This document shows positions 1 to 47,269 of a DNA stretch of 47,269 nucleotides, piece by piece. The position numbers and the translations under genes are program-made. The notes beneath the pieces were generated by a model. The model was not told the DNA's origin, did not search any database, and saw nothing but the letters and a program-made list of their open reading frames with translations. Location of the stretch: contig JBDLIA010000016.1 of assembly GCA_039715185.1 (NCBI GenBank), positions 1 to 47,269 of the forward strand, given 5' to 3'. Positions within the stretch are counted from its first letter, which is position 1. Each line of letters starts with the position of its first letter. The DNA comes from Gemmatimonadota bacterium (GTDB lineage Bacteria; Gemmatimonadota; Gemmatimonadetes; Longimicrobiales; RSA9).

Positions 1-274
1 CGTTGGCCACGACGATGTCGACCCCGCCGAGCGCCTCGGCCGAGTCGGCCACCCACCGCTCGAGGCTCGGCCCGTCGGCGACGTCGACCGCGCTCCCGAC
101 CGCGGTCGCTGCGCGCGCCCGGAGGCTCTCGAGCGCCTCGTCGACGCCTCCTTCAGTACGTGCACAGATCGCCACCGCGCAGCCCTCAGCGGCGAGGACC
201 TCGGCCGTGGCTCGGCCGATGCCCCTGCTGCCCCCGGTGATGATCGCGCGCTTCCCGTCCAGTCCGAGATCCAT
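1..274 (-). CDS. SDR-family oxidoreductase, N-terminal part (cut by window edge)
   Basis: Reading leftward from an ATG at 274, the frame stays open for 91 codons to the window edge. The product begins MDLGLDGKRAIITGGSRGIG, which contains the Rossmann cofactor motif TGGSRGIG near residues 14-21. It ends at IVVAN, just where the NAG motif of classical short-chain dehydrogenases would follow. Family knowledge says NAD(P)H-dependent oxidation or reduction of a small alcohol or ketone; the substrate cannot be inferred. The catalytic Ser-Tyr-Lys lies outside the window. The 5' side abuts a cytochrome remnant and a palindrome. Confidence 0.85.
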   Translation of the reverse strand, partial: MDLGLDGKRAIITGGSRGIGRATAEVLAAEGCAVAICARTEGGVDEALESLRARAATAVGSAVDVADGPSLERWVADSAEALGGVDIVVAN

Positions 275-311
275 CGATCGCCTCCTCGTGCTTCCTGTGG
301 ATCGTGAACTC

Positions 312-416
312 CTACGCGGCCACCGAAGTCCTCCTCTCCACCTCCGCCACCACCAGGCTCGAGGCCGACGCCAACGCCCGGTAGCACCGCACGAACCGGT
401 CCGACTCAGGCGCCGG
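312..416 (-). pseudogene. C-terminal remnant of a multiheme cytochrome, ending at a palindrome
   Basis: On the minus strand this stretch reads PAPESDRFVRCYRALASASS and on to a TAG stop at 312-314. It matches the last ~30 residues of the intact pentaheme lipoprotein at 5177-6832 (PAFETDRFVRYYQSMASGSS), and the DNA is also clearly similar. The similarity stops within about 4 bp of the palindrome at 420-435. No CxxCH motif or start codon belongs to it. I read it as the leftover 3' end of a paralogue whose rest was lost, with the break at the palindrome. Confidence 0.7.
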
Positions 417-419
417 CCG

Positions 420-435
420 CGTTTCCGCGGAAACG
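420..435. repeat. Intergenic palindrome, copy 1 (exact)
   Basis: Exact CGTTTCCGCGGAAACG, preceded by G and followed by C, so the symmetry extends to 18 bp. It abuts the cytochrome remnant on its left and lies about 110 bp before the start of the beta-lactamase-fold lipoprotein. Confidence 0.9.
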
Positions 436-543
436 CGCACGGTGATTCGGAGTTGGGCCACCTCTAGCCCAACCCCCGTCACCTTCCCACCCTCACCCAC
501 GTTCCCTTCGCGGAGCGACCCGCATGACACCGCGAGCCCCCGT

Positions 544-2073
544 ATGCGCCTTCGCACAGCTCTGCCCGCAGGCCTCCGCGCCGCGAGCATCCTTGCCCTC
601 CTCACCGCATGCGGCGAGGGCCCGGTCGCGCCGCCCGCCTCGAGCCCGCCCGACCCGTCGGCCGCCGCCGACCTGTCGGTCGCGGTCGAGATCGACGCCA
701 CCGAGGTCACGGTGGGCGATCTGGTCACCGTCACCGTACAGGTCCAGAATTCCGGTCCAGCGGCCGCCGAGCGTGTGCGCATCTCGGCAACGGTCCCCGC
801 GACGGCCACGGCGCTAAGCGGCTCGAACGCGGCGCGCATCTGGACGGAGTCGGTCGGCTGGTCGATCACGAGCATAGCTTCGGGCGTCACACGGACCGTC
901 GAGGCTACTCTCATCGCGACCGGGTCGGGCGAGTCGGTCCTGACGGCCGCCGCATCGTCCTCCTCGCCCGATCCGAACCCCGCCGACAACGACGGCACCG
1001 CTCCGGGGCATTCGGCATCGCTGCGCGCCCTGCCAGCGCCCGCGCCCGTCGACCTGGGCGACGCCTGGCCGCTGGCCGCCCCCGCGGACGCGGAACTGGA
1101 CGCCGCCACCCTCGCCACGCTGGCCCGGCGCATCGAGGCGGGCGAGTTCCTGCACGTCCACGCGCTCCAGATCGCGCGCGCCGGGCGACTGGCCTACGAC
1201 GCGTACTTCCACGAGCACACGCCCGCGCGGACGCACAGCCTCCAGTCGGTCACCAAGAGCGTCGGCTCGCTGCTGGTGGGGATCGCCGCGGACCAGGGGG
1301 CTCTATCGCCCGACGACGCGCTGCCCGTCCTCCTGCCCGAGCGCGCCGCCGCCTACGCCGCCGACCCCGCCAAGAACGGCATCCGGCTGAGCGACGTGCT
1401 CAGCATGCGCGTGGGTCTGCGCTGGGACGAGTGGACCTGCTCCTACCAGAACGAGACCTGCAACAGCAACCGGCAGATGAACAACTCGGCCGACTGGATC
1501 GGCTACGTGCTGGACCAGCCCGTCGTGGAGACGCCCGGCACCCGCTTCGTCTACAACTCGGGCGGCAGCAACCTGCTGGGGGCGATCGTGAAGAGCCGCA
1601 CGGGCCGCGATCCCGTCGAGTTCGCGCACGAGCACCTGTTCGGCCCGCTCGACATCGCGCCCGAGGACGTGACCTGGTTCCGCAACACCGAGCACCCGGA
1701 CTCGCTGCCCCACGTGGGCGGCGGCCTGCGCCTGCGCTCGCGCGACCTCGCCAAGATGGGCCAGCTCGTGCTCGATCGCGGCGAATGGAACGGGCGCCGC
1801 GTCGTCTCCGAGGAGTGGATCGCCCAGAGCACCCGCTTCCGCACCAGCGTGCCCACCGGCCACGGCTACGGCTGGCAGTGGTGGCGCATGTCCCTGCCCA
1901 GCCCCACCGCCGGCGTGGCCTCGGGCGAGGTCATCTTCGGCTGGGGCTACGGCGGCCAGCACGTGTTCATCGTGCCCGCGCTCGACCTCGTCGTGTCGAC
2001 CAACTCCTGGAACCCCGACGGCACCACGCGCGGGTTCGAGATCTTCGAGGCGGTGCTGGAGGCTGTGCGGTAG
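544..2073 (+). CDS. Serine hydrolase lipoprotein (beta-lactamase fold) with CARDB/DUF11 domain
   Basis: About 509 residues. The ATG at 544 is chosen because it begins a lipoprotein signal ending in LLTAC (Cys at residue 23); the frame extends upstream without a better signal. Residues ~43-155 look like a CARDB/DUF11 beta-sandwich (AVEIDATEVTVGD, PNPADNDG). The catalytic part follows with SVTK (Ser ~235, Lys ~238), the tyrosine loop VYNSGGSN, and a late GWGYGGQ standing for the KTG-like element. This is the class C beta-lactamase/esterase superfamily. Anchored in a membrane facing the periplasm, it probably hydrolyses an ester or amide; it need not act on antibiotics. It runs convergently into the DUF1330 gene. 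Confidence 0.85.
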   Translation: MRLRTALPAGLRAASILALLTACGEGPVAPPASSPPDPSAAADLSVAVEIDATEVTVGDLVTVTVQVQNSGPAAAERVRISATVPATATALSGSNAARIWTESVGWSITSIASGVTRTVEATLIATGSGESVLTAAASSSSPDPNPADNDGTAPGHSASLRALPAPAPVDLGDAWPLAAPADAELDAATLATLARRIEAGEFLHVHALQIARAGRLAYDAYFHEHTPARTHSLQSVTKSVGSLLVGIAADQGALSPDDALPVLLPERAAAYAADPAKNGIRLSDVLSMRVGLRWDEWTCSYQNETCNSNRQMNNSADWIGYVLDQPVVETPGTRFVYNSGGSNLLGAIVKSRTGRDPVEFAHEHLFGPLDIAPEDVTWFRNTEHPDSLPHVGGGLRLRSRDLAKMGQLVLDRGEWNGRRVVSEEWIAQSTRFRTSVPTGHGYGWQWWRMSLPSPTAGVASGEVIFGWGYGGQHVFIVPALDLVVSTNSWNPDGTTRGFEIFEAVLEAVR

Positions 2074-2076
2074 GGG

Positions 2077-2397
2077 CTACTCCCCCACCACCCACTGAGC
2101 CAACACCGTCGCCCCCTCGACCGCGGGGTCGAAGAACTCGCGGCGCACCGCCAGATAGTCCTCGGAGGCGAAGTACGACTCGCGCGTGGCTTCGTCGGGA
2201 AAGGAGATGACGAAAACGCGGTTGACCGGATGATCCACTGCTGACCGCAGCACTTCACCCACCCGGAAGTCGTGGCCGAAAAAGCCGCCGCGGGCCTCCA
2301 ACAGCGGCGTCATCCCGGCGCGGTATCGGTCGTACAGGTCGTCGTCCACCACGTTGAGGGCCACGAGCGTGTCGTGGCGGCCTGCGTTCTCACTCAT
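2077..2397 (-). CDS. DUF1330-family protein
   Basis: 106 residues with the family signature in the second half (SFPDEATRESYFASEDYLAV, then FFDPAVEGATVL). DUF1330 proteins form small ferredoxin-like alpha/beta dimers of unknown reaction. It is soluble and cytoplasmic, with no signal peptide. It lies 112 bp downstream of the quinone oxidoreductase on the same strand, so it may be read with it. Its stop is 3 bp from the stop of the convergent hydrolase. Confidence 0.8.
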   Translation of the reverse strand: MSENAGRHDTLVALNVVDDDLYDRYRAGMTPLLEARGGFFGHDFRVGEVLRSAVDHPVNRVFVISFPDEATRESYFASEDYLAVRREFFDPAVEGATVLAQWVVGE

Positions 2398-2509
2398 AGC
2401 TCATCTTTCATTCTCGCGCTCGCCGTAGCGCGTCGGTAGCCGGTGGGCGCCCGCGCATCGAGCGGCGGGCTCCTGCGCGGACGCCCCGTCGAAAAGAACC
2501 TAGCCTGCC

Positions 2510-3541
2510 TCACGCCCACGGCCGCAGGACTACGCTCCCGGTCACGCGGTTCTCGGCGACCTTGCGCTGCGCCTCCGCCGCTTCGCTGAGCGGGTAGGCC
2601 GAGTCTAGCACCGGTCTGATGCGGCCGGCGCGCACCTGCTCGAGCCCCCACTCCAGGTCGCTCAGGTCGGCCGACATAGAGCCGCGCAGCTGCTTCTGGG
2701 TGAAGAAAAAGCTCTGCACGTTGATGGTGCTTTCCACGCCGGCGACGAAGCCGTACGCGACGATAACGCCGAACGGCCGCGCTGCGTCGATGCTGTGCTG
2801 CAGCACGTCGCCGCCGAGCGTGTCGATCACGACGTCGGCGCCCGCGCCGCCGGTCCACTCCTTGACCTCGGCGACCACGTCCTGGGTGCCGGAGTTGATG
2901 ACCAGGTCGGCTCCCAGCTCCTCGAGCTGGGCCCGCTTCGCCTCCTTGCGGACGGTCGTAGCAACCCGCGCGCCCAGTGCCTTCGCGACCTGGATCATCA
3001 TGCTCCCGGCCGACCCAGCGCCCGCCTGGACCAGCACGCGATCACCAGCCTTCACTCCGCCCACGACCTTCACCGCGCGCACGCCTGTCGCGAGCCCCAT
3101 CGGCAGCGCGGCGGCCTCCTCCGGCGAAAGCCCCGTCTCGTCCCTGAGCACGAACCGCACGGGCACCGTGATGTACTGGGCGTAGGTGCCCGGGACGCCA
3201 AGCCCTTGCACCGTGAAGCTCGGGGCCGACGTCGCCGGGACGACGTCCTGCTCGTCGGCGTCCGTCGGGAAGCCCGACAGCGGGATCACCCGCTCGCCGA
3301 TCCTGAACCCTTCGACACCGTCGCCGAGCGCCGCCACCTCCCCCGCCGCGTCCGCGCCGAGTATGTGCGGGAACGGCAACTCGGGCGCGACCTCGCCCGC
3401 GCGGATGTAGTGGTCGAACCTGTTGACCCCGCTGGCCAGGACCTTGATCAGAACCTCCCCCGGTCCGGGTCGAGGCGTCTCGACATCTTCGTAGGTGAGC
3501 ACGTCGAAGTCTCCGAATGCGTGAATCGTCGCTGCCTTCAT
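2510..3541 (-). CDS. Zinc-independent MDR oxidoreductase (quinone oxidoreductase-like)
   Basis: 343 residues covering the whole medium-chain dehydrogenase fold: GroES-like N-terminus (PRPGPGEVLIKVLASGVNRF), then the nucleotide-binding motif AGAGSAGSMMIQVAKALGA near residue 170. Structural zinc cysteines are absent, placing it with NADPH:quinone oxidoreductases. It likely reduces quinones or enones with NADPH in the cytoplasm. AGGAGA precedes the ATG. Its promoter region holds the same 12-bp palindrome as the promoter of the neighbouring TetR gene, so TetR control is likely. Confidence 0.88.
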   Translation of the reverse strand: MKAATIHAFGDFDVLTYEDVETPRPGPGEVLIKVLASGVNRFDHYIRAGEVAPELPFPHILGADAAGEVAALGDGVEGFRIGERVIPLSGFPTDADEQDVVPATSAPSFTVQGLGVPGTYAQYITVPVRFVLRDETGLSPEEAAALPMGLATGVRAVKVVGGVKAGDRVLVQAGAGSAGSMMIQVAKALGARVATTVRKEAKRAQLEELGADLVINSGTQDVVAEVKEWTGGAGADVVIDTLGGDVLQHSIDAARPFGVIVAYGFVAGVESTINVQSFFFTQKQLRGSMSADLSDLEWGLEQVRAGRIRPVLDSAYPLSEAAEAQRKVAENRVTGSVVLRPWA

Positions 3542-3575
3542 GATGTTCTCCTTGTCTACGCACTTCGCTTAGAAT

Positions 3576-3587
3576 ACGACCGGTCGT
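3576..3587. promoter_or_regulatory. TetR operator, copy A (oxidoreductase promoter)
   Basis: ACGACCGGTCGT, a perfect 12-bp palindrome 35 bp upstream of the oxidoreductase start. An 18-base block containing it (AATACGACCGGTCGTCTT) recurs upstream of the tetR-type gene. Such ACCGGT-centred palindromes are common TetR-family operators. Confidence 0.7.
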
Positions 3588-3601
3588 CTTGAGTTCCGGT
3601 C

Positions 3602-3610
3602 AAAAAAAAA
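3602..3610 (-). terminator. Poly-U tract after the TetR gene
   Basis: Nine A on the plus strand, which is U9 in the leftward transcript, starting 13 nt after the TetR stop. The preceding hairpin is weak, so intrinsic termination is only possible. If active, it would separate the regulator transcript from the oxidoreductase. Confidence 0.35.
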
Positions 3611-3622
3611 GGGGACGCCTTC

Positions 3623-4210
3623 TCATGGCCTCAGGAAGTCGTCGATCATTAGCCGGCTGAACTCGTCCAGCGGCTCGCGACTCGCCTCCACCTGCATGCG
3701 CAGCAGCGCCCCCTCCCACGCGGCGAACAGGACGCCGGCGAGCTCCTCGGCCGTGCGGTCGGTGCGTACCGTGCCGTCCGCTTGCCCCTGCTCGATCGCG
3801 CCGGCGAACCGTTCGCGGGTACCGCCCATGCCCCGCGCCATTGCCTGCCGCAGCCCGGGATTGGTCGCGCCGACCTCGGCGCCCAGGTTGCCCAGCAGGC
3901 ACCCCGCCCCTGCCTCGAGCTGGCGCGGGATCTCCTCGTCGAAGTAGTCACGCACGCGGTCCAGCGCGCCCGGCCCATCAGCGAAAGCCTCGCCGAGCTC
4001 CGCGTGGAACCGATCGGCGTAGAGGTCGATCACCTGCGACGCGAAATCCTCCTTCGACTCGAAGTAGTTGTAGAACGACCCCTTGGGCACGCCCGCCTCC
4101 TCGAGCACCTCCTTGATGCCCGTGCCGTTGTAACCACGGCGAATCAGGGCGCTGAGCCCCTCCTCCAAGAGGAGATCGCGTGTCCGGATGCTGCGCTCTT
4201 GCTTCGGCAT
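3623..4210 (-). CDS. TetR/AcrR-family repressor of the oxidoreductase
   Basis: 195 residues. The N-terminal helix-turn-helix is complete (GYNGTGIKEVLEEAGVPKGS followed by FYNYFESKEDF, residues ~26-56). The ligand domain contains AGAGCLLGNLGAE with a single cysteine near residue 103, a position where related redox or electrophile-sensing TetR proteins carry a conserved Cys. Identical operators precede this gene and the oxidoreductase, suggesting autorepression and release by an electrophile or quinone. The ligand is an inference. Confidence 0.88.
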   Translation of the reverse strand: MPKQERSIRTRDLLLEEGLSALIRRGYNGTGIKEVLEEAGVPKGSFYNYFESKEDFASQVIDLYADRFHAELGEAFADGPGALDRVRDYFDEEIPRQLEAGAGCLLGNLGAEVGATNPGLRQAMARGMGGTRERFAGAIEQGQADGTVRTDRTAEELAGVLFAAWEGALLRMQVEASREPLDEFSRLMIDDFLRP

Positions 4211-4224
4211 GCTTCGACTTTAAT

Positions 4225-4236
4225 ACGACCGGTCGT
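4225..4236. promoter_or_regulatory. TetR operator, copy B (autoregulatory)
   Basis: ACGACCGGTCGT, 14 bp upstream of the TetR start and identical to copy A including six flanking bases. Its position overlapping the expected promoter fits autorepression. Confidence 0.7.
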
Positions 4237-4330
4237 CTTGTGTCAAGAGTCGTTCTATTCTCCGTTTGCTGGTGCCAGATCGCGAACCGTGCCCGAGCAC
4301 CACTCGTAGCGACGGTAGACCGGTGAAGCT

Positions 4331-4729
4331 CTAGGTCAAGTCCGCGTCGCCCGGCTTCCGCTCGGCCGGTGGATCGTCCTTCTTCTTCCACTCCGCCGGT
4401 GGCTTGTTGCCCCCGCCAGCCGGACCCTCGCTGAGGTCCTCGTCGCCCTTCGGCCGGCAGTCCCCAGCCTCCAGCTTGCGGACGAACAGCTCCACCTCGT
4501 CCGCGAAGGGGGCGTCCGGGTCGGGCTTGAACGGCACGCCGGGAAGAAGGAGATGGTGCCCGCCGTTCAGCCGAACGCAGGCCTGAATCTCGGGTCGAGA
4601 GATTCCGAGCAGCCGGAGAGCACCGGCCGTTTCAGGAGGAGCAACTGGACGTGGCGGCGGAGCTATATCTTGATCCGATGTTGCCCTTCTGCAACTGGCT
4701 TGGTCTTTCGACAGATCGGGCGCTCGCAA
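4331..4729 (-). CDS. Possible small hypothetical protein
   Basis: Open frame of 132 codons with a plausible core (LNGGHHLLLPGVPF, FADEVELFVRKLEAGD) and a charged, proline-rich tail ending KPGDADLT. The 5' end overlaps the better-supported rightward gene at 4651, so the true start, if any, is internal. No family recognised, no signal peptide and no clear ribosome site. It could be a chance frame in the 440-bp gap, which otherwise holds only operator B. Confidence 0.3.
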   Translation of the reverse strand: MRAPDLSKDQASCRRATSDQDIAPPPRPVAPPETAGALRLLGISRPEIQACVRLNGGHHLLLPGVPFKPDPDAPFADEVELFVRKLEAGDCRPKGDEDLSEGPAGGGNKPPAEWKKKDDPPAERKPGDADLT

Positions 4730-5106
4730 TCGTGTTCGACCGGGCCATCCAACTGGGCCGCGGCGGAGCCAGACGGTGGATTATGGATGTGGTCGGGCCG
4801 ATCGAGGACGGGGATGAAGAGACCCTTCAGTTCGCGCTCGACTCATACGGGTTCACCGACCTTCGGCAGCTCCAGGCAGCCGTTCCCGGCATGGAGGTGG
4901 ACGGATCATGGGGTCCGAACACGCACGCTGGGCTTTGTTGGATCGAGCGTCAGCGATCGGACGATGACCCATTCGTGATCATGGTGCCCGACCGCGACGT
5001 GATGCTCGACATGATGGTCATCGCATCGGACGGGAAGCGGTGGGGCCACCGGGTGAAGCGGCTTCGCGACTCAGCCGATTTCGGCGACGTGGAGTTCGAT
5101 CTGTAG
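4651..5106 (+). CDS. Peptidoglycan-binding-like protein
   Basis: 151 residues from a GTG preceded by AGGAGGA at good spacing. The middle has PGMEVDGSWGPNTHAGL (residues ~79-95), matching the xDGxxGPxT pattern of peptidoglycan-binding modules of lysozyme-like proteins. The N-terminal RALAIVFDRAIQLG resembles the helical part of phage-type muramidases, but no catalytic Glu can be assigned. No signal peptide. It may be a phage-derived or domesticated fragment. Function uncertain. Confidence 0.65.
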   Translation: MAAELYLDPMLPFCNWLGLSTDRALAIVFDRAIQLGRGGARRWIMDVVGPIEDGDEETLQFALDSYGFTDLRQLQAAVPGMEVDGSWGPNTHAGLCWIERQRSDDDPFVIMVPDRDVMLDMMVIASDGKRWGHRVKRLRDSADFGDVEFDL

Positions 5107-5176
5107 GCCTGGATACTGTCCACGCGTAGCCCATGGCGATGGACCGGCGACCTCACCCGCCAGGCTGGGCGCCCCC

Positions 5177-6832
5177 CTACTCCACCCGCCCCTCCACCTC
5201 CGCCACCACCAGACTCGACCCCGACGCCATCGACTGGTAATACCGTACGAACCTGTCGGTCTCGAACGCCGGGAAGTCGGCCAGGTTCAGCGCCCAGCGA
5301 TACGCGATCGGCTGGTAGCGTAGCGCGACGGCCACGTCCATCGGACCTGCGGCGCCGTCGATCGCCAGGTCGAAGCTGACGACGTCGGAGCCGCCGTGGA
5401 AATCCTGATCGGCCGCGGCGGCGCCCAGCACGGCCACGTCGGGGTGGGCGGTCACCGGCTCGAAGCCGCGCGGCAGCAGGCGGTTGTCCTTCAGGTAGGC
5501 GACGGCGTTGAGGAGCCCGGTCGTGGGACCGCCGCCGTCGCCGTGCTCCATGATGGCTTCGTAGATCTGGACTTGGTCGGCGCGCTCGATGGTGCGGTGG
5601 TGCCGCTCGTACCGGGTCGCGTCTTCGTCACTGTCGTTGCCCTCGATCGAGCCGTCGGGGCGGAAGCGGCCGGACTCGAAGAGGACGGCGCCGGCTTCAT
5701 CGGTCACCGTCACGTGCAGCCACGCCCTGCGCGACGGGTAGGCCGAGGGCAGCTTGTGGCCGGCCAGGTTCTCCACCGCTACGTCGAAACGCAGCCGGCC
5801 GCCGGATCGCTCCAGCGCGCGGATCTCGAGCCTCGCGGTGCGGGTCTGCAGGTGCTCGACGGTGCGCCGCGCCGCGGCCTCGAGCTCGGGCGAGGGGGCC
5901 TGGACGCCGAGCTCGTCGCGGTAGCGGTTGAGCATGCGCAGCATGAAGAAGTTGCCGCCGCGGAAGGCGTGGCGGTTCACCCCGGCGCGCGGCCTGCCGA
6001 GCACGCCGGTCACCGCAACCTCGCCCTCGACCTCTGGCATGTGGCAAGACTGGCAGCTCCGCTCGCCGGCGTAATCGCTGTGCAGCCACTCCTGGTAGGG
6101 CATCTGCTCGGGGAACTCGCCCGCCTCGTCGCCCGCGAGCGGGTGCGTGTGCAGGGTGTGGCAGGAGCCGCACAGCTCCGAGCTCTGGATGTGCGCCGAG
6201 CTGTCGGGCTGGAGGCCGGTGGCCGACGCCATGATTCGCCGGCGGCCGGCATCGACCCCGAACGGCCCGAAGACCGCGCCGCCCGGCGCCGCGCCGATCG
6301 TGAAGCCGCCCGAGAAGCTCGACGGGTCGCCCAGGCCCTCGGGGCTGATCTGGTGGCACACCGAGCAGGACACCCCATCGGCCGCGAGGATCGCCCGCGC
6401 GCCCGGGGCCGCACCCACCGGCAGGTTCTCGAATACCGAACCGGAGCCGCCCTCCGTATGCGCGCTGTAGCGCGCCATGGGCATGTGGCAAGTGGCGCAC
6501 TTGTCCTCGATCGCGGCGCGCGCGTCGGGGTGCTCCATGATCTCGCGGCGCACCGCCGCGTGCCAGTACGGGTCGCGCGCCGAGTTGGCCATCATCGACG
6601 CGCGCCAGTCCGAGCCGATCGACACGTCCTCGCCGGCCGGGCCAACCACGCGGTTGTGGCAGGCGATACAGGCGTCGGAGGTGCGGAACAGCGGGCCGTT
6701 GGCGTGCGCGGCGGCTTGGGTCGCCGCGGGGTCGGCGGGCGCGGCGTCCCCCGGGGCCCTGGCCACGCCCGCGGGGGCGCACGACGCGGCGAGCCACGCG
6801 GCGAGTAAGGCAACGGCCGTCCTACCACCCAT
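5177..6832 (-). CDS. Pentaheme c-type cytochrome lipoprotein
   Basis: 551 residues with a lipoprotein signal ending AASC (Cys18) and five CxxCH haem sites: CIACH (55), CATCH (112), CSVCH (156), CGSCH (221) and CQSCH (260). The C-terminal ~270 residues contain no haem motif and look beta-rich, possibly a docking domain. It is probably an exported electron carrier. The start overlaps the stop of the upstream cytochrome/beta-barrel gene by 11 bp, so the two are translationally coupled and likely work together. A remnant of a paralogue lies at 312-416. Confidence 0.88.
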   Translation of the reverse strand: MGGRTAVALLAAWLAASCAPAGVARAPGDAAPADPAATQAAAHANGPLFRTSDACIACHNRVVGPAGEDVSIGSDWRASMMANSARDPYWHAAVRREIMEHPDARAAIEDKCATCHMPMARYSAHTEGGSGSVFENLPVGAAPGARAILAADGVSCSVCHQISPEGLGDPSSFSGGFTIGAAPGGAVFGPFGVDAGRRRIMASATGLQPDSSAHIQSSELCGSCHTLHTHPLAGDEAGEFPEQMPYQEWLHSDYAGERSCQSCHMPEVEGEVAVTGVLGRPRAGVNRHAFRGGNFFMLRMLNRYRDELGVQAPSPELEAAARRTVEHLQTRTARLEIRALERSGGRLRFDVAVENLAGHKLPSAYPSRRAWLHVTVTDEAGAVLFESGRFRPDGSIEGNDSDEDATRYERHHRTIERADQVQIYEAIMEHGDGGGPTTGLLNAVAYLKDNRLLPRGFEPVTAHPDVAVLGAAAADQDFHGGSDVVSFDLAIDGAAGPMDVAVALRYQPIAYRWALNLADFPAFETDRFVRYYQSMASGSSLVVAEVEGRVE

Positions 6833-8066
6833 CGAAGAACCCTCCGTCGAACCAGTCCCAGAGCACGTATACCAGGAGCTGCGTGCTCCTGGTGTCCGAG
6901 TCGGTCAGCGGGATGCGGACGCCGGCGTTCGCCATAACGTGCTGGCGCGTGTTCAGCGTGACCTGCACTTGCGGCACCAGGTCCCAGTCGGTCGAGCCGC
7001 CGCCTTCCAGCTCGCGGCCCGCGAGCACCTCGAGCATGGGCGACCAGGCGCGGCCCCAGCGCCCCTCCCGGAAGGTGCGACCGAGCACCAGCCGCAAAGC
7101 GCCCTCGTTGTCGGCTGCGTCCTGGTCGAAGGGCAGCTCGACGAGACCCTGCGCCTGCAGGAAGACGTCGTTCCTGAAGATCTGCCCGTAGGCCAGGAAC
7201 GACTCGAAGACCGTGGTGCCGGTGCCGAAGCCGTCGTCCTCATCGCCCGTGGGCAGCTTGATCTCGCCGGCGACGCTCACGATCGACCGGCGCTCGAAGG
7301 AGTGGAAGACGTCGCGCTTGAGGCCGATCACGATGTCCTCGATGCCGCCCACCCAGTCGCGCGAGATCTCGGTGCCGTCGCCGGCCAGCACCGCCCGCTC
7401 CTGGAAGCCGAACGGGACCACCACCTCGACCTGGTTGCGGGAGCCGAAGCGTCGCTCGTAGACGAACTCGTGGCTGACAGCCTGCGGGTCATCGACCGAA
7501 ACGCCGACGGTGTAGACCGCCTCGTCTTCCGGATACGCTTTCTCGGTCACGAGCGCGCGCGGCAGGTTCAGCTCGCCGCGCGGCCAGTCGGCGTCCCCGC
7601 AAAAGCCCCGGATGTATTGGACGATGCGCCTGATCTCGGCCTCCGTCAGGGCGTCGCCGAAGGCCGGCATCATGGGGTCGAAGCCGCGCGTCGGGCCGCC
7701 CTCGTGGCCGACCGCGACCCAGTCGGCGTCGGGCTCCCGCGAGGCGAAGGCGCACTCGCTGAAGTCGGGCAGCGCGATGTCGAAGCCAACGTCCGCGGCC
7801 GAGGCGCCCGTGCCGTCCGCGCCGTGGCAGGCGGCGCACGCGGCGCGGTAGAGGGCTTCGCCCGACATGTCGGCGTAGGCGGCCTGGGCGGCTGCGGGGT
7901 TCTCCTGGGCGGCGGCCGGGGCGGGTAGCGCGATCGCGAGGGCGAGACCGGAGAGCGTGGTGACAGCCGCGAGCGCGAGCGCTCGGACGGTGGCGGGCAC
8001 GGTGGCCGTGGGAGGCGCGGCGAGAAGAGCGGGCGCCGGCGTCGGAAGGGGGAGGGGACGGGACAT
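6822..8066 (-). CDS. Cytochrome c domain fused to an outer-membrane beta-barrel
   Basis: 414 residues. The ATG at 8066 is preferred because it gives a signal peptide (to about AAAQ, residue 54); the frame upstream runs into a pseudogene remnant. Residues ~65-145 are a monohaem cytochrome c (AACAACHGADGTG, Cys77-His81, candidate Met ligand in PMMPAFGDALT). Residues ~150-414 alternate like an outer-membrane barrel and end in aromatic residues (WFDGGFFDGW). This would place a haem at the mouth of a porin-like barrel. The 11-bp overlap with the pentaheme gene suggests a trans-outer-membrane electron conduit, which is inference. Confidence 0.8.
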   Translation of the reverse strand: MSRPLPLPTPAPALLAAPPTATVPATVRALALAAVTTLSGLALAIALPAPAAAQENPAAAQAAYADMSGEALYRAACAACHGADGTGASAADVGFDIALPDFSECAFASREPDADWVAVGHEGGPTRGFDPMMPAFGDALTEAEIRRIVQYIRGFCGDADWPRGELNLPRALVTEKAYPEDEAVYTVGVSVDDPQAVSHEFVYERRFGSRNQVEVVVPFGFQERAVLAGDGTEISRDWVGGIEDIVIGLKRDVFHSFERRSIVSVAGEIKLPTGDEDDGFGTGTTVFESFLAYGQIFRNDVFLQAQGLVELPFDQDAADNEGALRLVLGRTFREGRWGRAWSPMLEVLAGRELEGGGSTDWDLVPQVQVTLNTRQHVMANAGVRIPLTDSDTRSTQLLVYVLWDWFDGGFFDGW

Positions 8067-8118
8067 GGGTCGCAATGTGGTCGGGTAGCCCGCGGTGCAG
8101 CAAGCGATCGTCTCGAAC

Positions 8119-8208
8119 CTACTTGACCCGCCACCACGGCGCCGCGAGAACGCCCTCCGATGCCCAGAAGACCTCCGCCTCCCCGCCGCGGAGTTCACAG
8201 GAAGCCCT
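8119..8208 (-). pseudogene. C-terminal remnant of a DUF4143 ATPase
   Basis: Reading leftward gives EVFWASEGVLAAPWWRVK and a stop, against EVFWAADGILAAPWWRVV at the end of the intact ATPase at 18226-19467. Upstream similarity continues as GLPVNS against GLLLHS, but in a shifted frame, so at least one indel is present. Nothing else of the gene remains. Unlike the remnants at 312 and 44164, no palindrome lies nearby. Confidence 0.7.
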
Positions 8209-8261
8209 GCCCTCCATGGGCATCGATGCGGCGTAGCCACGCCTCCACCTCAACTCGATGC

Positions 8262-8300
8262 GGGACGGGTATGTCGCACCCAATGTGACATCCCTGTCCC
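8262..8300. promoter_or_regulatory. Large imperfect inverted repeat, candidate operator
   Basis: GGGACGGGTATGTCGCA, a 5-base CCCAA spacer, then TGTGACATCCCTGTCCC: 14 of 17 positions pair. The inner part TGTCGCA-N5-TGTGACA recalls CRP/FNR-type sites but with an unusual spacing. It lies 196 bp upstream of the leftward cytochrome operon and 157 bp before the rightward unknown operon, so it could serve either. The rest of 8209-8456 shows nothing else. Confidence 0.4.
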
Positions 8301-8456
8301 AGCCGGCCCACCGGATTCTCCTGCAGCTTCGTCTGTAAATCGTTCAAGCCGTTGCGATTAGGCGGCTGACTCCTCCGAGCGGCGTCATGGCTCGCGCATT
8401 GCTTTGACTAGGAGTGAACGAGGCCCGCCTATGTCGGACACGATCGCGAGACCAGA

Positions 8457-8822
8457 ATGCCAAACGTCCGATCCATGCAGAACGACACGTCCCTGCCGCT
8501 AGCCGTCAACGTCGTAGGCCAATCGCCGCACGTCTTCGCCTACAGATTCTGGGCGAAGGAACCCGGGGCGGCCGACTGGACCGTAATCGGCGACGGCCAG
8601 ACGGAAGACGAAGTGCCCGACTCCTTCCTAACGGGGCCCCACCCGGACGGTACTCGCATCGCCTACTGGACCGGCGTAGGAGGAAAAAGAAACTCGGACT
8701 TCAGGCTTGCCGTCACGTTCTCCCAACAGGACAGGATCATCGTCGGGGGCCTGGACGTCGTCCTGGGGCGCACGTCGGATCTGGGCGGCGGAGTGGCCGA
8801 GAAGGAGGCGATTCTGATATGA
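8457..8822 (+). CDS. Hypothetical protein, first gene of an unknown operon
   Basis: 121 residues; an alternative ATG lies at 8475. No recognised family. The sequence (FAYRFWAKEPGAADWTVIGD, LAVTFSQQDRIIVGGLDVVL) suggests a small beta-rich fold with no signal peptide. Its stop overlaps the ATG of the next gene (ATGA), so the two are coupled. It heads a run of four same-strand genes to 11196, all without clear function. Confidence 0.65.
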   Translation: MPNVRSMQNDTSLPLAVNVVGQSPHVFAYRFWAKEPGAADWTVIGDGQTEDEVPDSFLTGPHPDGTRIAYWTGVGGKRNSDFRLAVTFSQQDRIIVGGLDVVLGRTSDLGGGVAEKEAILI

Positions 8823-9874
8823 GGAATCACGGTCGCCCCGTCCTGACGATCGTCGCCGCGACGGCTCTGCTGCTCGATCCGGTGGTTGCGCAAGGCCAGC
8901 AGCCGGTCGAGTTCCTGACCGCCATACCCGAGACCCCCGTTTCCACGTTTCTGTCTGGATCGCCCGCCCAGGTGGAACGGCCGAGCAGCATTCGCGACCT
9001 GGGCGTCGCAATCCTCTCCGGCGTGGGCGCCGATGGGGGTCTCCAGCAGGGCTTTGCGATAGACGCCTCGCTTTGGACCCTCATTCCGGGGCTTTCCATC
9101 TCCCTGGAGCGATACCGCGACAACCCCTTTCTCTACGCGCTGGCCAACACGCAGTTGTCCCTCGGATCCGCGCGCACCTCGGGCGACTCGACCGACACTT
9201 CCGTGGCGCTCGGGCTCCGAACCACGCTGATCGACCGCGGCGACCCCATGCGCGACCAGGACTTCACCCGGGGTCTGGGGGCATCCATTTTTGCCGACTG
9301 CACGCCTGCCGCTCCCGGAGCCGGCCAGAGCGCGGCGTGCGTGGATTCGGTCACAGCCGCCGCGTTCTCGAGCTACACGAAGGACCACTGGAACGACGCC
9401 CGCCTGTCGCTGGCGTTCGCCACCGGGCGGCGCCTCGTGCATTCGCGTTTCGACGACTCCGAGTACGCCGGCGTCGACGCGTGGGTGGTGGGGGGACTGC
9501 CCCTGACTTCTCGAGGGCAGCTCGCGGGCCAATTCCGTTTCCGCGACCGCCCCGCCCAGGACACCGTGCCCGAGCACACGGAGTGGAACTACGGAGCCCG
9601 CGTCTTCTTCGGCTCCGGCACGTTCAATGCCTTCGCCGAAGTGATCGGCGCCAGCCGCTCGGGTGGGGCCGCGGTAGATGCCACCGTCGCGCTCGACGAG
9701 TCGTCCAGCGCGTGGTCGGCGGGGCTGGAGTTCCGGATTATCGACAACACCTGGATCACCACTGGCTTCGGTACGCGGTTCGACGCTCTGTCCGACGACA
9801 ACACGGCCGTCGTTTTCGCGGACATTCGGTGGGCCGTGACCAGTAGCGCCCGGATCAGCAGGCTCGGGAATTGA
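8819..9874 (+). CDS. Putative outer-membrane beta-barrel protein
   Basis: 351 residues. The ATG at 8819 overlaps the previous stop and starts a signal peptide (TIVAATALLLDPVVAQGQ). The mature part alternates polar and hydrophobic residues with repeated aromatic-ended strands (FNAFAEVIGASR, WSAGLEFRIIDNTWITTGFG), as in small outer-membrane barrels. One cysteine pair lies near residues 161-175. No named family recognised. It is likely co-transcribed with 8457 and 9899. Confidence 0.7.
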   Translation: MRNHGRPVLTIVAATALLLDPVVAQGQQPVEFLTAIPETPVSTFLSGSPAQVERPSSIRDLGVAILSGVGADGGLQQGFAIDASLWTLIPGLSISLERYRDNPFLYALANTQLSLGSARTSGDSTDTSVALGLRTTLIDRGDPMRDQDFTRGLGASIFADCTPAAPGAGQSAACVDSVTAAAFSSYTKDHWNDARLSLAFATGRRLVHSRFDDSEYAGVDAWVVGGLPLTSRGQLAGQFRFRDRPAQDTVPEHTEWNYGARVFFGSGTFNAFAEVIGASRSGGAAVDATVALDESSSAWSAGLEFRIIDNTWITTGFGTRFDALSDDNTAVVFADIRWAVTSSARISRLGN

Positions 9875-9898
9875 TCTTCATCGAACGAGGGAGCGGAC

Positions 9899-10285
9899 AT
9901 GGACCTTTCCGATGAGCGCGACGCTGTTCGCATAGCAGTAGAAGGCGTCGTCGAAAGTACGGTCTGTCAGGTGGATGACTCGGCGATGGTCGAGCTGGCG
10001 AATTACGCGCGCCACAGAGGCGTGCAGGATCTGGACGACGACTCGCTCGAGCGAGTCGTCACGGGAATCGGACAGATCGCCGAGCAAGTCGCGCGCAGAG
10101 GCGGTCGCGAGCGACTTGGCGGCGCCGACATTCGCGCGGTAGTGCTCTATCTCTGCTCCCAGACCTATGGCGATTGCTCCGAAGTGGCGCGACGCATCCT
10201 CGCGGAGAGCATCGCGCTGACCGGTGACCAAATTGACCACATCGTGGGGCTCGGGTCGGGGGACTTGGGAGGGATGGAACGGTGA
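9899..10285 (+). CDS. Small alpha-helical hypothetical protein
   Basis: 128 residues, cytoplasmic, mostly helical. It starts 24 bp after the barrel gene and its TGA overlaps the GTG of the next gene. The middle (SLERVVTGIGQIAEQVARRG then GRERLGGADIRAVV) resembles a helix-strap-helix, but I cannot place it in a family. The tight coupling suggests it acts with the membrane protein that follows. Confidence 0.7.
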   Translation: MDLSDERDAVRIAVEGVVESTVCQVDDSAMVELANYARHRGVQDLDDDSLERVVTGIGQIAEQVARRGGRERLGGADIRAVVLYLCSQTYGDCSEVARRILAESIALTGDQIDHIVGLGSGDLGGMER

Positions 10286-11196
10286 ACGTCGCGGTCGAGG
10301 CGAGTGCGGTCGGCTCGGCGCCGGAGGTCCTGCCAAAGGAGGTCGCCATTATCCGCCGCTGGGCGACCGAGGTCGAGGACAACACCCGCGTAATGATGGA
10401 AATGGGCCTCTTCAAGGACTTGTCGGGGTACCTTGAGACGATTCTGGCGCGACTCCGCGAGGCTCGGGAGTACCTTCAGGAAGGCCAGATCCCGTTGGCC
10501 CGTGAACAAATCGGCTTGGCGGAGGCCGTGCTGAGCCAGGCCAGCGACGAGCAGTCTTGGGGCTGGCGTGCGGTGCACGTGCACCAAGTGCACCTGCTCA
10601 TCTTTCACGTCGCGGTCGCCGTGATCCTCCTGAACATCTCGACGCGGTGGTGGATTTTCGGCAACCTCAGCACGGTCTTGTTCGGCGTCCCGGTAGATAT
10701 CCTGCTCCTGGGTGCTTTGGGTGCCACGCTGCGGGGGTCGTTCTGGCTATACAGGAAGGTCCAGACGGAGACGTTCCGGGCCCAGTTTACCGTCGGGCAC
10801 CTTGCCGCGCCGGTGATCGGCGCGCTCTTCGCGCTGCTGGTCTATCTGGTCTTCCGAGGGGGACTCGTTGCACTCGCCGAGGGGGGCAACCCCCAATCGG
10901 GAGAATGGGCCCTCAAGGCTCTGGCGTTCGTCGCTGGCTTCAGTTGGGAGTGGGCCTTGCAGCGGTTGGAGCCTGTGTTCACTGCGACCTCCCACCGGGG
11001 ATCCGCGCTTGCTCGACAGCCAGCGACCAAACCCGATACGGCAGGCGGCGCCGCCCAGGCCGGCGAGGCGACGGAGGAAGTCGCACCGACTAGAAAGGTC
11101 GCGGCAGCGAGGGTGCCGAGCCGGCCCTCGCGGCCGAGCGGCCGGGCCACGCCGCCTCCGCAACCGCCTGCCACACCTGCCCAAGTAGGGCCTTGA
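10282..11196 (+). CDS. Multi-pass membrane protein with coiled-coil N-terminus
   Basis: 304 residues from a GTG overlapping the previous stop. Residues ~40-90 form charged helices (GYLETILARLREAREYLQEG). About four membrane segments follow (LLIFHVAVAVILLNI, PVDILLLGALGATL, APVIGALFALLVYLVF, LKALAFVAGFSWEWAL). The GALG...VYL...AGFSWE pattern resembles a membrane module found in many uncharacterised bacterial proteins. The ~70-residue tail is rich in Pro, Ala and Arg and probably disordered. It converges on the patatin gene 28 bp away. Confidence 0.75.
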   Translation: MNVAVEASAVGSAPEVLPKEVAIIRRWATEVEDNTRVMMEMGLFKDLSGYLETILARLREAREYLQEGQIPLAREQIGLAEAVLSQASDEQSWGWRAVHVHQVHLLIFHVAVAVILLNISTRWWIFGNLSTVLFGVPVDILLLGALGATLRGSFWLYRKVQTETFRAQFTVGHLAAPVIGALFALLVYLVFRGGLVALAEGGNPQSGEWALKALAFVAGFSWEWALQRLEPVFTATSHRGSALARQPATKPDTAGGAAQAGEATEEVAPTRKVAAARVPSRPSRPSGRATPPPQPPATPAQVGP

Positions 11197-11224
11197 ACGG
11201 GGACGACCCTGTCCAAACCGGACC

Positions 11225-13138
11225 TCAGATCTTCGGCACGATGCGCAGCTCCGGAACGGGTTCGGGGGCCCCGCTGTGGAAGACGGGATCGCCGTCGGCG
11301 AGCAACTCGAGTCTCATGAGCTCCTCGGTGAGACGCTCCGCGCGTTCGCGCATGGCGCTCTCCCACCGGTAGCTGTCCGGTGGGTCGGCGTCGCCGCGGC
11401 GGATCATGTCGGGATACGACAGGCGGCCGGCGGAACCGCCGGTGTAGCGGCTCCGCATGCGGCGCAGGATGTCTTCGAGCACAGCCATCGTGGATCGGTA
11501 ACGGACCCAGCGGTGGTTGTCCCAGGTGAGGTTGCTACCGTCGCCATCGGGCCCGTAGCGCCGCGCCAGCTTCCCGGCGGCGTGCCGCCCGCGCTCCGCG
11601 AGCTTTTTGATCAAGTCGACGGGCATGTCCAGGTTCAGCCCGCCTTCGTCGGTCTCGAGGAACACGTGCACGACGCGGTCGCGGTAGCCCGGGACTTTGA
11701 GCTGGCCGTTGTCCACCCAGTTCTGCATCGCGCCGCCGATCGCCCCCACGAAGCCGAGGAACGAGCGCAGCCCCCCTTTCGCATCGAAGCGGTACCACCA
11801 GTCGTCAGCGCCGCCGTGGATGTCGGGGATCACCCAGCTGTTCTCTTCCTCCTCCTCCGAGCGCGGCCGGTCCACGTGAAAGGGCCGCAGGTTGATCGCG
11901 AAGGTGGGCCGTCCGGGGAGCGGGGAGTCGAAGAAGTGCACCGGGAAGTTCGAGCTGATACCGCCGTCGGAGAACCACGCGCGCTCCGGCACCCCGGCGT
12001 TCTCACCATCGCGCATCTTGTCGACCGCCCACAGCGGCACCGCGCTGACGAGCAGCGGGAAGCTGAGCGACAGGCGCGCGCCGACCACGACCGGAAGGTC
12101 CGCGGCCTGCGGCACGGTGCGCAGGTCGGCCGGCACGCCGCCTGGTCCGGTGGGCCCGACCCGCGGCTTCGAGTGGTCGACCATCCACCGTACCACGTAC
12201 TCCGGAAAGAGCCTGCGGAACTCGTCGGGATCGAAGAACAGCTCCTCGCCGTCGAAGGGGACACGGTAGGGGCGCCCATGGGTCAGGCTCGTGGTCATCA
12301 AGCGCAGGTCGATGCCGTGGTCGGGGTCCGGCTCTGGGCCGCGCCAGAGGTCGCCGAAGGTGAGCGGCTGCCCGGGCTGCTGCCCGGCGAGCCGGTCCAG
12401 CAAGGACGACAGCCAGGGCGTCAGCGCCGCGGCGTCGGTCCGCCCGTTGGCCAGCCCGAGGCACATGCCGTAGTAGTTGGCGGGCAGCGTCCGCCCCATC
12501 CGGCTCGCAAGCGCGACCGCGACGCAGAGCCCCGCTCCGGCACACGCGACGACCAGGCCCACCACCGTGAACGCTGCCGCCACCCAGCCGTCCGCCGCCC
12601 ACAGCGCCAGCGCCACCAGACCGGCCCCCGGTAGCGCACCGACCAGAGCGGACACCGGGAAGCTCCTCCCTGCCGCGAGCAGGAACCGCAGCGCCCGCCC
12701 ATACCAACTGCCGCGGCCGGCGGCCGCGACCAGCGCGCGGAACAGCGGCTCCGTGGACCTCTGCGGCTGGAACAGCGCGAACAGGTTGGAGCGGCCCCGG
12801 GTGGGGGACGCCGCCCCGCACCACTCGGGCAACGCGGCGAGTTCGGGAAACCCAGGCGTCCCGCGGCTGCGTCCCAATTCCGCCGCGGCGGCGGCCGCCG
12901 CGGCGACCGCGCCCGCCGACGTACCGCCGATGCTCCGGAACCGGTAGTCCCGCGCGACCTCGCACACGCCACGCGGATAGACCACTCCGCTGGTGATGCC
13001 GCCCTTCATGACGATGTCACACTGGAGCTTCGGATCGTCATAGGTGGCGGAATCCCGCAGGGGGTCGGCGGACTCCTGTGCGCCGGCGCTCCGCGTCCGT
13101 CCCTGTTGCCGTCGATGCTGTGCCTGAACGGTGACCAT
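11225..13138 (-). CDS. Membrane-inserted patatin-like phospholipase
   Basis: About 637 residues. The ATG at 13138 has a purine-rich site upstream and avoids overlap with the previous gene; the frame can extend to 13183. The oxyanion-hole motif (VMKGGITSGVVYPRGV), nucleophile GGTSAG (Ser ~74) and SDGG (Asp ~391) make a complete Ser-Asp dyad. Between them lie two or three hydrophobic segments (~160-215), so the enzyme is tied to the membrane it would attack. MKGGITSGVVYP resembles patatin-like proteins annotated as RpoH suppressors. It lies 28 bp after the coiled-coil membrane gene on the same strand. Confidence 0.85.
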   Translation of the reverse strand: MVTVQAQHRRQQGRTRSAGAQESADPLRDSATYDDPKLQCDIVMKGGITSGVVYPRGVCEVARDYRFRSIGGTSAGAVAAAAAAAAELGRSRGTPGFPELAALPEWCGAASPTRGRSNLFALFQPQRSTEPLFRALVAAAGRGSWYGRALRFLLAAGRSFPVSALVGALPGAGLVALALWAADGWVAAAFTVVGLVVACAGAGLCVAVALASRMGRTLPANYYGMCLGLANGRTDAAALTPWLSSLLDRLAGQQPGQPLTFGDLWRGPEPDPDHGIDLRLMTTSLTHGRPYRVPFDGEELFFDPDEFRRLFPEYVVRWMVDHSKPRVGPTGPGGVPADLRTVPQAADLPVVVGARLSLSFPLLVSAVPLWAVDKMRDGENAGVPERAWFSDGGISSNFPVHFFDSPLPGRPTFAINLRPFHVDRPRSEEEEENSWVIPDIHGGADDWWYRFDAKGGLRSFLGFVGAIGGAMQNWVDNGQLKVPGYRDRVVHVFLETDEGGLNLDMPVDLIKKLAERGRHAAGKLARRYGPDGDGSNLTWDNHRWVRYRSTMAVLEDILRRMRSRYTGGSAGRLSYPDMIRRGDADPPDSYRWESAMRERAERLTEELMRLELLADGDPVFHSGAPEPVPELRIVPKI

Positions 13139-13166
13139 GATGGCCCTTTCTCTCGAGAGGTTGGCG

Positions 13167-14687
13167 TCAGGGCTGCACGACATCCGCCCGGAAGATCATC
13201 ACCGCCTGCGGCTCGCCCGGACGGAGCGTCACCGGGCGACTGCCGGCGGAGGCCCTGACGACGTGCCGGACCCCCGTCGGGAGCCAGTGCAGGCCCATCC
13301 TTGCCCCGGCAGCCGGTTGAGCGCCCCCACCGGAGATGGTGTAATCGCCGTTGGTGGAGACCAGCAGGAGCTCCCGACCGTCCTGCCTCGCGAGCACCTC
13401 GCGGAGCGCGCCGTTCAGCCGCTCGTTGAGGTCGTTGAGGCGGGCGATACCACGCTCGTTGACCGCCACCGAGCTCCGCAGCTCCTCGAGCACTGGACCG
13501 AACCGGTCCTCGACCAGTTGTGCCTGGCGCGCGGACTCTCGCCTCAGCGCCTCGACCTCCCGCTCGAGACCGGCTACCCGCTCGCTCTGGCTCGCGAGCT
13601 CGTTGAGCAACCCTTCGAATTCGTTGAGGTGATCTGCGACCAGGTCTTCGTGCGCGCTCAACTTCGTGCCCACAAACCCCAGCGAATCCGCCGTAATCAC
13701 GAGGCGAGACTGCGCCGCTGAAAGCCCACTTTCCGTCGTCCGCAGCCGCGTCCCGAGCCCCGCCAGCAGCACCCCGACGGAATCGACGTCCCCGATTCCG
13801 TCGAAGGCTCGCAGCGGCCGATGCAGCGCGTGTTGGTAGTCGACGGCGACGCGGATCGCCTCCGCCAGGACCGTATCCGGCTCCGCGGGCGCCTCGTGGC
13901 GAAGTGCGCCCAGCGCGCTGTCGGCGACGAGCTCCTCGTCCACCATGCCACTCGACGCCAGGATGAGCGCCAACGCGATGCCCATCATGGCGACACGGCG
14001 GAGCGTCTCCTCGTAGATGACAGGCGCGTCCGGAGAAGCACGCAGGCTCTTGAAGCGGCCCCGGGCGAGCCAACCCAGATACGCCAGAATCATGACCAGC
14101 GACGCGATGAGGAGTCCGCGCAGGAGGGCCCGTTCAACGCGCGTGGACCTTGTTACGTCATCGACGATCACGCCCAACACGCGACGCACCTCGCCCGCGC
14201 GCCCCGCTTCGAGGAACGGCTTCAGGACCGCCGCGGCGCTCACCCGCGTCGATGTCTGGGCTTCCCCGCGGAGCAGGCCGTTGATCCGCGCGGCCCTGTC
14301 CGCGAATCCCCCCAACTCCCCCGCCACCGGCGCCGCCCCGAGCGGCAACATGCGCCCGACTTCTCCCTCCGGAATGTCGCTGACATCGTAGGCGAGCACC
14401 TGGTCGACGATGTCGCCCTTGACGGCGATGGTGAGGGTGAGCACCGCGGTGGTCACGAACGCGAGCAGGTACTCGGGCAGAAACGCCATGAGGTGAGCCC
14501 GCGTGGGCAGGAAGACACGGTGGTAGCGGACGGTCGCACGCAAGCGGACGACCCACAAGACCGACATCACGAGGGCGTAGATGAGCGCGGCGCCCACGAT
14601 CGCGAGGGCGCACACCGTGATGATGAAGTAGATCAGCTCCAGGGGGGTCGTTTGTTGGGCGAGCAGCCGTTGCAATGATCCGTACAT
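13167..14687 (-). CDS. Membrane protein with long coiled coil, partner of the patatin
   Basis: 506 residues. Two N-terminal membrane helices (LIYFIITVCALAIVGAALIY, YLLAFVTTAVLTLTIAV), two more near residues 195 and 235, then a coiled coil from ~320 to 455 (LASQSERVAGLEREVEALRR). A small C-terminal beta-rich domain follows. GGAGGG precedes the ATG. No family recognised. The 28-bp spacing from the patatin gene argues for one transcript and perhaps one complex. The 235 bp upstream show no further gene. Confidence 0.75.
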   Translation of the reverse strand: MYGSLQRLLAQQTTPLELIYFIITVCALAIVGAALIYALVMSVLWVVRLRATVRYHRVFLPTRAHLMAFLPEYLLAFVTTAVLTLTIAVKGDIVDQVLAYDVSDIPEGEVGRMLPLGAAPVAGELGGFADRAARINGLLRGEAQTSTRVSAAAVLKPFLEAGRAGEVRRVLGVIVDDVTRSTRVERALLRGLLIASLVMILAYLGWLARGRFKSLRASPDAPVIYEETLRRVAMMGIALALILASSGMVDEELVADSALGALRHEAPAEPDTVLAEAIRVAVDYQHALHRPLRAFDGIGDVDSVGVLLAGLGTRLRTTESGLSAAQSRLVITADSLGFVGTKLSAHEDLVADHLNEFEGLLNELASQSERVAGLEREVEALRRESARQAQLVEDRFGPVLEELRSSVAVNERGIARLNDLNERLNGALREVLARQDGRELLLVSTNGDYTISGGGAQPAAGARMGLHWLPTGVRHVVRASAGSRPVTLRPGEPQAVMIFRADVVQP

Positions 14688-14922
14688 GGGGAAGCCCTCC
14701 TGAATGAGGAGCTCCGGCGGGGTGCGAGAACAACCCGATGCGGTCGCGAAGGAGTACGCGAGGGGGTGTCCACGGGAAGCTCCGAGGTCGCGCGACCCGG
14801 GGTTGGCGCCGTTAGACTCCGCGGCGTCCTGGGCAAGCCTGCGAGCAAGCTATTGAATCAGTTGTTCACCGCCTCCGGCGGGGCGTCAAGATGGGCGACT
14901 CGTTCCCAGGCAGGTCAATCGC

Positions 14923-15396
14923 CTACTCAGGGTGGATATGCCGATGATAGGCCTCTTCCGGGTTGCCCGCATGGTGCGAATGGTCCCTTAGGATGTGCTC
15001 CAAGTTGGCATCGTAACTCGAGACATGGATCGTGAAGAGGTCTTCATCTTCCGTCCCCCCATCTCCGGTCGCAGCGTCAGCCCGCATATGGAAGTCGCCA
15101 AACGTAGCGCTCGCGTGGGCGTCGATGTTTCGTCCGCCCGAGATGACGGACGAGCCAAAATTCGTAGGAATGCCCAAGAAATCAGTGACTGACACGGAAG
15201 CGAAGCGAGATCCCTCGACGTGAAGTCGTACGTTCCTCATGTCGAGTTGCCCGTTGTTGCGGACGCGGACGCGGAACCTGCAGATCTCTTTAACGTTGAT
15301 GTGCGCTCCTGGTTCCTCGAAGTCGACGACATCGACCGTTACGGAGTCGCTTGGGTAGGTGTTGATCGCTGCCAGCAGATCGTCGAGCATCCCCAT
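14923..15396 (-). CDS. Hypothetical protein with CARDB-like segment
   Basis: 157 residues. The ATG at 15396 is preceded by GAGGAGG, so I take it over a longer frame. The middle reads as a beta-sandwich (ICRFRVRVRNNGQLDMRNVR, residues ~38-57), typical of CARDB/DUF11 domains, and the tail is histidine-rich (DHSHHAGNPEEAYHRHIHPE), perhaps metal binding. No signal peptide. Transcribed away from the AbrB/Doc module, with a palindrome between them. Confidence 0.7.
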   Translation of the reverse strand: MGMLDDLLAAINTYPSDSVTVDVVDFEEPGAHINVKEICRFRVRVRNNGQLDMRNVRLHVEGSRFASVSVTDFLGIPTNFGSSVISGGRNIDAHASATFGDFHMRADAATGDGGTEDEDLFTIHVSSYDANLEHILRDHSHHAGNPEEAYHRHIHPE

Positions 15397-15548
15397 GGGT
15401 TCCTCCTCGGTACATTGATGTCCGGCGCAGATTCGTCGCCGCGCCCCAGCGCTGATACCGTTGGCAAATAGCACACCAGCTTCAATGTCGCGGAATCATG
15501 CGGAGGATTGTCTCAGGGATCCCGAACCGAGACAGAAATGTCATACGT

Positions 15549-15570
15549 AGTGAGACGTGTGTGTCTCACT
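15549..15570. promoter_or_regulatory. Inverted repeat between divergent genes
   Basis: AGTGAGAC-GTGTGT-GTCTCACT, a perfect 8-bp stem with a 6-base spacer, in the 380-bp region between the leftward gene at 15396 and the TA module at 15777. It could be an operator for the leftward gene. No T-tract follows, so a terminator is unlikely. Confidence 0.4.
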
Positions 15571-15603
15571 CGCGATAGCGTGACTTCCTGCCACTCGCGG
15601 AGA

Positions 15604-15619
15604 CGTTTCCGCGGAAACG
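15604..15619. repeat. Intergenic palindrome, copy 2 (exact)
   Basis: Exact CGTTTCCGCGGAAACG, preceded by A and followed by C. Imperfect symmetry reaches further out (ACTCGCG on the left, CGCGAGT on the right), the longest extended symmetry of any copy here. It sits between divergent transcription units. Confidence 0.9.
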
Positions 15620-15701
15620 CGCGAGTTTCCGGGCGACCCGCGATGGCGCCTTATCGTGCGTAATCCCGACCCAAGCGTCCACCTCAGCGAGCACGGCGCC
15701 G

Positions 15702-15731
15702 TTGACGAAAACGAGGGAACCCCGCTATCTT
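15702..15731 (+). promoter_or_regulatory. Sigma70-like promoter of the TA module
   Basis: TTGACG and TATCTT separated by 18 bp, ending 45 bp before the antitoxin ATG. It is one of the few places in this GC-rich window where both hexamers can be read. Confidence 0.45.
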
Positions 15732-15776
15732 GTGATGTGTAACTTTAGTGGAACCTACGTGGAGGAGGCCGAGCCC

Positions 15777-16010
15777 ATGGACACGTTGAGGAGCAGGACG
15801 CGAGCGCAGGGTGCTTCCGTGGTGACCACCCTGCCGGCAGAGGTCGTGCGTCGCCTCGGCATCCCGGCTGGCCAGGAGTTGGACTGGATCGAGGATGGAC
15901 TGGGCGGGTTCCGGGTCGTTCCTCACACGCCGGAGCTGACCGAAGCCCTCGAGGCGCATGAGGCGATCATGGCAGAGTATGACGGCGTATTTCGCGAACT
16001 GGCCAAGTGA
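15777..16010 (+). CDS. AbrB/SpoVT-type antitoxin
   Basis: 77 residues. The ATG at 15777 follows GAGGAGG. The N-terminal half is the swapped-hairpin AbrB domain (GASVVTTLPAEVVRRLGIPA, GQELDWIEDGLGGFRVVP); the C-terminal helix (ALEAHEAIMAEYDGVFRELA) should neutralise the toxin. GTGA overlap with the toxin gene is typical of type II TA operons, where the antitoxin also represses its own promoter. Doc toxins are usually paired with Phd antitoxins; AbrB-type partners also occur. Confidence 0.85.
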   Translation: MDTLRSRTRAQGASVVTTLPAEVVRRLGIPAGQELDWIEDGLGGFRVVPHTPELTEALEAHEAIMAEYDGVFRELAK

Positions 16011-16417
16011 GCGGGTCCGAAACCACGGACGAACCACGGTGGTTGACCGAGACGATGGTGCTGGCCATCCACGCTCAACAGATCGAGCGGTACGGCGGCG
16101 CTCACGGGATTCTCGACGAGAAGGTCGTACTCTCCGCGCTCGCAAGACCGAAGCAGCGCTGGGCGTACGACGCCGACTCCGATCTCGCCGACCTCGCGGG
16201 CGCCTACCTGGTTGGCTTCGCTCGATCGCAGGGGTTCAAGGACGGTAACAAACGATCCGGCCTTGCTTGCGCCCTGGTATTCCTGAAGTTGAACGGCCAG
16301 GACATCCATGTTCCCGCGAAGGAGCTCTACGCACTGACGATTCAAGCGGCGACGCGTCAGGTCGAGGACCAGGTCGTCGCGGCCTATCTTCGCGAGCGAA
16401 TGACGCCGCGTCGGTAG
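16007..16417 (+). CDS. doc: Doc-like Fic-family toxin
   Basis: 136 residues from a GTG overlapping the antitoxin stop. The Doc core is present: LTETMVLAIHAQQIERYGG and the active-site loop SQGFKDGNKRSG (residues ~74-85). Classical Doc has HxFxDxNKR and phosphorylates EF-Tu, stopping translation. Here the position of the catalytic His is Gln (Q75), while Phe, Asp, Asn, Lys and Arg are kept. The toxin may be weakened or may use a variant mechanism. Length matches the family. Confidence 0.85.
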   Translation: MSGSETTDEPRWLTETMVLAIHAQQIERYGGAHGILDEKVVLSALARPKQRWAYDADSDLADLAGAYLVGFARSQGFKDGNKRSGLACALVFLKLNGQDIHVPAKELYALTIQAATRQVEDQVVAAYLRERMTPRR

Positions 16418-16505
16418 CGGTTCGGTGGAGGCAGGTAAGCGGGGTAGAGTATCCTTGTCTCGCGCTGGTCGACCCGGATGGAAGACGGGGTTGGGCCCCC
16501 CGCGA

Positions 16506-18080
16506 TCACCCGCCGCCGGATGCGTCCTTCTTCTCCAGGCTCGACAGCATCTGCGCGTATCTCGGGTGCCCGTGCAGGCTGGCCAGGTCCTCGTCGTTTC
16601 TCATCCAGCTCGCGCTGACCGTGCCATGCTCGATGGCCTGCTCGAGGTAGTCCAGCGCAGCTTGAGTTCGCCCCAGAGTCGCATAGTTGCAAGCCACGTT
16701 GTAGAGCACCACGGAGTCGTTCGGATCGATCTCGATGGCACGCTGCAGCCAACGGTCGGCACGCTCTATTTCCCCGGTCAGTATCAGCGACGCGGCGCCC
16801 AGGTGCAGTGCACGGGCATCGTCGGGATTCCACTCCAGGTGTTTTTCGACGACCGCAACGCCGCGCCTGGCTTCGGCGAGCGCCTCCTCGTAATGCCCCA
16901 TGCCTCGTAGTATCTGAACCCGCAGCAGCCTCGACTGGTAGTCCGCGGGATTGACCTCCGCCGCCTTCTTGAACAGGTCGGCCGCCGCCCGCATGTCCCC
17001 CTGGTGAAAACGGGTGCGACCGAAGTAGTAGTAGGCCTCGAACAGCGTCGGGTTCAGATCCAACGCCGCCTCGAACTCCGCCTCCGCGTCCTCGAACTCC
17101 TCCCTGACGAGATGGGCGAGCCCCCTGGACGCATGTGCTTCGGCGAGAGAGGGATCCAGCTCGACCGCCTTGACGCTCGCCTGGGTTGCCTCTTCGCGAT
17201 AACTGTCCTGGGGGTCGACGTACATCACCATGAAGGAGTGGCAGTCCGCGTAGCCGGCCCAGGCCTGGGCGAAGTCGGGATCGAGGTCGATGGCGTGGTG
17301 GAACATCCGCCGGGCGTTTTGAATATCCAGCTTATTGAAGCGATGAAAGAAGTACCGACCTCGCAGATAATATTCGTAAGCTGACACATCCCGGTTCGCG
17401 GTCGGCCTCACCGGTGCCAGGGTTTCGAGCATGGCCCGCGCGACACCGGTCGCGATCTCGTTCTGGATGGCGAAGACGTCCTCGAGCTCCTCATCGAAGC
17501 TTCTCGACCACAGTTGGTAGCCGTCGGACGCCTTGACCAACTGGACCGTCACCCTCAGTTGATCTCCGGCCTTGCGCACGCTTCCCTCGAGCACGGCCCC
17601 GACCCCAAGCTCCCGGCCGATCGCGCGGATGTCGCCGGCCCCGCCCCTGAACTGGAAGGAAGACATGCGCGCGGCCACGTGCAGTTGCGGGATCGTGGTC
17701 AGCGCATTGAGGATCTCCTCGGCGATGCCGTCGCAGAAGAAAGCCTGATCGTGGTCGGGGCTCATGTCGGCGAACGGCAGCACGGCGACCGAAGGTCTGC
17801 CCGCGCCCGCGCCGTTCCCTTGGTGGGCGACCCTGCTCCGGCGCGGAGGCTTCAGGTCGAATACCCAGGCCAATACAACCGCTACCGGGAAACCGACGAT
17901 GGTGGCCACGATCAGCGCGGTCATCGCCCAGTCGGGGAAGCCGAGGGGAGCGAGCGTCACTTCGCCGATCTGGAGCAGGACCCACGCTGCCACTGCGTAG
18001 GCGGCGATGACCGGGTAGACCCCGCGGCGCTTGAGTTCGCCGGAAAGATTCGACAGGGACGAGCGCGGCGATTTCTTCAA
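16506..18080 (-). CDS. Membrane-anchored TolB-like/TPR protein
   Basis: 524 residues. Two N-terminal membrane helices (YPVIAAYAVAAWVLLQIGEV and MTALIVATIVGFPVAVVLAW) sit in the GELKRRGVYPV frame typical of this family. A TolB-N/FlgO-like domain follows (SVAVLPFADMSPDHDQAFFC, residues ~96-220), then five or six TPR repeats. No cyclase or DNA-binding domain is present at either end, so it is probably a scaffold. It resembles the protein at 39787-41571 and, less, that at 41702-44092. Confidence 0.82.
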   Translation of the reverse strand: MKKSPRSSLSNLSGELKRRGVYPVIAAYAVAAWVLLQIGEVTLAPLGFPDWAMTALIVATIVGFPVAVVLAWVFDLKPPRRSRVAHQGNGAGAGRPSVAVLPFADMSPDHDQAFFCDGIAEEILNALTTIPQLHVAARMSSFQFRGGAGDIRAIGRELGVGAVLEGSVRKAGDQLRVTVQLVKASDGYQLWSRSFDEELEDVFAIQNEIATGVARAMLETLAPVRPTANRDVSAYEYYLRGRYFFHRFNKLDIQNARRMFHHAIDLDPDFAQAWAGYADCHSFMVMYVDPQDSYREEATQASVKAVELDPSLAEAHASRGLAHLVREEFEDAEAEFEAALDLNPTLFEAYYYFGRTRFHQGDMRAAADLFKKAAEVNPADYQSRLLRVQILRGMGHYEEALAEARRGVAVVEKHLEWNPDDARALHLGAASLILTGEIERADRWLQRAIEIDPNDSVVLYNVACNYATLGRTQAALDYLEQAIEHGTVSASWMRNDEDLASLHGHPRYAQMLSSLEKKDASGGG

Positions 18081-18225
18081 GAGCCCTCCGAGGAGGACGT
18101 ATCAAAGGCGAAAGCGCGGGAATGAAATTCCGCGATCCGGCGCCTTGGCCGATTGGCTCCCGAAAGTCAGTCGATCGACCCACAATGTGCCAGGGGGTAT
18201 TCCCTCAATGATGTAGGGAGACTCT

Positions 18226-19467
18226 TCACACCACGCGCCACCACGGGGCCGCCAGGATCCCATCGGCGGCCCAGAAGACCTCCTCACCCGAGTGCAGTAG
18301 AAGCCCGCCCGGGGCGGCGTCGCCGTACTGCGCCCGGAATGTCTGCAGGTGCCGGTCGTCCCCGGCCCGCACCCTGGGCGAGGCTTTTACTTCGACGGGC
18401 AGGAGCCGGCCCGAGGACTCGACCACCAGGTCGACCTCCTCGCCCGTGTGTGTCCGCCAGAACAGGATCTGGGCGTCCGGCACCCGGGCATCCCGCCAGG
18501 CCAGAAGATCTGAGAGAACCAGGTTCTCGAGATGCTCCCCTCGTGGCTCGTCCTCGCCCGCCAGGTGCATGGCGAGTCCGGTGTCGCTCCAGTACAGCTT
18601 GGGCGACTTGACCAGGCGCTTCGTGCGGTTGACCGAGTAGGGTTCGATGTGCACGACCTGGAACGACGCCTCGAGCAGGTTCAGGTAGCGCCGGATCGTC
18701 GACTGTGGGATGCCCGCGTCGCGCGCCATGTCGGCGCGATTGACCAGCCCGCCGACGCGCAGGGCGGCGATCCTCATCAGGCGGCGGAAGTCGACGAGAT
18801 TGTCGATCGCCGACAGATCCTGCAGGTCGCGCTCCAGGTAGGTCTGCGTGTAACCGCGGAACCAGGTGCCCCTGTCCTCGGAGGTGCCGAGCTCCAGGGA
18901 CGGAGTCGGATAGCCGCCGGCGCGCGCGAGGTCGGCCCAGTCTGCGCGGGGTGCGGTCTGCGCCTGGACGAGGTCGTACCAGTCGCGGACCGGCGTGTCG
19001 AGCAGCCCGCTCCAGATGCCCGCCTCTCCCAGCCCGAGGCGCTCGCGCCTGGAGAGTGGCCAAAGACGCACGTACCCGGCCCGGCCGGCCAGCGTTTCCG
19101 AGACGCCCCTCATGAGAAGGAGGTTGGCGGAGCCGGTCAGAAGGAAGCGACCCTGCCCTCGCGGCCGCGATTCGTCCACCGCGCGCTTCACCGCGGTCAA
19201 GATCTCGGGGGCCCGCTGCACCTCATCGAGCGTGATGACCGGGGCACGACGCACGAGGTCGTCCGGAGATGTGCGGGCCTGCGCGAGGATGTCGAAGTCG
19301 TCCAGCGTCAGGTACGGACGGTCTCCGGCCACCGGGTCCGCTCGCACGAGCGTGCTCTTGCCCGTCTGCCGCGCCCCCATGAGGACCGCGACGGGCATCG
19401 CCCGCAGTGTGGCTTCCAGGGCGAACGTAGCGAGCCGGGGCAGTACTGGCTGAACCGGCTTGTGCAT
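18226..19467 (-). CDS. AAA ATPase with DUF4143 domain
   Basis: 413 residues. Walker A GARQTGKST (31-39) and Walker B-like VITLDEVQRAP are in the N-terminal AAA_14 domain; a winged-helix segment (ADMARDAGIPQSTIRRYLNL) and the DUF4143 region follow. The C-terminus has EEVDLVVES...LPVEVKAS, the layout of a PD-(D/E)xK nuclease-like fold. Members are widespread, mobile-like and often multicopy; their cellular role is unknown. A degraded copy of its 3' end lies at 8119-8208. Confidence 0.88.
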   Translation of the reverse strand: MHKPVQPVLPRLATFALEATLRAMPVAVLMGARQTGKSTLVRADPVAGDRPYLTLDDFDILAQARTSPDDLVRRAPVITLDEVQRAPEILTAVKRAVDESRPRGQGRFLLTGSANLLLMRGVSETLAGRAGYVRLWPLSRRERLGLGEAGIWSGLLDTPVRDWYDLVQAQTAPRADWADLARAGGYPTPSLELGTSEDRGTWFRGYTQTYLERDLQDLSAIDNLVDFRRLMRIAALRVGGLVNRADMARDAGIPQSTIRRYLNLLEASFQVVHIEPYSVNRTKRLVKSPKLYWSDTGLAMHLAGEDEPRGEHLENLVLSDLLAWRDARVPDAQILFWRTHTGEEVDLVVESSGRLLPVEVKASPRVRAGDDRHLQTFRAQYGDAAPGGLLLHSGEEVFWAADGILAAPWWRVV

Positions 19468-19588
19468 AAATCACCATGGCGTGGCGGAATATCGTTCATG
19501 TCGTGGTGGATTTTACATCAAGTCGATCGGGAGGTCAAGGGAATCCCCCTACGACTTCTTCTTCACGCACCAGCACCGATACGACCCG

Positions 19589-19604
19589 CGTTTCGGCGGA
19601 AACG
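19589..19604. repeat. Intergenic palindrome, copy 3 (one mismatch)
   Basis: CGTTTCGGCGGAAACG: one base (C to G at position 7) departs from the palindrome. Preceded by G and followed by T. It opens the cassette-like run that continues to 21543. Confidence 0.75.
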
Positions 19605-19676
19605 TGCTGTGGGGTGTGACGCCACACACTGTTCGCAGGGTGGCGCACGAACCTCACGCTGCTGGGTGGATCGACC

Positions 19677-20057
19677 GTGGGTCCGCTGCCCGCCAAGCTC
19701 GTCTGCGAAGACGAAACCAACCCGGAGTCGGGCTCGGACGACATCGACCTGGACGTCAACGTCGACGGCATGGGCTGGCACACGCGGGGGCACGCGGAGT
19801 TCGACTGCAACGACAAGGAGCACTTCCGAAACTGGAACAGCGAGATCGGAGTCATTCGCTATCTGGAGAGCGCGCAGATCCGCCCCGTCGAGGGCGACGA
19901 CGTCAGCGCCGACGACATCGGACCGGCCTTCACGCCGGACGCATGGCCCGCGGCGACCAACGTCGCCACGACTCCGAGCCGACATGTCCTCGATTACAAG
20001 TGGGACGGAGGGCACTACACCTTCCACTTCAACCTCGGGAAGTGGCTCGTGCAGTAG
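19677..20057 (+). CDS. Small acidic hypothetical protein
   Basis: 126 residues from a GTG without a clear ribosome site. The frame is open from 19620, only 15 bp after palindrome copy 3, so the true start may lie upstream or the gene may have lost its 5' end. Composition is acidic (CEDETNPESGSDDIDLDVNV) and the end is aromatic (GGHYTFHFNLGKWLVQ). No signal peptide or family recognised. It is the only gene between copies 3 and 4. Confidence 0.6.
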   Translation: MGPLPAKLVCEDETNPESGSDDIDLDVNVDGMGWHTRGHAEFDCNDKEHFRNWNSEIGVIRYLESAQIRPVEGDDVSADDIGPAFTPDAWPAATNVATTPSRHVLDYKWDGGHYTFHFNLGKWLVQ

Positions 20058-20089
20058 GCGGCTGATGCGGCATCGGGGGCGAAGTGGCA

Positions 20090-20105
20090 CGTTTCCGCGG
20101 AAACG
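20090..20105. repeat. Intergenic palindrome, copy 4 (exact)
   Basis: Exact CGTTTCCGCGGAAACG, preceded by A and followed by T. It lies 33 bp after one gene and 41 bp before the next on the same strand, the only copy between tandem genes. Confidence 0.9.
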
Positions 20106-20145
20106 TCGCGCACCCGTTGAGAGCGACCCACAGGAGGAGAGCCCC

Positions 20146-20676
20146 ATGACCGACCCCGGCTACAACACCCCCAGGATCGTCAACATCGCAGACTTCGACG
20201 CGGACACCCGCGCGACCTTCGTCCACCTCACCGCCGAGCAGTGGCGCGGTGTCATCGCCGACGTGCCGGCTCTACGAGTGAAGAGCGTCGAGTTCGACCC
20301 CGCCCAGCTCGGAGGGGCGATCGAGTTCCGGCGCCTGCGCGGCACGTACGGCGACGTCCTGCTCTGGGCGGCGGGGGCGGGGCCGTTCGGCGACGATGCG
20401 GTGTTCGCGTTGCAGGAGCCCAGACTGGAGGACGGCCACCTCTTCTACATGCCTCCCAAGGAGGAGATTCCGCGGCCGCCGCTCGACACGCCGGAAAACG
20501 AAGACTTCAAGCTCATCCCGGAGCCACCGGCTCCGTGCCGGGTGGGCATCGCACTTGGCGAAGGTGGCATCCGCTTTGTCTGCCGGAGCCCCGACTGCGG
20601 CACGTGCATGCCGTTGATCGTGGGGCCTCGCTGGGGCGGCGTGATCTCCTGTCGGTGCATGGACATCGTGATCTGA
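20146..20676 (+). CDS. Cysteine-rich hypothetical protein
   Basis: 176 residues; AGGAGGAG precedes the ATG at good spacing. The last third has CRSPDCGTCMPLIVGPRWGG then ISCRCMDIV, five Cys that could bind zinc or form disulfides, though no signal peptide is seen. No family recognised. It is the only gene between palindrome copies 4 and 5. Confidence 0.72.
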   Translation: MTDPGYNTPRIVNIADFDADTRATFVHLTAEQWRGVIADVPALRVKSVEFDPAQLGGAIEFRRLRGTYGDVLLWAAGAGPFGDDAVFALQEPRLEDGHLFYMPPKEEIPRPPLDTPENEDFKLIPEPPAPCRVGIALGEGGIRFVCRSPDCGTCMPLIVGPRWGGVISCRCMDIVI

Positions 20677-20706
20677 TTCTCGCCAAGGGACCGGCCACAG
20701 GTAGGG

Positions 20707-20722
20707 CGTTTCCGCGGAAACG
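20707..20722. repeat. Intergenic palindrome, copy 5 (exact)
   Basis: Exact CGTTTCCGCGGAAACG, preceded by G and followed by C. It fills most of the 59-bp gap between the convergent cysteine-rich gene and vapC, ending 13 bp from the vapC stop. Confidence 0.9.
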
Positions 20723-20735
20723 CGGAGCACGACCC

Positions 20736-21173
20736 TCAGACCCGGTCGCTCACCTGCACCACCGGCAGCCCCGGCAGCGACGGGATCCTGCGATCGTTGG
20801 TCAGGAACGATCCGCACCGGCGGCTCAGCGCGGCCGCGAGCTGCAGGGCGTCAGGGGTCCGAATCGCCCGGGTCGCGCGCAGTTGTGCGGCGGCTCGGAT
20901 CACCGGACGACTCAGCGCGACGAGGGTGAGGCCGCGGCTCCGCGTCAGCAATGCCTCGTAGCGTGCCGCCAGGTCCGCGTCCCCGGCCCGGTACGGCCCG
21001 ACCAAGACTTCCAGGAGGGTGACCTCGGAGGTGACGAGCTCGATGTCTCCGCGGTCCGCGGCCTTGAACAGGGGACGGATCGCGGGGAGGAATCCCTCGT
21101 TCTGCTCGATCAGGTAGATGATGATCGCGGTGTCGATCGCTATCGGCGCCGCCAGGTCGTCGACTAGTCCCAC
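20736..21173 (-). CDS. vapC: PIN-domain toxin (VapC-like)
   Basis: 145 residues from a GTG at 21173, overlapping the antitoxin stop by 10 bp; the much longer open frame upstream is antisense shadow. PIN acidic residues are visible: IAIDTAIIIYLIE (Asp near 14), SEVTLLEVLVG (Glu near 56), TPDALQLAAAL and FLTNDRRIPSLPG (Asp). VapC toxins are Mg-dependent RNases that cut tRNA or rRNA. With the ribbon-helix-helix gene it forms a complete type II module, bracketed by palindrome copies 5 and 6. Confidence 0.87.
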   Translation of the reverse strand: MGLVDDLAAPIAIDTAIIIYLIEQNEGFLPAIRPLFKAADRGDIELVTSEVTLLEVLVGPYRAGDADLAARYEALLTRSRGLTLVALSRPVIRAAAQLRATRAIRTPDALQLAAALSRRCGSFLTNDRRIPSLPGLPVVQVSDRV

Positions 21174-21394
21174 GCCCGCCGCTCGCGCTCCACGTGCTCC
21201 GCCGCGTCGGTGTCTTCCCACACCTCTCGTCCGAGCCCCTCGAGGTCTAGAATCGACAGGTGCTCCTCGTCCTTCAACGCCCTTTCGAGGATGTGAGTGA
21301 CCTCCTGAGCCATGGAGCGATGCTGACCCCTGGCACGTGCCTTGAGCTTCCGGTACAGAGCCGCCGGGAAGTTCTTGATGTTCAGCGTCGCCAT
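21164..21394 (-). CDS. Ribbon-helix-helix antitoxin (FitA/VapB-like)
   Basis: 76 residues. MATLNIKNFPAALYRKLKAR is a FitA-type ribbon-helix-helix, followed by SMAQEVTHILERAL; the acidic C-terminus (DLEGLGREVWEDTDAAEHVE) should block the toxin. AGGAGG lies four bases before the ATG. The ribosome site is one arm of an inverted repeat, so operator binding and translation may interfere. Confidence 0.87.
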   Translation of the reverse strand: MATLNIKNFPAALYRKLKARARGQHRSMAQEVTHILERALKDEEHLSILDLEGLGREVWEDTDAAEHVERERRAWD

Positions 21395-21397
21395 GTA

Positions 21398-21414
21398 TCC
21401 TCCTATATGGAGGA
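21398..21414. promoter_or_regulatory. Antitoxin operator overlapping its ribosome site
   Basis: TCCTCC-TATAT-GGAGGA, a 6-bp inverted repeat four bases upstream of the antitoxin ATG. On the minus strand a possible promoter (TTGCCT, 18 bp, AATATT at 21414-21443) ends here. Ribbon-helix-helix antitoxins bind such short repeats to repress their own operon. Confidence 0.5.
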
Positions 21415-21527
21415 ATATTGGAGGACACTGTTGTAGCAGGCAAGACTCTCATCGCCCGGTTACCCCGTATGGTACGGACTGGAACGCGCTCAGGAATAGC
21501 CGATCGGGACGCCCGCACGTCGCCACG

Positions 21528-21543
21528 CGTTTCCGCGGAGACG
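21528..21543. repeat. Intergenic palindrome, copy 6 (one mismatch)
   Basis: CGTTTCCGCGGAGACG, one base off symmetry (A to G). Preceded by G and followed by C. It lies in the 481-bp gap between the antitoxin start and the TonB receptor stop; the remainder of that gap holds no convincing gene. Confidence 0.8.
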
Positions 21544-21875
21544 CGGGCCGGAGACTCAACGGTGCTGATGAGCGCCTCGCCTACGTAGTCCAGCGCACGC
21601 CCCTACGTACTTCGGCCGCCCGACCTCGGTCCCTGGTTCGGCCACCTTGCGGGTGAGGAAGCGCACGGCCCCGTGAGCTGGGAGAACCACGATGAGGCGC
21701 CAACGGAGGGCGACGAAGGAAGCGACCTTCTTGCTTTGGCTTTTCCAGGGCCATGCGGTGAAGGCGGCGGCTAGCTACGAATCCGCCTCTTCAGTCCGGC
21801 AAATCCCGCCTGAGCCCCTCGCGGGCAGCGTGAACGACGAGGTGTCGGCCAGTCATCAAGGTGCCCTTCCCGACC

Positions 21876-23936
21876 TCAGTAACCAAACGAAATAGCTGCC
21901 TGCAGGTATCTGCCGCCCGCCGGATAGACGAACTCGACGTCATCGGACGTTACGGGATCGAACAGCAGAAAGCCGACACGATCGATGCCGGCGTCGGCGA
22001 GATTTCTGGCGGTGAGGTCGACCTGAGCCCGGCCCAAGCTCCAGCGTAGCGAAGCGTCGAACGTGCTTCCCCCCGGCAGCGACCGAGTATTGGCGTCGTC
22101 GAGATACACACGCCCCGCGAAGTAATGCGCGAGCGTCACCCACCCGCTTTCGCCGACGAGAAGCCGGGCGCTGTTCGACATGGCCGTACTCGGGATGTTC
22201 TTCAGTCGGTTCCCTTCATACTCAGCGCCTCGAAACGTGACGTCCATGAAGGTCGACGAGTGAGTCAGGGCGAGTCTCGGCAGCAGGTACGCGGTGAGCG
22301 ACAGCTCGATGCCGTCGTGCCGACTCTCCAGGATATTCCCGAACCGGAACGTGCTCAGGTCGAAGTCTATCTCATCCTCGAGGTCGAGCCGGTAGGCCGT
22401 AAGGGCAAGTTCCACTTGGAACAGGTCGCTCCCGATCGGTAGCCTCTGGAGGACGCCGACCTCCAATCCGGTCGATCGCTGGGGTAGCAGGTCCGAGTTG
22501 GAGATATTGATGGTCACGTCCGGCTGCCCGGTCGGGATCTGGCGTTCGTCGTAGAGCTGGCTCAGCGTCGGCGCCTTGAAAGCGCGGGTCCACGCGGCAT
22601 AGAAGTTCCCCGCGCGCCGCTCTTCCGCCAGATAGGAGAGGTTGAGTCCGACGCGCGGAGACCACTGATCGAACCATGTGCTCGCCCCGAGCGCGTCGTG
22701 TCTCGCGGCGATGGCGTCGAAGCGCAGTCCTGCGTAGAGGCGCCAGCGGCCGGCGACGAGCCGTTGAGCCTCGGAGTACAGGCCGATCTTGGTGCGGTCG
22801 CCCGAGTCGGCGGTCAGGGGGCTGGTCTGGTCGGCCGGATCGGAGTACCGGCTGTCGTAGCCCGCGCGCTCGAGCTCCGTACCGGCCACGATGGCCGACG
22901 ATCCCATGCGCCCGTTGTACTGGAGGCGGGTCCAGAGGGCGAGATCATCCTCTTCGTTGAGCTGAGTGTCGCCGAAGGAGGGCGCGAGCAGCAGCGTGCT
23001 CGTCTCGTCTATGCGGACGGCTTGCAGACGCAGGTCTCCGCTGAGTTGGTGGCCGGGCTTCAATTCTCGCCGAAGACCCAAGCCCAGGCGCGCGTCGTTG
23101 GTGCGACGCCGATCCGAGTCGTAGAGCGGATTGCTTAGCAACGGATCCCGTTTCGCCAGCTCGGAAGGGAGCGGGCCGGGGTCCTCCTTTTGGATTCGCT
23201 GAAAGTAGCCGGTAACGTACGCTACGGTGCGATTCCAGTTGCGGGTATAGCGCGCGGAGGAGGAGACGTGATTGGACTCCGAATGAGACCGATAGCCGGA
23301 GCCGCGGTCCACCGCCGCTCCCAACGCCAGGGAAGCGTCGCCGATACGCTGCCGGGTCCTGGCGGCGAGCGCTACGTCCTCCCAGGCTCCGCCCCTCACT
23401 CGCCCGGCCAGGGCGGCCGAAGTCGCAGGGCTCTCCGTTACGATGTTGACGACGGCTCCCATGGCGGCGTCGCCGTAGACCGTCGAGCCGGCTCCGCGAA
23501 GCACCTCGATTCGCTCGATCGCGGCGACCGGGATCTGCGTCCACTCCACGGCGCCGGTGCGCAAATCGTTGATCGGCACGTCGTCGACGGTCACGATGAC
23601 ATATTCGGTCTCGCCACCGCCGAAGAACCCGCGAGCGATCGCCATCGACAGCTCGCCGGCGCCGTCACGATCGACGAACACCAGTCCCGGCACGTAACGG
23701 AGCACGTCGGGCAGTTTGCGCGCGGGTAGCCCCTCGATGACCGATCGCGTCAGGATCGTGGTCGCCGCGACCGATTCCCGCCTCGCCGTCGCCGTCCTGT
23801 GCGCGACGACGGCTACTTCATCCAGCTCGTAGATCGGGCGCACGCTATCGGGCGCTTGGGCCGAGGCGTGGGCCGCTGCGAGCGCGGCGACGGCCAGGAG
23901 AAGTGCGAATCCTTGCGCGCCTCGAGCGGGCGCCAC
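21876..23936 (-). CDS. TonB-dependent outer-membrane receptor
   Basis: 686 residues from a GTG one base after the preceding stop. Signal peptide to about AHASA. The plug domain (residues ~35-170) has LPARKLPDVLRYVPGLVFVD, the RGFFGGG turn, VDDVPIND and IERIEVLRGAGSTVYGDAA, all classical. A 22-strand-type barrel follows and ends in an aromatic residue (AISFGY). These receptors import iron chelates, cobalamin or other ligands using TonB energy. Coupling to a beta-propeller and a cytochrome c suggests uptake or handling of a redox-active ligand. The ligand is unknown. Confidence 0.92.
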   Translation of the reverse strand: MAPARGAQGFALLLAVAALAAAHASAQAPDSVRPIYELDEVAVVAHRTATARRESVAATTILTRSVIEGLPARKLPDVLRYVPGLVFVDRDGAGELSMAIARGFFGGGETEYVIVTVDDVPINDLRTGAVEWTQIPVAAIERIEVLRGAGSTVYGDAAMGAVVNIVTESPATSAALAGRVRGGAWEDVALAARTRQRIGDASLALGAAVDRGSGYRSHSESNHVSSSARYTRNWNRTVAYVTGYFQRIQKEDPGPLPSELAKRDPLLSNPLYDSDRRRTNDARLGLGLRRELKPGHQLSGDLRLQAVRIDETSTLLLAPSFGDTQLNEEDDLALWTRLQYNGRMGSSAIVAGTELERAGYDSRYSDPADQTSPLTADSGDRTKIGLYSEAQRLVAGRWRLYAGLRFDAIAARHDALGASTWFDQWSPRVGLNLSYLAEERRAGNFYAAWTRAFKAPTLSQLYDERQIPTGQPDVTINISNSDLLPQRSTGLEVGVLQRLPIGSDLFQVELALTAYRLDLEDEIDFDLSTFRFGNILESRHDGIELSLTAYLLPRLALTHSSTFMDVTFRGAEYEGNRLKNIPSTAMSNSARLLVGESGWVTLAHYFAGRVYLDDANTRSLPGGSTFDASLRWSLGRAQVDLTARNLADAGIDRVGFLLFDPVTSDDVEFVYPAGGRYLQAAISFGY

Positions 23937-23937
23937 G

Positions 23938-25053
23938 TCAGCGGCGCGAGCTCGATCCCGACGCCAACCCCTCGAACTTTACGACCTCCCCGGTGCCCGG
24001 CGCGCCGATGCCGTTGATCGTCAGGAAGGCATCGCCGGCCTCGTTGAAGTCGATCGACGTCGGGAACAGGAGGTCGCTCACGACCGCCTCCGAAGCCGTA
24101 CCCTCCTGCAGGCGGATGATCGCGCCGGAGTTGGGCACGGGTCCCTGATCCGTGAACAGGCCGATAGAGACGGCGTACAGGTGACCGTCGGGCGCCATGC
24201 GCACATCGGTGAGCATGGTGAGGTCGGTCGCGTAGTCGGTGACCACCCCATCGGAGGTCACCTTCACGACCTTCGAGGACCCGGGAGCGAAAGGGAACCC
24301 GGGCAACAGCGACACGTACGCGTTGCCCTCTTCATCGAACGTCACGCCCGTGGGCACCGGGTCGGTTTCCATGACGCCGCCCCGATCGGCGTGCGGTATC
24401 GGGCTGGGAACCCCCTCGAAAACCGCGACCACCTCGGTTTCGCCCGTTGCCGGATCTATTCGATAAAGAGCGTTGCCCGCGGCGTCGGTCATCCAGAGGT
24501 CGCCGTCGGGTCCGACCGCGAGGCCATAGGGGTTGGACCCGGGCAACAGACCATCGGGATTATTGCTGCTCTCGAAATCCCAGATATTCACGAGCTGTAT
24601 GGCCCGGCCGTCGTCGATCCTGACGACCGATGCCATGCCGGGTGGAGGGTCCACGGAGTACGCTCCCACGGTGGCGTAAACCGTACCGTCGAGAACCGCC
24701 ACGCGGGAGCCGCCGGCACCATCTCCCGGTGCCAGGTAAAGCGAGGGAAGGCGAGCGACCTCGGTATGCTCGCCGTCGGGAGCGAGCCTGAGAATGCGCG
24801 AGGACTCACCGAATCCGTAGTCGCCCACCACTCCCGTACCGGGATTGGGGATCGTGAGTACCTCGTCGCCCCCAACGCCCGTGTCGATCACCCAAACGCT
24901 GCCGTCCGAGGTCACGAACACGCCCATGGGGCCATTCAACTCGCCCATCACCGTCGTGGCCGCCTCCTGAGCGGCGACGGCATCGACATCGAGCGGCATG
25001 GCCGCCAGCGCGAGCGCCAGCACAATGCCCACCACGGCGACTCCGTTTCTCAT
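23938..25053 (-). CDS. ScyD/ScyE-like secreted beta-propeller
   Basis: 371 residues with an N-terminal signal (VLALALAAMPLDVDAVAA). Repeated propeller blades are visible (NGPMGVFVTSDGSVWVIDTG, NPYGLAVGPDGDLWMTDAAG, PTGVTFDEEGNAYVSLLPGF, SIDFNEAGDAFLTINGIGAP). This matches the ScyD/ScyE family, named from scytonemin clusters but widespread outside cyanobacteria. It is probably periplasmic, perhaps a binding or scaffold protein. The receptor GTG follows its stop by one base, and the cytochrome gene ends 31 bp upstream. Confidence 0.82.
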   Translation of the reverse strand: MRNGVAVVGIVLALALAAMPLDVDAVAAQEAATTVMGELNGPMGVFVTSDGSVWVIDTGVGGDEVLTIPNPGTGVVGDYGFGESSRILRLAPDGEHTEVARLPSLYLAPGDGAGGSRVAVLDGTVYATVGAYSVDPPPGMASVVRIDDGRAIQLVNIWDFESSNNPDGLLPGSNPYGLAVGPDGDLWMTDAAGNALYRIDPATGETEVVAVFEGVPSPIPHADRGGVMETDPVPTGVTFDEEGNAYVSLLPGFPFAPGSSKVVKVTSDGVVTDYATDLTMLTDVRMAPDGHLYAVSIGLFTDQGPVPNSGAIIRLQEGTASEAVVSDLLFPTSIDFNEAGDAFLTINGIGAPGTGEVVKFEGLASGSSSRR

Positions 25054-25084
25054 CTTGCTTTCCTCCTGAGGGTGGCAAGCGGTC

Positions 25085-25588
25085 CTACTTTTCCTTCAGC
25101 AGCATCTGCACGAGGGCGTTCAGTTCCTCTTCGCTGAGGTGCGTATAGGCCGGCATCGGGAAGCGCGTCCGCTCGAATCCCGGTGCGATGTAGATGTTCG
25201 GATCGACGAGGCTCTCCAGGATATACTCTCCGGCCGTTGCCGCCTGGCCCGTGAACGCCGCTTGCTTGATGCGTTCCTCGGCGGTCGCACCCATGCCGTT
25301 GTGGGTTGGACCGAATGTTCCGGCCGTGCCGGCCGTATCGAGCACGTGACAGACGCCACAGTACTGCCCTCGGAAGACCCTCAGCCCGGCCGCAACCTGT
25401 TCGGCGAGTTTCGTGCTATCGTCCGAGGCGGCAGGCATCGCGGCGGCGTCCTCCGTGGGCGCCGTCTCGAGCGGTTCTTCGGCAGGTCGACCCGCCGAAG
25501 CGCAAGCGCCGCTCACTCCGACGAGCACGAGTGATACGAGCCGGAGCGGAGGCCTCGAGGCACGGCTGTAGGGCGAGCTCGTAAGCAC
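25085..25588 (-). CDS. Monohaem cytochrome c lipoprotein
   Basis: About 167 residues from a GTG at 25588 with GGAGAG upstream; the frame extends to an ATG at 25657. A lipobox VSGAC lies near residue 28. One haem site (QYCGVCH) is followed by GTFGPTHNGMG and a likely Met ligand in FPMPAYTHLSEEELNALVQM. It resembles class I cytochromes that deliver electrons to exported enzymes. First gene of the operon with the propeller and TonB receptor. Confidence 0.83.
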   Translation of the reverse strand: MLTSSPYSRASRPPLRLVSLVLVGVSGACASAGRPAEEPLETAPTEDAAAMPAASDDSTKLAEQVAAGLRVFRGQYCGVCHVLDTAGTAGTFGPTHNGMGATAEERIKQAAFTGQAATAGEYILESLVDPNIYIAPGFERTRFPMPAYTHLSEEELNALVQMLLKEK

Positions 25589-25870
25589 AGCCTCTGCCCT
25601 CTCCTTCGATGAGTATGCGAATGAACGTACGGCGGGTCGCGACCCGCACGCCACCATGCACCCACGCTCTGACCGACGACGATTGCGTCGTCATCTACTT
25701 CACACGATCCCGTATCCCTCCTTCGAGTAGAGACTTGGCCGGTAACATACCTGACCGGTTATCGCGCGCCCTTCCGCGGGACGCGGCCCGCGCCGATGCT
25801 TCGAACGGTACGCTCGGCTTGCGCTCGATCTCGTCGAGCCTGGATGGAATCGGGTCGGTTGGAGGAAGTC

Positions 25871-26797
25871 ATGATCGGAGTCACTCATCGGGGTTCGGAG
25901 CGGGGCATCGCCATCGCCCTGGCCATCGTCTTCGCTGTTGCCGCCTGTGGATCGGACGTGGTCGACCCCGGACCTGACGACCAGAACAGGGCGCCAACCT
26001 TCTCATCCTCTCCGCCCACCGTCGCCGACCACAACCGGGAGTGGTCCTACGTCGTCGCCGCCTCGGATCCCGACGGAGACCCGGTCACGCTGTCGGCCGC
26101 CGGCCTTCCGTCGTGGATCACGTTCGACGGTGGTCAGAACCGGTTGAGCGGCCTGGCCGGCTTCAACAACCTCGGGGACCACGCGGTCACGCTGCGCGCC
26201 ACCGACGGACAGGCCGAGACCCGGCAGGACTTCACGCTCAGCGTGGCGCCGGGCGAAATCGACTGCACGCAGTCGTTCGGAGACCCGATCGAGTCCTTGT
26301 ACATCCTCCCGTACCTCAACGGGCGCAGCCAACTGCTGCAGCAGGGCAACTGCAACACTTCGGGCGGGCACGTGAACTGGTTCGCCTACGACCTCGACAC
26401 GGCGATCGGAGACACCCTCGTCGCGTCGCGCGGGGGTGAGGTCGTCGCCGTGCGCGAGCAGTTCGCCGACGGCACCCGCATCTGCGGCGAGATGCAGGAG
26501 AACCTGGTCTTCATCCGGCACGACGACGGCACCATCATGGCGTACATCCACCTGACCACGAACGGCGCCCTCGTGGATGTCGGCGATCAGGTGGCTCAGG
26601 GCGAAGTCATCGCGCTCAGCGGCGACAGCGGCTGCTCCGCTGGGCCGCACGTGCACGTGGCGCTCTTCGCCGCGCAGCGTACCGGCTTCGACCGCCAGTG
26701 GTCGCTGCCCTTGAACTTCAGCAACGCGGTGGGCAACCACGACGCGCGCGGGGCGCTCATCGCGGGGGAGACGTACCAGGCGGTGGGCGGGAGTTAG
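25871..26797 (+). CDS. M23 metallopeptidase lipoprotein with Ig-like domain
   Basis: 308 residues; the ATG at 25871 follows GGAGGAAG, and the lipobox is VAAC (Cys ~26). Residues ~40-130 are a cadherin/He_PIG-like fold (YVVAASDPDGDPVTLSAAGL, GDHAVTLRATDGQ). The C-terminal LytM domain carries GGHVNWFAYDLD, MAYIHL and GPHVHVALF, giving the His/Asp/His zinc set. It should cleave or bind peptidoglycan peptides in the periplasm. The 282 bp before it hold no further gene; it is divergent from the cytochrome operon. Confidence 0.85.
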   Translation: MIGVTHRGSERGIAIALAIVFAVAACGSDVVDPGPDDQNRAPTFSSSPPTVADHNREWSYVVAASDPDGDPVTLSAAGLPSWITFDGGQNRLSGLAGFNNLGDHAVTLRATDGQAETRQDFTLSVAPGEIDCTQSFGDPIESLYILPYLNGRSQLLQQGNCNTSGGHVNWFAYDLDTAIGDTLVASRGGEVVAVREQFADGTRICGEMQENLVFIRHDDGTIMAYIHLTTNGALVDVGDQVAQGEVIALSGDSGCSAGPHVHVALFAAQRTGFDRQWSLPLNFSNAVGNHDARGALIAGETYQAVGGS

Positions 26798-26924
26798 CGC
26801 CGCTCCCGGGTCGCGAGACTGCGCGGCAGGTCCCCAGACAATCTCGGCCGATGGCGCCATGGCGTCCCGCGGGTAGATTGCCGGTCATCTCGTGGCGTGG
26901 GCATCGGGAACCGGAGAGACGCGC

Positions 26925-27656
26925 GTGACCCAAGCCAACCCAGGCGACCACTCCTCCCTCATGGACCGCATCGGCGGATCCTGGGGATCGGCCTTCCGTG
27001 ACGTCCTGCTGATCGTCGGGTCCATCCTGATCGCGTTCTCGCTCGAAGCGTGGTGGGACAGCCGTGGCGACGCCGGGCGGGAGCGCGAGGCGCTCGCGGC
27101 GCTCGCCGAGGAGCTGCGCAACGCGTCGGTCGAGCTCGACTCGGTGATCGCCTTCAACGAGGGGCGGGTCGAGGCGGCGCGTTACTTCCTGTCCATCGAG
27201 CCGGGCGCTGCGGACGCGGTCCCCACCGACTCGCTGGCGTTCGCGCTCGGGGCGCTCGGCGGAGGCATGACCTTCGACCCGAGCCTGGGCGCCACCGAAG
27301 CCATCATCGCCGGCGGCCTCGACCTCGTGACCGACGTCGAGATCCGGTCGAGGATCGCCGCCTGGCCCGGCATGATGCGCGAGATCGAGGTGGATCAGGC
27401 GGTGATGGTGGAGCGCTGGGAGAAGATCTCGGACGCGTCCGTCGATGCCGAGCTCAACGGCCTGCGACTTCGGTCGTCTCTGGATCCGGACAACGAGCGC
27501 GTGACGCGCTCGCTCGCGACCGCCGCGTTGGTCGACCCGGTGATGCGCCAGCGGGTCGCGGCCCAGGCGCTGTCCATCACCAGCGTGCTGGACGAGCTGC
27601 GCGACGTGGAGGGCCGGCTCAACGACCTGCGGGAGGCGATCGGGGCAGGAACGTAG
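26925..27656 (+). CDS. DUF6090-like single-pass membrane protein
   Basis: 243 residues from a GTG with GGAGAG six bases upstream; the frame extends to 26892. One membrane helix (FRDVLLIVGSILIAFSLEAW) is followed by WDSRGDAGREREALAALAEE, the signature layout of DUF6090, then a helical, probably periplasmic part. Function unknown. Related genes lie at 34213 and 34830. The 115-bp repeat begins 5 bp after the stop. Confidence 0.75.
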   Translation: MTQANPGDHSSLMDRIGGSWGSAFRDVLLIVGSILIAFSLEAWWDSRGDAGREREALAALAEELRNASVELDSVIAFNEGRVEAARYFLSIEPGAADAVPTDSLAFALGALGGGMTFDPSLGATEAIIAGGLDLVTDVEIRSRIAAWPGMMREIEVDQAVMVERWEKISDASVDAELNGLRLRSSLDPDNERVTRSLATAALVDPVMRQRVAAQALSITSVLDELRDVEGRLNDLREAIGAGT

Positions 27657-27660
27657 GAAG

Positions 27661-27775
27661 CGACCCGCAGCCTAGGGCGATGGCTGCGCCCTGCCAGTTG
27701 TCCAGCAGGCGACGCGCACGTTTCCGCGGAAACGTGGCCCAGAGTGCTATCGACGGGTCACCCCGCGAGGCCTCA
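27661..27775. repeat. 115-bp repeat containing the palindrome, copy A
   Basis: Aligns without gaps to 44078-44192 with 8 differences (93% identity). The palindrome occupies positions 59-74 of the repeat. Both copies lie between convergent genes. On the plus strand the left end reads R-P-A-A-stop; on the minus strand the right end reads RPRGVTRR-stop. No transposase frame fits inside. Confidence 0.85.
27719..27734. repeat. Intergenic palindrome, copy 7 (exact)
   Basis: Exact CGTTTCCGCGGAAACG inside repeat copy A, preceded by GCGCA and followed by TGGCCCAG. Those flanks are also found around copy 12. Confidence 0.9.
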
Positions 27776-27876
27776 CTACCTGGCGGGCGGCCGCTCATCG
27801 CGCCGCCACGGAATCGCAGTTCTCGACCGCTTCCGCGAAAGACGGCAAGACCGACGACACGTGTTGGCTCGCCGAT

Positions 27877-28320
27877 CTATCCCTGTTCGGGCGCGGCCCC
27901 GAAGATGACGAACGCCACCGCCGGCTCGTCGCCGCGGTTGAGGAAGGCGTGCACGGTCCCACGCGGGACGAACACGATCGACCCCTCGCCGACGGGGCGC
28001 TCGTCCTCCCCTTGCAGCATGGCGCCGGAGCCGCGCAGGACGATGGCGAACAGGTCACGGTCGTCGTGGGTGTGCGGCGTCTCATCGCCGCGGATGAAGA
28101 CGAGGTGGTGGCTCGACATCTCGCCCCGGCCCAGATCGACCACGCGGATGTTCTCGTCCGGGGCGAGCTCGACGGCGTCCATGAGGCTGTCGAGCGCGGC
28201 GGTCAGTCGGCCCTCGGGGAATACGGCATCGAAGACGGCAGGGGCATCCTGCGCCGCCGCGGGCGACGCGAGAAGGCACAGGGACAGCGCGAGCGCGCCG
28301 CGGGCCAGGATCTTGGACAT
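27877..28320 (-). CDS. Secreted cupin-domain protein
   Basis: 147 residues; the ATG at 28320 follows GGAGGAG and starts a signal peptide (ALALSLCLLASPAAAQ). The single cupin has motif 1 in DETPHTHDDRDLFAIVLRG (metal-type His/His/Asp) and motif 2 in VFVPRGTVHAFLN. It is exported, which is unusual for small cupins. Reaction unknown; dioxygenase-like or ligand-binding roles are possible. The stop is 34 bp before the GNAT start in a same-strand pair. Confidence 0.82.
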   Translation of the reverse strand: MSKILARGALALSLCLLASPAAAQDAPAVFDAVFPEGRLTAALDSLMDAVELAPDENIRVVDLGRGEMSSHHLVFIRGDETPHTHDDRDLFAIVLRGSGAMLQGEDERPVGEGSIVFVPRGTVHAFLNRGDEPAVAFVIFGAAPEQG

Positions 28321-28354
28321 GGGGTTGGCTCCTCCAGAAGGTCGCGTCACAGGA

Positions 28355-28798
28355 TCAGTCGCCCGGCTCGTACGTCAGCCGCAGCTGCGTCCGCCCGGTC
28401 TCCTCGTGCACGTGCTCGCGGTCGAATCTGAATCCGTAGCGGTCGTAGAAGCGCCGGCCGATGGCGTTGTCCTGGAAGACGTCCAGAACGAGCGAGCCGC
28501 GTAGCTCCACGGCGTGGTCCATCAGCGCCCGGCCGATGCCGAGGCCCTGGCGGTCGGGGTGGACGAAGATCGCGCCGACCTCGTTGCCGATCAGCGACAT
28601 GAAACCGCCCACCGCCCCCTCGACCTCGTAGACCCATGTTTCGGCCTTGGGCAGCCACATCGTCCGTATCCGCTCCGCTTCGTCCGCCATGAACTGCGGG
28701 GACAGGAAGGGCGTCGCGATCAGGCTGGCGGCGGTCCAGACCTCGACGATCGCGTCGTCGTCCGCTTCGGTACGGGGTCGGATCATGATCTCGCCCAT
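28355..28798 (-). CDS. GNAT-family N-acetyltransferase
   Basis: 147 residues (an internal ATG at 28786 is also possible). Acetyl-CoA loop VHPDRQGLGIGRALMDHAV near residues 79-97, with the usual C-terminal ALGRRFYDRYGF-like element (NAIGRRFYDRYGFRFDREH). Similar to small YjaB-like acetyltransferases acting on amines. Probably read with the downstream cupin. Confidence 0.85.
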   Translation of the reverse strand: MGEIMIRPRTEADDDAIVEVWTAASLIATPFLSPQFMADEAERIRTMWLPKAETWVYEVEGAVGGFMSLIGNEVGAIFVHPDRQGLGIGRALMDHAVELRGSLVLDVFQDNAIGRRFYDRYGFRFDREHVHEETGRTQLRLTYEPGD

Positions 28799-28879
28799 AC
28801 CTGACCTTACAATTCCGCCGGGCCCACCGCGAACGGGTCGCCCGCCCCGAGGCCCGCCAGGGTCCGCGCGCCGGTCGCG

Positions 28880-28895
28880 CGTTTCCGCGGAAACG
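28880..28895. repeat. Intergenic palindrome, copy 8 (exact)
   Basis: Exact CGTTTCCGCGGAAACG, preceded by G and followed by C. It lies between divergent genes (GNAT leftward, lipoprotein rightward), where a terminator would make no sense. Confidence 0.9.
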
Positions 28896-29053
28896 CGGCT
28901 CGCTGGATCACTCCCGACTCACGCCGCCCACCACCCCCGTGGCGGCCCCCACCCCGTTCTTCCGTTCTCCCACATGAGACGCCGGTACGCCGATCGCCGC
29001 TCTCGTCCGCGCCGGCCTTCCGCGAGGCTCCCCCCTGGTCGATGGAGAACACA

Positions 29054-30760
29054 ATGCGCCGCTACCTGCCGCTGGCCGCACTCTCGTTCGTGGCCGTCCT
29101 GTTCAGTTGCGACTCCGAAGGCCCGGTCGGGCCCGCCGACCTCGGCCTGCCGCTGGACCTCGGCATCGTGTCGACCGTGGGCGCTACCTGCGGCGACCCG
29201 ACCGTCGCGACGCTGGTCGCCGACGGATCGATCCCCGTAGGGAGCGTGGAGATCCTCAACGGGGAGGACGACCTCTACGTGGTGTATCGAGCCGACCCGG
29301 GCTGGCCGATCTACAAGACGGCTCTGTACGTCGGTGCCGCGCAGCAGATCCCGACGAATCCGGCCGGCAACCCGTTGATCGGGAAGTTCCCATACAAGGC
29401 CAATCACCAGGGGCTGCTCGAGGTGATCTGGCAGATCGATGCAACCGGCCTTTCCGGCGACGTCGTGGTCGCCGCGTTCGCGGAGGTCGGGGCGGAGCCG
29501 GAGGGTGCGTGGGCCGGGGCCGGTCCGGGCGGCAGCGGCGTGGCCATAGCGCCCGGCAAGGGCTGGGCGACGTACGTCGTCCACACCCTCGCGCCGTGCA
29601 GCGTTGAGCAGGAGGTGATGGCGGCCTCGGGAGGCACGGTGGACCTGAACGGCGGCGACGACGAGTTGATCGTCCCGGCGGGCTCTCTGGAGGAGGACGT
29701 CGTCATCACCGCGACCCCCACCACGAGCCCTGATCCGTCCGTCCTGACCGCGTACGACTTCGGCCCAGACGGCCTGACGTTCGATCCGCCCGCGTCGCTC
29801 GCGCTGACCTACGTTGGCGCCGGGCTCACGCCTGGGGAGGAGGCGCGAATCCGGGCCGTGCAGCTGATGAACGGGGGCTTCGAGATCCTGGGCGATGGAG
29901 GATCGCTCGACGCCGCGAACGACGTCGTCATCGTCGACGTCCCCCACTTCAGCGCGTTCGGGCTCGCCGTGGTGGAGCAGGCGGACCTGGTGGCGGACCT
30001 GACGGTGAACCCCAACCCGCCCGTCGTTGGTGTCGGGGGGAATTTCACCTTCATCATGCGCAACGCGATGTCCACGGCCGCGGTCGACGGCACGCTGCTC
30101 TTCGAGCTCACCGGCGACGTGACCCTGGAGTTCCCCGTGGTGCTCCCCTGCCTCGACATATCGGGGAGCTCGGCGGCCGACATCGCCGTCGAGTGCCCGA
30201 TCACGGCGCTCGCCGAGCTCACCGGGAGAGGAAGGGGCGTGAGCATCGTCGCTGGCACCGCGGGCGAGATGCTGCAGGCCCTGGTGAGAGTGACGCCGGC
30301 GGCGTCGGTGGAAGAGCTCGACCCCGCTGACAACGAATTGATGATGCAACTGGAGGTCGCGGATGCCTCGGCGGCGGAAGCGGACCTGGGGGTCTTCGTC
30401 GCCGGGCCGACCGATGTGGCCGTCGGCGCGCCCACGCCCTACGAGGTGCAGGTGCACAACCTGTCGCAGTTCAACACCGCGACGGGAGCCGAAGTCGAGT
30501 TCTTCGTGCAGGGCGGAGACCCGTCCCTCCCGAACGGGCTTCCGGGCGGTTGCGCTGACGAGTCGATGGACCCGGCCGTGCTGTCAGTGCGCTGTGTCCT
30601 GTCGGACATCCTCCCGGGTGCCACGGCGCCGGTCCTCGTGGACGTTGCGTTCGGAGCGGCCGGCACCGCCGAGGTGTTCGCCACGGTCTTCCCGGGAAGC
30701 CCGACGGATCCGAATGCGGCGAACGACCAATTCTTCATGGAGGTGACGGTCTCGCCGTAG
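29054..30760 (+). CDS. Large secreted lipoprotein with ZU5-like and CARDB domains
   Basis: 568 residues; GGAG lies six bases before the ATG at 29054, and the lipobox is LFSC (Cys ~19). Residues ~190-300 look ZU5-like (GGTVDLNGGDDELIVPAGSL then YDFGPDGLTFDPPASLALTY). Two CARDB/DUF11 modules follow (ADLVADLTVNPNPPVVGVGG and ADLGVFVAGPTDVAVGAPTP, each closing with DPADNE or DPNAAND). It is probably a surface adhesion or scaffold protein. No enzyme motif was seen. Confidence 0.8.
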   Translation: MRRYLPLAALSFVAVLFSCDSEGPVGPADLGLPLDLGIVSTVGATCGDPTVATLVADGSIPVGSVEILNGEDDLYVVYRADPGWPIYKTALYVGAAQQIPTNPAGNPLIGKFPYKANHQGLLEVIWQIDATGLSGDVVVAAFAEVGAEPEGAWAGAGPGGSGVAIAPGKGWATYVVHTLAPCSVEQEVMAASGGTVDLNGGDDELIVPAGSLEEDVVITATPTTSPDPSVLTAYDFGPDGLTFDPPASLALTYVGAGLTPGEEARIRAVQLMNGGFEILGDGGSLDAANDVVIVDVPHFSAFGLAVVEQADLVADLTVNPNPPVVGVGGNFTFIMRNAMSTAAVDGTLLFELTGDVTLEFPVVLPCLDISGSSAADIAVECPITALAELTGRGRGVSIVAGTAGEMLQALVRVTPAASVEELDPADNELMMQLEVADASAAEADLGVFVAGPTDVAVGAPTPYEVQVHNLSQFNTATGAEVEFFVQGGDPSLPNGLPGGCADESMDPAVLSVRCVLSDILPGATAPVLVDVAFGAAGTAEVFATVFPGSPTDPNAANDQFFMEVTVSP

Positions 30761-30899
30761 GGCGCTTCGGCGTCGCGGGTGGGTCGCGGGTGGGTCGCGG
30801 ACGCGCTCCGGGCCCACCCGCGCCGGCTGGCCGTCGCACCATTCGCTGCAGCCCAAAACCATTCTTGACCAATCGTTATAAAACTACTACGTTGGCGCC

Positions 30900-31481
30900 A
30901 TGGCACGTCCCAAGGCGTTCGATGAGGACACGGCCCTCGAGGCCGCGGCCCAGCTCTTTTGGAGTTACGGCTACGACGGGACGTCGGTGGCCGAGCTGGA
31001 GGCCGGCATGGGCATGGGTCGCCAGAGCATCTACAACGCGTTCGGCGACAAGCACGCGCTGTTCCTCAGGTCGCTGCAGTGGTACGCGGAGCAGAACCGG
31101 GGCGAGTTTCTTTCCCTGCTGCTCGCGCCGGGCGCGGGGCTCGAGGCGATTCGGGCCTACTTCAGGCGGGTGCTCGACTTCGTCGCTCCCGTCGAGGAGC
31201 GGCGCGGGTGTATGATCGCCAACTCTATCCTGGAGGTCGGGGAGAGCGACGCTCCGATCGCCCGCGTTTGTCGGGCGAATCAGGACGGGGTGATCGGGGC
31301 GTTCGAGCACGCGTTGAGAAACGCGGTCGCGGACGGGGACCTGCCGGCTTCACTCGACGTGCCGGCCACCGCGCGCATGCTGCTGTCGCAGACCTATGGG
31401 CTCGCGGTGCTCTCGAAGTCCGGAATGACGCTGGATGAGTTGGCGAGCGTGGTCAACCAACTCCTGAGCCGGCTCGATTGA
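30900..31481 (+). CDS. TetR-family regulator of the SDR gene
   Basis: 193 residues. Helix-turn-helix GTSVAELEAGMGMGRQSIYN then AFGDKHALF (residues ~27-56). The ligand domain has ERRGCMIANSILE, typical of TetR_C_16-type regulators of oxidoreductases. It is directly followed by the SDR gene. TTGACC-containing AT-rich blocks precede both genes (30866 and 31498) and may be operators. Confidence 0.88.
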   Translation: MARPKAFDEDTALEAAAQLFWSYGYDGTSVAELEAGMGMGRQSIYNAFGDKHALFLRSLQWYAEQNRGEFLSLLLAPGAGLEAIRAYFRRVLDFVAPVEERRGCMIANSILEVGESDAPIARVCRANQDGVIGAFEHALRNAVADGDLPASLDVPATARMLLSQTYGLAVLSKSGMTLDELASVVNQLLSRLD

Positions 31482-31531
31482 TTTTTTTCCGTAGTTTTTG
31501 ACCGTTTGAACAAAAATCAGAGGAGGGATCG

Positions 31532-32293
31532 ATGTCTAGCTTGAAGATCGATGGTAGCGTGGCTCTGGTGACGGGAGCCAATCGCGGGATCGGACGCGCG
31601 CTCGTGGAGTCGCTCCTGGATCACGGGGCCGGCAAGGTCTACGTGGGGGCGCGTCGGCTCGAGGCCGTCACCGACCTGGTCGAGCGGTATGGCGACCGCG
31701 TCGAGCCCGTCTTGATCGACGTGACCGACCGAGACCAGGTGCGCGCCGCGGTGGCGTCGGCCACGGACGTGGATCTGCTGTTCAACAACGCGGGCGTCGC
31801 CGAGTTCATGGGCGGGGATTTCGTCGATGAGGCGTGGTTCGACGCGGGCCGCCGGGAGTACGACGTGAACGTGCTGGGCACGTTCGACGTCACGCGGGCG
31901 TTCGCGCCGGTGCTGGCGGCCAACGGCGGGGGCGCCGTGGTGAACGTCATCTCGGTGGCGGGTCTGGTGAACTTCCCGCTGTTCCTCAGCTACAGCCTGT
32001 CCAAGGCCGCGCTGCATTCGTTGACGCAGGCGACGCGCCTGTTGCTGGCCGACCAGGGCACGCGAACGTTCGGTGTCTACCCGGGTCCGGTCGACACGGA
32101 CATGGCCGAACCTTTGGATTGGGACAAGGCGTCGCCGCGGTCGGTGGCCGACGTGATCCTGGCCGGGATCGAAGCGGGGACGGAGGAGATCTTTACGGAT
32201 TCGATGGCGCGGCAGTTCGGGACGCAGTACGCCAGTGACCCCAAGAGCCTGGAGGCCAACATCGCCGCCATGGTGGAGGAGATCGCCGCCTGA
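31532..32293 (+). CDS. SDR-family oxidoreductase
   Basis: 253 residues; AGGAGGG precedes the ATG. All classical SDR elements are present: TGANRGIG (cofactor), NNAG, catalytic Ser in VISVAG and YSLSK. The VYPGPVDTDM element after the active site is standard. It reduces or oxidises a small carbonyl or alcohol with NAD(P)H. Control by the adjacent TetR protein is likely. Confidence 0.9.
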   Translation: MSSLKIDGSVALVTGANRGIGRALVESLLDHGAGKVYVGARRLEAVTDLVERYGDRVEPVLIDVTDRDQVRAAVASATDVDLLFNNAGVAEFMGGDFVDEAWFDAGRREYDVNVLGTFDVTRAFAPVLAANGGGAVVNVISVAGLVNFPLFLSYSLSKAALHSLTQATRLLLADQGTRTFGVYPGPVDTDMAEPLDWDKASPRSVADVILAGIEAGTEEIFTDSMARQFGTQYASDPKSLEANIAAMVEEIAA

Positions 32294-32299
32294 GTTCCA

Positions 32300-32380
32300 C
32301 TACGCGACTCGACCGGCCGCGGAGTCGATGTAGGCCTCCGCGGCGGTCGAGCGTGCGTACTGCGCTTCGACCCGATGACG
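32300..32380 (-). pseudogene. Possible C-terminal gene remnant abutting a palindrome
   Basis: On the minus strand the DNA from palindrome copy 9 outward reads in one frame RHRVEAQYARSTAAEAYIDS then AAGRVA and a TAG. Codon third positions are mostly G or C (about 20 of 26), as in the genes here. No start exists and the coding sense ends at the palindrome. I read it tentatively as another leftover 3' end, like that at 312-416, but no intact relative is in the window. Confidence 0.3.
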
Positions 32381-32396
32381 CGTTTCCGCGGAAATG
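32381..32396. repeat. Intergenic palindrome, copy 9 (one mismatch)
   Basis: CGTTTCCGCGGAAATG, one base off (C to T). Preceded by G and followed by T; TGGCC follows, as after copies 7 and 12. It lies between the convergent SDR and SBP56-like genes. Confidence 0.8.
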
Positions 32397-32426
32397 TGGC
32401 CGCTCGCCACCCGCTCCGCGCCCCCG

Positions 32427-33695
32427 CTAACGCCGCGAAAACACCGCCCCGTGCGGCTTCCCCGTCCCCGCCTCGCCGTGCGGCCACGACATCCGCTCGA
32501 AGCTCACCCCGATCTGCTCGGAGCCGGGGTCCCTGAACGTCTCGTCGAACGCGAGCGCTCCCGTTGCCGGATCCAGGCTCACGATCAGGACCCGGTACTT
32601 GGTCTCCCCCTCCCCCGACGTCAGCACCACGCGCTCCCCGCCCGGCTCGATCGAGATCCAGTGGGGGGTCCAGTCGCCGTCCCAGTCCAGCTCATCGAGC
32701 ACCGTCGGGTTCGACGGGTCGGATATGTCCATGGAGATCAGCGACGAGCCCTCCGTGTTGGCGTAGGTCTGGAGCCAGATGTCGTCGGTCGTGGCGGGGA
32801 TGCCGCAGTGGTTCTGTCCTCCCGAGGTCCAGGGCAGCGCGCTCACGAACTCGGCGCTCGGCTGGTCCGTCTCGAGGCCGCGCAGCCGATACAGCCCGCA
32901 CGCGAACGTCGTCATCATCGCGGTGACGCTGTCGGGCAGGAGCCGCACCTCGGCCGGGTAGCCGTGCTCGTAGCCGCCGGGGCCGGGCGGCAGCATGACG
33001 GTCTTCAACAGCGTCAGGTCGGAGAGCCGCCAGACCTGGAACGAGCGGCCGTCCACCTCCCCGCGCATGTCGGTGGTGGTGCTGACCGCGCGGTCGAGCT
33101 TGGGGATGGGCGTGACGCTGTAGGCGCGCAGCTCGGGGTCGACCGGGTCGGCGGCGTCGGCGGCGCGCACGAAGCCGCCCATCGGGTCGAGCTCCACCAG
33201 GCCACCGGCCACGTCGTGCTCGGCGCCCTTGGTTTGGAAGGTCGCCAGCACGTTGCCGCTGGGCAGCCGCTCGAACGTGTGCGGGTAGTTGTAATCGCCC
33301 ATCTCCTCGAACGCGGCCGCCACCCTGGGGTCCAGCGGGTCGGACAGGTCGATGACGAAGCTCGCGCCGGCGTCGAACGAATTGACGAAGAGGTGGTCGC
33401 CTTCCGGCATGACGTGCTCGGAGTGGTGGGCGTCGCCGCGCACGCCGGCCGGCACGCTCGAGACGACCTCGCCGTAGCGCCCGGACGCCGGGTCGGCGTC
33501 GATCACGGCCAGGAAGTCGCTCTCGCCTTCCACCTCGGCGGCCGTCCAGACGTAGAGGTAGGAGGCGGCGGTAGCGGCGGCGGCGGACTCGGCGGCATCG
33601 TTGGCGTCGTCGTTGGCGGCCGGGCTACACGCGCCCGCGGCTGCCAGGATGAGCGCGAGAAGCGCGAGCGATGAAGCCGCGTTGATCGAGCGCAT
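32427..33695 (-). CDS. SBP56-like beta-propeller lipoprotein
   Basis: 422 residues; the ATG at 33695 starts a lipoprotein signal ending AAGAC (Cys ~22), followed by an Ala/Asp-rich linker. Motifs recall the selenium-binding/methanethiol oxidase (SBP56) and LVIVD propellers: GDAHHSEHVMPEGDHLFVNS, NYPHTFERLPSGNVLATFQ, WTPHWISIEP and a late MSWPHG. The conserved histidines would hold copper in methanethiol oxidase. An export signal is consistent with a periplasmic enzyme or structural propeller. Activity not provable here. Confidence 0.7.
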   Translation of the reverse strand: MRSINAASSLALLALILAAAGACSPAANDDANDAAESAAAATAASYLYVWTAAEVEGESDFLAVIDADPASGRYGEVVSSVPAGVRGDAHHSEHVMPEGDHLFVNSFDAGASFVIDLSDPLDPRVAAAFEEMGDYNYPHTFERLPSGNVLATFQTKGAEHDVAGGLVELDPMGGFVRAADAADPVDPELRAYSVTPIPKLDRAVSTTTDMRGEVDGRSFQVWRLSDLTLLKTVMLPPGPGGYEHGYPAEVRLLPDSVTAMMTTFACGLYRLRGLETDQPSAEFVSALPWTSGGQNHCGIPATTDDIWLQTYANTEGSSLISMDISDPSNPTVLDELDWDGDWTPHWISIEPGGERVVLTSGEGETKYRVLIVSLDPATGALAFDETFRDPGSEQIGVSFERMSWPHGEAGTGKPHGAVFSRR

Positions 33696-33697
33696 CG

Positions 33698-33814
33698 TCA
33701 CTCCGATCGATATCGAGGGATGGCGGGGCCCGCGTCCGGTGCCCCGGACCGAGGGTGCTGGGTCGGTGTGGTCGGCGCAAGCCGAGCCGCTACGTGGGTG
33801 TCCAGAAAGATCAC
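33698..33814 (-). pseudogene. Truncated PIN-domain toxin
   Basis: A GTG overlapping the antitoxin stop (GTGA) opens MIFLDTHVAARLA, the first strand of a PIN toxin with its first catalytic Asp, then departs into an unrelated proline-rich stretch and stops after 38 residues. A working PIN domain needs about 130. The toxin is dead, leaving the antitoxin orphaned. The break lies just before the start of the SBP56-like gene. Confidence 0.65.
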
Positions 33815-34041
33815 GGACGCCACTCGCCCGACCAGTCGAGGTGCACCAGCTCCTCGGGGTCGGTGGCGAGGTACCCGGCGTGCGGCTTGAGCCTCGCCAG
33901 GCGGCTGCCCGTCTCCGCGGGGACGATCCGAAGCCGACGCCCCTTCCGCTCGACTTCTGCCGGGACACCGGTCTCGAGCACGCGATCCAGCACTCGGTAG
34001 AGATTGGCGCGGAGCCTGGAGACGGAGAAGATATTTGCCAT
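33811..34041 (-). CDS. Phd/YefM-type antitoxin (orphaned)
   Basis: 76 residues. SVSRLRANLYRVLDRVLETG with VPAEVERKGRRLRIVPAE is the Phd/YefM DNA-binding fold; the C-terminal HAGYLATDPEELVHLDWSGE is the toxin-binding tail common in PIN-partnered members. The partner toxin directly downstream is truncated. It may still repress its promoter or neutralise toxins encoded elsewhere. The 171 bp upstream show no gene. Confidence 0.8.
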   Translation of the reverse strand: MANIFSVSRLRANLYRVLDRVLETGVPAEVERKGRRLRIVPAETGSRLARLKPHAGYLATDPEELVHLDWSGEWRP

Positions 34042-34212
34042 AGATCATACCGTACGTGTGTGGACTCGAGAACGTAATTGTGATCCCGGCGTGTGTCAGC
34101 AATCAGGCGCTCGGTCGCGCGGGCCTCGCGGCATCGAAGATCGCCGCCACGCGGGGCGCCGCCATGGCGCTATGTGACCCGGACCTCCGGCCCTCCCTGG
34201 AGGTCATCGACT

Positions 34213-34833
34213 CTACTCCATCTCGCTCTCGACCAACGCGATGATCTCCCCGATGCGCTCGGCCAGAGCCGTGAGTTGGAAGTTGTGCCTGCCCGACGCC
34301 GCCGCGGCCATTTCGACGGCCGTGCCCGGACCCGGGCCTATCGGCTCGCCGGGATTCAGCGAGTAGATGAGCGGGGAGAGGTTGGAGCGCAGGTTGTCGT
34401 AGGAGGCAGCGGTCATGCGCGCCTCTTCCACGCGGTCGCTCCAGCCCGCCAGGGCCCGCCGCAGCTCGTCGTTGCGGATGACCCCCAGCTCGCCTCCGTC
34501 CACCAGGCTGCGCAGCGCCCCGGTCACGGGATCGAAGCGCGCGTCGCCCTGCGCCGCGTCGGCGAGCGCGAACAGCGAGTCGGGCGGGACCGAGGTCTCG
34601 CCGAATACGACCTGGACCCAGATGTCGGCCGCCGCGCGCGCCTGCCGGTTGGTCTCCATGTCGGTGAGAAGACGCGCCTCGTTTTCGCGGAATTCCTCGA
34701 GCAGGTCCGCGAGGATCTCCTGCTCCCGAGCCCTTTCCCCTCGCTCCGCCCACGCGGCCTCGCCCGCAAGCGCGAGGAGCACGCCGATGACGATCACGAC
34801 CAGGCCGGACAGAGCGCTCTGGAGCTGCTTCAT
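34213..34833 (-). CDS. DUF6090-like membrane protein, second of a pair
   Basis: 206 residues from an ATG overlapping the stop of the upstream partner (ATGA). One membrane helix (LSGLVVIVIGVLLALAGEAA) then WAERGERAREQEILADLLEE coiled coil. The layout matches the DUF6090-like proteins at 34830 and 26925. The remainder is helical and probably periplasmic. Function unknown; translational coupling suggests a hetero-oligomer. Confidence 0.75.
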   Translation of the reverse strand: MKQLQSALSGLVVIVIGVLLALAGEAAWAERGERAREQEILADLLEEFRENEARLLTDMETNRQARAAADIWVQVVFGETSVPPDSLFALADAAQGDARFDPVTGALRSLVDGGELGVIRNDELRRALAGWSDRVEEARMTAASYDNLRSNLSPLIYSLNPGEPIGPGPGTAVEMAAAASGRHNFQLTALAERIGEIIALVESEME

Positions 34834-35570
34834 GGGTCGCTCCCGCTCAACTCGATCACATCGGCGATCAGCTCCCCCAGCTGCGCCGACCGTCGCTGGA
34901 GGATCGCCAGCCTCTGCCGTTTGATGAGGATCAGGTTCTCGAACTCCGGGTCGGCGAGAATCCGGTCCAACGCCCCCGGCGGGAGCGGAACGGGCTCCAG
35001 CGGGTCCCGGGGCAGACTCCTGCCATCGACCAGGGGCAGCGGCCTCTCGGATGTCCAGCGGAAGTTGCGGGTCAGGTAGGGGCGCAGCCCATCCTCGTCC
35101 ACCTCCCGGGCCCAGTCTTCCAGGAAATTGACCCGTTCCCGGCCGCGCTCGTAGGTGAGGAGCGCGAAGCGCAGCTCCTGGGAGGACAGGGTCGAGAGGT
35201 TGCCGGACGACACGAGGTCGCCGAGTACCGAGGACGGAGGAAAGAAGCGCGACATGAACATGCTGACGTCCTGCATCCACACGTTCACCGCCGAGTCGGG
35301 CGCGATCCGCACCGGGATCTGACCCAGGATCGAATCCGCATCGGCGATCCACGCATCGCGACGCCCGTGATCCTCGGCCAACTCTTCGGAGGCCAGCGCC
35401 ATCTCGACTCGGAGCGCCGTCAGGTACTCGGCCTCCTTTGCGGCGAGTTGCCGGTCGTCCCAGGCCGCGTCGATACCGAAGGCCAGAAGGATGCTGAGTA
35501 CGACTACGGCTCCTTCGATCAGGATCCGCGGCCACGGGATCGTCGCCGATCCTGGAGGCTCAGCGCCCAT
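34830..35570 (-). CDS. DUF6090-like membrane protein, first of a pair
   Basis: 246 residues. Membrane helix ILIEGAVVVLSILLAFGIDA followed by AWDDRQLAAKEAEYLTALRV, again the anchor-plus-coiled-coil layout. The C-terminal part has an extended linker and a terminal coiled coil (LIKRQRLAILQRRSAQLGEL). Coupled to 34213 by a 4-bp overlap. The two differ enough to be old paralogues rather than a recent duplication. Confidence 0.75.
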   Translation of the reverse strand: MGAEPPGSATIPWPRILIEGAVVVLSILLAFGIDAAWDDRQLAAKEAEYLTALRVEMALASEELAEDHGRRDAWIADADSILGQIPVRIAPDSAVNVWMQDVSMFMSRFFPPSSVLGDLVSSGNLSTLSSQELRFALLTYERGRERVNFLEDWAREVDEDGLRPYLTRNFRWTSERPLPLVDGRSLPRDPLEPVPLPPGALDRILADPEFENLILIKRQRLAILQRRSAQLGELIADVIELSGSDP

Positions 35571-35742
35571 TATCCACGAGAGCTCCCGGGGTCGGAAGAG
35601 CCGAACTCACGCCATTCCATGATGCGGAGGGGCCCGATCGGGAGCAACCCGAGGGTCCACCCCTGCCGGGCCGTTGCTGGTAGTCGAGTAGCCGCTCCCA
35701 TAAGTTGGCTCCCCCGCCACACACCCCAGAAGGAGGGACGCC

Positions 35743-36501
35743 ATGAGACGCGTGACGCTGCTTGTCTGGTTGGCCTTCATCGCGGCGGGAGCCGCGGCAG
35801 GATCCCTCAACGCGCAGGACGAAGAACGCCCGGTTGTCTACGCCAGCTACTGGGACTGCGGCACCCTGGCCAACGTGGTCGATCTGATCGCCCAGGACTG
35901 GGGCCCGCTCATGCAGACCCACATGGACGGCGGCGCGATTACCGCGTGGGGTGCGGCCACCCACAAGACCGGGAACAGTTGGGATCTGTTGCTCTATTAC
36001 GTGGGCTCCGATTACGAGGCCATCACCTCGGCGCTTCAATCGAGTGGCCAGCAACTGGCCGAGGAGAACCCTGAGACGTTCGAGACCCTGGGCAACGCCT
36101 GCCCCTCCCACGAGGACTACGTGTGGATCAGTGCCATGAGCTCTGCACCCGTGGAGGAAGTCGCTCAGGAGCGCGCCGAGGCGGCGCTCTCGATCTACTG
36201 GGTGTGTGACGAAGGCGTCGAGGCCGCCGCCGACTTGATCTTCGAGGAGATGATGATGCCGGCTCTGGAAGCGCAGGTAGAGGCCGGCCTCGTCAACAGC
36301 TGGTCCTGGAACGAGCACTTCCTGGGAGGGAAGTACCGAAGGCTACTCGCGCTGGACGGCCCGACTCACGCGAGTTTGCTGGAGGCTCGGAACGGGATCA
36401 TCGACGCGTTCAACGAGAACCCCGGACTGAGCGCGGCGTTCAGCCGCATCTGCAACGGTCACCAGGACAACCTGTACGACATCGCCATCTCGGTGCCCTG
36501 A
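35743..36501 (+). CDS. Secreted hypothetical protein
   Basis: 252 residues; AAGGAGGG precedes the ATG and a signal peptide (LVWLAFIAAGAAAGSLNAQ) is clear. The mature protein contains two similar halves (YASYWDCGTLANVVDLIAQD and SIYWVCDEGVEAAADLIFEE), each followed by an LxY/LxA and a terminal Cys-His segment (NACPSHEDYVWI, RICNGHQDNLYDI). So it is an internal duplication of a ferredoxin-like fold, possibly with disulfides. No named family. Confidence 0.75.
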   Translation: MRRVTLLVWLAFIAAGAAAGSLNAQDEERPVVYASYWDCGTLANVVDLIAQDWGPLMQTHMDGGAITAWGAATHKTGNSWDLLLYYVGSDYEAITSALQSSGQQLAEENPETFETLGNACPSHEDYVWISAMSSAPVEEVAQERAEAALSIYWVCDEGVEAAADLIFEEMMMPALEAQVEAGLVNSWSWNEHFLGGKYRRLLALDGPTHASLLEARNGIIDAFNENPGLSAAFSRICNGHQDNLYDIAISVP

Positions 36502-36568
36502 CGAGGCGTCCTCGGCCGGCCGGGCGTAGGCGGGGCACCCGGCCGGCCGAGGGGGGCCCTGGTGCCCC

Positions 36569-37138
36569 TCAGCCCATCGTTCCGAACAGCCTGACCGCAA
36601 GCGACGCCCGGTAGAAAAAAGCAAGGACGACCACTACGGCGTGGTACCGCTCGCTGCGGCTGAACGCGGCTGCCAAGAACAGGGCGAAGAAGACCGCCGT
36701 GGTCACGGGGTACTCGATGCCCTGACTCCTGAAGTAGTCGGTGCCCTTGATCAGAGTGTCGACCAGATCGATCAACAGCGAGGCGATCAGCAGTCCGAAG
36801 AACCAACCCTGCACGGAGTGGAAATAACCCTTGAATCCGTCGTGGTCGGAAAGGTCGGACGGGAAGAGCATCGCGCACAACATGTACATCACGACCGCGT
36901 ACAGGACCACGAAGGCGTAGATCTCGAACCGCCAGACCTCCACCTCCCCCAACCTGAATTCCCACCACCACCAGAAGATGAGGGAGAAGAACGTGAAGGC
37001 GACCCAAAGGAGGTGGATCCAGTAGACCCGTTCCCTGCCGGGGTGTTGGATGATGTGGGCCACGCCGCGCAGCAGGTGGGCGAGGCCCAGCCCGATGATG
37101 ATCGAGGTGAGGACGCTGACGTACTCGAAGATCTCCAT
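36569..37138 (-). CDS. Polytopic membrane protein
   Basis: 189 residues, about five membrane helices (VSVLTSIIIGLGLAHLLRGV, IHLLWVAFTFFSLIFWWWW, IYAFVVLYAVVMYMLCAML, WFFGLLIASLLIDLVDTLI, TTAVFFALFLAAAF). No enzyme motif. The ATG overlaps the TAA of a possible 22-codon frame upstream (TAATG). Function unknown. Confidence 0.75.
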   Translation of the reverse strand: MEIFEYVSVLTSIIIGLGLAHLLRGVAHIIQHPGRERVYWIHLLWVAFTFFSLIFWWWWEFRLGEVEVWRFEIYAFVVLYAVVMYMLCAMLFPSDLSDHDGFKGYFHSVQGWFFGLLIASLLIDLVDTLIKGTDYFRSQGIEYPVTTAVFFALFLAAAFSRSERYHAVVVVLAFFYRASLAVRLFGTMG

Positions 37139-37206
37139 TAGTCGACCAGCCCCACCGGGGCCTCGATCGCGGCGATAACCGCTCGGGGCGGCTTCAGCAG
37201 CCTCAT
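37138..37206 (-). CDS. Possible 22-residue microprotein
   Basis: MRLLKPPRAVIAAIEAPVGL then VD and TAA. Its ATG overlaps the TGA of the 50-residue frame upstream and its TAA overlaps the ATG of the membrane protein, so it would be coupled at both ends. It may simply be a translational bridge. No independent support. Confidence 0.25.
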   Translation of the reverse strand: MRLLKPPRAVIAAIEAPVGLVD

Positions 37207-37355
37207 CGCGTCGCCTCGAGCTCGTCCGTGAGAGTCTGCTTCAAGTCCTCGGCGATGACCCTGACTATCCCCGCGATCTCCACGGTCCCGCCGACGCGCT
37301 GGGTCTGATACGTAATCAGCTTCTGCACGTCGGGGGTAAGGAGCTCGGAGCGCAT
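37203..37355 (-). CDS. Small helical hypothetical protein
   Basis: 50 residues: MRSELLTPDVQKLITYQTQR followed by VGGTVEIAGIVRVIAEDLKQ and a charged tail. Amphipathic, no signal peptide. It lies upstream of the membrane protein in a chain of 1-4 bp overlaps, which supports real translation, but no strong ribosome site is seen. Confidence 0.4.
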   Translation of the reverse strand: MRSELLTPDVQKLITYQTQRVGGTVEIAGIVRVIAEDLKQTLTDELEATR

Positions 37356-37513
37356 CGCAGCGGCCGATCAACCCTGCAGATCGAAGCGCGACTGCGGATG
37401 GTGTCGTCGGCGTCAACGGCTGGCCTCCCCTCCTGATGTGTGGGCGGGTAAGCTGAGGGCACGGCTCGATCCGCGGCAAGCGAAGGGACGGCTGCGCCGA
37501 TACCTGGATGGGA

Positions 37514-37529
37514 CGTCTCCGCGGAGACG
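37514..37529. repeat. Intergenic palindrome, copy 10 (symmetrical variant)
   Basis: CGTCTCCGCGGAGACG: two changes from consensus (T to C and A to G) at mirror positions, so the palindrome remains perfect. Preceded by A and followed by C. Lies 35 bp upstream of the GNAT gene and divergent from the small membrane operon. Confidence 0.8.
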
Positions 37530-37563
37530 CGGGGCGAGCCAGCGCGCTATCTTGAGGCGCGTC

Positions 37564-38448
37564 ATGGGCCCGCGAATCGACACTGAAAACCCGAGGATCG
37601 CTCTCATGCTCTTCGCCACCACCGAGCTGGCCGCCCGGATCGAGCGGGTCGAAGCCGGCCTCATGGCCGATTCGGGGCGTGCAGTCGAGCGGTCGCGGCC
37701 CGCTGCGAGTGCGATGGTGCTGTCCCTGGCCGGCGGAGTGGCCACCTACGCCGGGGAGGGCTCGCCGCTGAACAAGGTTGCGGGTCTGGGCTTCGAAGGG
37801 CCGGTGTCCGTGGCGGAGCTCGAGGAAGTGGAGCGACTCTACGCCGAGCGAGGGTCGCCCGTGCACGTGGAGCTATCCTGCCTGGCCGACCCGTCGATCG
37901 GTGCGCTGCTCACGGGCCGCGGCTACCGGCTCGTCGGCTTCGAGAACGTGCTCGGTCGAGAGCTGTCGGATGGACCGGCCGGAGACAGCCCGGGTCTGGA
38001 CATCCGCGCGAGCGACGAGGCCGACTTCGACGTCTGGCTGGACGCCGTGGTCACCGGCTTCCTCAGCCCGAACGACGAGGGTCTGCCAGCACACGAATCG
38101 TTCGCCCGGGAGGCACTGGAGCAGGCCATCGGCGACATGGCCGGGGCCGAGGGCTTCCTGCGCTACCTGGCCCGGCGGGATGGCAACCCCGCGGGCGGCG
38201 CGAGCATGCGCCTCGGCGAGGGGGTAGCCCAGTTGTGTGGCGCCGCGACCGTCCCTGCGCACAGACGTCGGGGAGTCCAGGCGGCCCTGCTGGCTCATCG
38301 CCTCGCCGTCGCGGCCCGGGCGGGCTGCGACGTGGCGGTCGTGACCACACAGCCCGGGTCGCTGTCGCAGAGGAACGTCCAGCGGAACGGCTTCGAGCTG
38401 CTGTATACGCGCGCGGTCCTGATGCTGGAGGCACGCGGAGTCGAGTGA
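37564..38448 (+). CDS. GNAT-family acetyltransferase, two-domain
   Basis: 294 residues; the ATG at 37564 is the first after the palindrome. The C-terminal half is a GNAT domain with TVPAHRRRGVQAALLAHRLA (acetyl-CoA loop, ~235-255) and a late SQRNVQRNGFELLYTR. The N-terminal half (~1-120) resembles a degenerate GNAT lobe (VELSCLADPSIGALLTGRGY). Substrate unknown. Not obviously coupled to the next gene. Confidence 0.82.
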   Translation: MGPRIDTENPRIALMLFATTELAARIERVEAGLMADSGRAVERSRPAASAMVLSLAGGVATYAGEGSPLNKVAGLGFEGPVSVAELEEVERLYAERGSPVHVELSCLADPSIGALLTGRGYRLVGFENVLGRELSDGPAGDSPGLDIRASDEADFDVWLDAVVTGFLSPNDEGLPAHESFAREALEQAIGDMAGAEGFLRYLARRDGNPAGGASMRLGEGVAQLCGAATVPAHRRRGVQAALLAHRLAVAARAGCDVAVVTTQPGSLSQRNVQRNGFELLYTRAVLMLEARGVE

Positions 38449-38586
38449 TCGACGAATCCTCGGCGCTGGCTCGCTCGAAGGGCTCGCGTCGTTGCCCGCG
38501 AGGATGTCCCATGTGATCATGGATCTGCGGCGGGCGGCACGGCGGCGCCGCGCCGCGGTCGTGGGTCGAGGTCTCGGGCGTATCGA

Positions 38587-39375
38587 ATGCGGAAACTCTT
38601 CAAGCTGGCGTCTTTGCTCGTGCTTCTCGGCACGATAGCGCTCGTGGTGTTCCTGGCGCTGCGGCGGCCGTCCCTGAGCCGGGACTGGGACGAAGACGTT
38701 CGCATTCTTGCCGGAGTCGAAATGGCGGACGACGGACCGGTGGCGCTGAGCAGGGTCCGCAACTGGCGCTACGCGGAGGACTCGATCGTGTCGCAGTCCT
38801 ATCTCGACGCTGCCTTCGATCCCGCGGATATCGTCGACATCTGGATGTACGAGCAGCAGCTCGACGACGCCGGCCTGATCGCCCACACCTTCCTGGTCTT
38901 CGAGTTCGATGCGAGCTATGGGCCCGCTCGCTACCTGGGGCTGTCCGTCGAGACGCGGCGCGAGTCGGGAGAGGAGTATTCGCTGATCGGCGGGATGCTG
39001 CGGGCCTTCGAGGTGACCCACGTGTGGGCGACCGAGAGGGACCTCGTGACGCGCCGGGTCCAGTATCTGGACTACCCGCTAACGCGCTACAGGCTGGAGA
39101 TCCCCGAGGAATACCGCGCCCGCATCTTCGTCAAGCTGGCGCAGGAAACGGGCGATCTAGCCATCACGCCCCGCTGGTACAACACCGCGACCAACAACTG
39201 CACCAGCTCGCTGATCAAGTACGTGAACGAGAGCGAGCCCGGCGCCATTCCGCTGCACTACAGCTACGTGCTCACGGGAACCGTGGACGACTACCTGGAA
39301 CGCCTGGGCTACCTGGACGCGGAGTCGGCGCTGGCGATTACGCGGGATTATCTGGCGGCGAACGAGCTCAGGTAG
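38587..39375 (+). CDS. DUF4105 / Lnb-N periplasmic domain protein
   Basis: 262 residues with an N-terminal membrane anchor (LASLLVLLGTIALVVFLALR). The domain has IWMYEQQLDDAGLIAHTFLV and the key cysteine motif YNTATNNCTSSLIKYVN (Cys ~205), typical of the Lnb N-terminal/DUF4105 family, which has a papain-like arrangement. It is probably a periplasmic hydrolase or amidase; the substrate is unknown. It converges on the riboflavin-kinase-like gene with an 8-bp overlap of the ends. Confidence 0.82.
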   Translation: MRKLFKLASLLVLLGTIALVVFLALRRPSLSRDWDEDVRILAGVEMADDGPVALSRVRNWRYAEDSIVSQSYLDAAFDPADIVDIWMYEQQLDDAGLIAHTFLVFEFDASYGPARYLGLSVETRRESGEEYSLIGGMLRAFEVTHVWATERDLVTRRVQYLDYPLTRYRLEIPEEYRARIFVKLAQETGDLAITPRWYNTATNNCTSSLIKYVNESEPGAIPLHYSYVLTGTVDDYLERLGYLDAESALAITRDYLAANELR

Positions 39376-39790
39376 ACTCACCTCCGGTTCTGCCAAGCTG
39401 GAGCACCACCACATCGCCGTCCTGCAGTCCAAAGCGATCCCGCAGGCCCTCCTCCGAGATGAACTCGACGACCCTGACGTCGGGTCGGTCCGATGCGCCG
39501 ATCGTCGTCGTCCAAATGAAACCGAGCGTGGCATCGAGCTCGGGAAGCCATGCGGGATAAAGAAGGACGTCGCGCTCGCCGCCCATCTCATCCCGCCCGA
39601 ACGGGATGATGCCGTCCTGCAGTTCCGCCGAGAACCAGTCGAATGGAGCAGCCAACAGGAGATTGAGCGAGCCGGGAAACATCCGCGTCCCGAGCTTCGC
39701 TTCGTAGGCCTCGGAGAACACCGTGAGCCAGTGCGCTGCGTCGCCGTGCCCGGACTGTACGATGCCTTCGATCCGAGCTCCAGACCTCAC
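39368..39790 (-). CDS. CTP-dependent riboflavin kinase-like protein (DUF120)
   Basis: 140 residues from a GTG overlapping the TPR stop (GTGA), with GGAGGAG directly upstream. The sequence follows the archaeal-type riboflavin kinase layout: GIVQSGHGDAAHWL, KLGTRMFPGSLNLLL (PGSLN for the usual PGTLN), and a closing RDRFGLQDGDVVVLQL. In archaea this enzyme makes FMN with CTP. Bacteria normally use the unrelated RibF. It may therefore serve a local or regulatory use. Coupled to a TPR/TolB protein. Confidence 0.72.
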   Translation of the reverse strand: MRSGARIEGIVQSGHGDAAHWLTVFSEAYEAKLGTRMFPGSLNLLLAAPFDWFSAELQDGIIPFGRDEMGGERDVLLYPAWLPELDATLGFIWTTTIGASDRPDVRVVEFISEEGLRDRFGLQDGDVVVLQLGRTGGEST

Positions 39791-41571
39791 TCCTCCTCCC
39801 AGTGCCCCCGCGCCTTGATCAGCTTGTCGCGCGGCGGCGACCTCATGTAGGCGGCGTAGCCGGGGTGCGCGGCCAGGGTGTCGGGGTGGGTATCGATCTG
39901 CCAGCCACCCCACGGCTCCGGTTGTCCGTTCCACTGACTATCGAGCGACGCCCACAGATCGCGCTCACCAGCCAGCAGAAGCAGGCGACCGACCCAGTGC
40001 GTGCGTACCGGGTCGGAGCTGTCGACCTCACCGGCCCACGCGACCAGGTCCGCGCGCGCGTCGGAATTGTCCTCGCCGGCCAGGCCTCGGAGGATGCGCG
40101 CCCCCCGAAGGTGGGATGGCCAAAGACCAGGATCGGGGTCCCCCCTCGCGACCTCCACCATCTCGTCCAGCGCACCCTGCCTGTACAAAGAGACCATCAG
40201 ACCTGCCCGTGGAAAGAGCAGAGTCGGGGACAGCTCCAGCGATCTCCGATATGCCTCTGCTGCAGCGGCATCGTCTCCGATCTCCTCGTACACGTTGCCC
40301 AGGTTCATGTGGTTCGCGGGCTGCAGCGGATCGAGTTCGGCGGCGCGCGTTTCAACCGTCATGGCCTCTTCCAGCCGATCCCAGAACTGGAGCAGGTCTC
40401 CGTACCAGTTGAACACCACGGCGGAGCCGGGCGACACCTCGAGCGCACGCAGATAGAGCTCTTCCGCACGCTCGAACTCGTAGTCCAGGGTGAGAATGCT
40501 CCCGGCGGCGAGGAGCGCCTCTACGTCCGTCGGATTGATCGCCAGCGCCGCTGACGCGGCCGAATCGGCGCCTGCGTGAAAGGCATCGTAGTCCTGCTGT
40601 GGCAATGTATCCCTGGCCCAGTACACGGGCAGAAGGCGCGCCATGGCCAGCTCGCCCAGCGCGTCCGCCGAATTCGGGGCGGAGCGAACCGCCTCCTCAA
40701 GCAGCGCGACCGACCGCAGGATGCCCTCGCCCGTGCGATCGGTCTGCGCCGCGCGGGCCTGGAGGATCAGGTCGTAGGTATCCAGGCTGGGGGGCGGCTG
40801 CCCACCTCGCTCCCCCGCGCCGAGGCTCACGCTCAGCGCCTCTGCGATTTCGCCCGCGATCTCGTCCTGGACCGCGAAGATGTCGTCCAGGTCCAGGTTG
40901 AACGTCTCCGACCAGACGTGGCTGTCGGTCTGGGAGTCGATGAGCTGGGCGATCACGCGCACCCGGTCCTCGGCGCGCATGACCGATCCCTCCAGCACGA
41001 AGCGGGCGCCAAGCGCCTGGGCGACGGTGGGGATGTCGACGGTGTCCCGGAAGGTGAAAGAGGACGACCGGGAGATGACCTTCAGGTCGTCCGACTGAGC
41101 GAGGTCGTGGAGGATCGCGTCGGCTACCCCGTCGCCGAACCAGGCCTGGTCACCCGCGGGGCTCATGTCCGTGAAAGGCAGCACGGCGATCGAGCGCTCG
41201 ACGCTGGGATCGAGCGCCGCGGCCGCTTCGTGCGTGGCATCCCAGGCGATGTAGCCCAGCGCCACTACCAGCGCGCCGGCGGTTACGTAGTTCAGCTTGC
41301 GGCCGGTCCGCGGCGTGATCGACTGGGTGGGATCGACCTCGTCGCTCCGCTTCAGGCCCTCCGGGGTGAGCTCGAAGGCCCAGGCCAGGATCAGCGCGAT
41401 GGGGAAGCCGACGCCCAGCAGGACGATGACGGCGGTCGGGAACCAGTCGGGCAGCGACAGCGGCTCGGCGATGACGTCGACCACCTGCGCCAGCACCCAG
41501 CCGATTACCAGGTAGGCGACGCCCACCCGGACGACGTTCCGGCGCTTGAGTTCGTTGAAAAGGCTGGACAT
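39787..41571 (-). CDS. Membrane-anchored TolB-like/TPR protein
   Basis: 594 residues; the ATG at 41571 begins the conserved MSSLFNELKRRNVVRVGVAY. Two membrane helices (GVAYLVIGWVLAQVVDVIAE, FPTAVIVLLGVGFPIALILA), a third near ~90, then the TolB/FlgO-like domain (SIAVLPFTDMSPAGDQAWFG, residues ~125-250) and TPR repeats. Same architecture as 16506-18080. The stop overlaps the start of the DUF120 gene, so the two are co-expressed. Confidence 0.83.
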   Translation of the reverse strand: MSSLFNELKRRNVVRVGVAYLVIGWVLAQVVDVIAEPLSLPDWFPTAVIVLLGVGFPIALILAWAFELTPEGLKRSDEVDPTQSITPRTGRKLNYVTAGALVVALGYIAWDATHEAAAALDPSVERSIAVLPFTDMSPAGDQAWFGDGVADAILHDLAQSDDLKVISRSSSFTFRDTVDIPTVAQALGARFVLEGSVMRAEDRVRVIAQLIDSQTDSHVWSETFNLDLDDIFAVQDEIAGEIAEALSVSLGAGERGGQPPPSLDTYDLILQARAAQTDRTGEGILRSVALLEEAVRSAPNSADALGELAMARLLPVYWARDTLPQQDYDAFHAGADSAASAALAINPTDVEALLAAGSILTLDYEFERAEELYLRALEVSPGSAVVFNWYGDLLQFWDRLEEAMTVETRAAELDPLQPANHMNLGNVYEEIGDDAAAAEAYRRSLELSPTLLFPRAGLMVSLYRQGALDEMVEVARGDPDPGLWPSHLRGARILRGLAGEDNSDARADLVAWAGEVDSSDPVRTHWVGRLLLLAGERDLWASLDSQWNGQPEPWGGWQIDTHPDTLAAHPGYAAYMRSPPRDKLIKARGHWEEE

Positions 41572-41621
41572 GTCGGGGTGGAGCGTAGGAAAGGGCGAGG
41601 GCAGCGGCAAGATGGCATGGA

Positions 41622-41637
41622 CGTTTCCGCGGAAACG
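41622..41637. repeat. Intergenic palindrome, copy 11 (exact)
   Basis: Exact CGTTTCCGCGGAAACG, preceded by A and followed by TGGC, as after copies 7 and 12. Lies between two divergent TPR genes, 50 bp from one start and 64 bp from the other. Confidence 0.9.
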
Positions 41638-41701
41638 TGGCGGCCCACCGTGGGCTTGCTCGTCATGCCCTCACATTGGAGCTTTGAACGGCTACCGCAC
41701 C

Positions 41702-44092
41702 ATGAGGCCGCCGATGACCCGATCGCAGCACCCGGAGGAAGACGGCTCGGGAGCCGACCCCGGCTTCTGGACCCGAATGCGCCAGGGCCGGTTCGGCCAG
41801 ATACTGGTCGTCTACCTCGGCTTTTCGTGGGTGATCCTGCAGGTGGTGGGTGAGCTCCGCGAGTCGCTGAATCTGCCCGCATCGATCGGCCCGATCACGC
41901 TGCTTCTGCTGGGCGTGGGCCTGGCCGTCACGCTGGCGACGGCGTGGGTGCAGTCGCACCTGGAGCAGCGTCAAGCGACGGGGGAGCTCCCCGGCTCGTG
42001 GGACCTGAGCCTGGGCGAGCTCAAGGAATCCATCCTACGGGGTCGCGTGCCCCACCTCACGTGGGCGAGAGCCCTGCTCGGTGGTGTTTTCGCCTTCTCT
42101 TTGTTGTTCGGCTTCGCGGGCCTCTACGTGCTGATCCAGGACCGCGGTCGGAGCCTCGCGCCGGAGGAACTGGCCTCGGGGGACGCTGAGCCGGGCATAG
42201 CAATCCTCCCGTTCGACGTCAACGATGCTGCCCTCGACGACCTCCGAGAAGGAGTGCCGCTTCTCCTCGCGACGACGCTTCACTCCGCCGCCGGGGTGCG
42301 ACCGATCGCGGCCAATACGGTCCTTGCGCACTGGGATCGAGGAGTCGCCGCGGGCGAGCGCGCCGACCTGGCCCTGGCGCTGGAGATCGCGCGGGCTAGC
42401 GGCGGCAGCTACGCGCTGACCGGCTCTGCGGTCGCGCTGGGGGGCGATATCCGGCTTGCAGGCGAGCTGTTCGAGACGACCTCCGGGGAGCCGCTCGGAC
42501 GGGTACGGGTGGAAGGAGCGCGCGACAGCGTGTGGACGCTCGTGGACGGGCTCGCGGTCGAAGTGGTGAAGACCCTCACTACGGTCGGCGGCGACGGCGC
42601 GGACGTTTTCAATCTCGCGGGGGTAACCACTCGTTCGCCGGCGGCGCTCGCCGCGTATTTGGAAGGCGAAGCGCACTACCGGCGGGGAGACTTCGAACGC
42701 GCGGTAACATCCCTGGAGGCGGCGGTCGAGGAGGACTCGACGTTCGCACTTGCGCACTATCGCCTCGGACAGGCGCTTTCCTGGTTCGGGCTAGGGGACC
42801 GATCTTCCGCGCACCTGGAGAAAGCGCGAACCGGTTCGCTGCCCGACAGACAGGTGCTGTTCTCCCGGATGACGACTGCGACGACGCGGGGTCGATCCAC
42901 TGAGCCGCTCGACGACCTCGGGGCGTTCGTGCGCCAGCATCCCGAGGACGCGGAAGCCTGGAATGCGCTCGGCGAGGTACTCTTCCACGAGGGCGTTCTT
43001 CTTGACAGTCCGGACTGGTTGGACGAGGCGACCACGGCGCTGGAGCGCGCGGTCGAGCTGGAGCCGGGGAGCGGCCTCTACTTGTTCCACCCGCTGCACC
43101 AGGCCTTTGCCAGAGGGGACAGCGCCCACGCCGCGTATTTGATCGAGCGTTTCGGCGCCGTACACGCGGGCTCTCCAATGGACCTGGGGCATCGGCTGAT
43201 CTGGCGATACGAGTTCGGGAGCGCGCTTCCCGCCATGCCTCCGGACTCGGCCGTGGCCACACTTGTGAGTCTCGGCCAATGGGGAGGCATGCTGGCCTTC
43301 GCGAGCCGTTCCTTCGAGCTCGGCGAAGCGTACCTCCTGCGCCAGAGCGATGGTCTCGGCGAACTGCCGTTCGAGCTATGCAACTCGGTCCCCCTACGCG
43401 CTGGACGCTGGAAGAGCCTGATTTCGTACGCGGCGGATGAACGCATGCCCTTCCAGTCACGCTTTCTTTGTCTGCACGGGGCCGTGCAGAGCGGCTTGCC
43501 CGTCCCCGAAGCGATGCTCGAGGAGGTGACCCGGTCCGCTCTCGCGCAAAACCGCGAAGAGACGCTGCGGCTGGGAGCGTATCAGTTGGGGGCGTACTAC
43601 GTCGATCGGGGACGCTGGCCGCAGTACGAGGACCTTAGGGCCGAACTCCGCGAACGCCTGGAGGCCGCTCGGTCCCGAGCCGACTCCGTTCGGGCCGACG
43701 AGTGGGAATTCCAGTTGGGCTCCTTGCAGGCGTATGCCCACTGGGCGGAGGGAAGACGTGAGGAAGCGGCCAAAACTCTCGAGTCCTTGAGGCCCACACA
43801 GTGGCAAGAGCACAAATGGTGGCTCGGCCGTATCTATGCGGAGCTCGGCCGCCCCGCCGACGCAGCGCGCTGGTTGACAGGGATAATCGGGGGCGACGGC
43901 CCTTATTGGCCTCACGTCGCTCCTTTGCTGGGTAGCGCTTACGAGCAGCTGGGAGCAACCGACCGGGCCGCCGATCTATACCGCGACTTCATCGCGCGTT
44001 GGAAAGACGCCGATCCCGAGCTTCAGCCCTGGGTCAGGGAGGCACAGGACCTCCTGGAGCGGATCGAAGGGGAGGGGCGACCCGCGGCCTAG
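41702..44092 (+). CDS. Large membrane-anchored TPR protein
   Basis: 796 residues from the ATG at 41702 (41714 also possible). Membrane segments lie near residues 32-52 (QILVVYLGFSWVILQVVGEL), 60-82 and 125-147 (LLGGVFAFSLLFGFAGLYVL). A TolB-like domain (GIAILPFDVNDAALDDLREG) and many TPR-like helical repeats follow. The last codons (R-P-A-A-stop) lie inside the 115-bp repeat, so the natural C-terminus may have been altered by its arrival. Confidence 0.8.
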   Translation: MRPPMTRSQHPEEDGSGADPGFWTRMRQGRFGQILVVYLGFSWVILQVVGELRESLNLPASIGPITLLLLGVGLAVTLATAWVQSHLEQRQATGELPGSWDLSLGELKESILRGRVPHLTWARALLGGVFAFSLLFGFAGLYVLIQDRGRSLAPEELASGDAEPGIAILPFDVNDAALDDLREGVPLLLATTLHSAAGVRPIAANTVLAHWDRGVAAGERADLALALEIARASGGSYALTGSAVALGGDIRLAGELFETTSGEPLGRVRVEGARDSVWTLVDGLAVEVVKTLTTVGGDGADVFNLAGVTTRSPAALAAYLEGEAHYRRGDFERAVTSLEAAVEEDSTFALAHYRLGQALSWFGLGDRSSAHLEKARTGSLPDRQVLFSRMTTATTRGRSTEPLDDLGAFVRQHPEDAEAWNALGEVLFHEGVLLDSPDWLDEATTALERAVELEPGSGLYLFHPLHQAFARGDSAHAAYLIERFGAVHAGSPMDLGHRLIWRYEFGSALPAMPPDSAVATLVSLGQWGGMLAFASRSFELGEAYLLRQSDGLGELPFELCNSVPLRAGRWKSLISYAADERMPFQSRFLCLHGAVQSGLPVPEAMLEEVTRSALAQNREETLRLGAYQLGAYYVDRGRWPQYEDLRAELRERLEAARSRADSVRADEWEFQLGSLQAYAHWAEGRREEAAKTLESLRPTQWQEHKWWLGRIYAELGRPADAARWLTGIIGGDGPYWPHVAPLLGSAYEQLGATDRAADLYRDFIARWKDADPELQPWVREAQDLLERIEGEGRPAA

Positions 44093-44192
44093 GGGGATTG
44101 CCGCGCCCTGCTAGTTGTCCAGCACGCGACGCGCACGTTTCCGCGGAAACGTGGCCCAGGCTGCTATCGACGGGTCACCCCGCGAGGCCTCA
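44078..44192. repeat. 115-bp repeat containing the palindrome, copy B
   Basis: Ungapped match to 27661-27775 with 8 differences. The left end supplies the stop of the rightward TPR gene; the right end supplies the last residues and stop of the leftward truncated gene. So both flanking frames terminate inside the repeat. Similarity to copy A fades within about 5 bp beyond 44192. Confidence 0.85.
44136..44151. repeat. Intergenic palindrome, copy 12 (exact)
   Basis: Exact CGTTTCCGCGGAAACG inside repeat copy B, at the same position as in copy A, with identical flanks for at least 10 bp on each side. Confidence 0.9.
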
Positions 44193-44415
44193 TGACCAGG
44201 GAATTCAGTGAGGAGTCGTTGATGAACAGGTAAGCCTGATCGCGGAACACGTCGGTCATGCTCTGAATCGCCGCGGCTTCGAGGGCCTTGGTATTTTGGC
44301 GAATCTCCAAGCCCACGAAGATCAGCGACCCGATTACGCCGAGGGAAGCGAGCGCTTCACCCAATCTCGTCTGCCGTATTGCCACGGTCGTCTCCGGTCG
44401 GAAAGGAAAGCGCAT
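44164..44415 (-). pseudogene. Small membrane protein truncated at the 115-bp repeat
   Basis: 83 residues. One membrane helix (ALASLGVIGSLIFVGLEIRQ) followed by NTKALEAAAIQSMTDVFRDQ is the familiar 'VGLEIRQNT' family, whose members, from memory, run roughly 150-180 residues. After SLNSLV the frame enters the repeat and ends MRPRGVTRR-stop, so the C-terminal half is missing. It may still be made, but is unlikely to be a full functional member. Confidence 0.65.
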
Positions 44416-44469
44416 CCAGCCTGGCGGGATCGGTCCGCGAGGGTGAGATCGGGACGACCTCGAACCGGG

Positions 44470-45906
44470 TCATTGGTCCGCCGGAGGGGGTTCGTAGCGC
44501 TTCGCCTCGACCAGAAGTGAGTCGGGACCAAGCGTCACGCCACGCCGGACCACCAAGTCGATGCGCCGCGTGTTGTCGATGTTATCCAGCGGATCCGCCA
44601 GAAGGACGACAAAATCCGCGACGGCACCGGCCTGGATGACGCCGAGGCTGTCGACCTCGAGCCAGGCGGCAGGAGTGGTCGTGGCTGTTGCCAGCGCCTC
44701 GCGCGGCGTCAGCCCGCAATCCTGCAGTCGGCTCATCTCGTCGTGAATGTCGCCGGGATAGGCGACGTACCAGAACGCGTCCGTGCCGACCGCCACCTTG
44801 CCTCCGCGTCGTTGCAGCTCCAAGACGGTGCGGCAGCCCTGCTCCATGAACCCTGTTCGCCAGAAGGCGATTTGGGCCTCAGAATTGTCCGGGCTTTTCT
44901 GCCAATCGTCCCACCAGCCCCGGCTGATCTCCTGCAGCGTCGCGGGGAGGGCCCGATAGGTCGGTTTGTGGTCGGGGAACGAACCGCCTTCGTACTGCAG
45001 GGTCTCCCACGTGGCCGTCAGCACAACCTGCCCTTCGACCAGCTCGTCGAGCAGCGCGCCCAGCTTCTCGTCCTCGACGCCCCAGAGGAGCCTGGGTCTG
45101 TCGTCGGTCCCCAGGTCGAAGTCGAGTTGCTCTCCGACGTAGTGCTCGAGCCCGTCGATGCCCGCCTCCAACGCGACCGACGTGGGCGCGTTCCAGCCCC
45201 AGAGGTCGGCGGTGACCTTGAGGCCGAGGGCGTGCGCCTCCTCGGTTGCGGCAACCAGCGCCTCGGGTGTGAGCGCGTTGTACAGCTTGATGAAGTCGAC
45301 GCCCTCGGCTTTCGCCCTGCGGACCGCGTCTCTTGCCTCCTCGGGCGTCCGGACGATCAGCGGTACGTCCGGGAAAGCATCGGGCCAGTTCGGCGGGTCT
45401 CCGTCGATCGGGTGGCCTGCGATGAAGAGGTTCGGACCGAGCGGCTCCTCCTGCCAACGCCCGCGCAGGGCGAGCGAGGAGTCCGTGCGTGCGCCCACGT
45501 CCCGTAGCGAAGTGATGCCGTGGGCCAGGAACAGGGGCGCCCACGGCATATAGGAGTACTCGGCCACGTGGGTGTGGTTGTCGAAGAGGCCGGGGATGAT
45601 CCACTTGCCGCGAGCGTCGATCGTTTGGCCCGCGCCCTCCGCAGGACAGCGCTCCGGGGTGTCGACGCAAACGATGCGACCGTCGTCGACGACGATGTTG
45701 GCGCCCTCGATTGGCTCGAGGTCCTGACCGACCACCACGGTCGCGCCGACGAACGCGGTGGTGGTGGAGGGCTCGGCCGGGTCGCACGCCGCGGCCGCCA
45801 GGGCGGTGAGCAATACGGCGTTGCCCACAATGACCGGCATAGGCCCCGGTTGATAGGATGTCCGATTCGCTACGCTCAACGAGCCCGATGTCTTGGCTGC
45901 CGTCAT
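44470..45906 (-). CDS. Amidohydrolase lipoprotein
   Basis: 478 residues; a second ATG at 45840 would give a more usual lipoprotein signal (GNAVLLTALAAAACDP). Metal-dependent hydrolase motifs: GLFDNHTHVAEYS (HxH), GVDFIKLYN (likely carbamylated Lys), GIDGLEHYVG and VAVGTDAFWYV (Asp). The second conserved His is not evident (TADLWGWN). The C-terminus has the usual IQAGAVADFVVL composite domain. It resembles imidazolonepropionase-type enzymes exported to the periplasm. It follows the esterase on the same strand by 24 bp. Confidence 0.85.
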   Translation of the reverse strand: MTAAKTSGSLSVANRTSYQPGPMPVIVGNAVLLTALAAAACDPAEPSTTTAFVGATVVVGQDLEPIEGANIVVDDGRIVCVDTPERCPAEGAGQTIDARGKWIIPGLFDNHTHVAEYSYMPWAPLFLAHGITSLRDVGARTDSSLALRGRWQEEPLGPNLFIAGHPIDGDPPNWPDAFPDVPLIVRTPEEARDAVRRAKAEGVDFIKLYNALTPEALVAATEEAHALGLKVTADLWGWNAPTSVALEAGIDGLEHYVGEQLDFDLGTDDRPRLLWGVEDEKLGALLDELVEGQVVLTATWETLQYEGGSFPDHKPTYRALPATLQEISRGWWDDWQKSPDNSEAQIAFWRTGFMEQGCRTVLELQRRGGKVAVGTDAFWYVAYPGDIHDEMSRLQDCGLTPREALATATTTPAAWLEVDSLGVIQAGAVADFVVLLADPLDNIDNTRRIDLVVRRGVTLGPDSLLVEAKRYEPPPADQ

Positions 45907-45930
45907 TGTCGGCTCCCGGCTTCCTCCGAA

Positions 45931-46851
45931 TTACCGCTCCCACGCCTGGGATATCACCCGCAGGCCTCGACTCACCGTTGGCGGGATGACCGAGGTATGA
46001 GTCTCGTCCTCGAAAAACATGGTCTCCAGGCGCAGGCCCTCGTAGTTGCGAGCCTCGAGGATTGTGGCCAGGTCTTCCACGTTCGACACCATCGCGTATT
46101 CCTCCCCGTCGAGCGCTTCCAGTAGGCCGACGGCCAGAAACAGGTCTGCCTCGAGCGTGGCGTGTGTCTCGGCGTACGCGGCCTCGAAGTCGAACGTGGC
46201 CCGATCATCCCAGAACAGAGACGGGCTCCCGACTATGAAGCGCTCGAATGTCCCCTCTCCCTGGAACAGGGCGTAGAGCGCGAAGAGTCCTCCGAATGAG
46301 TGACCGAAGAGCGCGCGACCGGACGATTCCGCTCGGTACTCCGATTCAACGAGGGGGATCAGCTCCTGGCGAATGAAGTCCAGGAAGCCGGGCGCCCCGC
46401 CCGTTCCCTCGAGTGGTGGAAAGTCGGGGAGTTCCTCCGACCACCAACGGAGAAACTCCGGATCCTCGGTCGGGGTCAGGTCCACGGCTCGGAGCGGAGT
46501 GGCGTCGAAGAATCGACCCACTGGGTAGCCTATGCCGACAATAAGCAGATCGGGGACGATCCCGTCGAACCGCATGAGCCTGGCGGCTTCGACCACGGTG
46601 CCGAGCTCGCCGTTGGCGTCCACCGCGTATAGAACGGGATACGTAGCTTCGGTCGTCTCGTATCCGAGCGGCAAGGCCACCGAGATCTCGTAGGTCCGGC
46701 CGGTGATTTCCGAGGTGATGGTGCGGCTACGGGAGTCGGCCAGCGCCCCGGCGTAGGGGCGCCAGGCGTCGAGGGCGGGCTCGGGCTCGGGCTCGGCCGC
46801 GCAGGCGAACGAGACACACGAGGCAAGCAGCAGCAGGGCAACAAATCTCAT
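45931..46851 (-). CDS. Esterase-family alpha/beta hydrolase lipoprotein
   Basis: 306 residues; the ATG at 46851 follows GGAGG and the lipobox is SFAC (Cys ~17). The fold is that of PF00756 esterases (YEISVALPLGYETTEATYPV, YAVDANGELG). Nucleophile motif GRALFGHSFGGLFALY (Ser near 185) and a likely late His in FFEDETHTSVIPP. Related enzymes hydrolyse siderophore or acyl esters. Likely co-transcribed with the amidohydrolase. Confidence 0.86.
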   Translation of the reverse strand: MRFVALLLLASCVSFACAAEPEPEPALDAWRPYAGALADSRSRTITSEITGRTYEISVALPLGYETTEATYPVLYAVDANGELGTVVEAARLMRFDGIVPDLLIVGIGYPVGRFFDATPLRAVDLTPTEDPEFLRWWSEELPDFPPLEGTGGAPGFLDFIRQELIPLVESEYRAESSGRALFGHSFGGLFALYALFQGEGTFERFIVGSPSLFWDDRATFDFEAAYAETHATLEADLFLAVGLLEALDGEEYAMVSNVEDLATILEARNYEGLRLETMFFEDETHTSVIPPTVSRGLRVISQAWER

Positions 46852-46986
46852 TGGGAACCTCCGCCGAGAGACGCACCAACCGCCCCCCCCAGCGCGCCGG
46901 TCCGCCTGGCGCGACCCGCCCCGCACGATTCCACTGCGTTGCCAATCTGCCCTTCGGGCTGCGCGAAAGCGAGCGTGCCCCCCGGC

Positions 46987-47130
46987 TCGAATCTGTCCCG
47001 ATCAGCTGTTTCCAGGGACGATCCTCGGGTCGACCAGGCTGCCTCTTCCGCCGCCGCGCCCGCCGGTGCCGTGCCAGCCGCCGTCTTCCGTCCGCGATGC
47101 GCTCCCGGAGGCGAATCTGTCTCAATCAGC
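46987..47130. repeat. Short direct repeats in a gene-free end region
   Basis: CGAATCTGTCCCGATCAGC at 46987 recurs as CGAATCTGTCTCAATCAGC at 47112 (17 of 19 match), with GCCGCCGTCTTCC also occurring twice nearby. The region 46852-47269 has no convincing gene; these repeats and palindrome copy 13 are all I see. Confidence 0.5.
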
Positions 47131-47183
47131 CGCCGTCTTCCCCCCGCCATACACGTGCCTGAGGCGCATGGACGGCGGGCAGG

Positions 47184-47199
47184 CGTTTCCGCGGAAACG
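47184..47199. repeat. Intergenic palindrome, copy 13 (exact)
   Basis: Exact CGTTTCCGCGGAAACG, preceded by G and followed by T, in the gene-poor right end of the window, 330 bp upstream of the esterase start. Confidence 0.9.
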
Positions 47200-47269
47200 T
47201 CCCAACCAGCCATTGGGCGAGGCCAAGCCTTTCCCGATCAGCAGCCCACCCGTGACAAAGTCGTCCCAA

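Follow-up and report, generated by a model that had tools for sequence, protein, structure and literature searches.

Can a cytochrome c that is fused to an outer-membrane barrel, and whose gene overlaps that of a pentaheme cytochrome, move electrons across the outer membrane, and by which path? The question is raised by two neighbouring genes in a 47,269-nucleotide stretch of a Gemmatimonadota contig (the window; Table 1). The original prediction had joined a CxxCH cytochrome domain to a barrel-like C-terminus, and this architecture was borne out. CAACH, at residues 77-81, is the sole haem motif of the fusion, and structure prediction returned a barrel fold for the C-terminal part. The C-terminus of the protein reads LWDWFDGGFFDGW, and the tail that follows the barrel reads WDWFDGGFFDGW. 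The start of the gene is uncertain, since its frame stays open up to a GTG at 8240.

Table 1. Positions of the fusion gene, its domains and the adjoining pentaheme gene in the window.
Feature	Position	Strand	Details
Fusion gene	6822..8066	-	414 aa from the ATG at 8066; signal segment, class I cytochrome c, linker/putative plug, outer-membrane barrel (predicted) and tail
Cytochrome c domain (residues 67-153; ~61-153 in the model)	7608..7868	-	PF13442 4.5e-11, PF00034 3.5e-9
Linker/putative plug, conserved	fusion residues 156-181		between cytochrome domain and barrel
Barrel domain, COG4313/FapF-like fold (predicted)	6855..7523	-	fusion residues 182-404; DSSP and fold matches
Stop/start overlap, 11 bp	6822..6832	-	fusion stop 6822-6824, pentaheme start 6832
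Pentaheme cytochrome, PHC (ExtKL/c552) family, with C-terminal beta domain	5177..6832	-	551 aa

Scanning one genome per species yielded 52 loci. Of these, 51 are relatives, and L054, which matches the cytochrome domain only, was left out, as was L002 for the same reason. An assembly or frame artefact was ruled out by this renewed finding of the fusion in 51 loci. The fusion alignment contains 49 of the 51 loci and the window (50 rows), without L051, which has a broken frame, and L052, which is truncated at the start of its contig; rows L041 and L043 end just past the haem motif, which was confirmed in their DNA. Because the 49 aligned relatives recur at full length with 39-58% identity to the window fusion, the joining of the two domains is not due to chance. 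Met133 is invariant in all 50 alignment rows and is likely to be the distal haem ligand, which would give the fused cytochrome a His/Met haem. The Phenol_MetA_deg model (PF13557) matches the window fusion weakly, at 20.1 bits and below the curated cut-off of 22, and is matched by 29 of the 50 fusion members at E <= 0.001.

The relatives carry at least eight phylum labels, taken from the tree and from record titles: Acidobacteriota, Gemmatimonadota, Myxococcota ('Deltaproteobacteria'), Latescibacterota, Pseudomonadota, Balneolota, Rhodothermota and Planctomycetota. The window fusion clusters with three Gemmatimonadota rows (support 96/90), so that a host from this phylum is probable, and the Aminicenantes label falls in no tree group. 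The labels require 14 changes on the tree against a minimum possible of 7, which would fit some transfer but is not proof of it, since the bins are impure. No plasmid copy of the fusion was matched in a plasmid search; a pattern search of viral contigs gave ten matches, none related to the fusion, and Foldseek against viral proteins returned generic porin-like matches only. One named strain, Rhodohalobacter sulfatireducens WB101, has both the fusion and the pentaheme gene (locus L014). In a Rhodothermales bin (L051:5962-7083) the fusion gene lies in two open stretches beside an intact pentaheme gene, and the genome of L047 (G308) holds a divergent extra fusion copy, L116:3062-4300, with no multihaem gene adjoining.

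The AlphaFold2 model of the fusion, haem-free and based on 50 sequences, has a mean pLDDT of 83.2 and a pTM of 0.78. It shows a helical cytochrome at residues 61-153 and, by DSSP, 13 strand segments at 182-404; a barrel whose two termini both face the periplasm should have an even number of strands. Residues 151-180 are modelled confidently (block pLDDT 89-93). The best PDB match of the barrel is FapF (5o65_A; Z 21.6, 2.9 Å over 224 aligned residues), accompanied by the COG4313 channel Pput2725 (4rl8_A; Z 21.1, 3.1 Å over 218 aligned residues), and the next-ranked matches are KdgM and NanC. Residue 173 of the fusion model aligns with residue 2 of 4rl8, where the pre-barrel match starts. Based on the model, the fusion barrel is predicted to be closest to 12-stranded channels that, unlike the fusion, have no haem domain.

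Pput2725 is described as a 12-stranded barrel with its N-terminus inside, occluding the lumen almost fully; it conducted very small solutes only, and its lumen is given as ~10-12 Å even without the N-terminal plug (PMC4493636). The cytochrome domain of Cyc2 alone was modelled at ~20 x 20 x 10 Å (PMC8406198). The fusion barrel looks too narrow for a haem wire, and with such a lumen electrons are probably not passed along haems within the barrel. This bears on the original prediction of a compact electron route across the outer membrane, taken here as a direct haem wire through the barrel as in the MtrAB and PCC conduits. The joint conservation of a barrel and a multihaem protein speaks for such a wire, but the fusion holds a single haem, its barrel is nearest to 12-stranded channels with too narrow a lumen (Pput2725; PMC4493636), the barrels of MtrAB are reported to have 26 strands (PMC8406198), and MtrB/PioB (PF11854) had no match in the window's genome. 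We consider conduction along haems through the barrel highly improbable, and it was rejected on barrel size. MtrAB, MtoAB, PioAB and the Geobacter PCC/Ext conduits do resemble the present locus in that they pair a barrel of the outer membrane with a multihaem cytochrome; their barrel, however, is separate and far larger, with the haem chain inside it, whereas the present barrel is narrow and fused to a one-haem domain.

If the barrel does not house a wire, it could serve as a tether alone, holding the cytochrome at the outer membrane with no passage of solutes, so that the fusion and the pentaheme protein would form a periplasmic redox couple. Such a role would agree with the near occlusion of a closest channel fold by its own N-terminal segment (PMC4493636). 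However, the pre-barrel residues G164, N167, T174, K176, E180 and E182 and the charged residues R206, E214, D244, R325, R339 and E346 in or near the barrel strands are invariant in 50/50 rows. So many invariant charges in the barrel and ahead of it are more than an anchor alone requires, and we regard this explanation as unlikely.

The pairing of the two genes extends far beyond the window. The pentaheme gene lies directly downstream of the fusion in 48 of the 50 testable loci (the 51 relatives minus L013, where the contig ends), the exceptions being L007 and L034, and the predicted 11-bp overlap, present in the window, is repeated in 18 of the 48 other loci when the nearest start codon is taken. 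In a sample of 298 genomes of the window's phylum (fusion E <= 1e-30, pentaheme E <= 1e-60), the fusion was found in 55 genomes, with 39 strong matches (E at most 9.7e-119) and 16 weak ones (2.5e-60 to 4.7e-43). In all 35 genomes with the pentaheme gene, a strong fusion shares its contig and strand, the matched parts being 32-287 bp apart, and none of the 298 has the pentaheme gene without the fusion. The distance matrices of the two proteins correlate with r 0.91 over 47 pairs, against 0.25 for the best of 1000 permutations. The co-occurrence elsewhere on which the original prediction depended is therefore present in both surveys.

The dependence does not run both ways. The pentaheme gene is absent at E <= 1e-60 from the 16 genomes with weak fusions, and none was found nearby in the 11 flanks of these fusions that were searched; since these 16 genomes have divergent fusions without it, the pentaheme partner is not obligatory. 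The divergent fusions of L085-L095 (E 1e-43 to 1e-60) come from one taxonomic family of the same class and make up a separate, stand-alone subfamily with one CxxCH apiece, except in L095, which is cut by the contig end. Cross-locus clustering and a list of a single frame on each side of every locus revealed no widely shared third gene; the recurring neighbours of the pair form groups of at most about 12 loci. This test is rough, since many of the frames listed in GC-rich loci are shadow frames. Elsewhere in the window, a 652-aa open frame at 11225-13183 on the minus strand resembles a patatin-like phospholipase by eye.

The pentaheme protein itself points to a known group. The window protein has five CxxCH motifs (CIACH, CATCH, CSVCH, CGSCH and CQSCH), as have all 48 partner proteins, which form with it a second alignment of 49 rows that includes L051 and L052. 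Its AlphaFold model (mean pLDDT 85.7, pTM 0.86) matches Thermochromatium tepidum cytochrome c552 (5ze8) with Z 26.0 and 2.8 Å over 351 aligned residues at 22% identity (Foldseek 4.1e-16). Based on predicted fold and haem count, it is a member of the PHC group, in which a study of cable bacteria ties together ExtKL, c552 and the archaeal nanowire AvECN (PMC11976967). It shares five haems and the fold with ExtKL, c552, MccSep and the cable-bacteria sPHC; unlike these, it always adjoins a fusion in this sample. The ExtKL model (NF040886) is matched by 41 of the 49 pentaheme members at E <= 0.001, and the window protein scores 33.7 bits, below the equivalog cut-off of 250. Of the predicted 'five-haem lipoprotein' the five haems stand, but the lipoprotein label is doubtful, because the Cys after the signal segment (LAASC) fits a lenient lipobox only, the strict lipobox is found in 0/49 family members, and 34 of the 49 have no Cys before haem 1.

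Outside the CxxCH motifs, the possible ligands M81, M201, H214 and H288 are invariant (49/49), and H359 and H411 nearly so (48/49). In the alignment with MccSep, the motif N-L-A-G-H-K-L-P-S-A-Y-P falls on the selenocysteine site; the pentaheme and MccSep share AGH-x-x-P. Tyr365 stands opposite MccSep X325, a residue taken as selenocysteine from the mutant name U325A, and at this position the window pentaheme differs from MccSep in having no selenocysteine. The near-invariant Tyr365 lies inside a conserved AGHKLPxxYPSRR motif (window 5723-5770, residues 355-370), a site that may be functional.

In four of the 39 strong-fusion genomes (G046, G055, G119 and G259) the pentaheme gene is missing, and its position in these, as in locus L007, is taken by a putative copper protein. 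This protein has an invariant H150 and C188-x2-H191-x2-M194 (L105 numbering). The C-x2-H-x2-M site is predicted to be an amicyanin-like type-1 copper pattern, an assignment based on the motif and on a marginal PDB match to amicyanin (E 0.034). At L105 the frame of the copper-like protein begins within the end of the fusion gene, as does the pentaheme frame elsewhere. The proteins of the four genomes are the top four matches to the copper-like family in the phylum, where it occurs in 97 of the 298 genomes at E <= 1e-25. A paralogue is also encoded in the genome of the window (G000:C27:25537-26175; L117:4891-5772), directly before COX2, COX1 and COX3 readings, of which COX1 was identified by PF00115 (2.7e-153) and COX2 and COX3 were named by eye; on the other side of this paralogue lie cytochrome c-like genes. 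At L034 (4145-5269, a Gemmatimonadota contig), a GMC oxidoreductase gene lies directly 3' of the fusion, in the usual place of the pentaheme gene.

In which direction, then, would electrons move? The relation to ExtKL, together with its link to metal and selenite reduction, would mean outward flow. The pentaheme protein would then act in the periplasm as an ExtKL-like reductase or carrier, and a small oxidised substrate (a metal, a selenite-like oxyanion, or a nitrogen or sulfur species) would be let in by the barrel and receive electrons from the fused cytochrome. In addition to the ExtKL and c552 matches, extHIJKL is reported to contribute to Fe(III)/Mn(IV) reduction (PMC6148476), and loss of the porin ExtI is reported to lower selenite and tellurite reduction (PMC5877670). 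However, a class I cytochrome with His/Met ligation points to a carrier of high potential, the pentaheme protein scores below the ExtKL cut-off, and the copper-like protein that replaces it in four genomes has a paralogue in an oxidase cluster. Outward reduction is possible but doubtful.

We tentatively put forward, at somewhat less than an even chance, that the two genes encode a self-contained outer-membrane redox module. In this scheme the fusion would lie in the outer membrane, its narrow COG4313/FapF-like barrel fitted with an N-terminal plug and its monohaem His/Met cytochrome c kept on the periplasmic side, at the channel mouth. From outside the cell, a small redox-active solute, such as a dissolved metal ion or a phenolic or quinone-like small molecule, would reach or enter the channel and trade electrons with the fused haem. 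The haem would in turn trade electrons with a second, exported protein: in most cases the pentaheme PHC cytochrome, in some lineages the type-1-copper-like protein that has a paralogue among the haem-copper oxidase genes of the window's genome. We favour this mechanism because of the invariant charges, the exclusive pairing and the replacement of the pentaheme by a copper-like protein with a relative in an oxidase cluster. The fusion, its conservation as a family, its inheritance along with the pentaheme gene, the predicted folds and the replacement of the partner come from the data; the orientation, the plug, the access of the solute, the contact with the partner, the direction and the substrate are inferred. 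The gene pair probably serves electron exchange with an extracellular partner, and we lean slightly towards inward flow, to the respiratory chain.

The original prediction also held that known conduits use separate barrel and cytochrome proteins. This does not hold, because Cyc2 and Cyc572 are described as fused cytochrome-porins (PMC8406198, PMC10654088), and the kind of protein is therefore already known. Like the window fusion, the Fe(II) oxidase Cyc2 carries a single CxxCH cytochrome ahead of a barrel of the outer membrane, occurs in many phyla, and is reported to have a copper protein in its pathway, rusticyanin in Acidithiobacillus (PMC10654088). Its motif AXPXFAR[QK][TY] upstream of CXXCH, as given in PMC8406198, was found in 0/50 fusion rows, and its PXL motif shortly downstream of CXXCH in none of the 48 CxxCH-containing rows. 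Moreover, Cyc2 is 16-stranded, whereas the barrel of the window fusion is predicted to be smaller (13 segments, COG4313/FapF fold), and the window fusion differs in having a full class I cytochrome domain of ~90 aa and a pentaheme partner in an overlapping gene. Membership of Cyc2 was ruled out by the absence of the motifs and by predicted strand count. Cyc572 of Leptospirillum is likewise a predicted cytochrome-porin fusion, but it is predicted to have 16 strands and to be PorB-like (PMC10654088); we set it apart by this description, not by sequence.

Our best reading is a module that is Cyc2-like yet unrelated to Cyc2. Searches of openly licensed papers led to work on Cyc2, Cyc572, ExtKL and COG4313 but to no description of this fusion or of the gene pair, which is weak evidence of absence. 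We see about an even chance that it is a third, independently built cytochrome-porin fusion beside Cyc2 and Cyc572: a widespread and undescribed outer-membrane redox module whose haem, placed at the opening of a narrow and plugged channel, would exchange electrons with external solutes and pass them, through an interchangeable pentaheme or copper protein partner, to or from respiration. If this is true, there would be a candidate electron route across the outer membrane for Acidobacteriota, Gemmatimonadota, Latescibacterota and further groups that are largely uncultured, one that is missed by searches for Cyc2 motifs and for MtrB barrels. The strict pairing, together with the exchange of pentaheme and copper-like proteins at one gene position, makes contact between the fusion and its partner testable.
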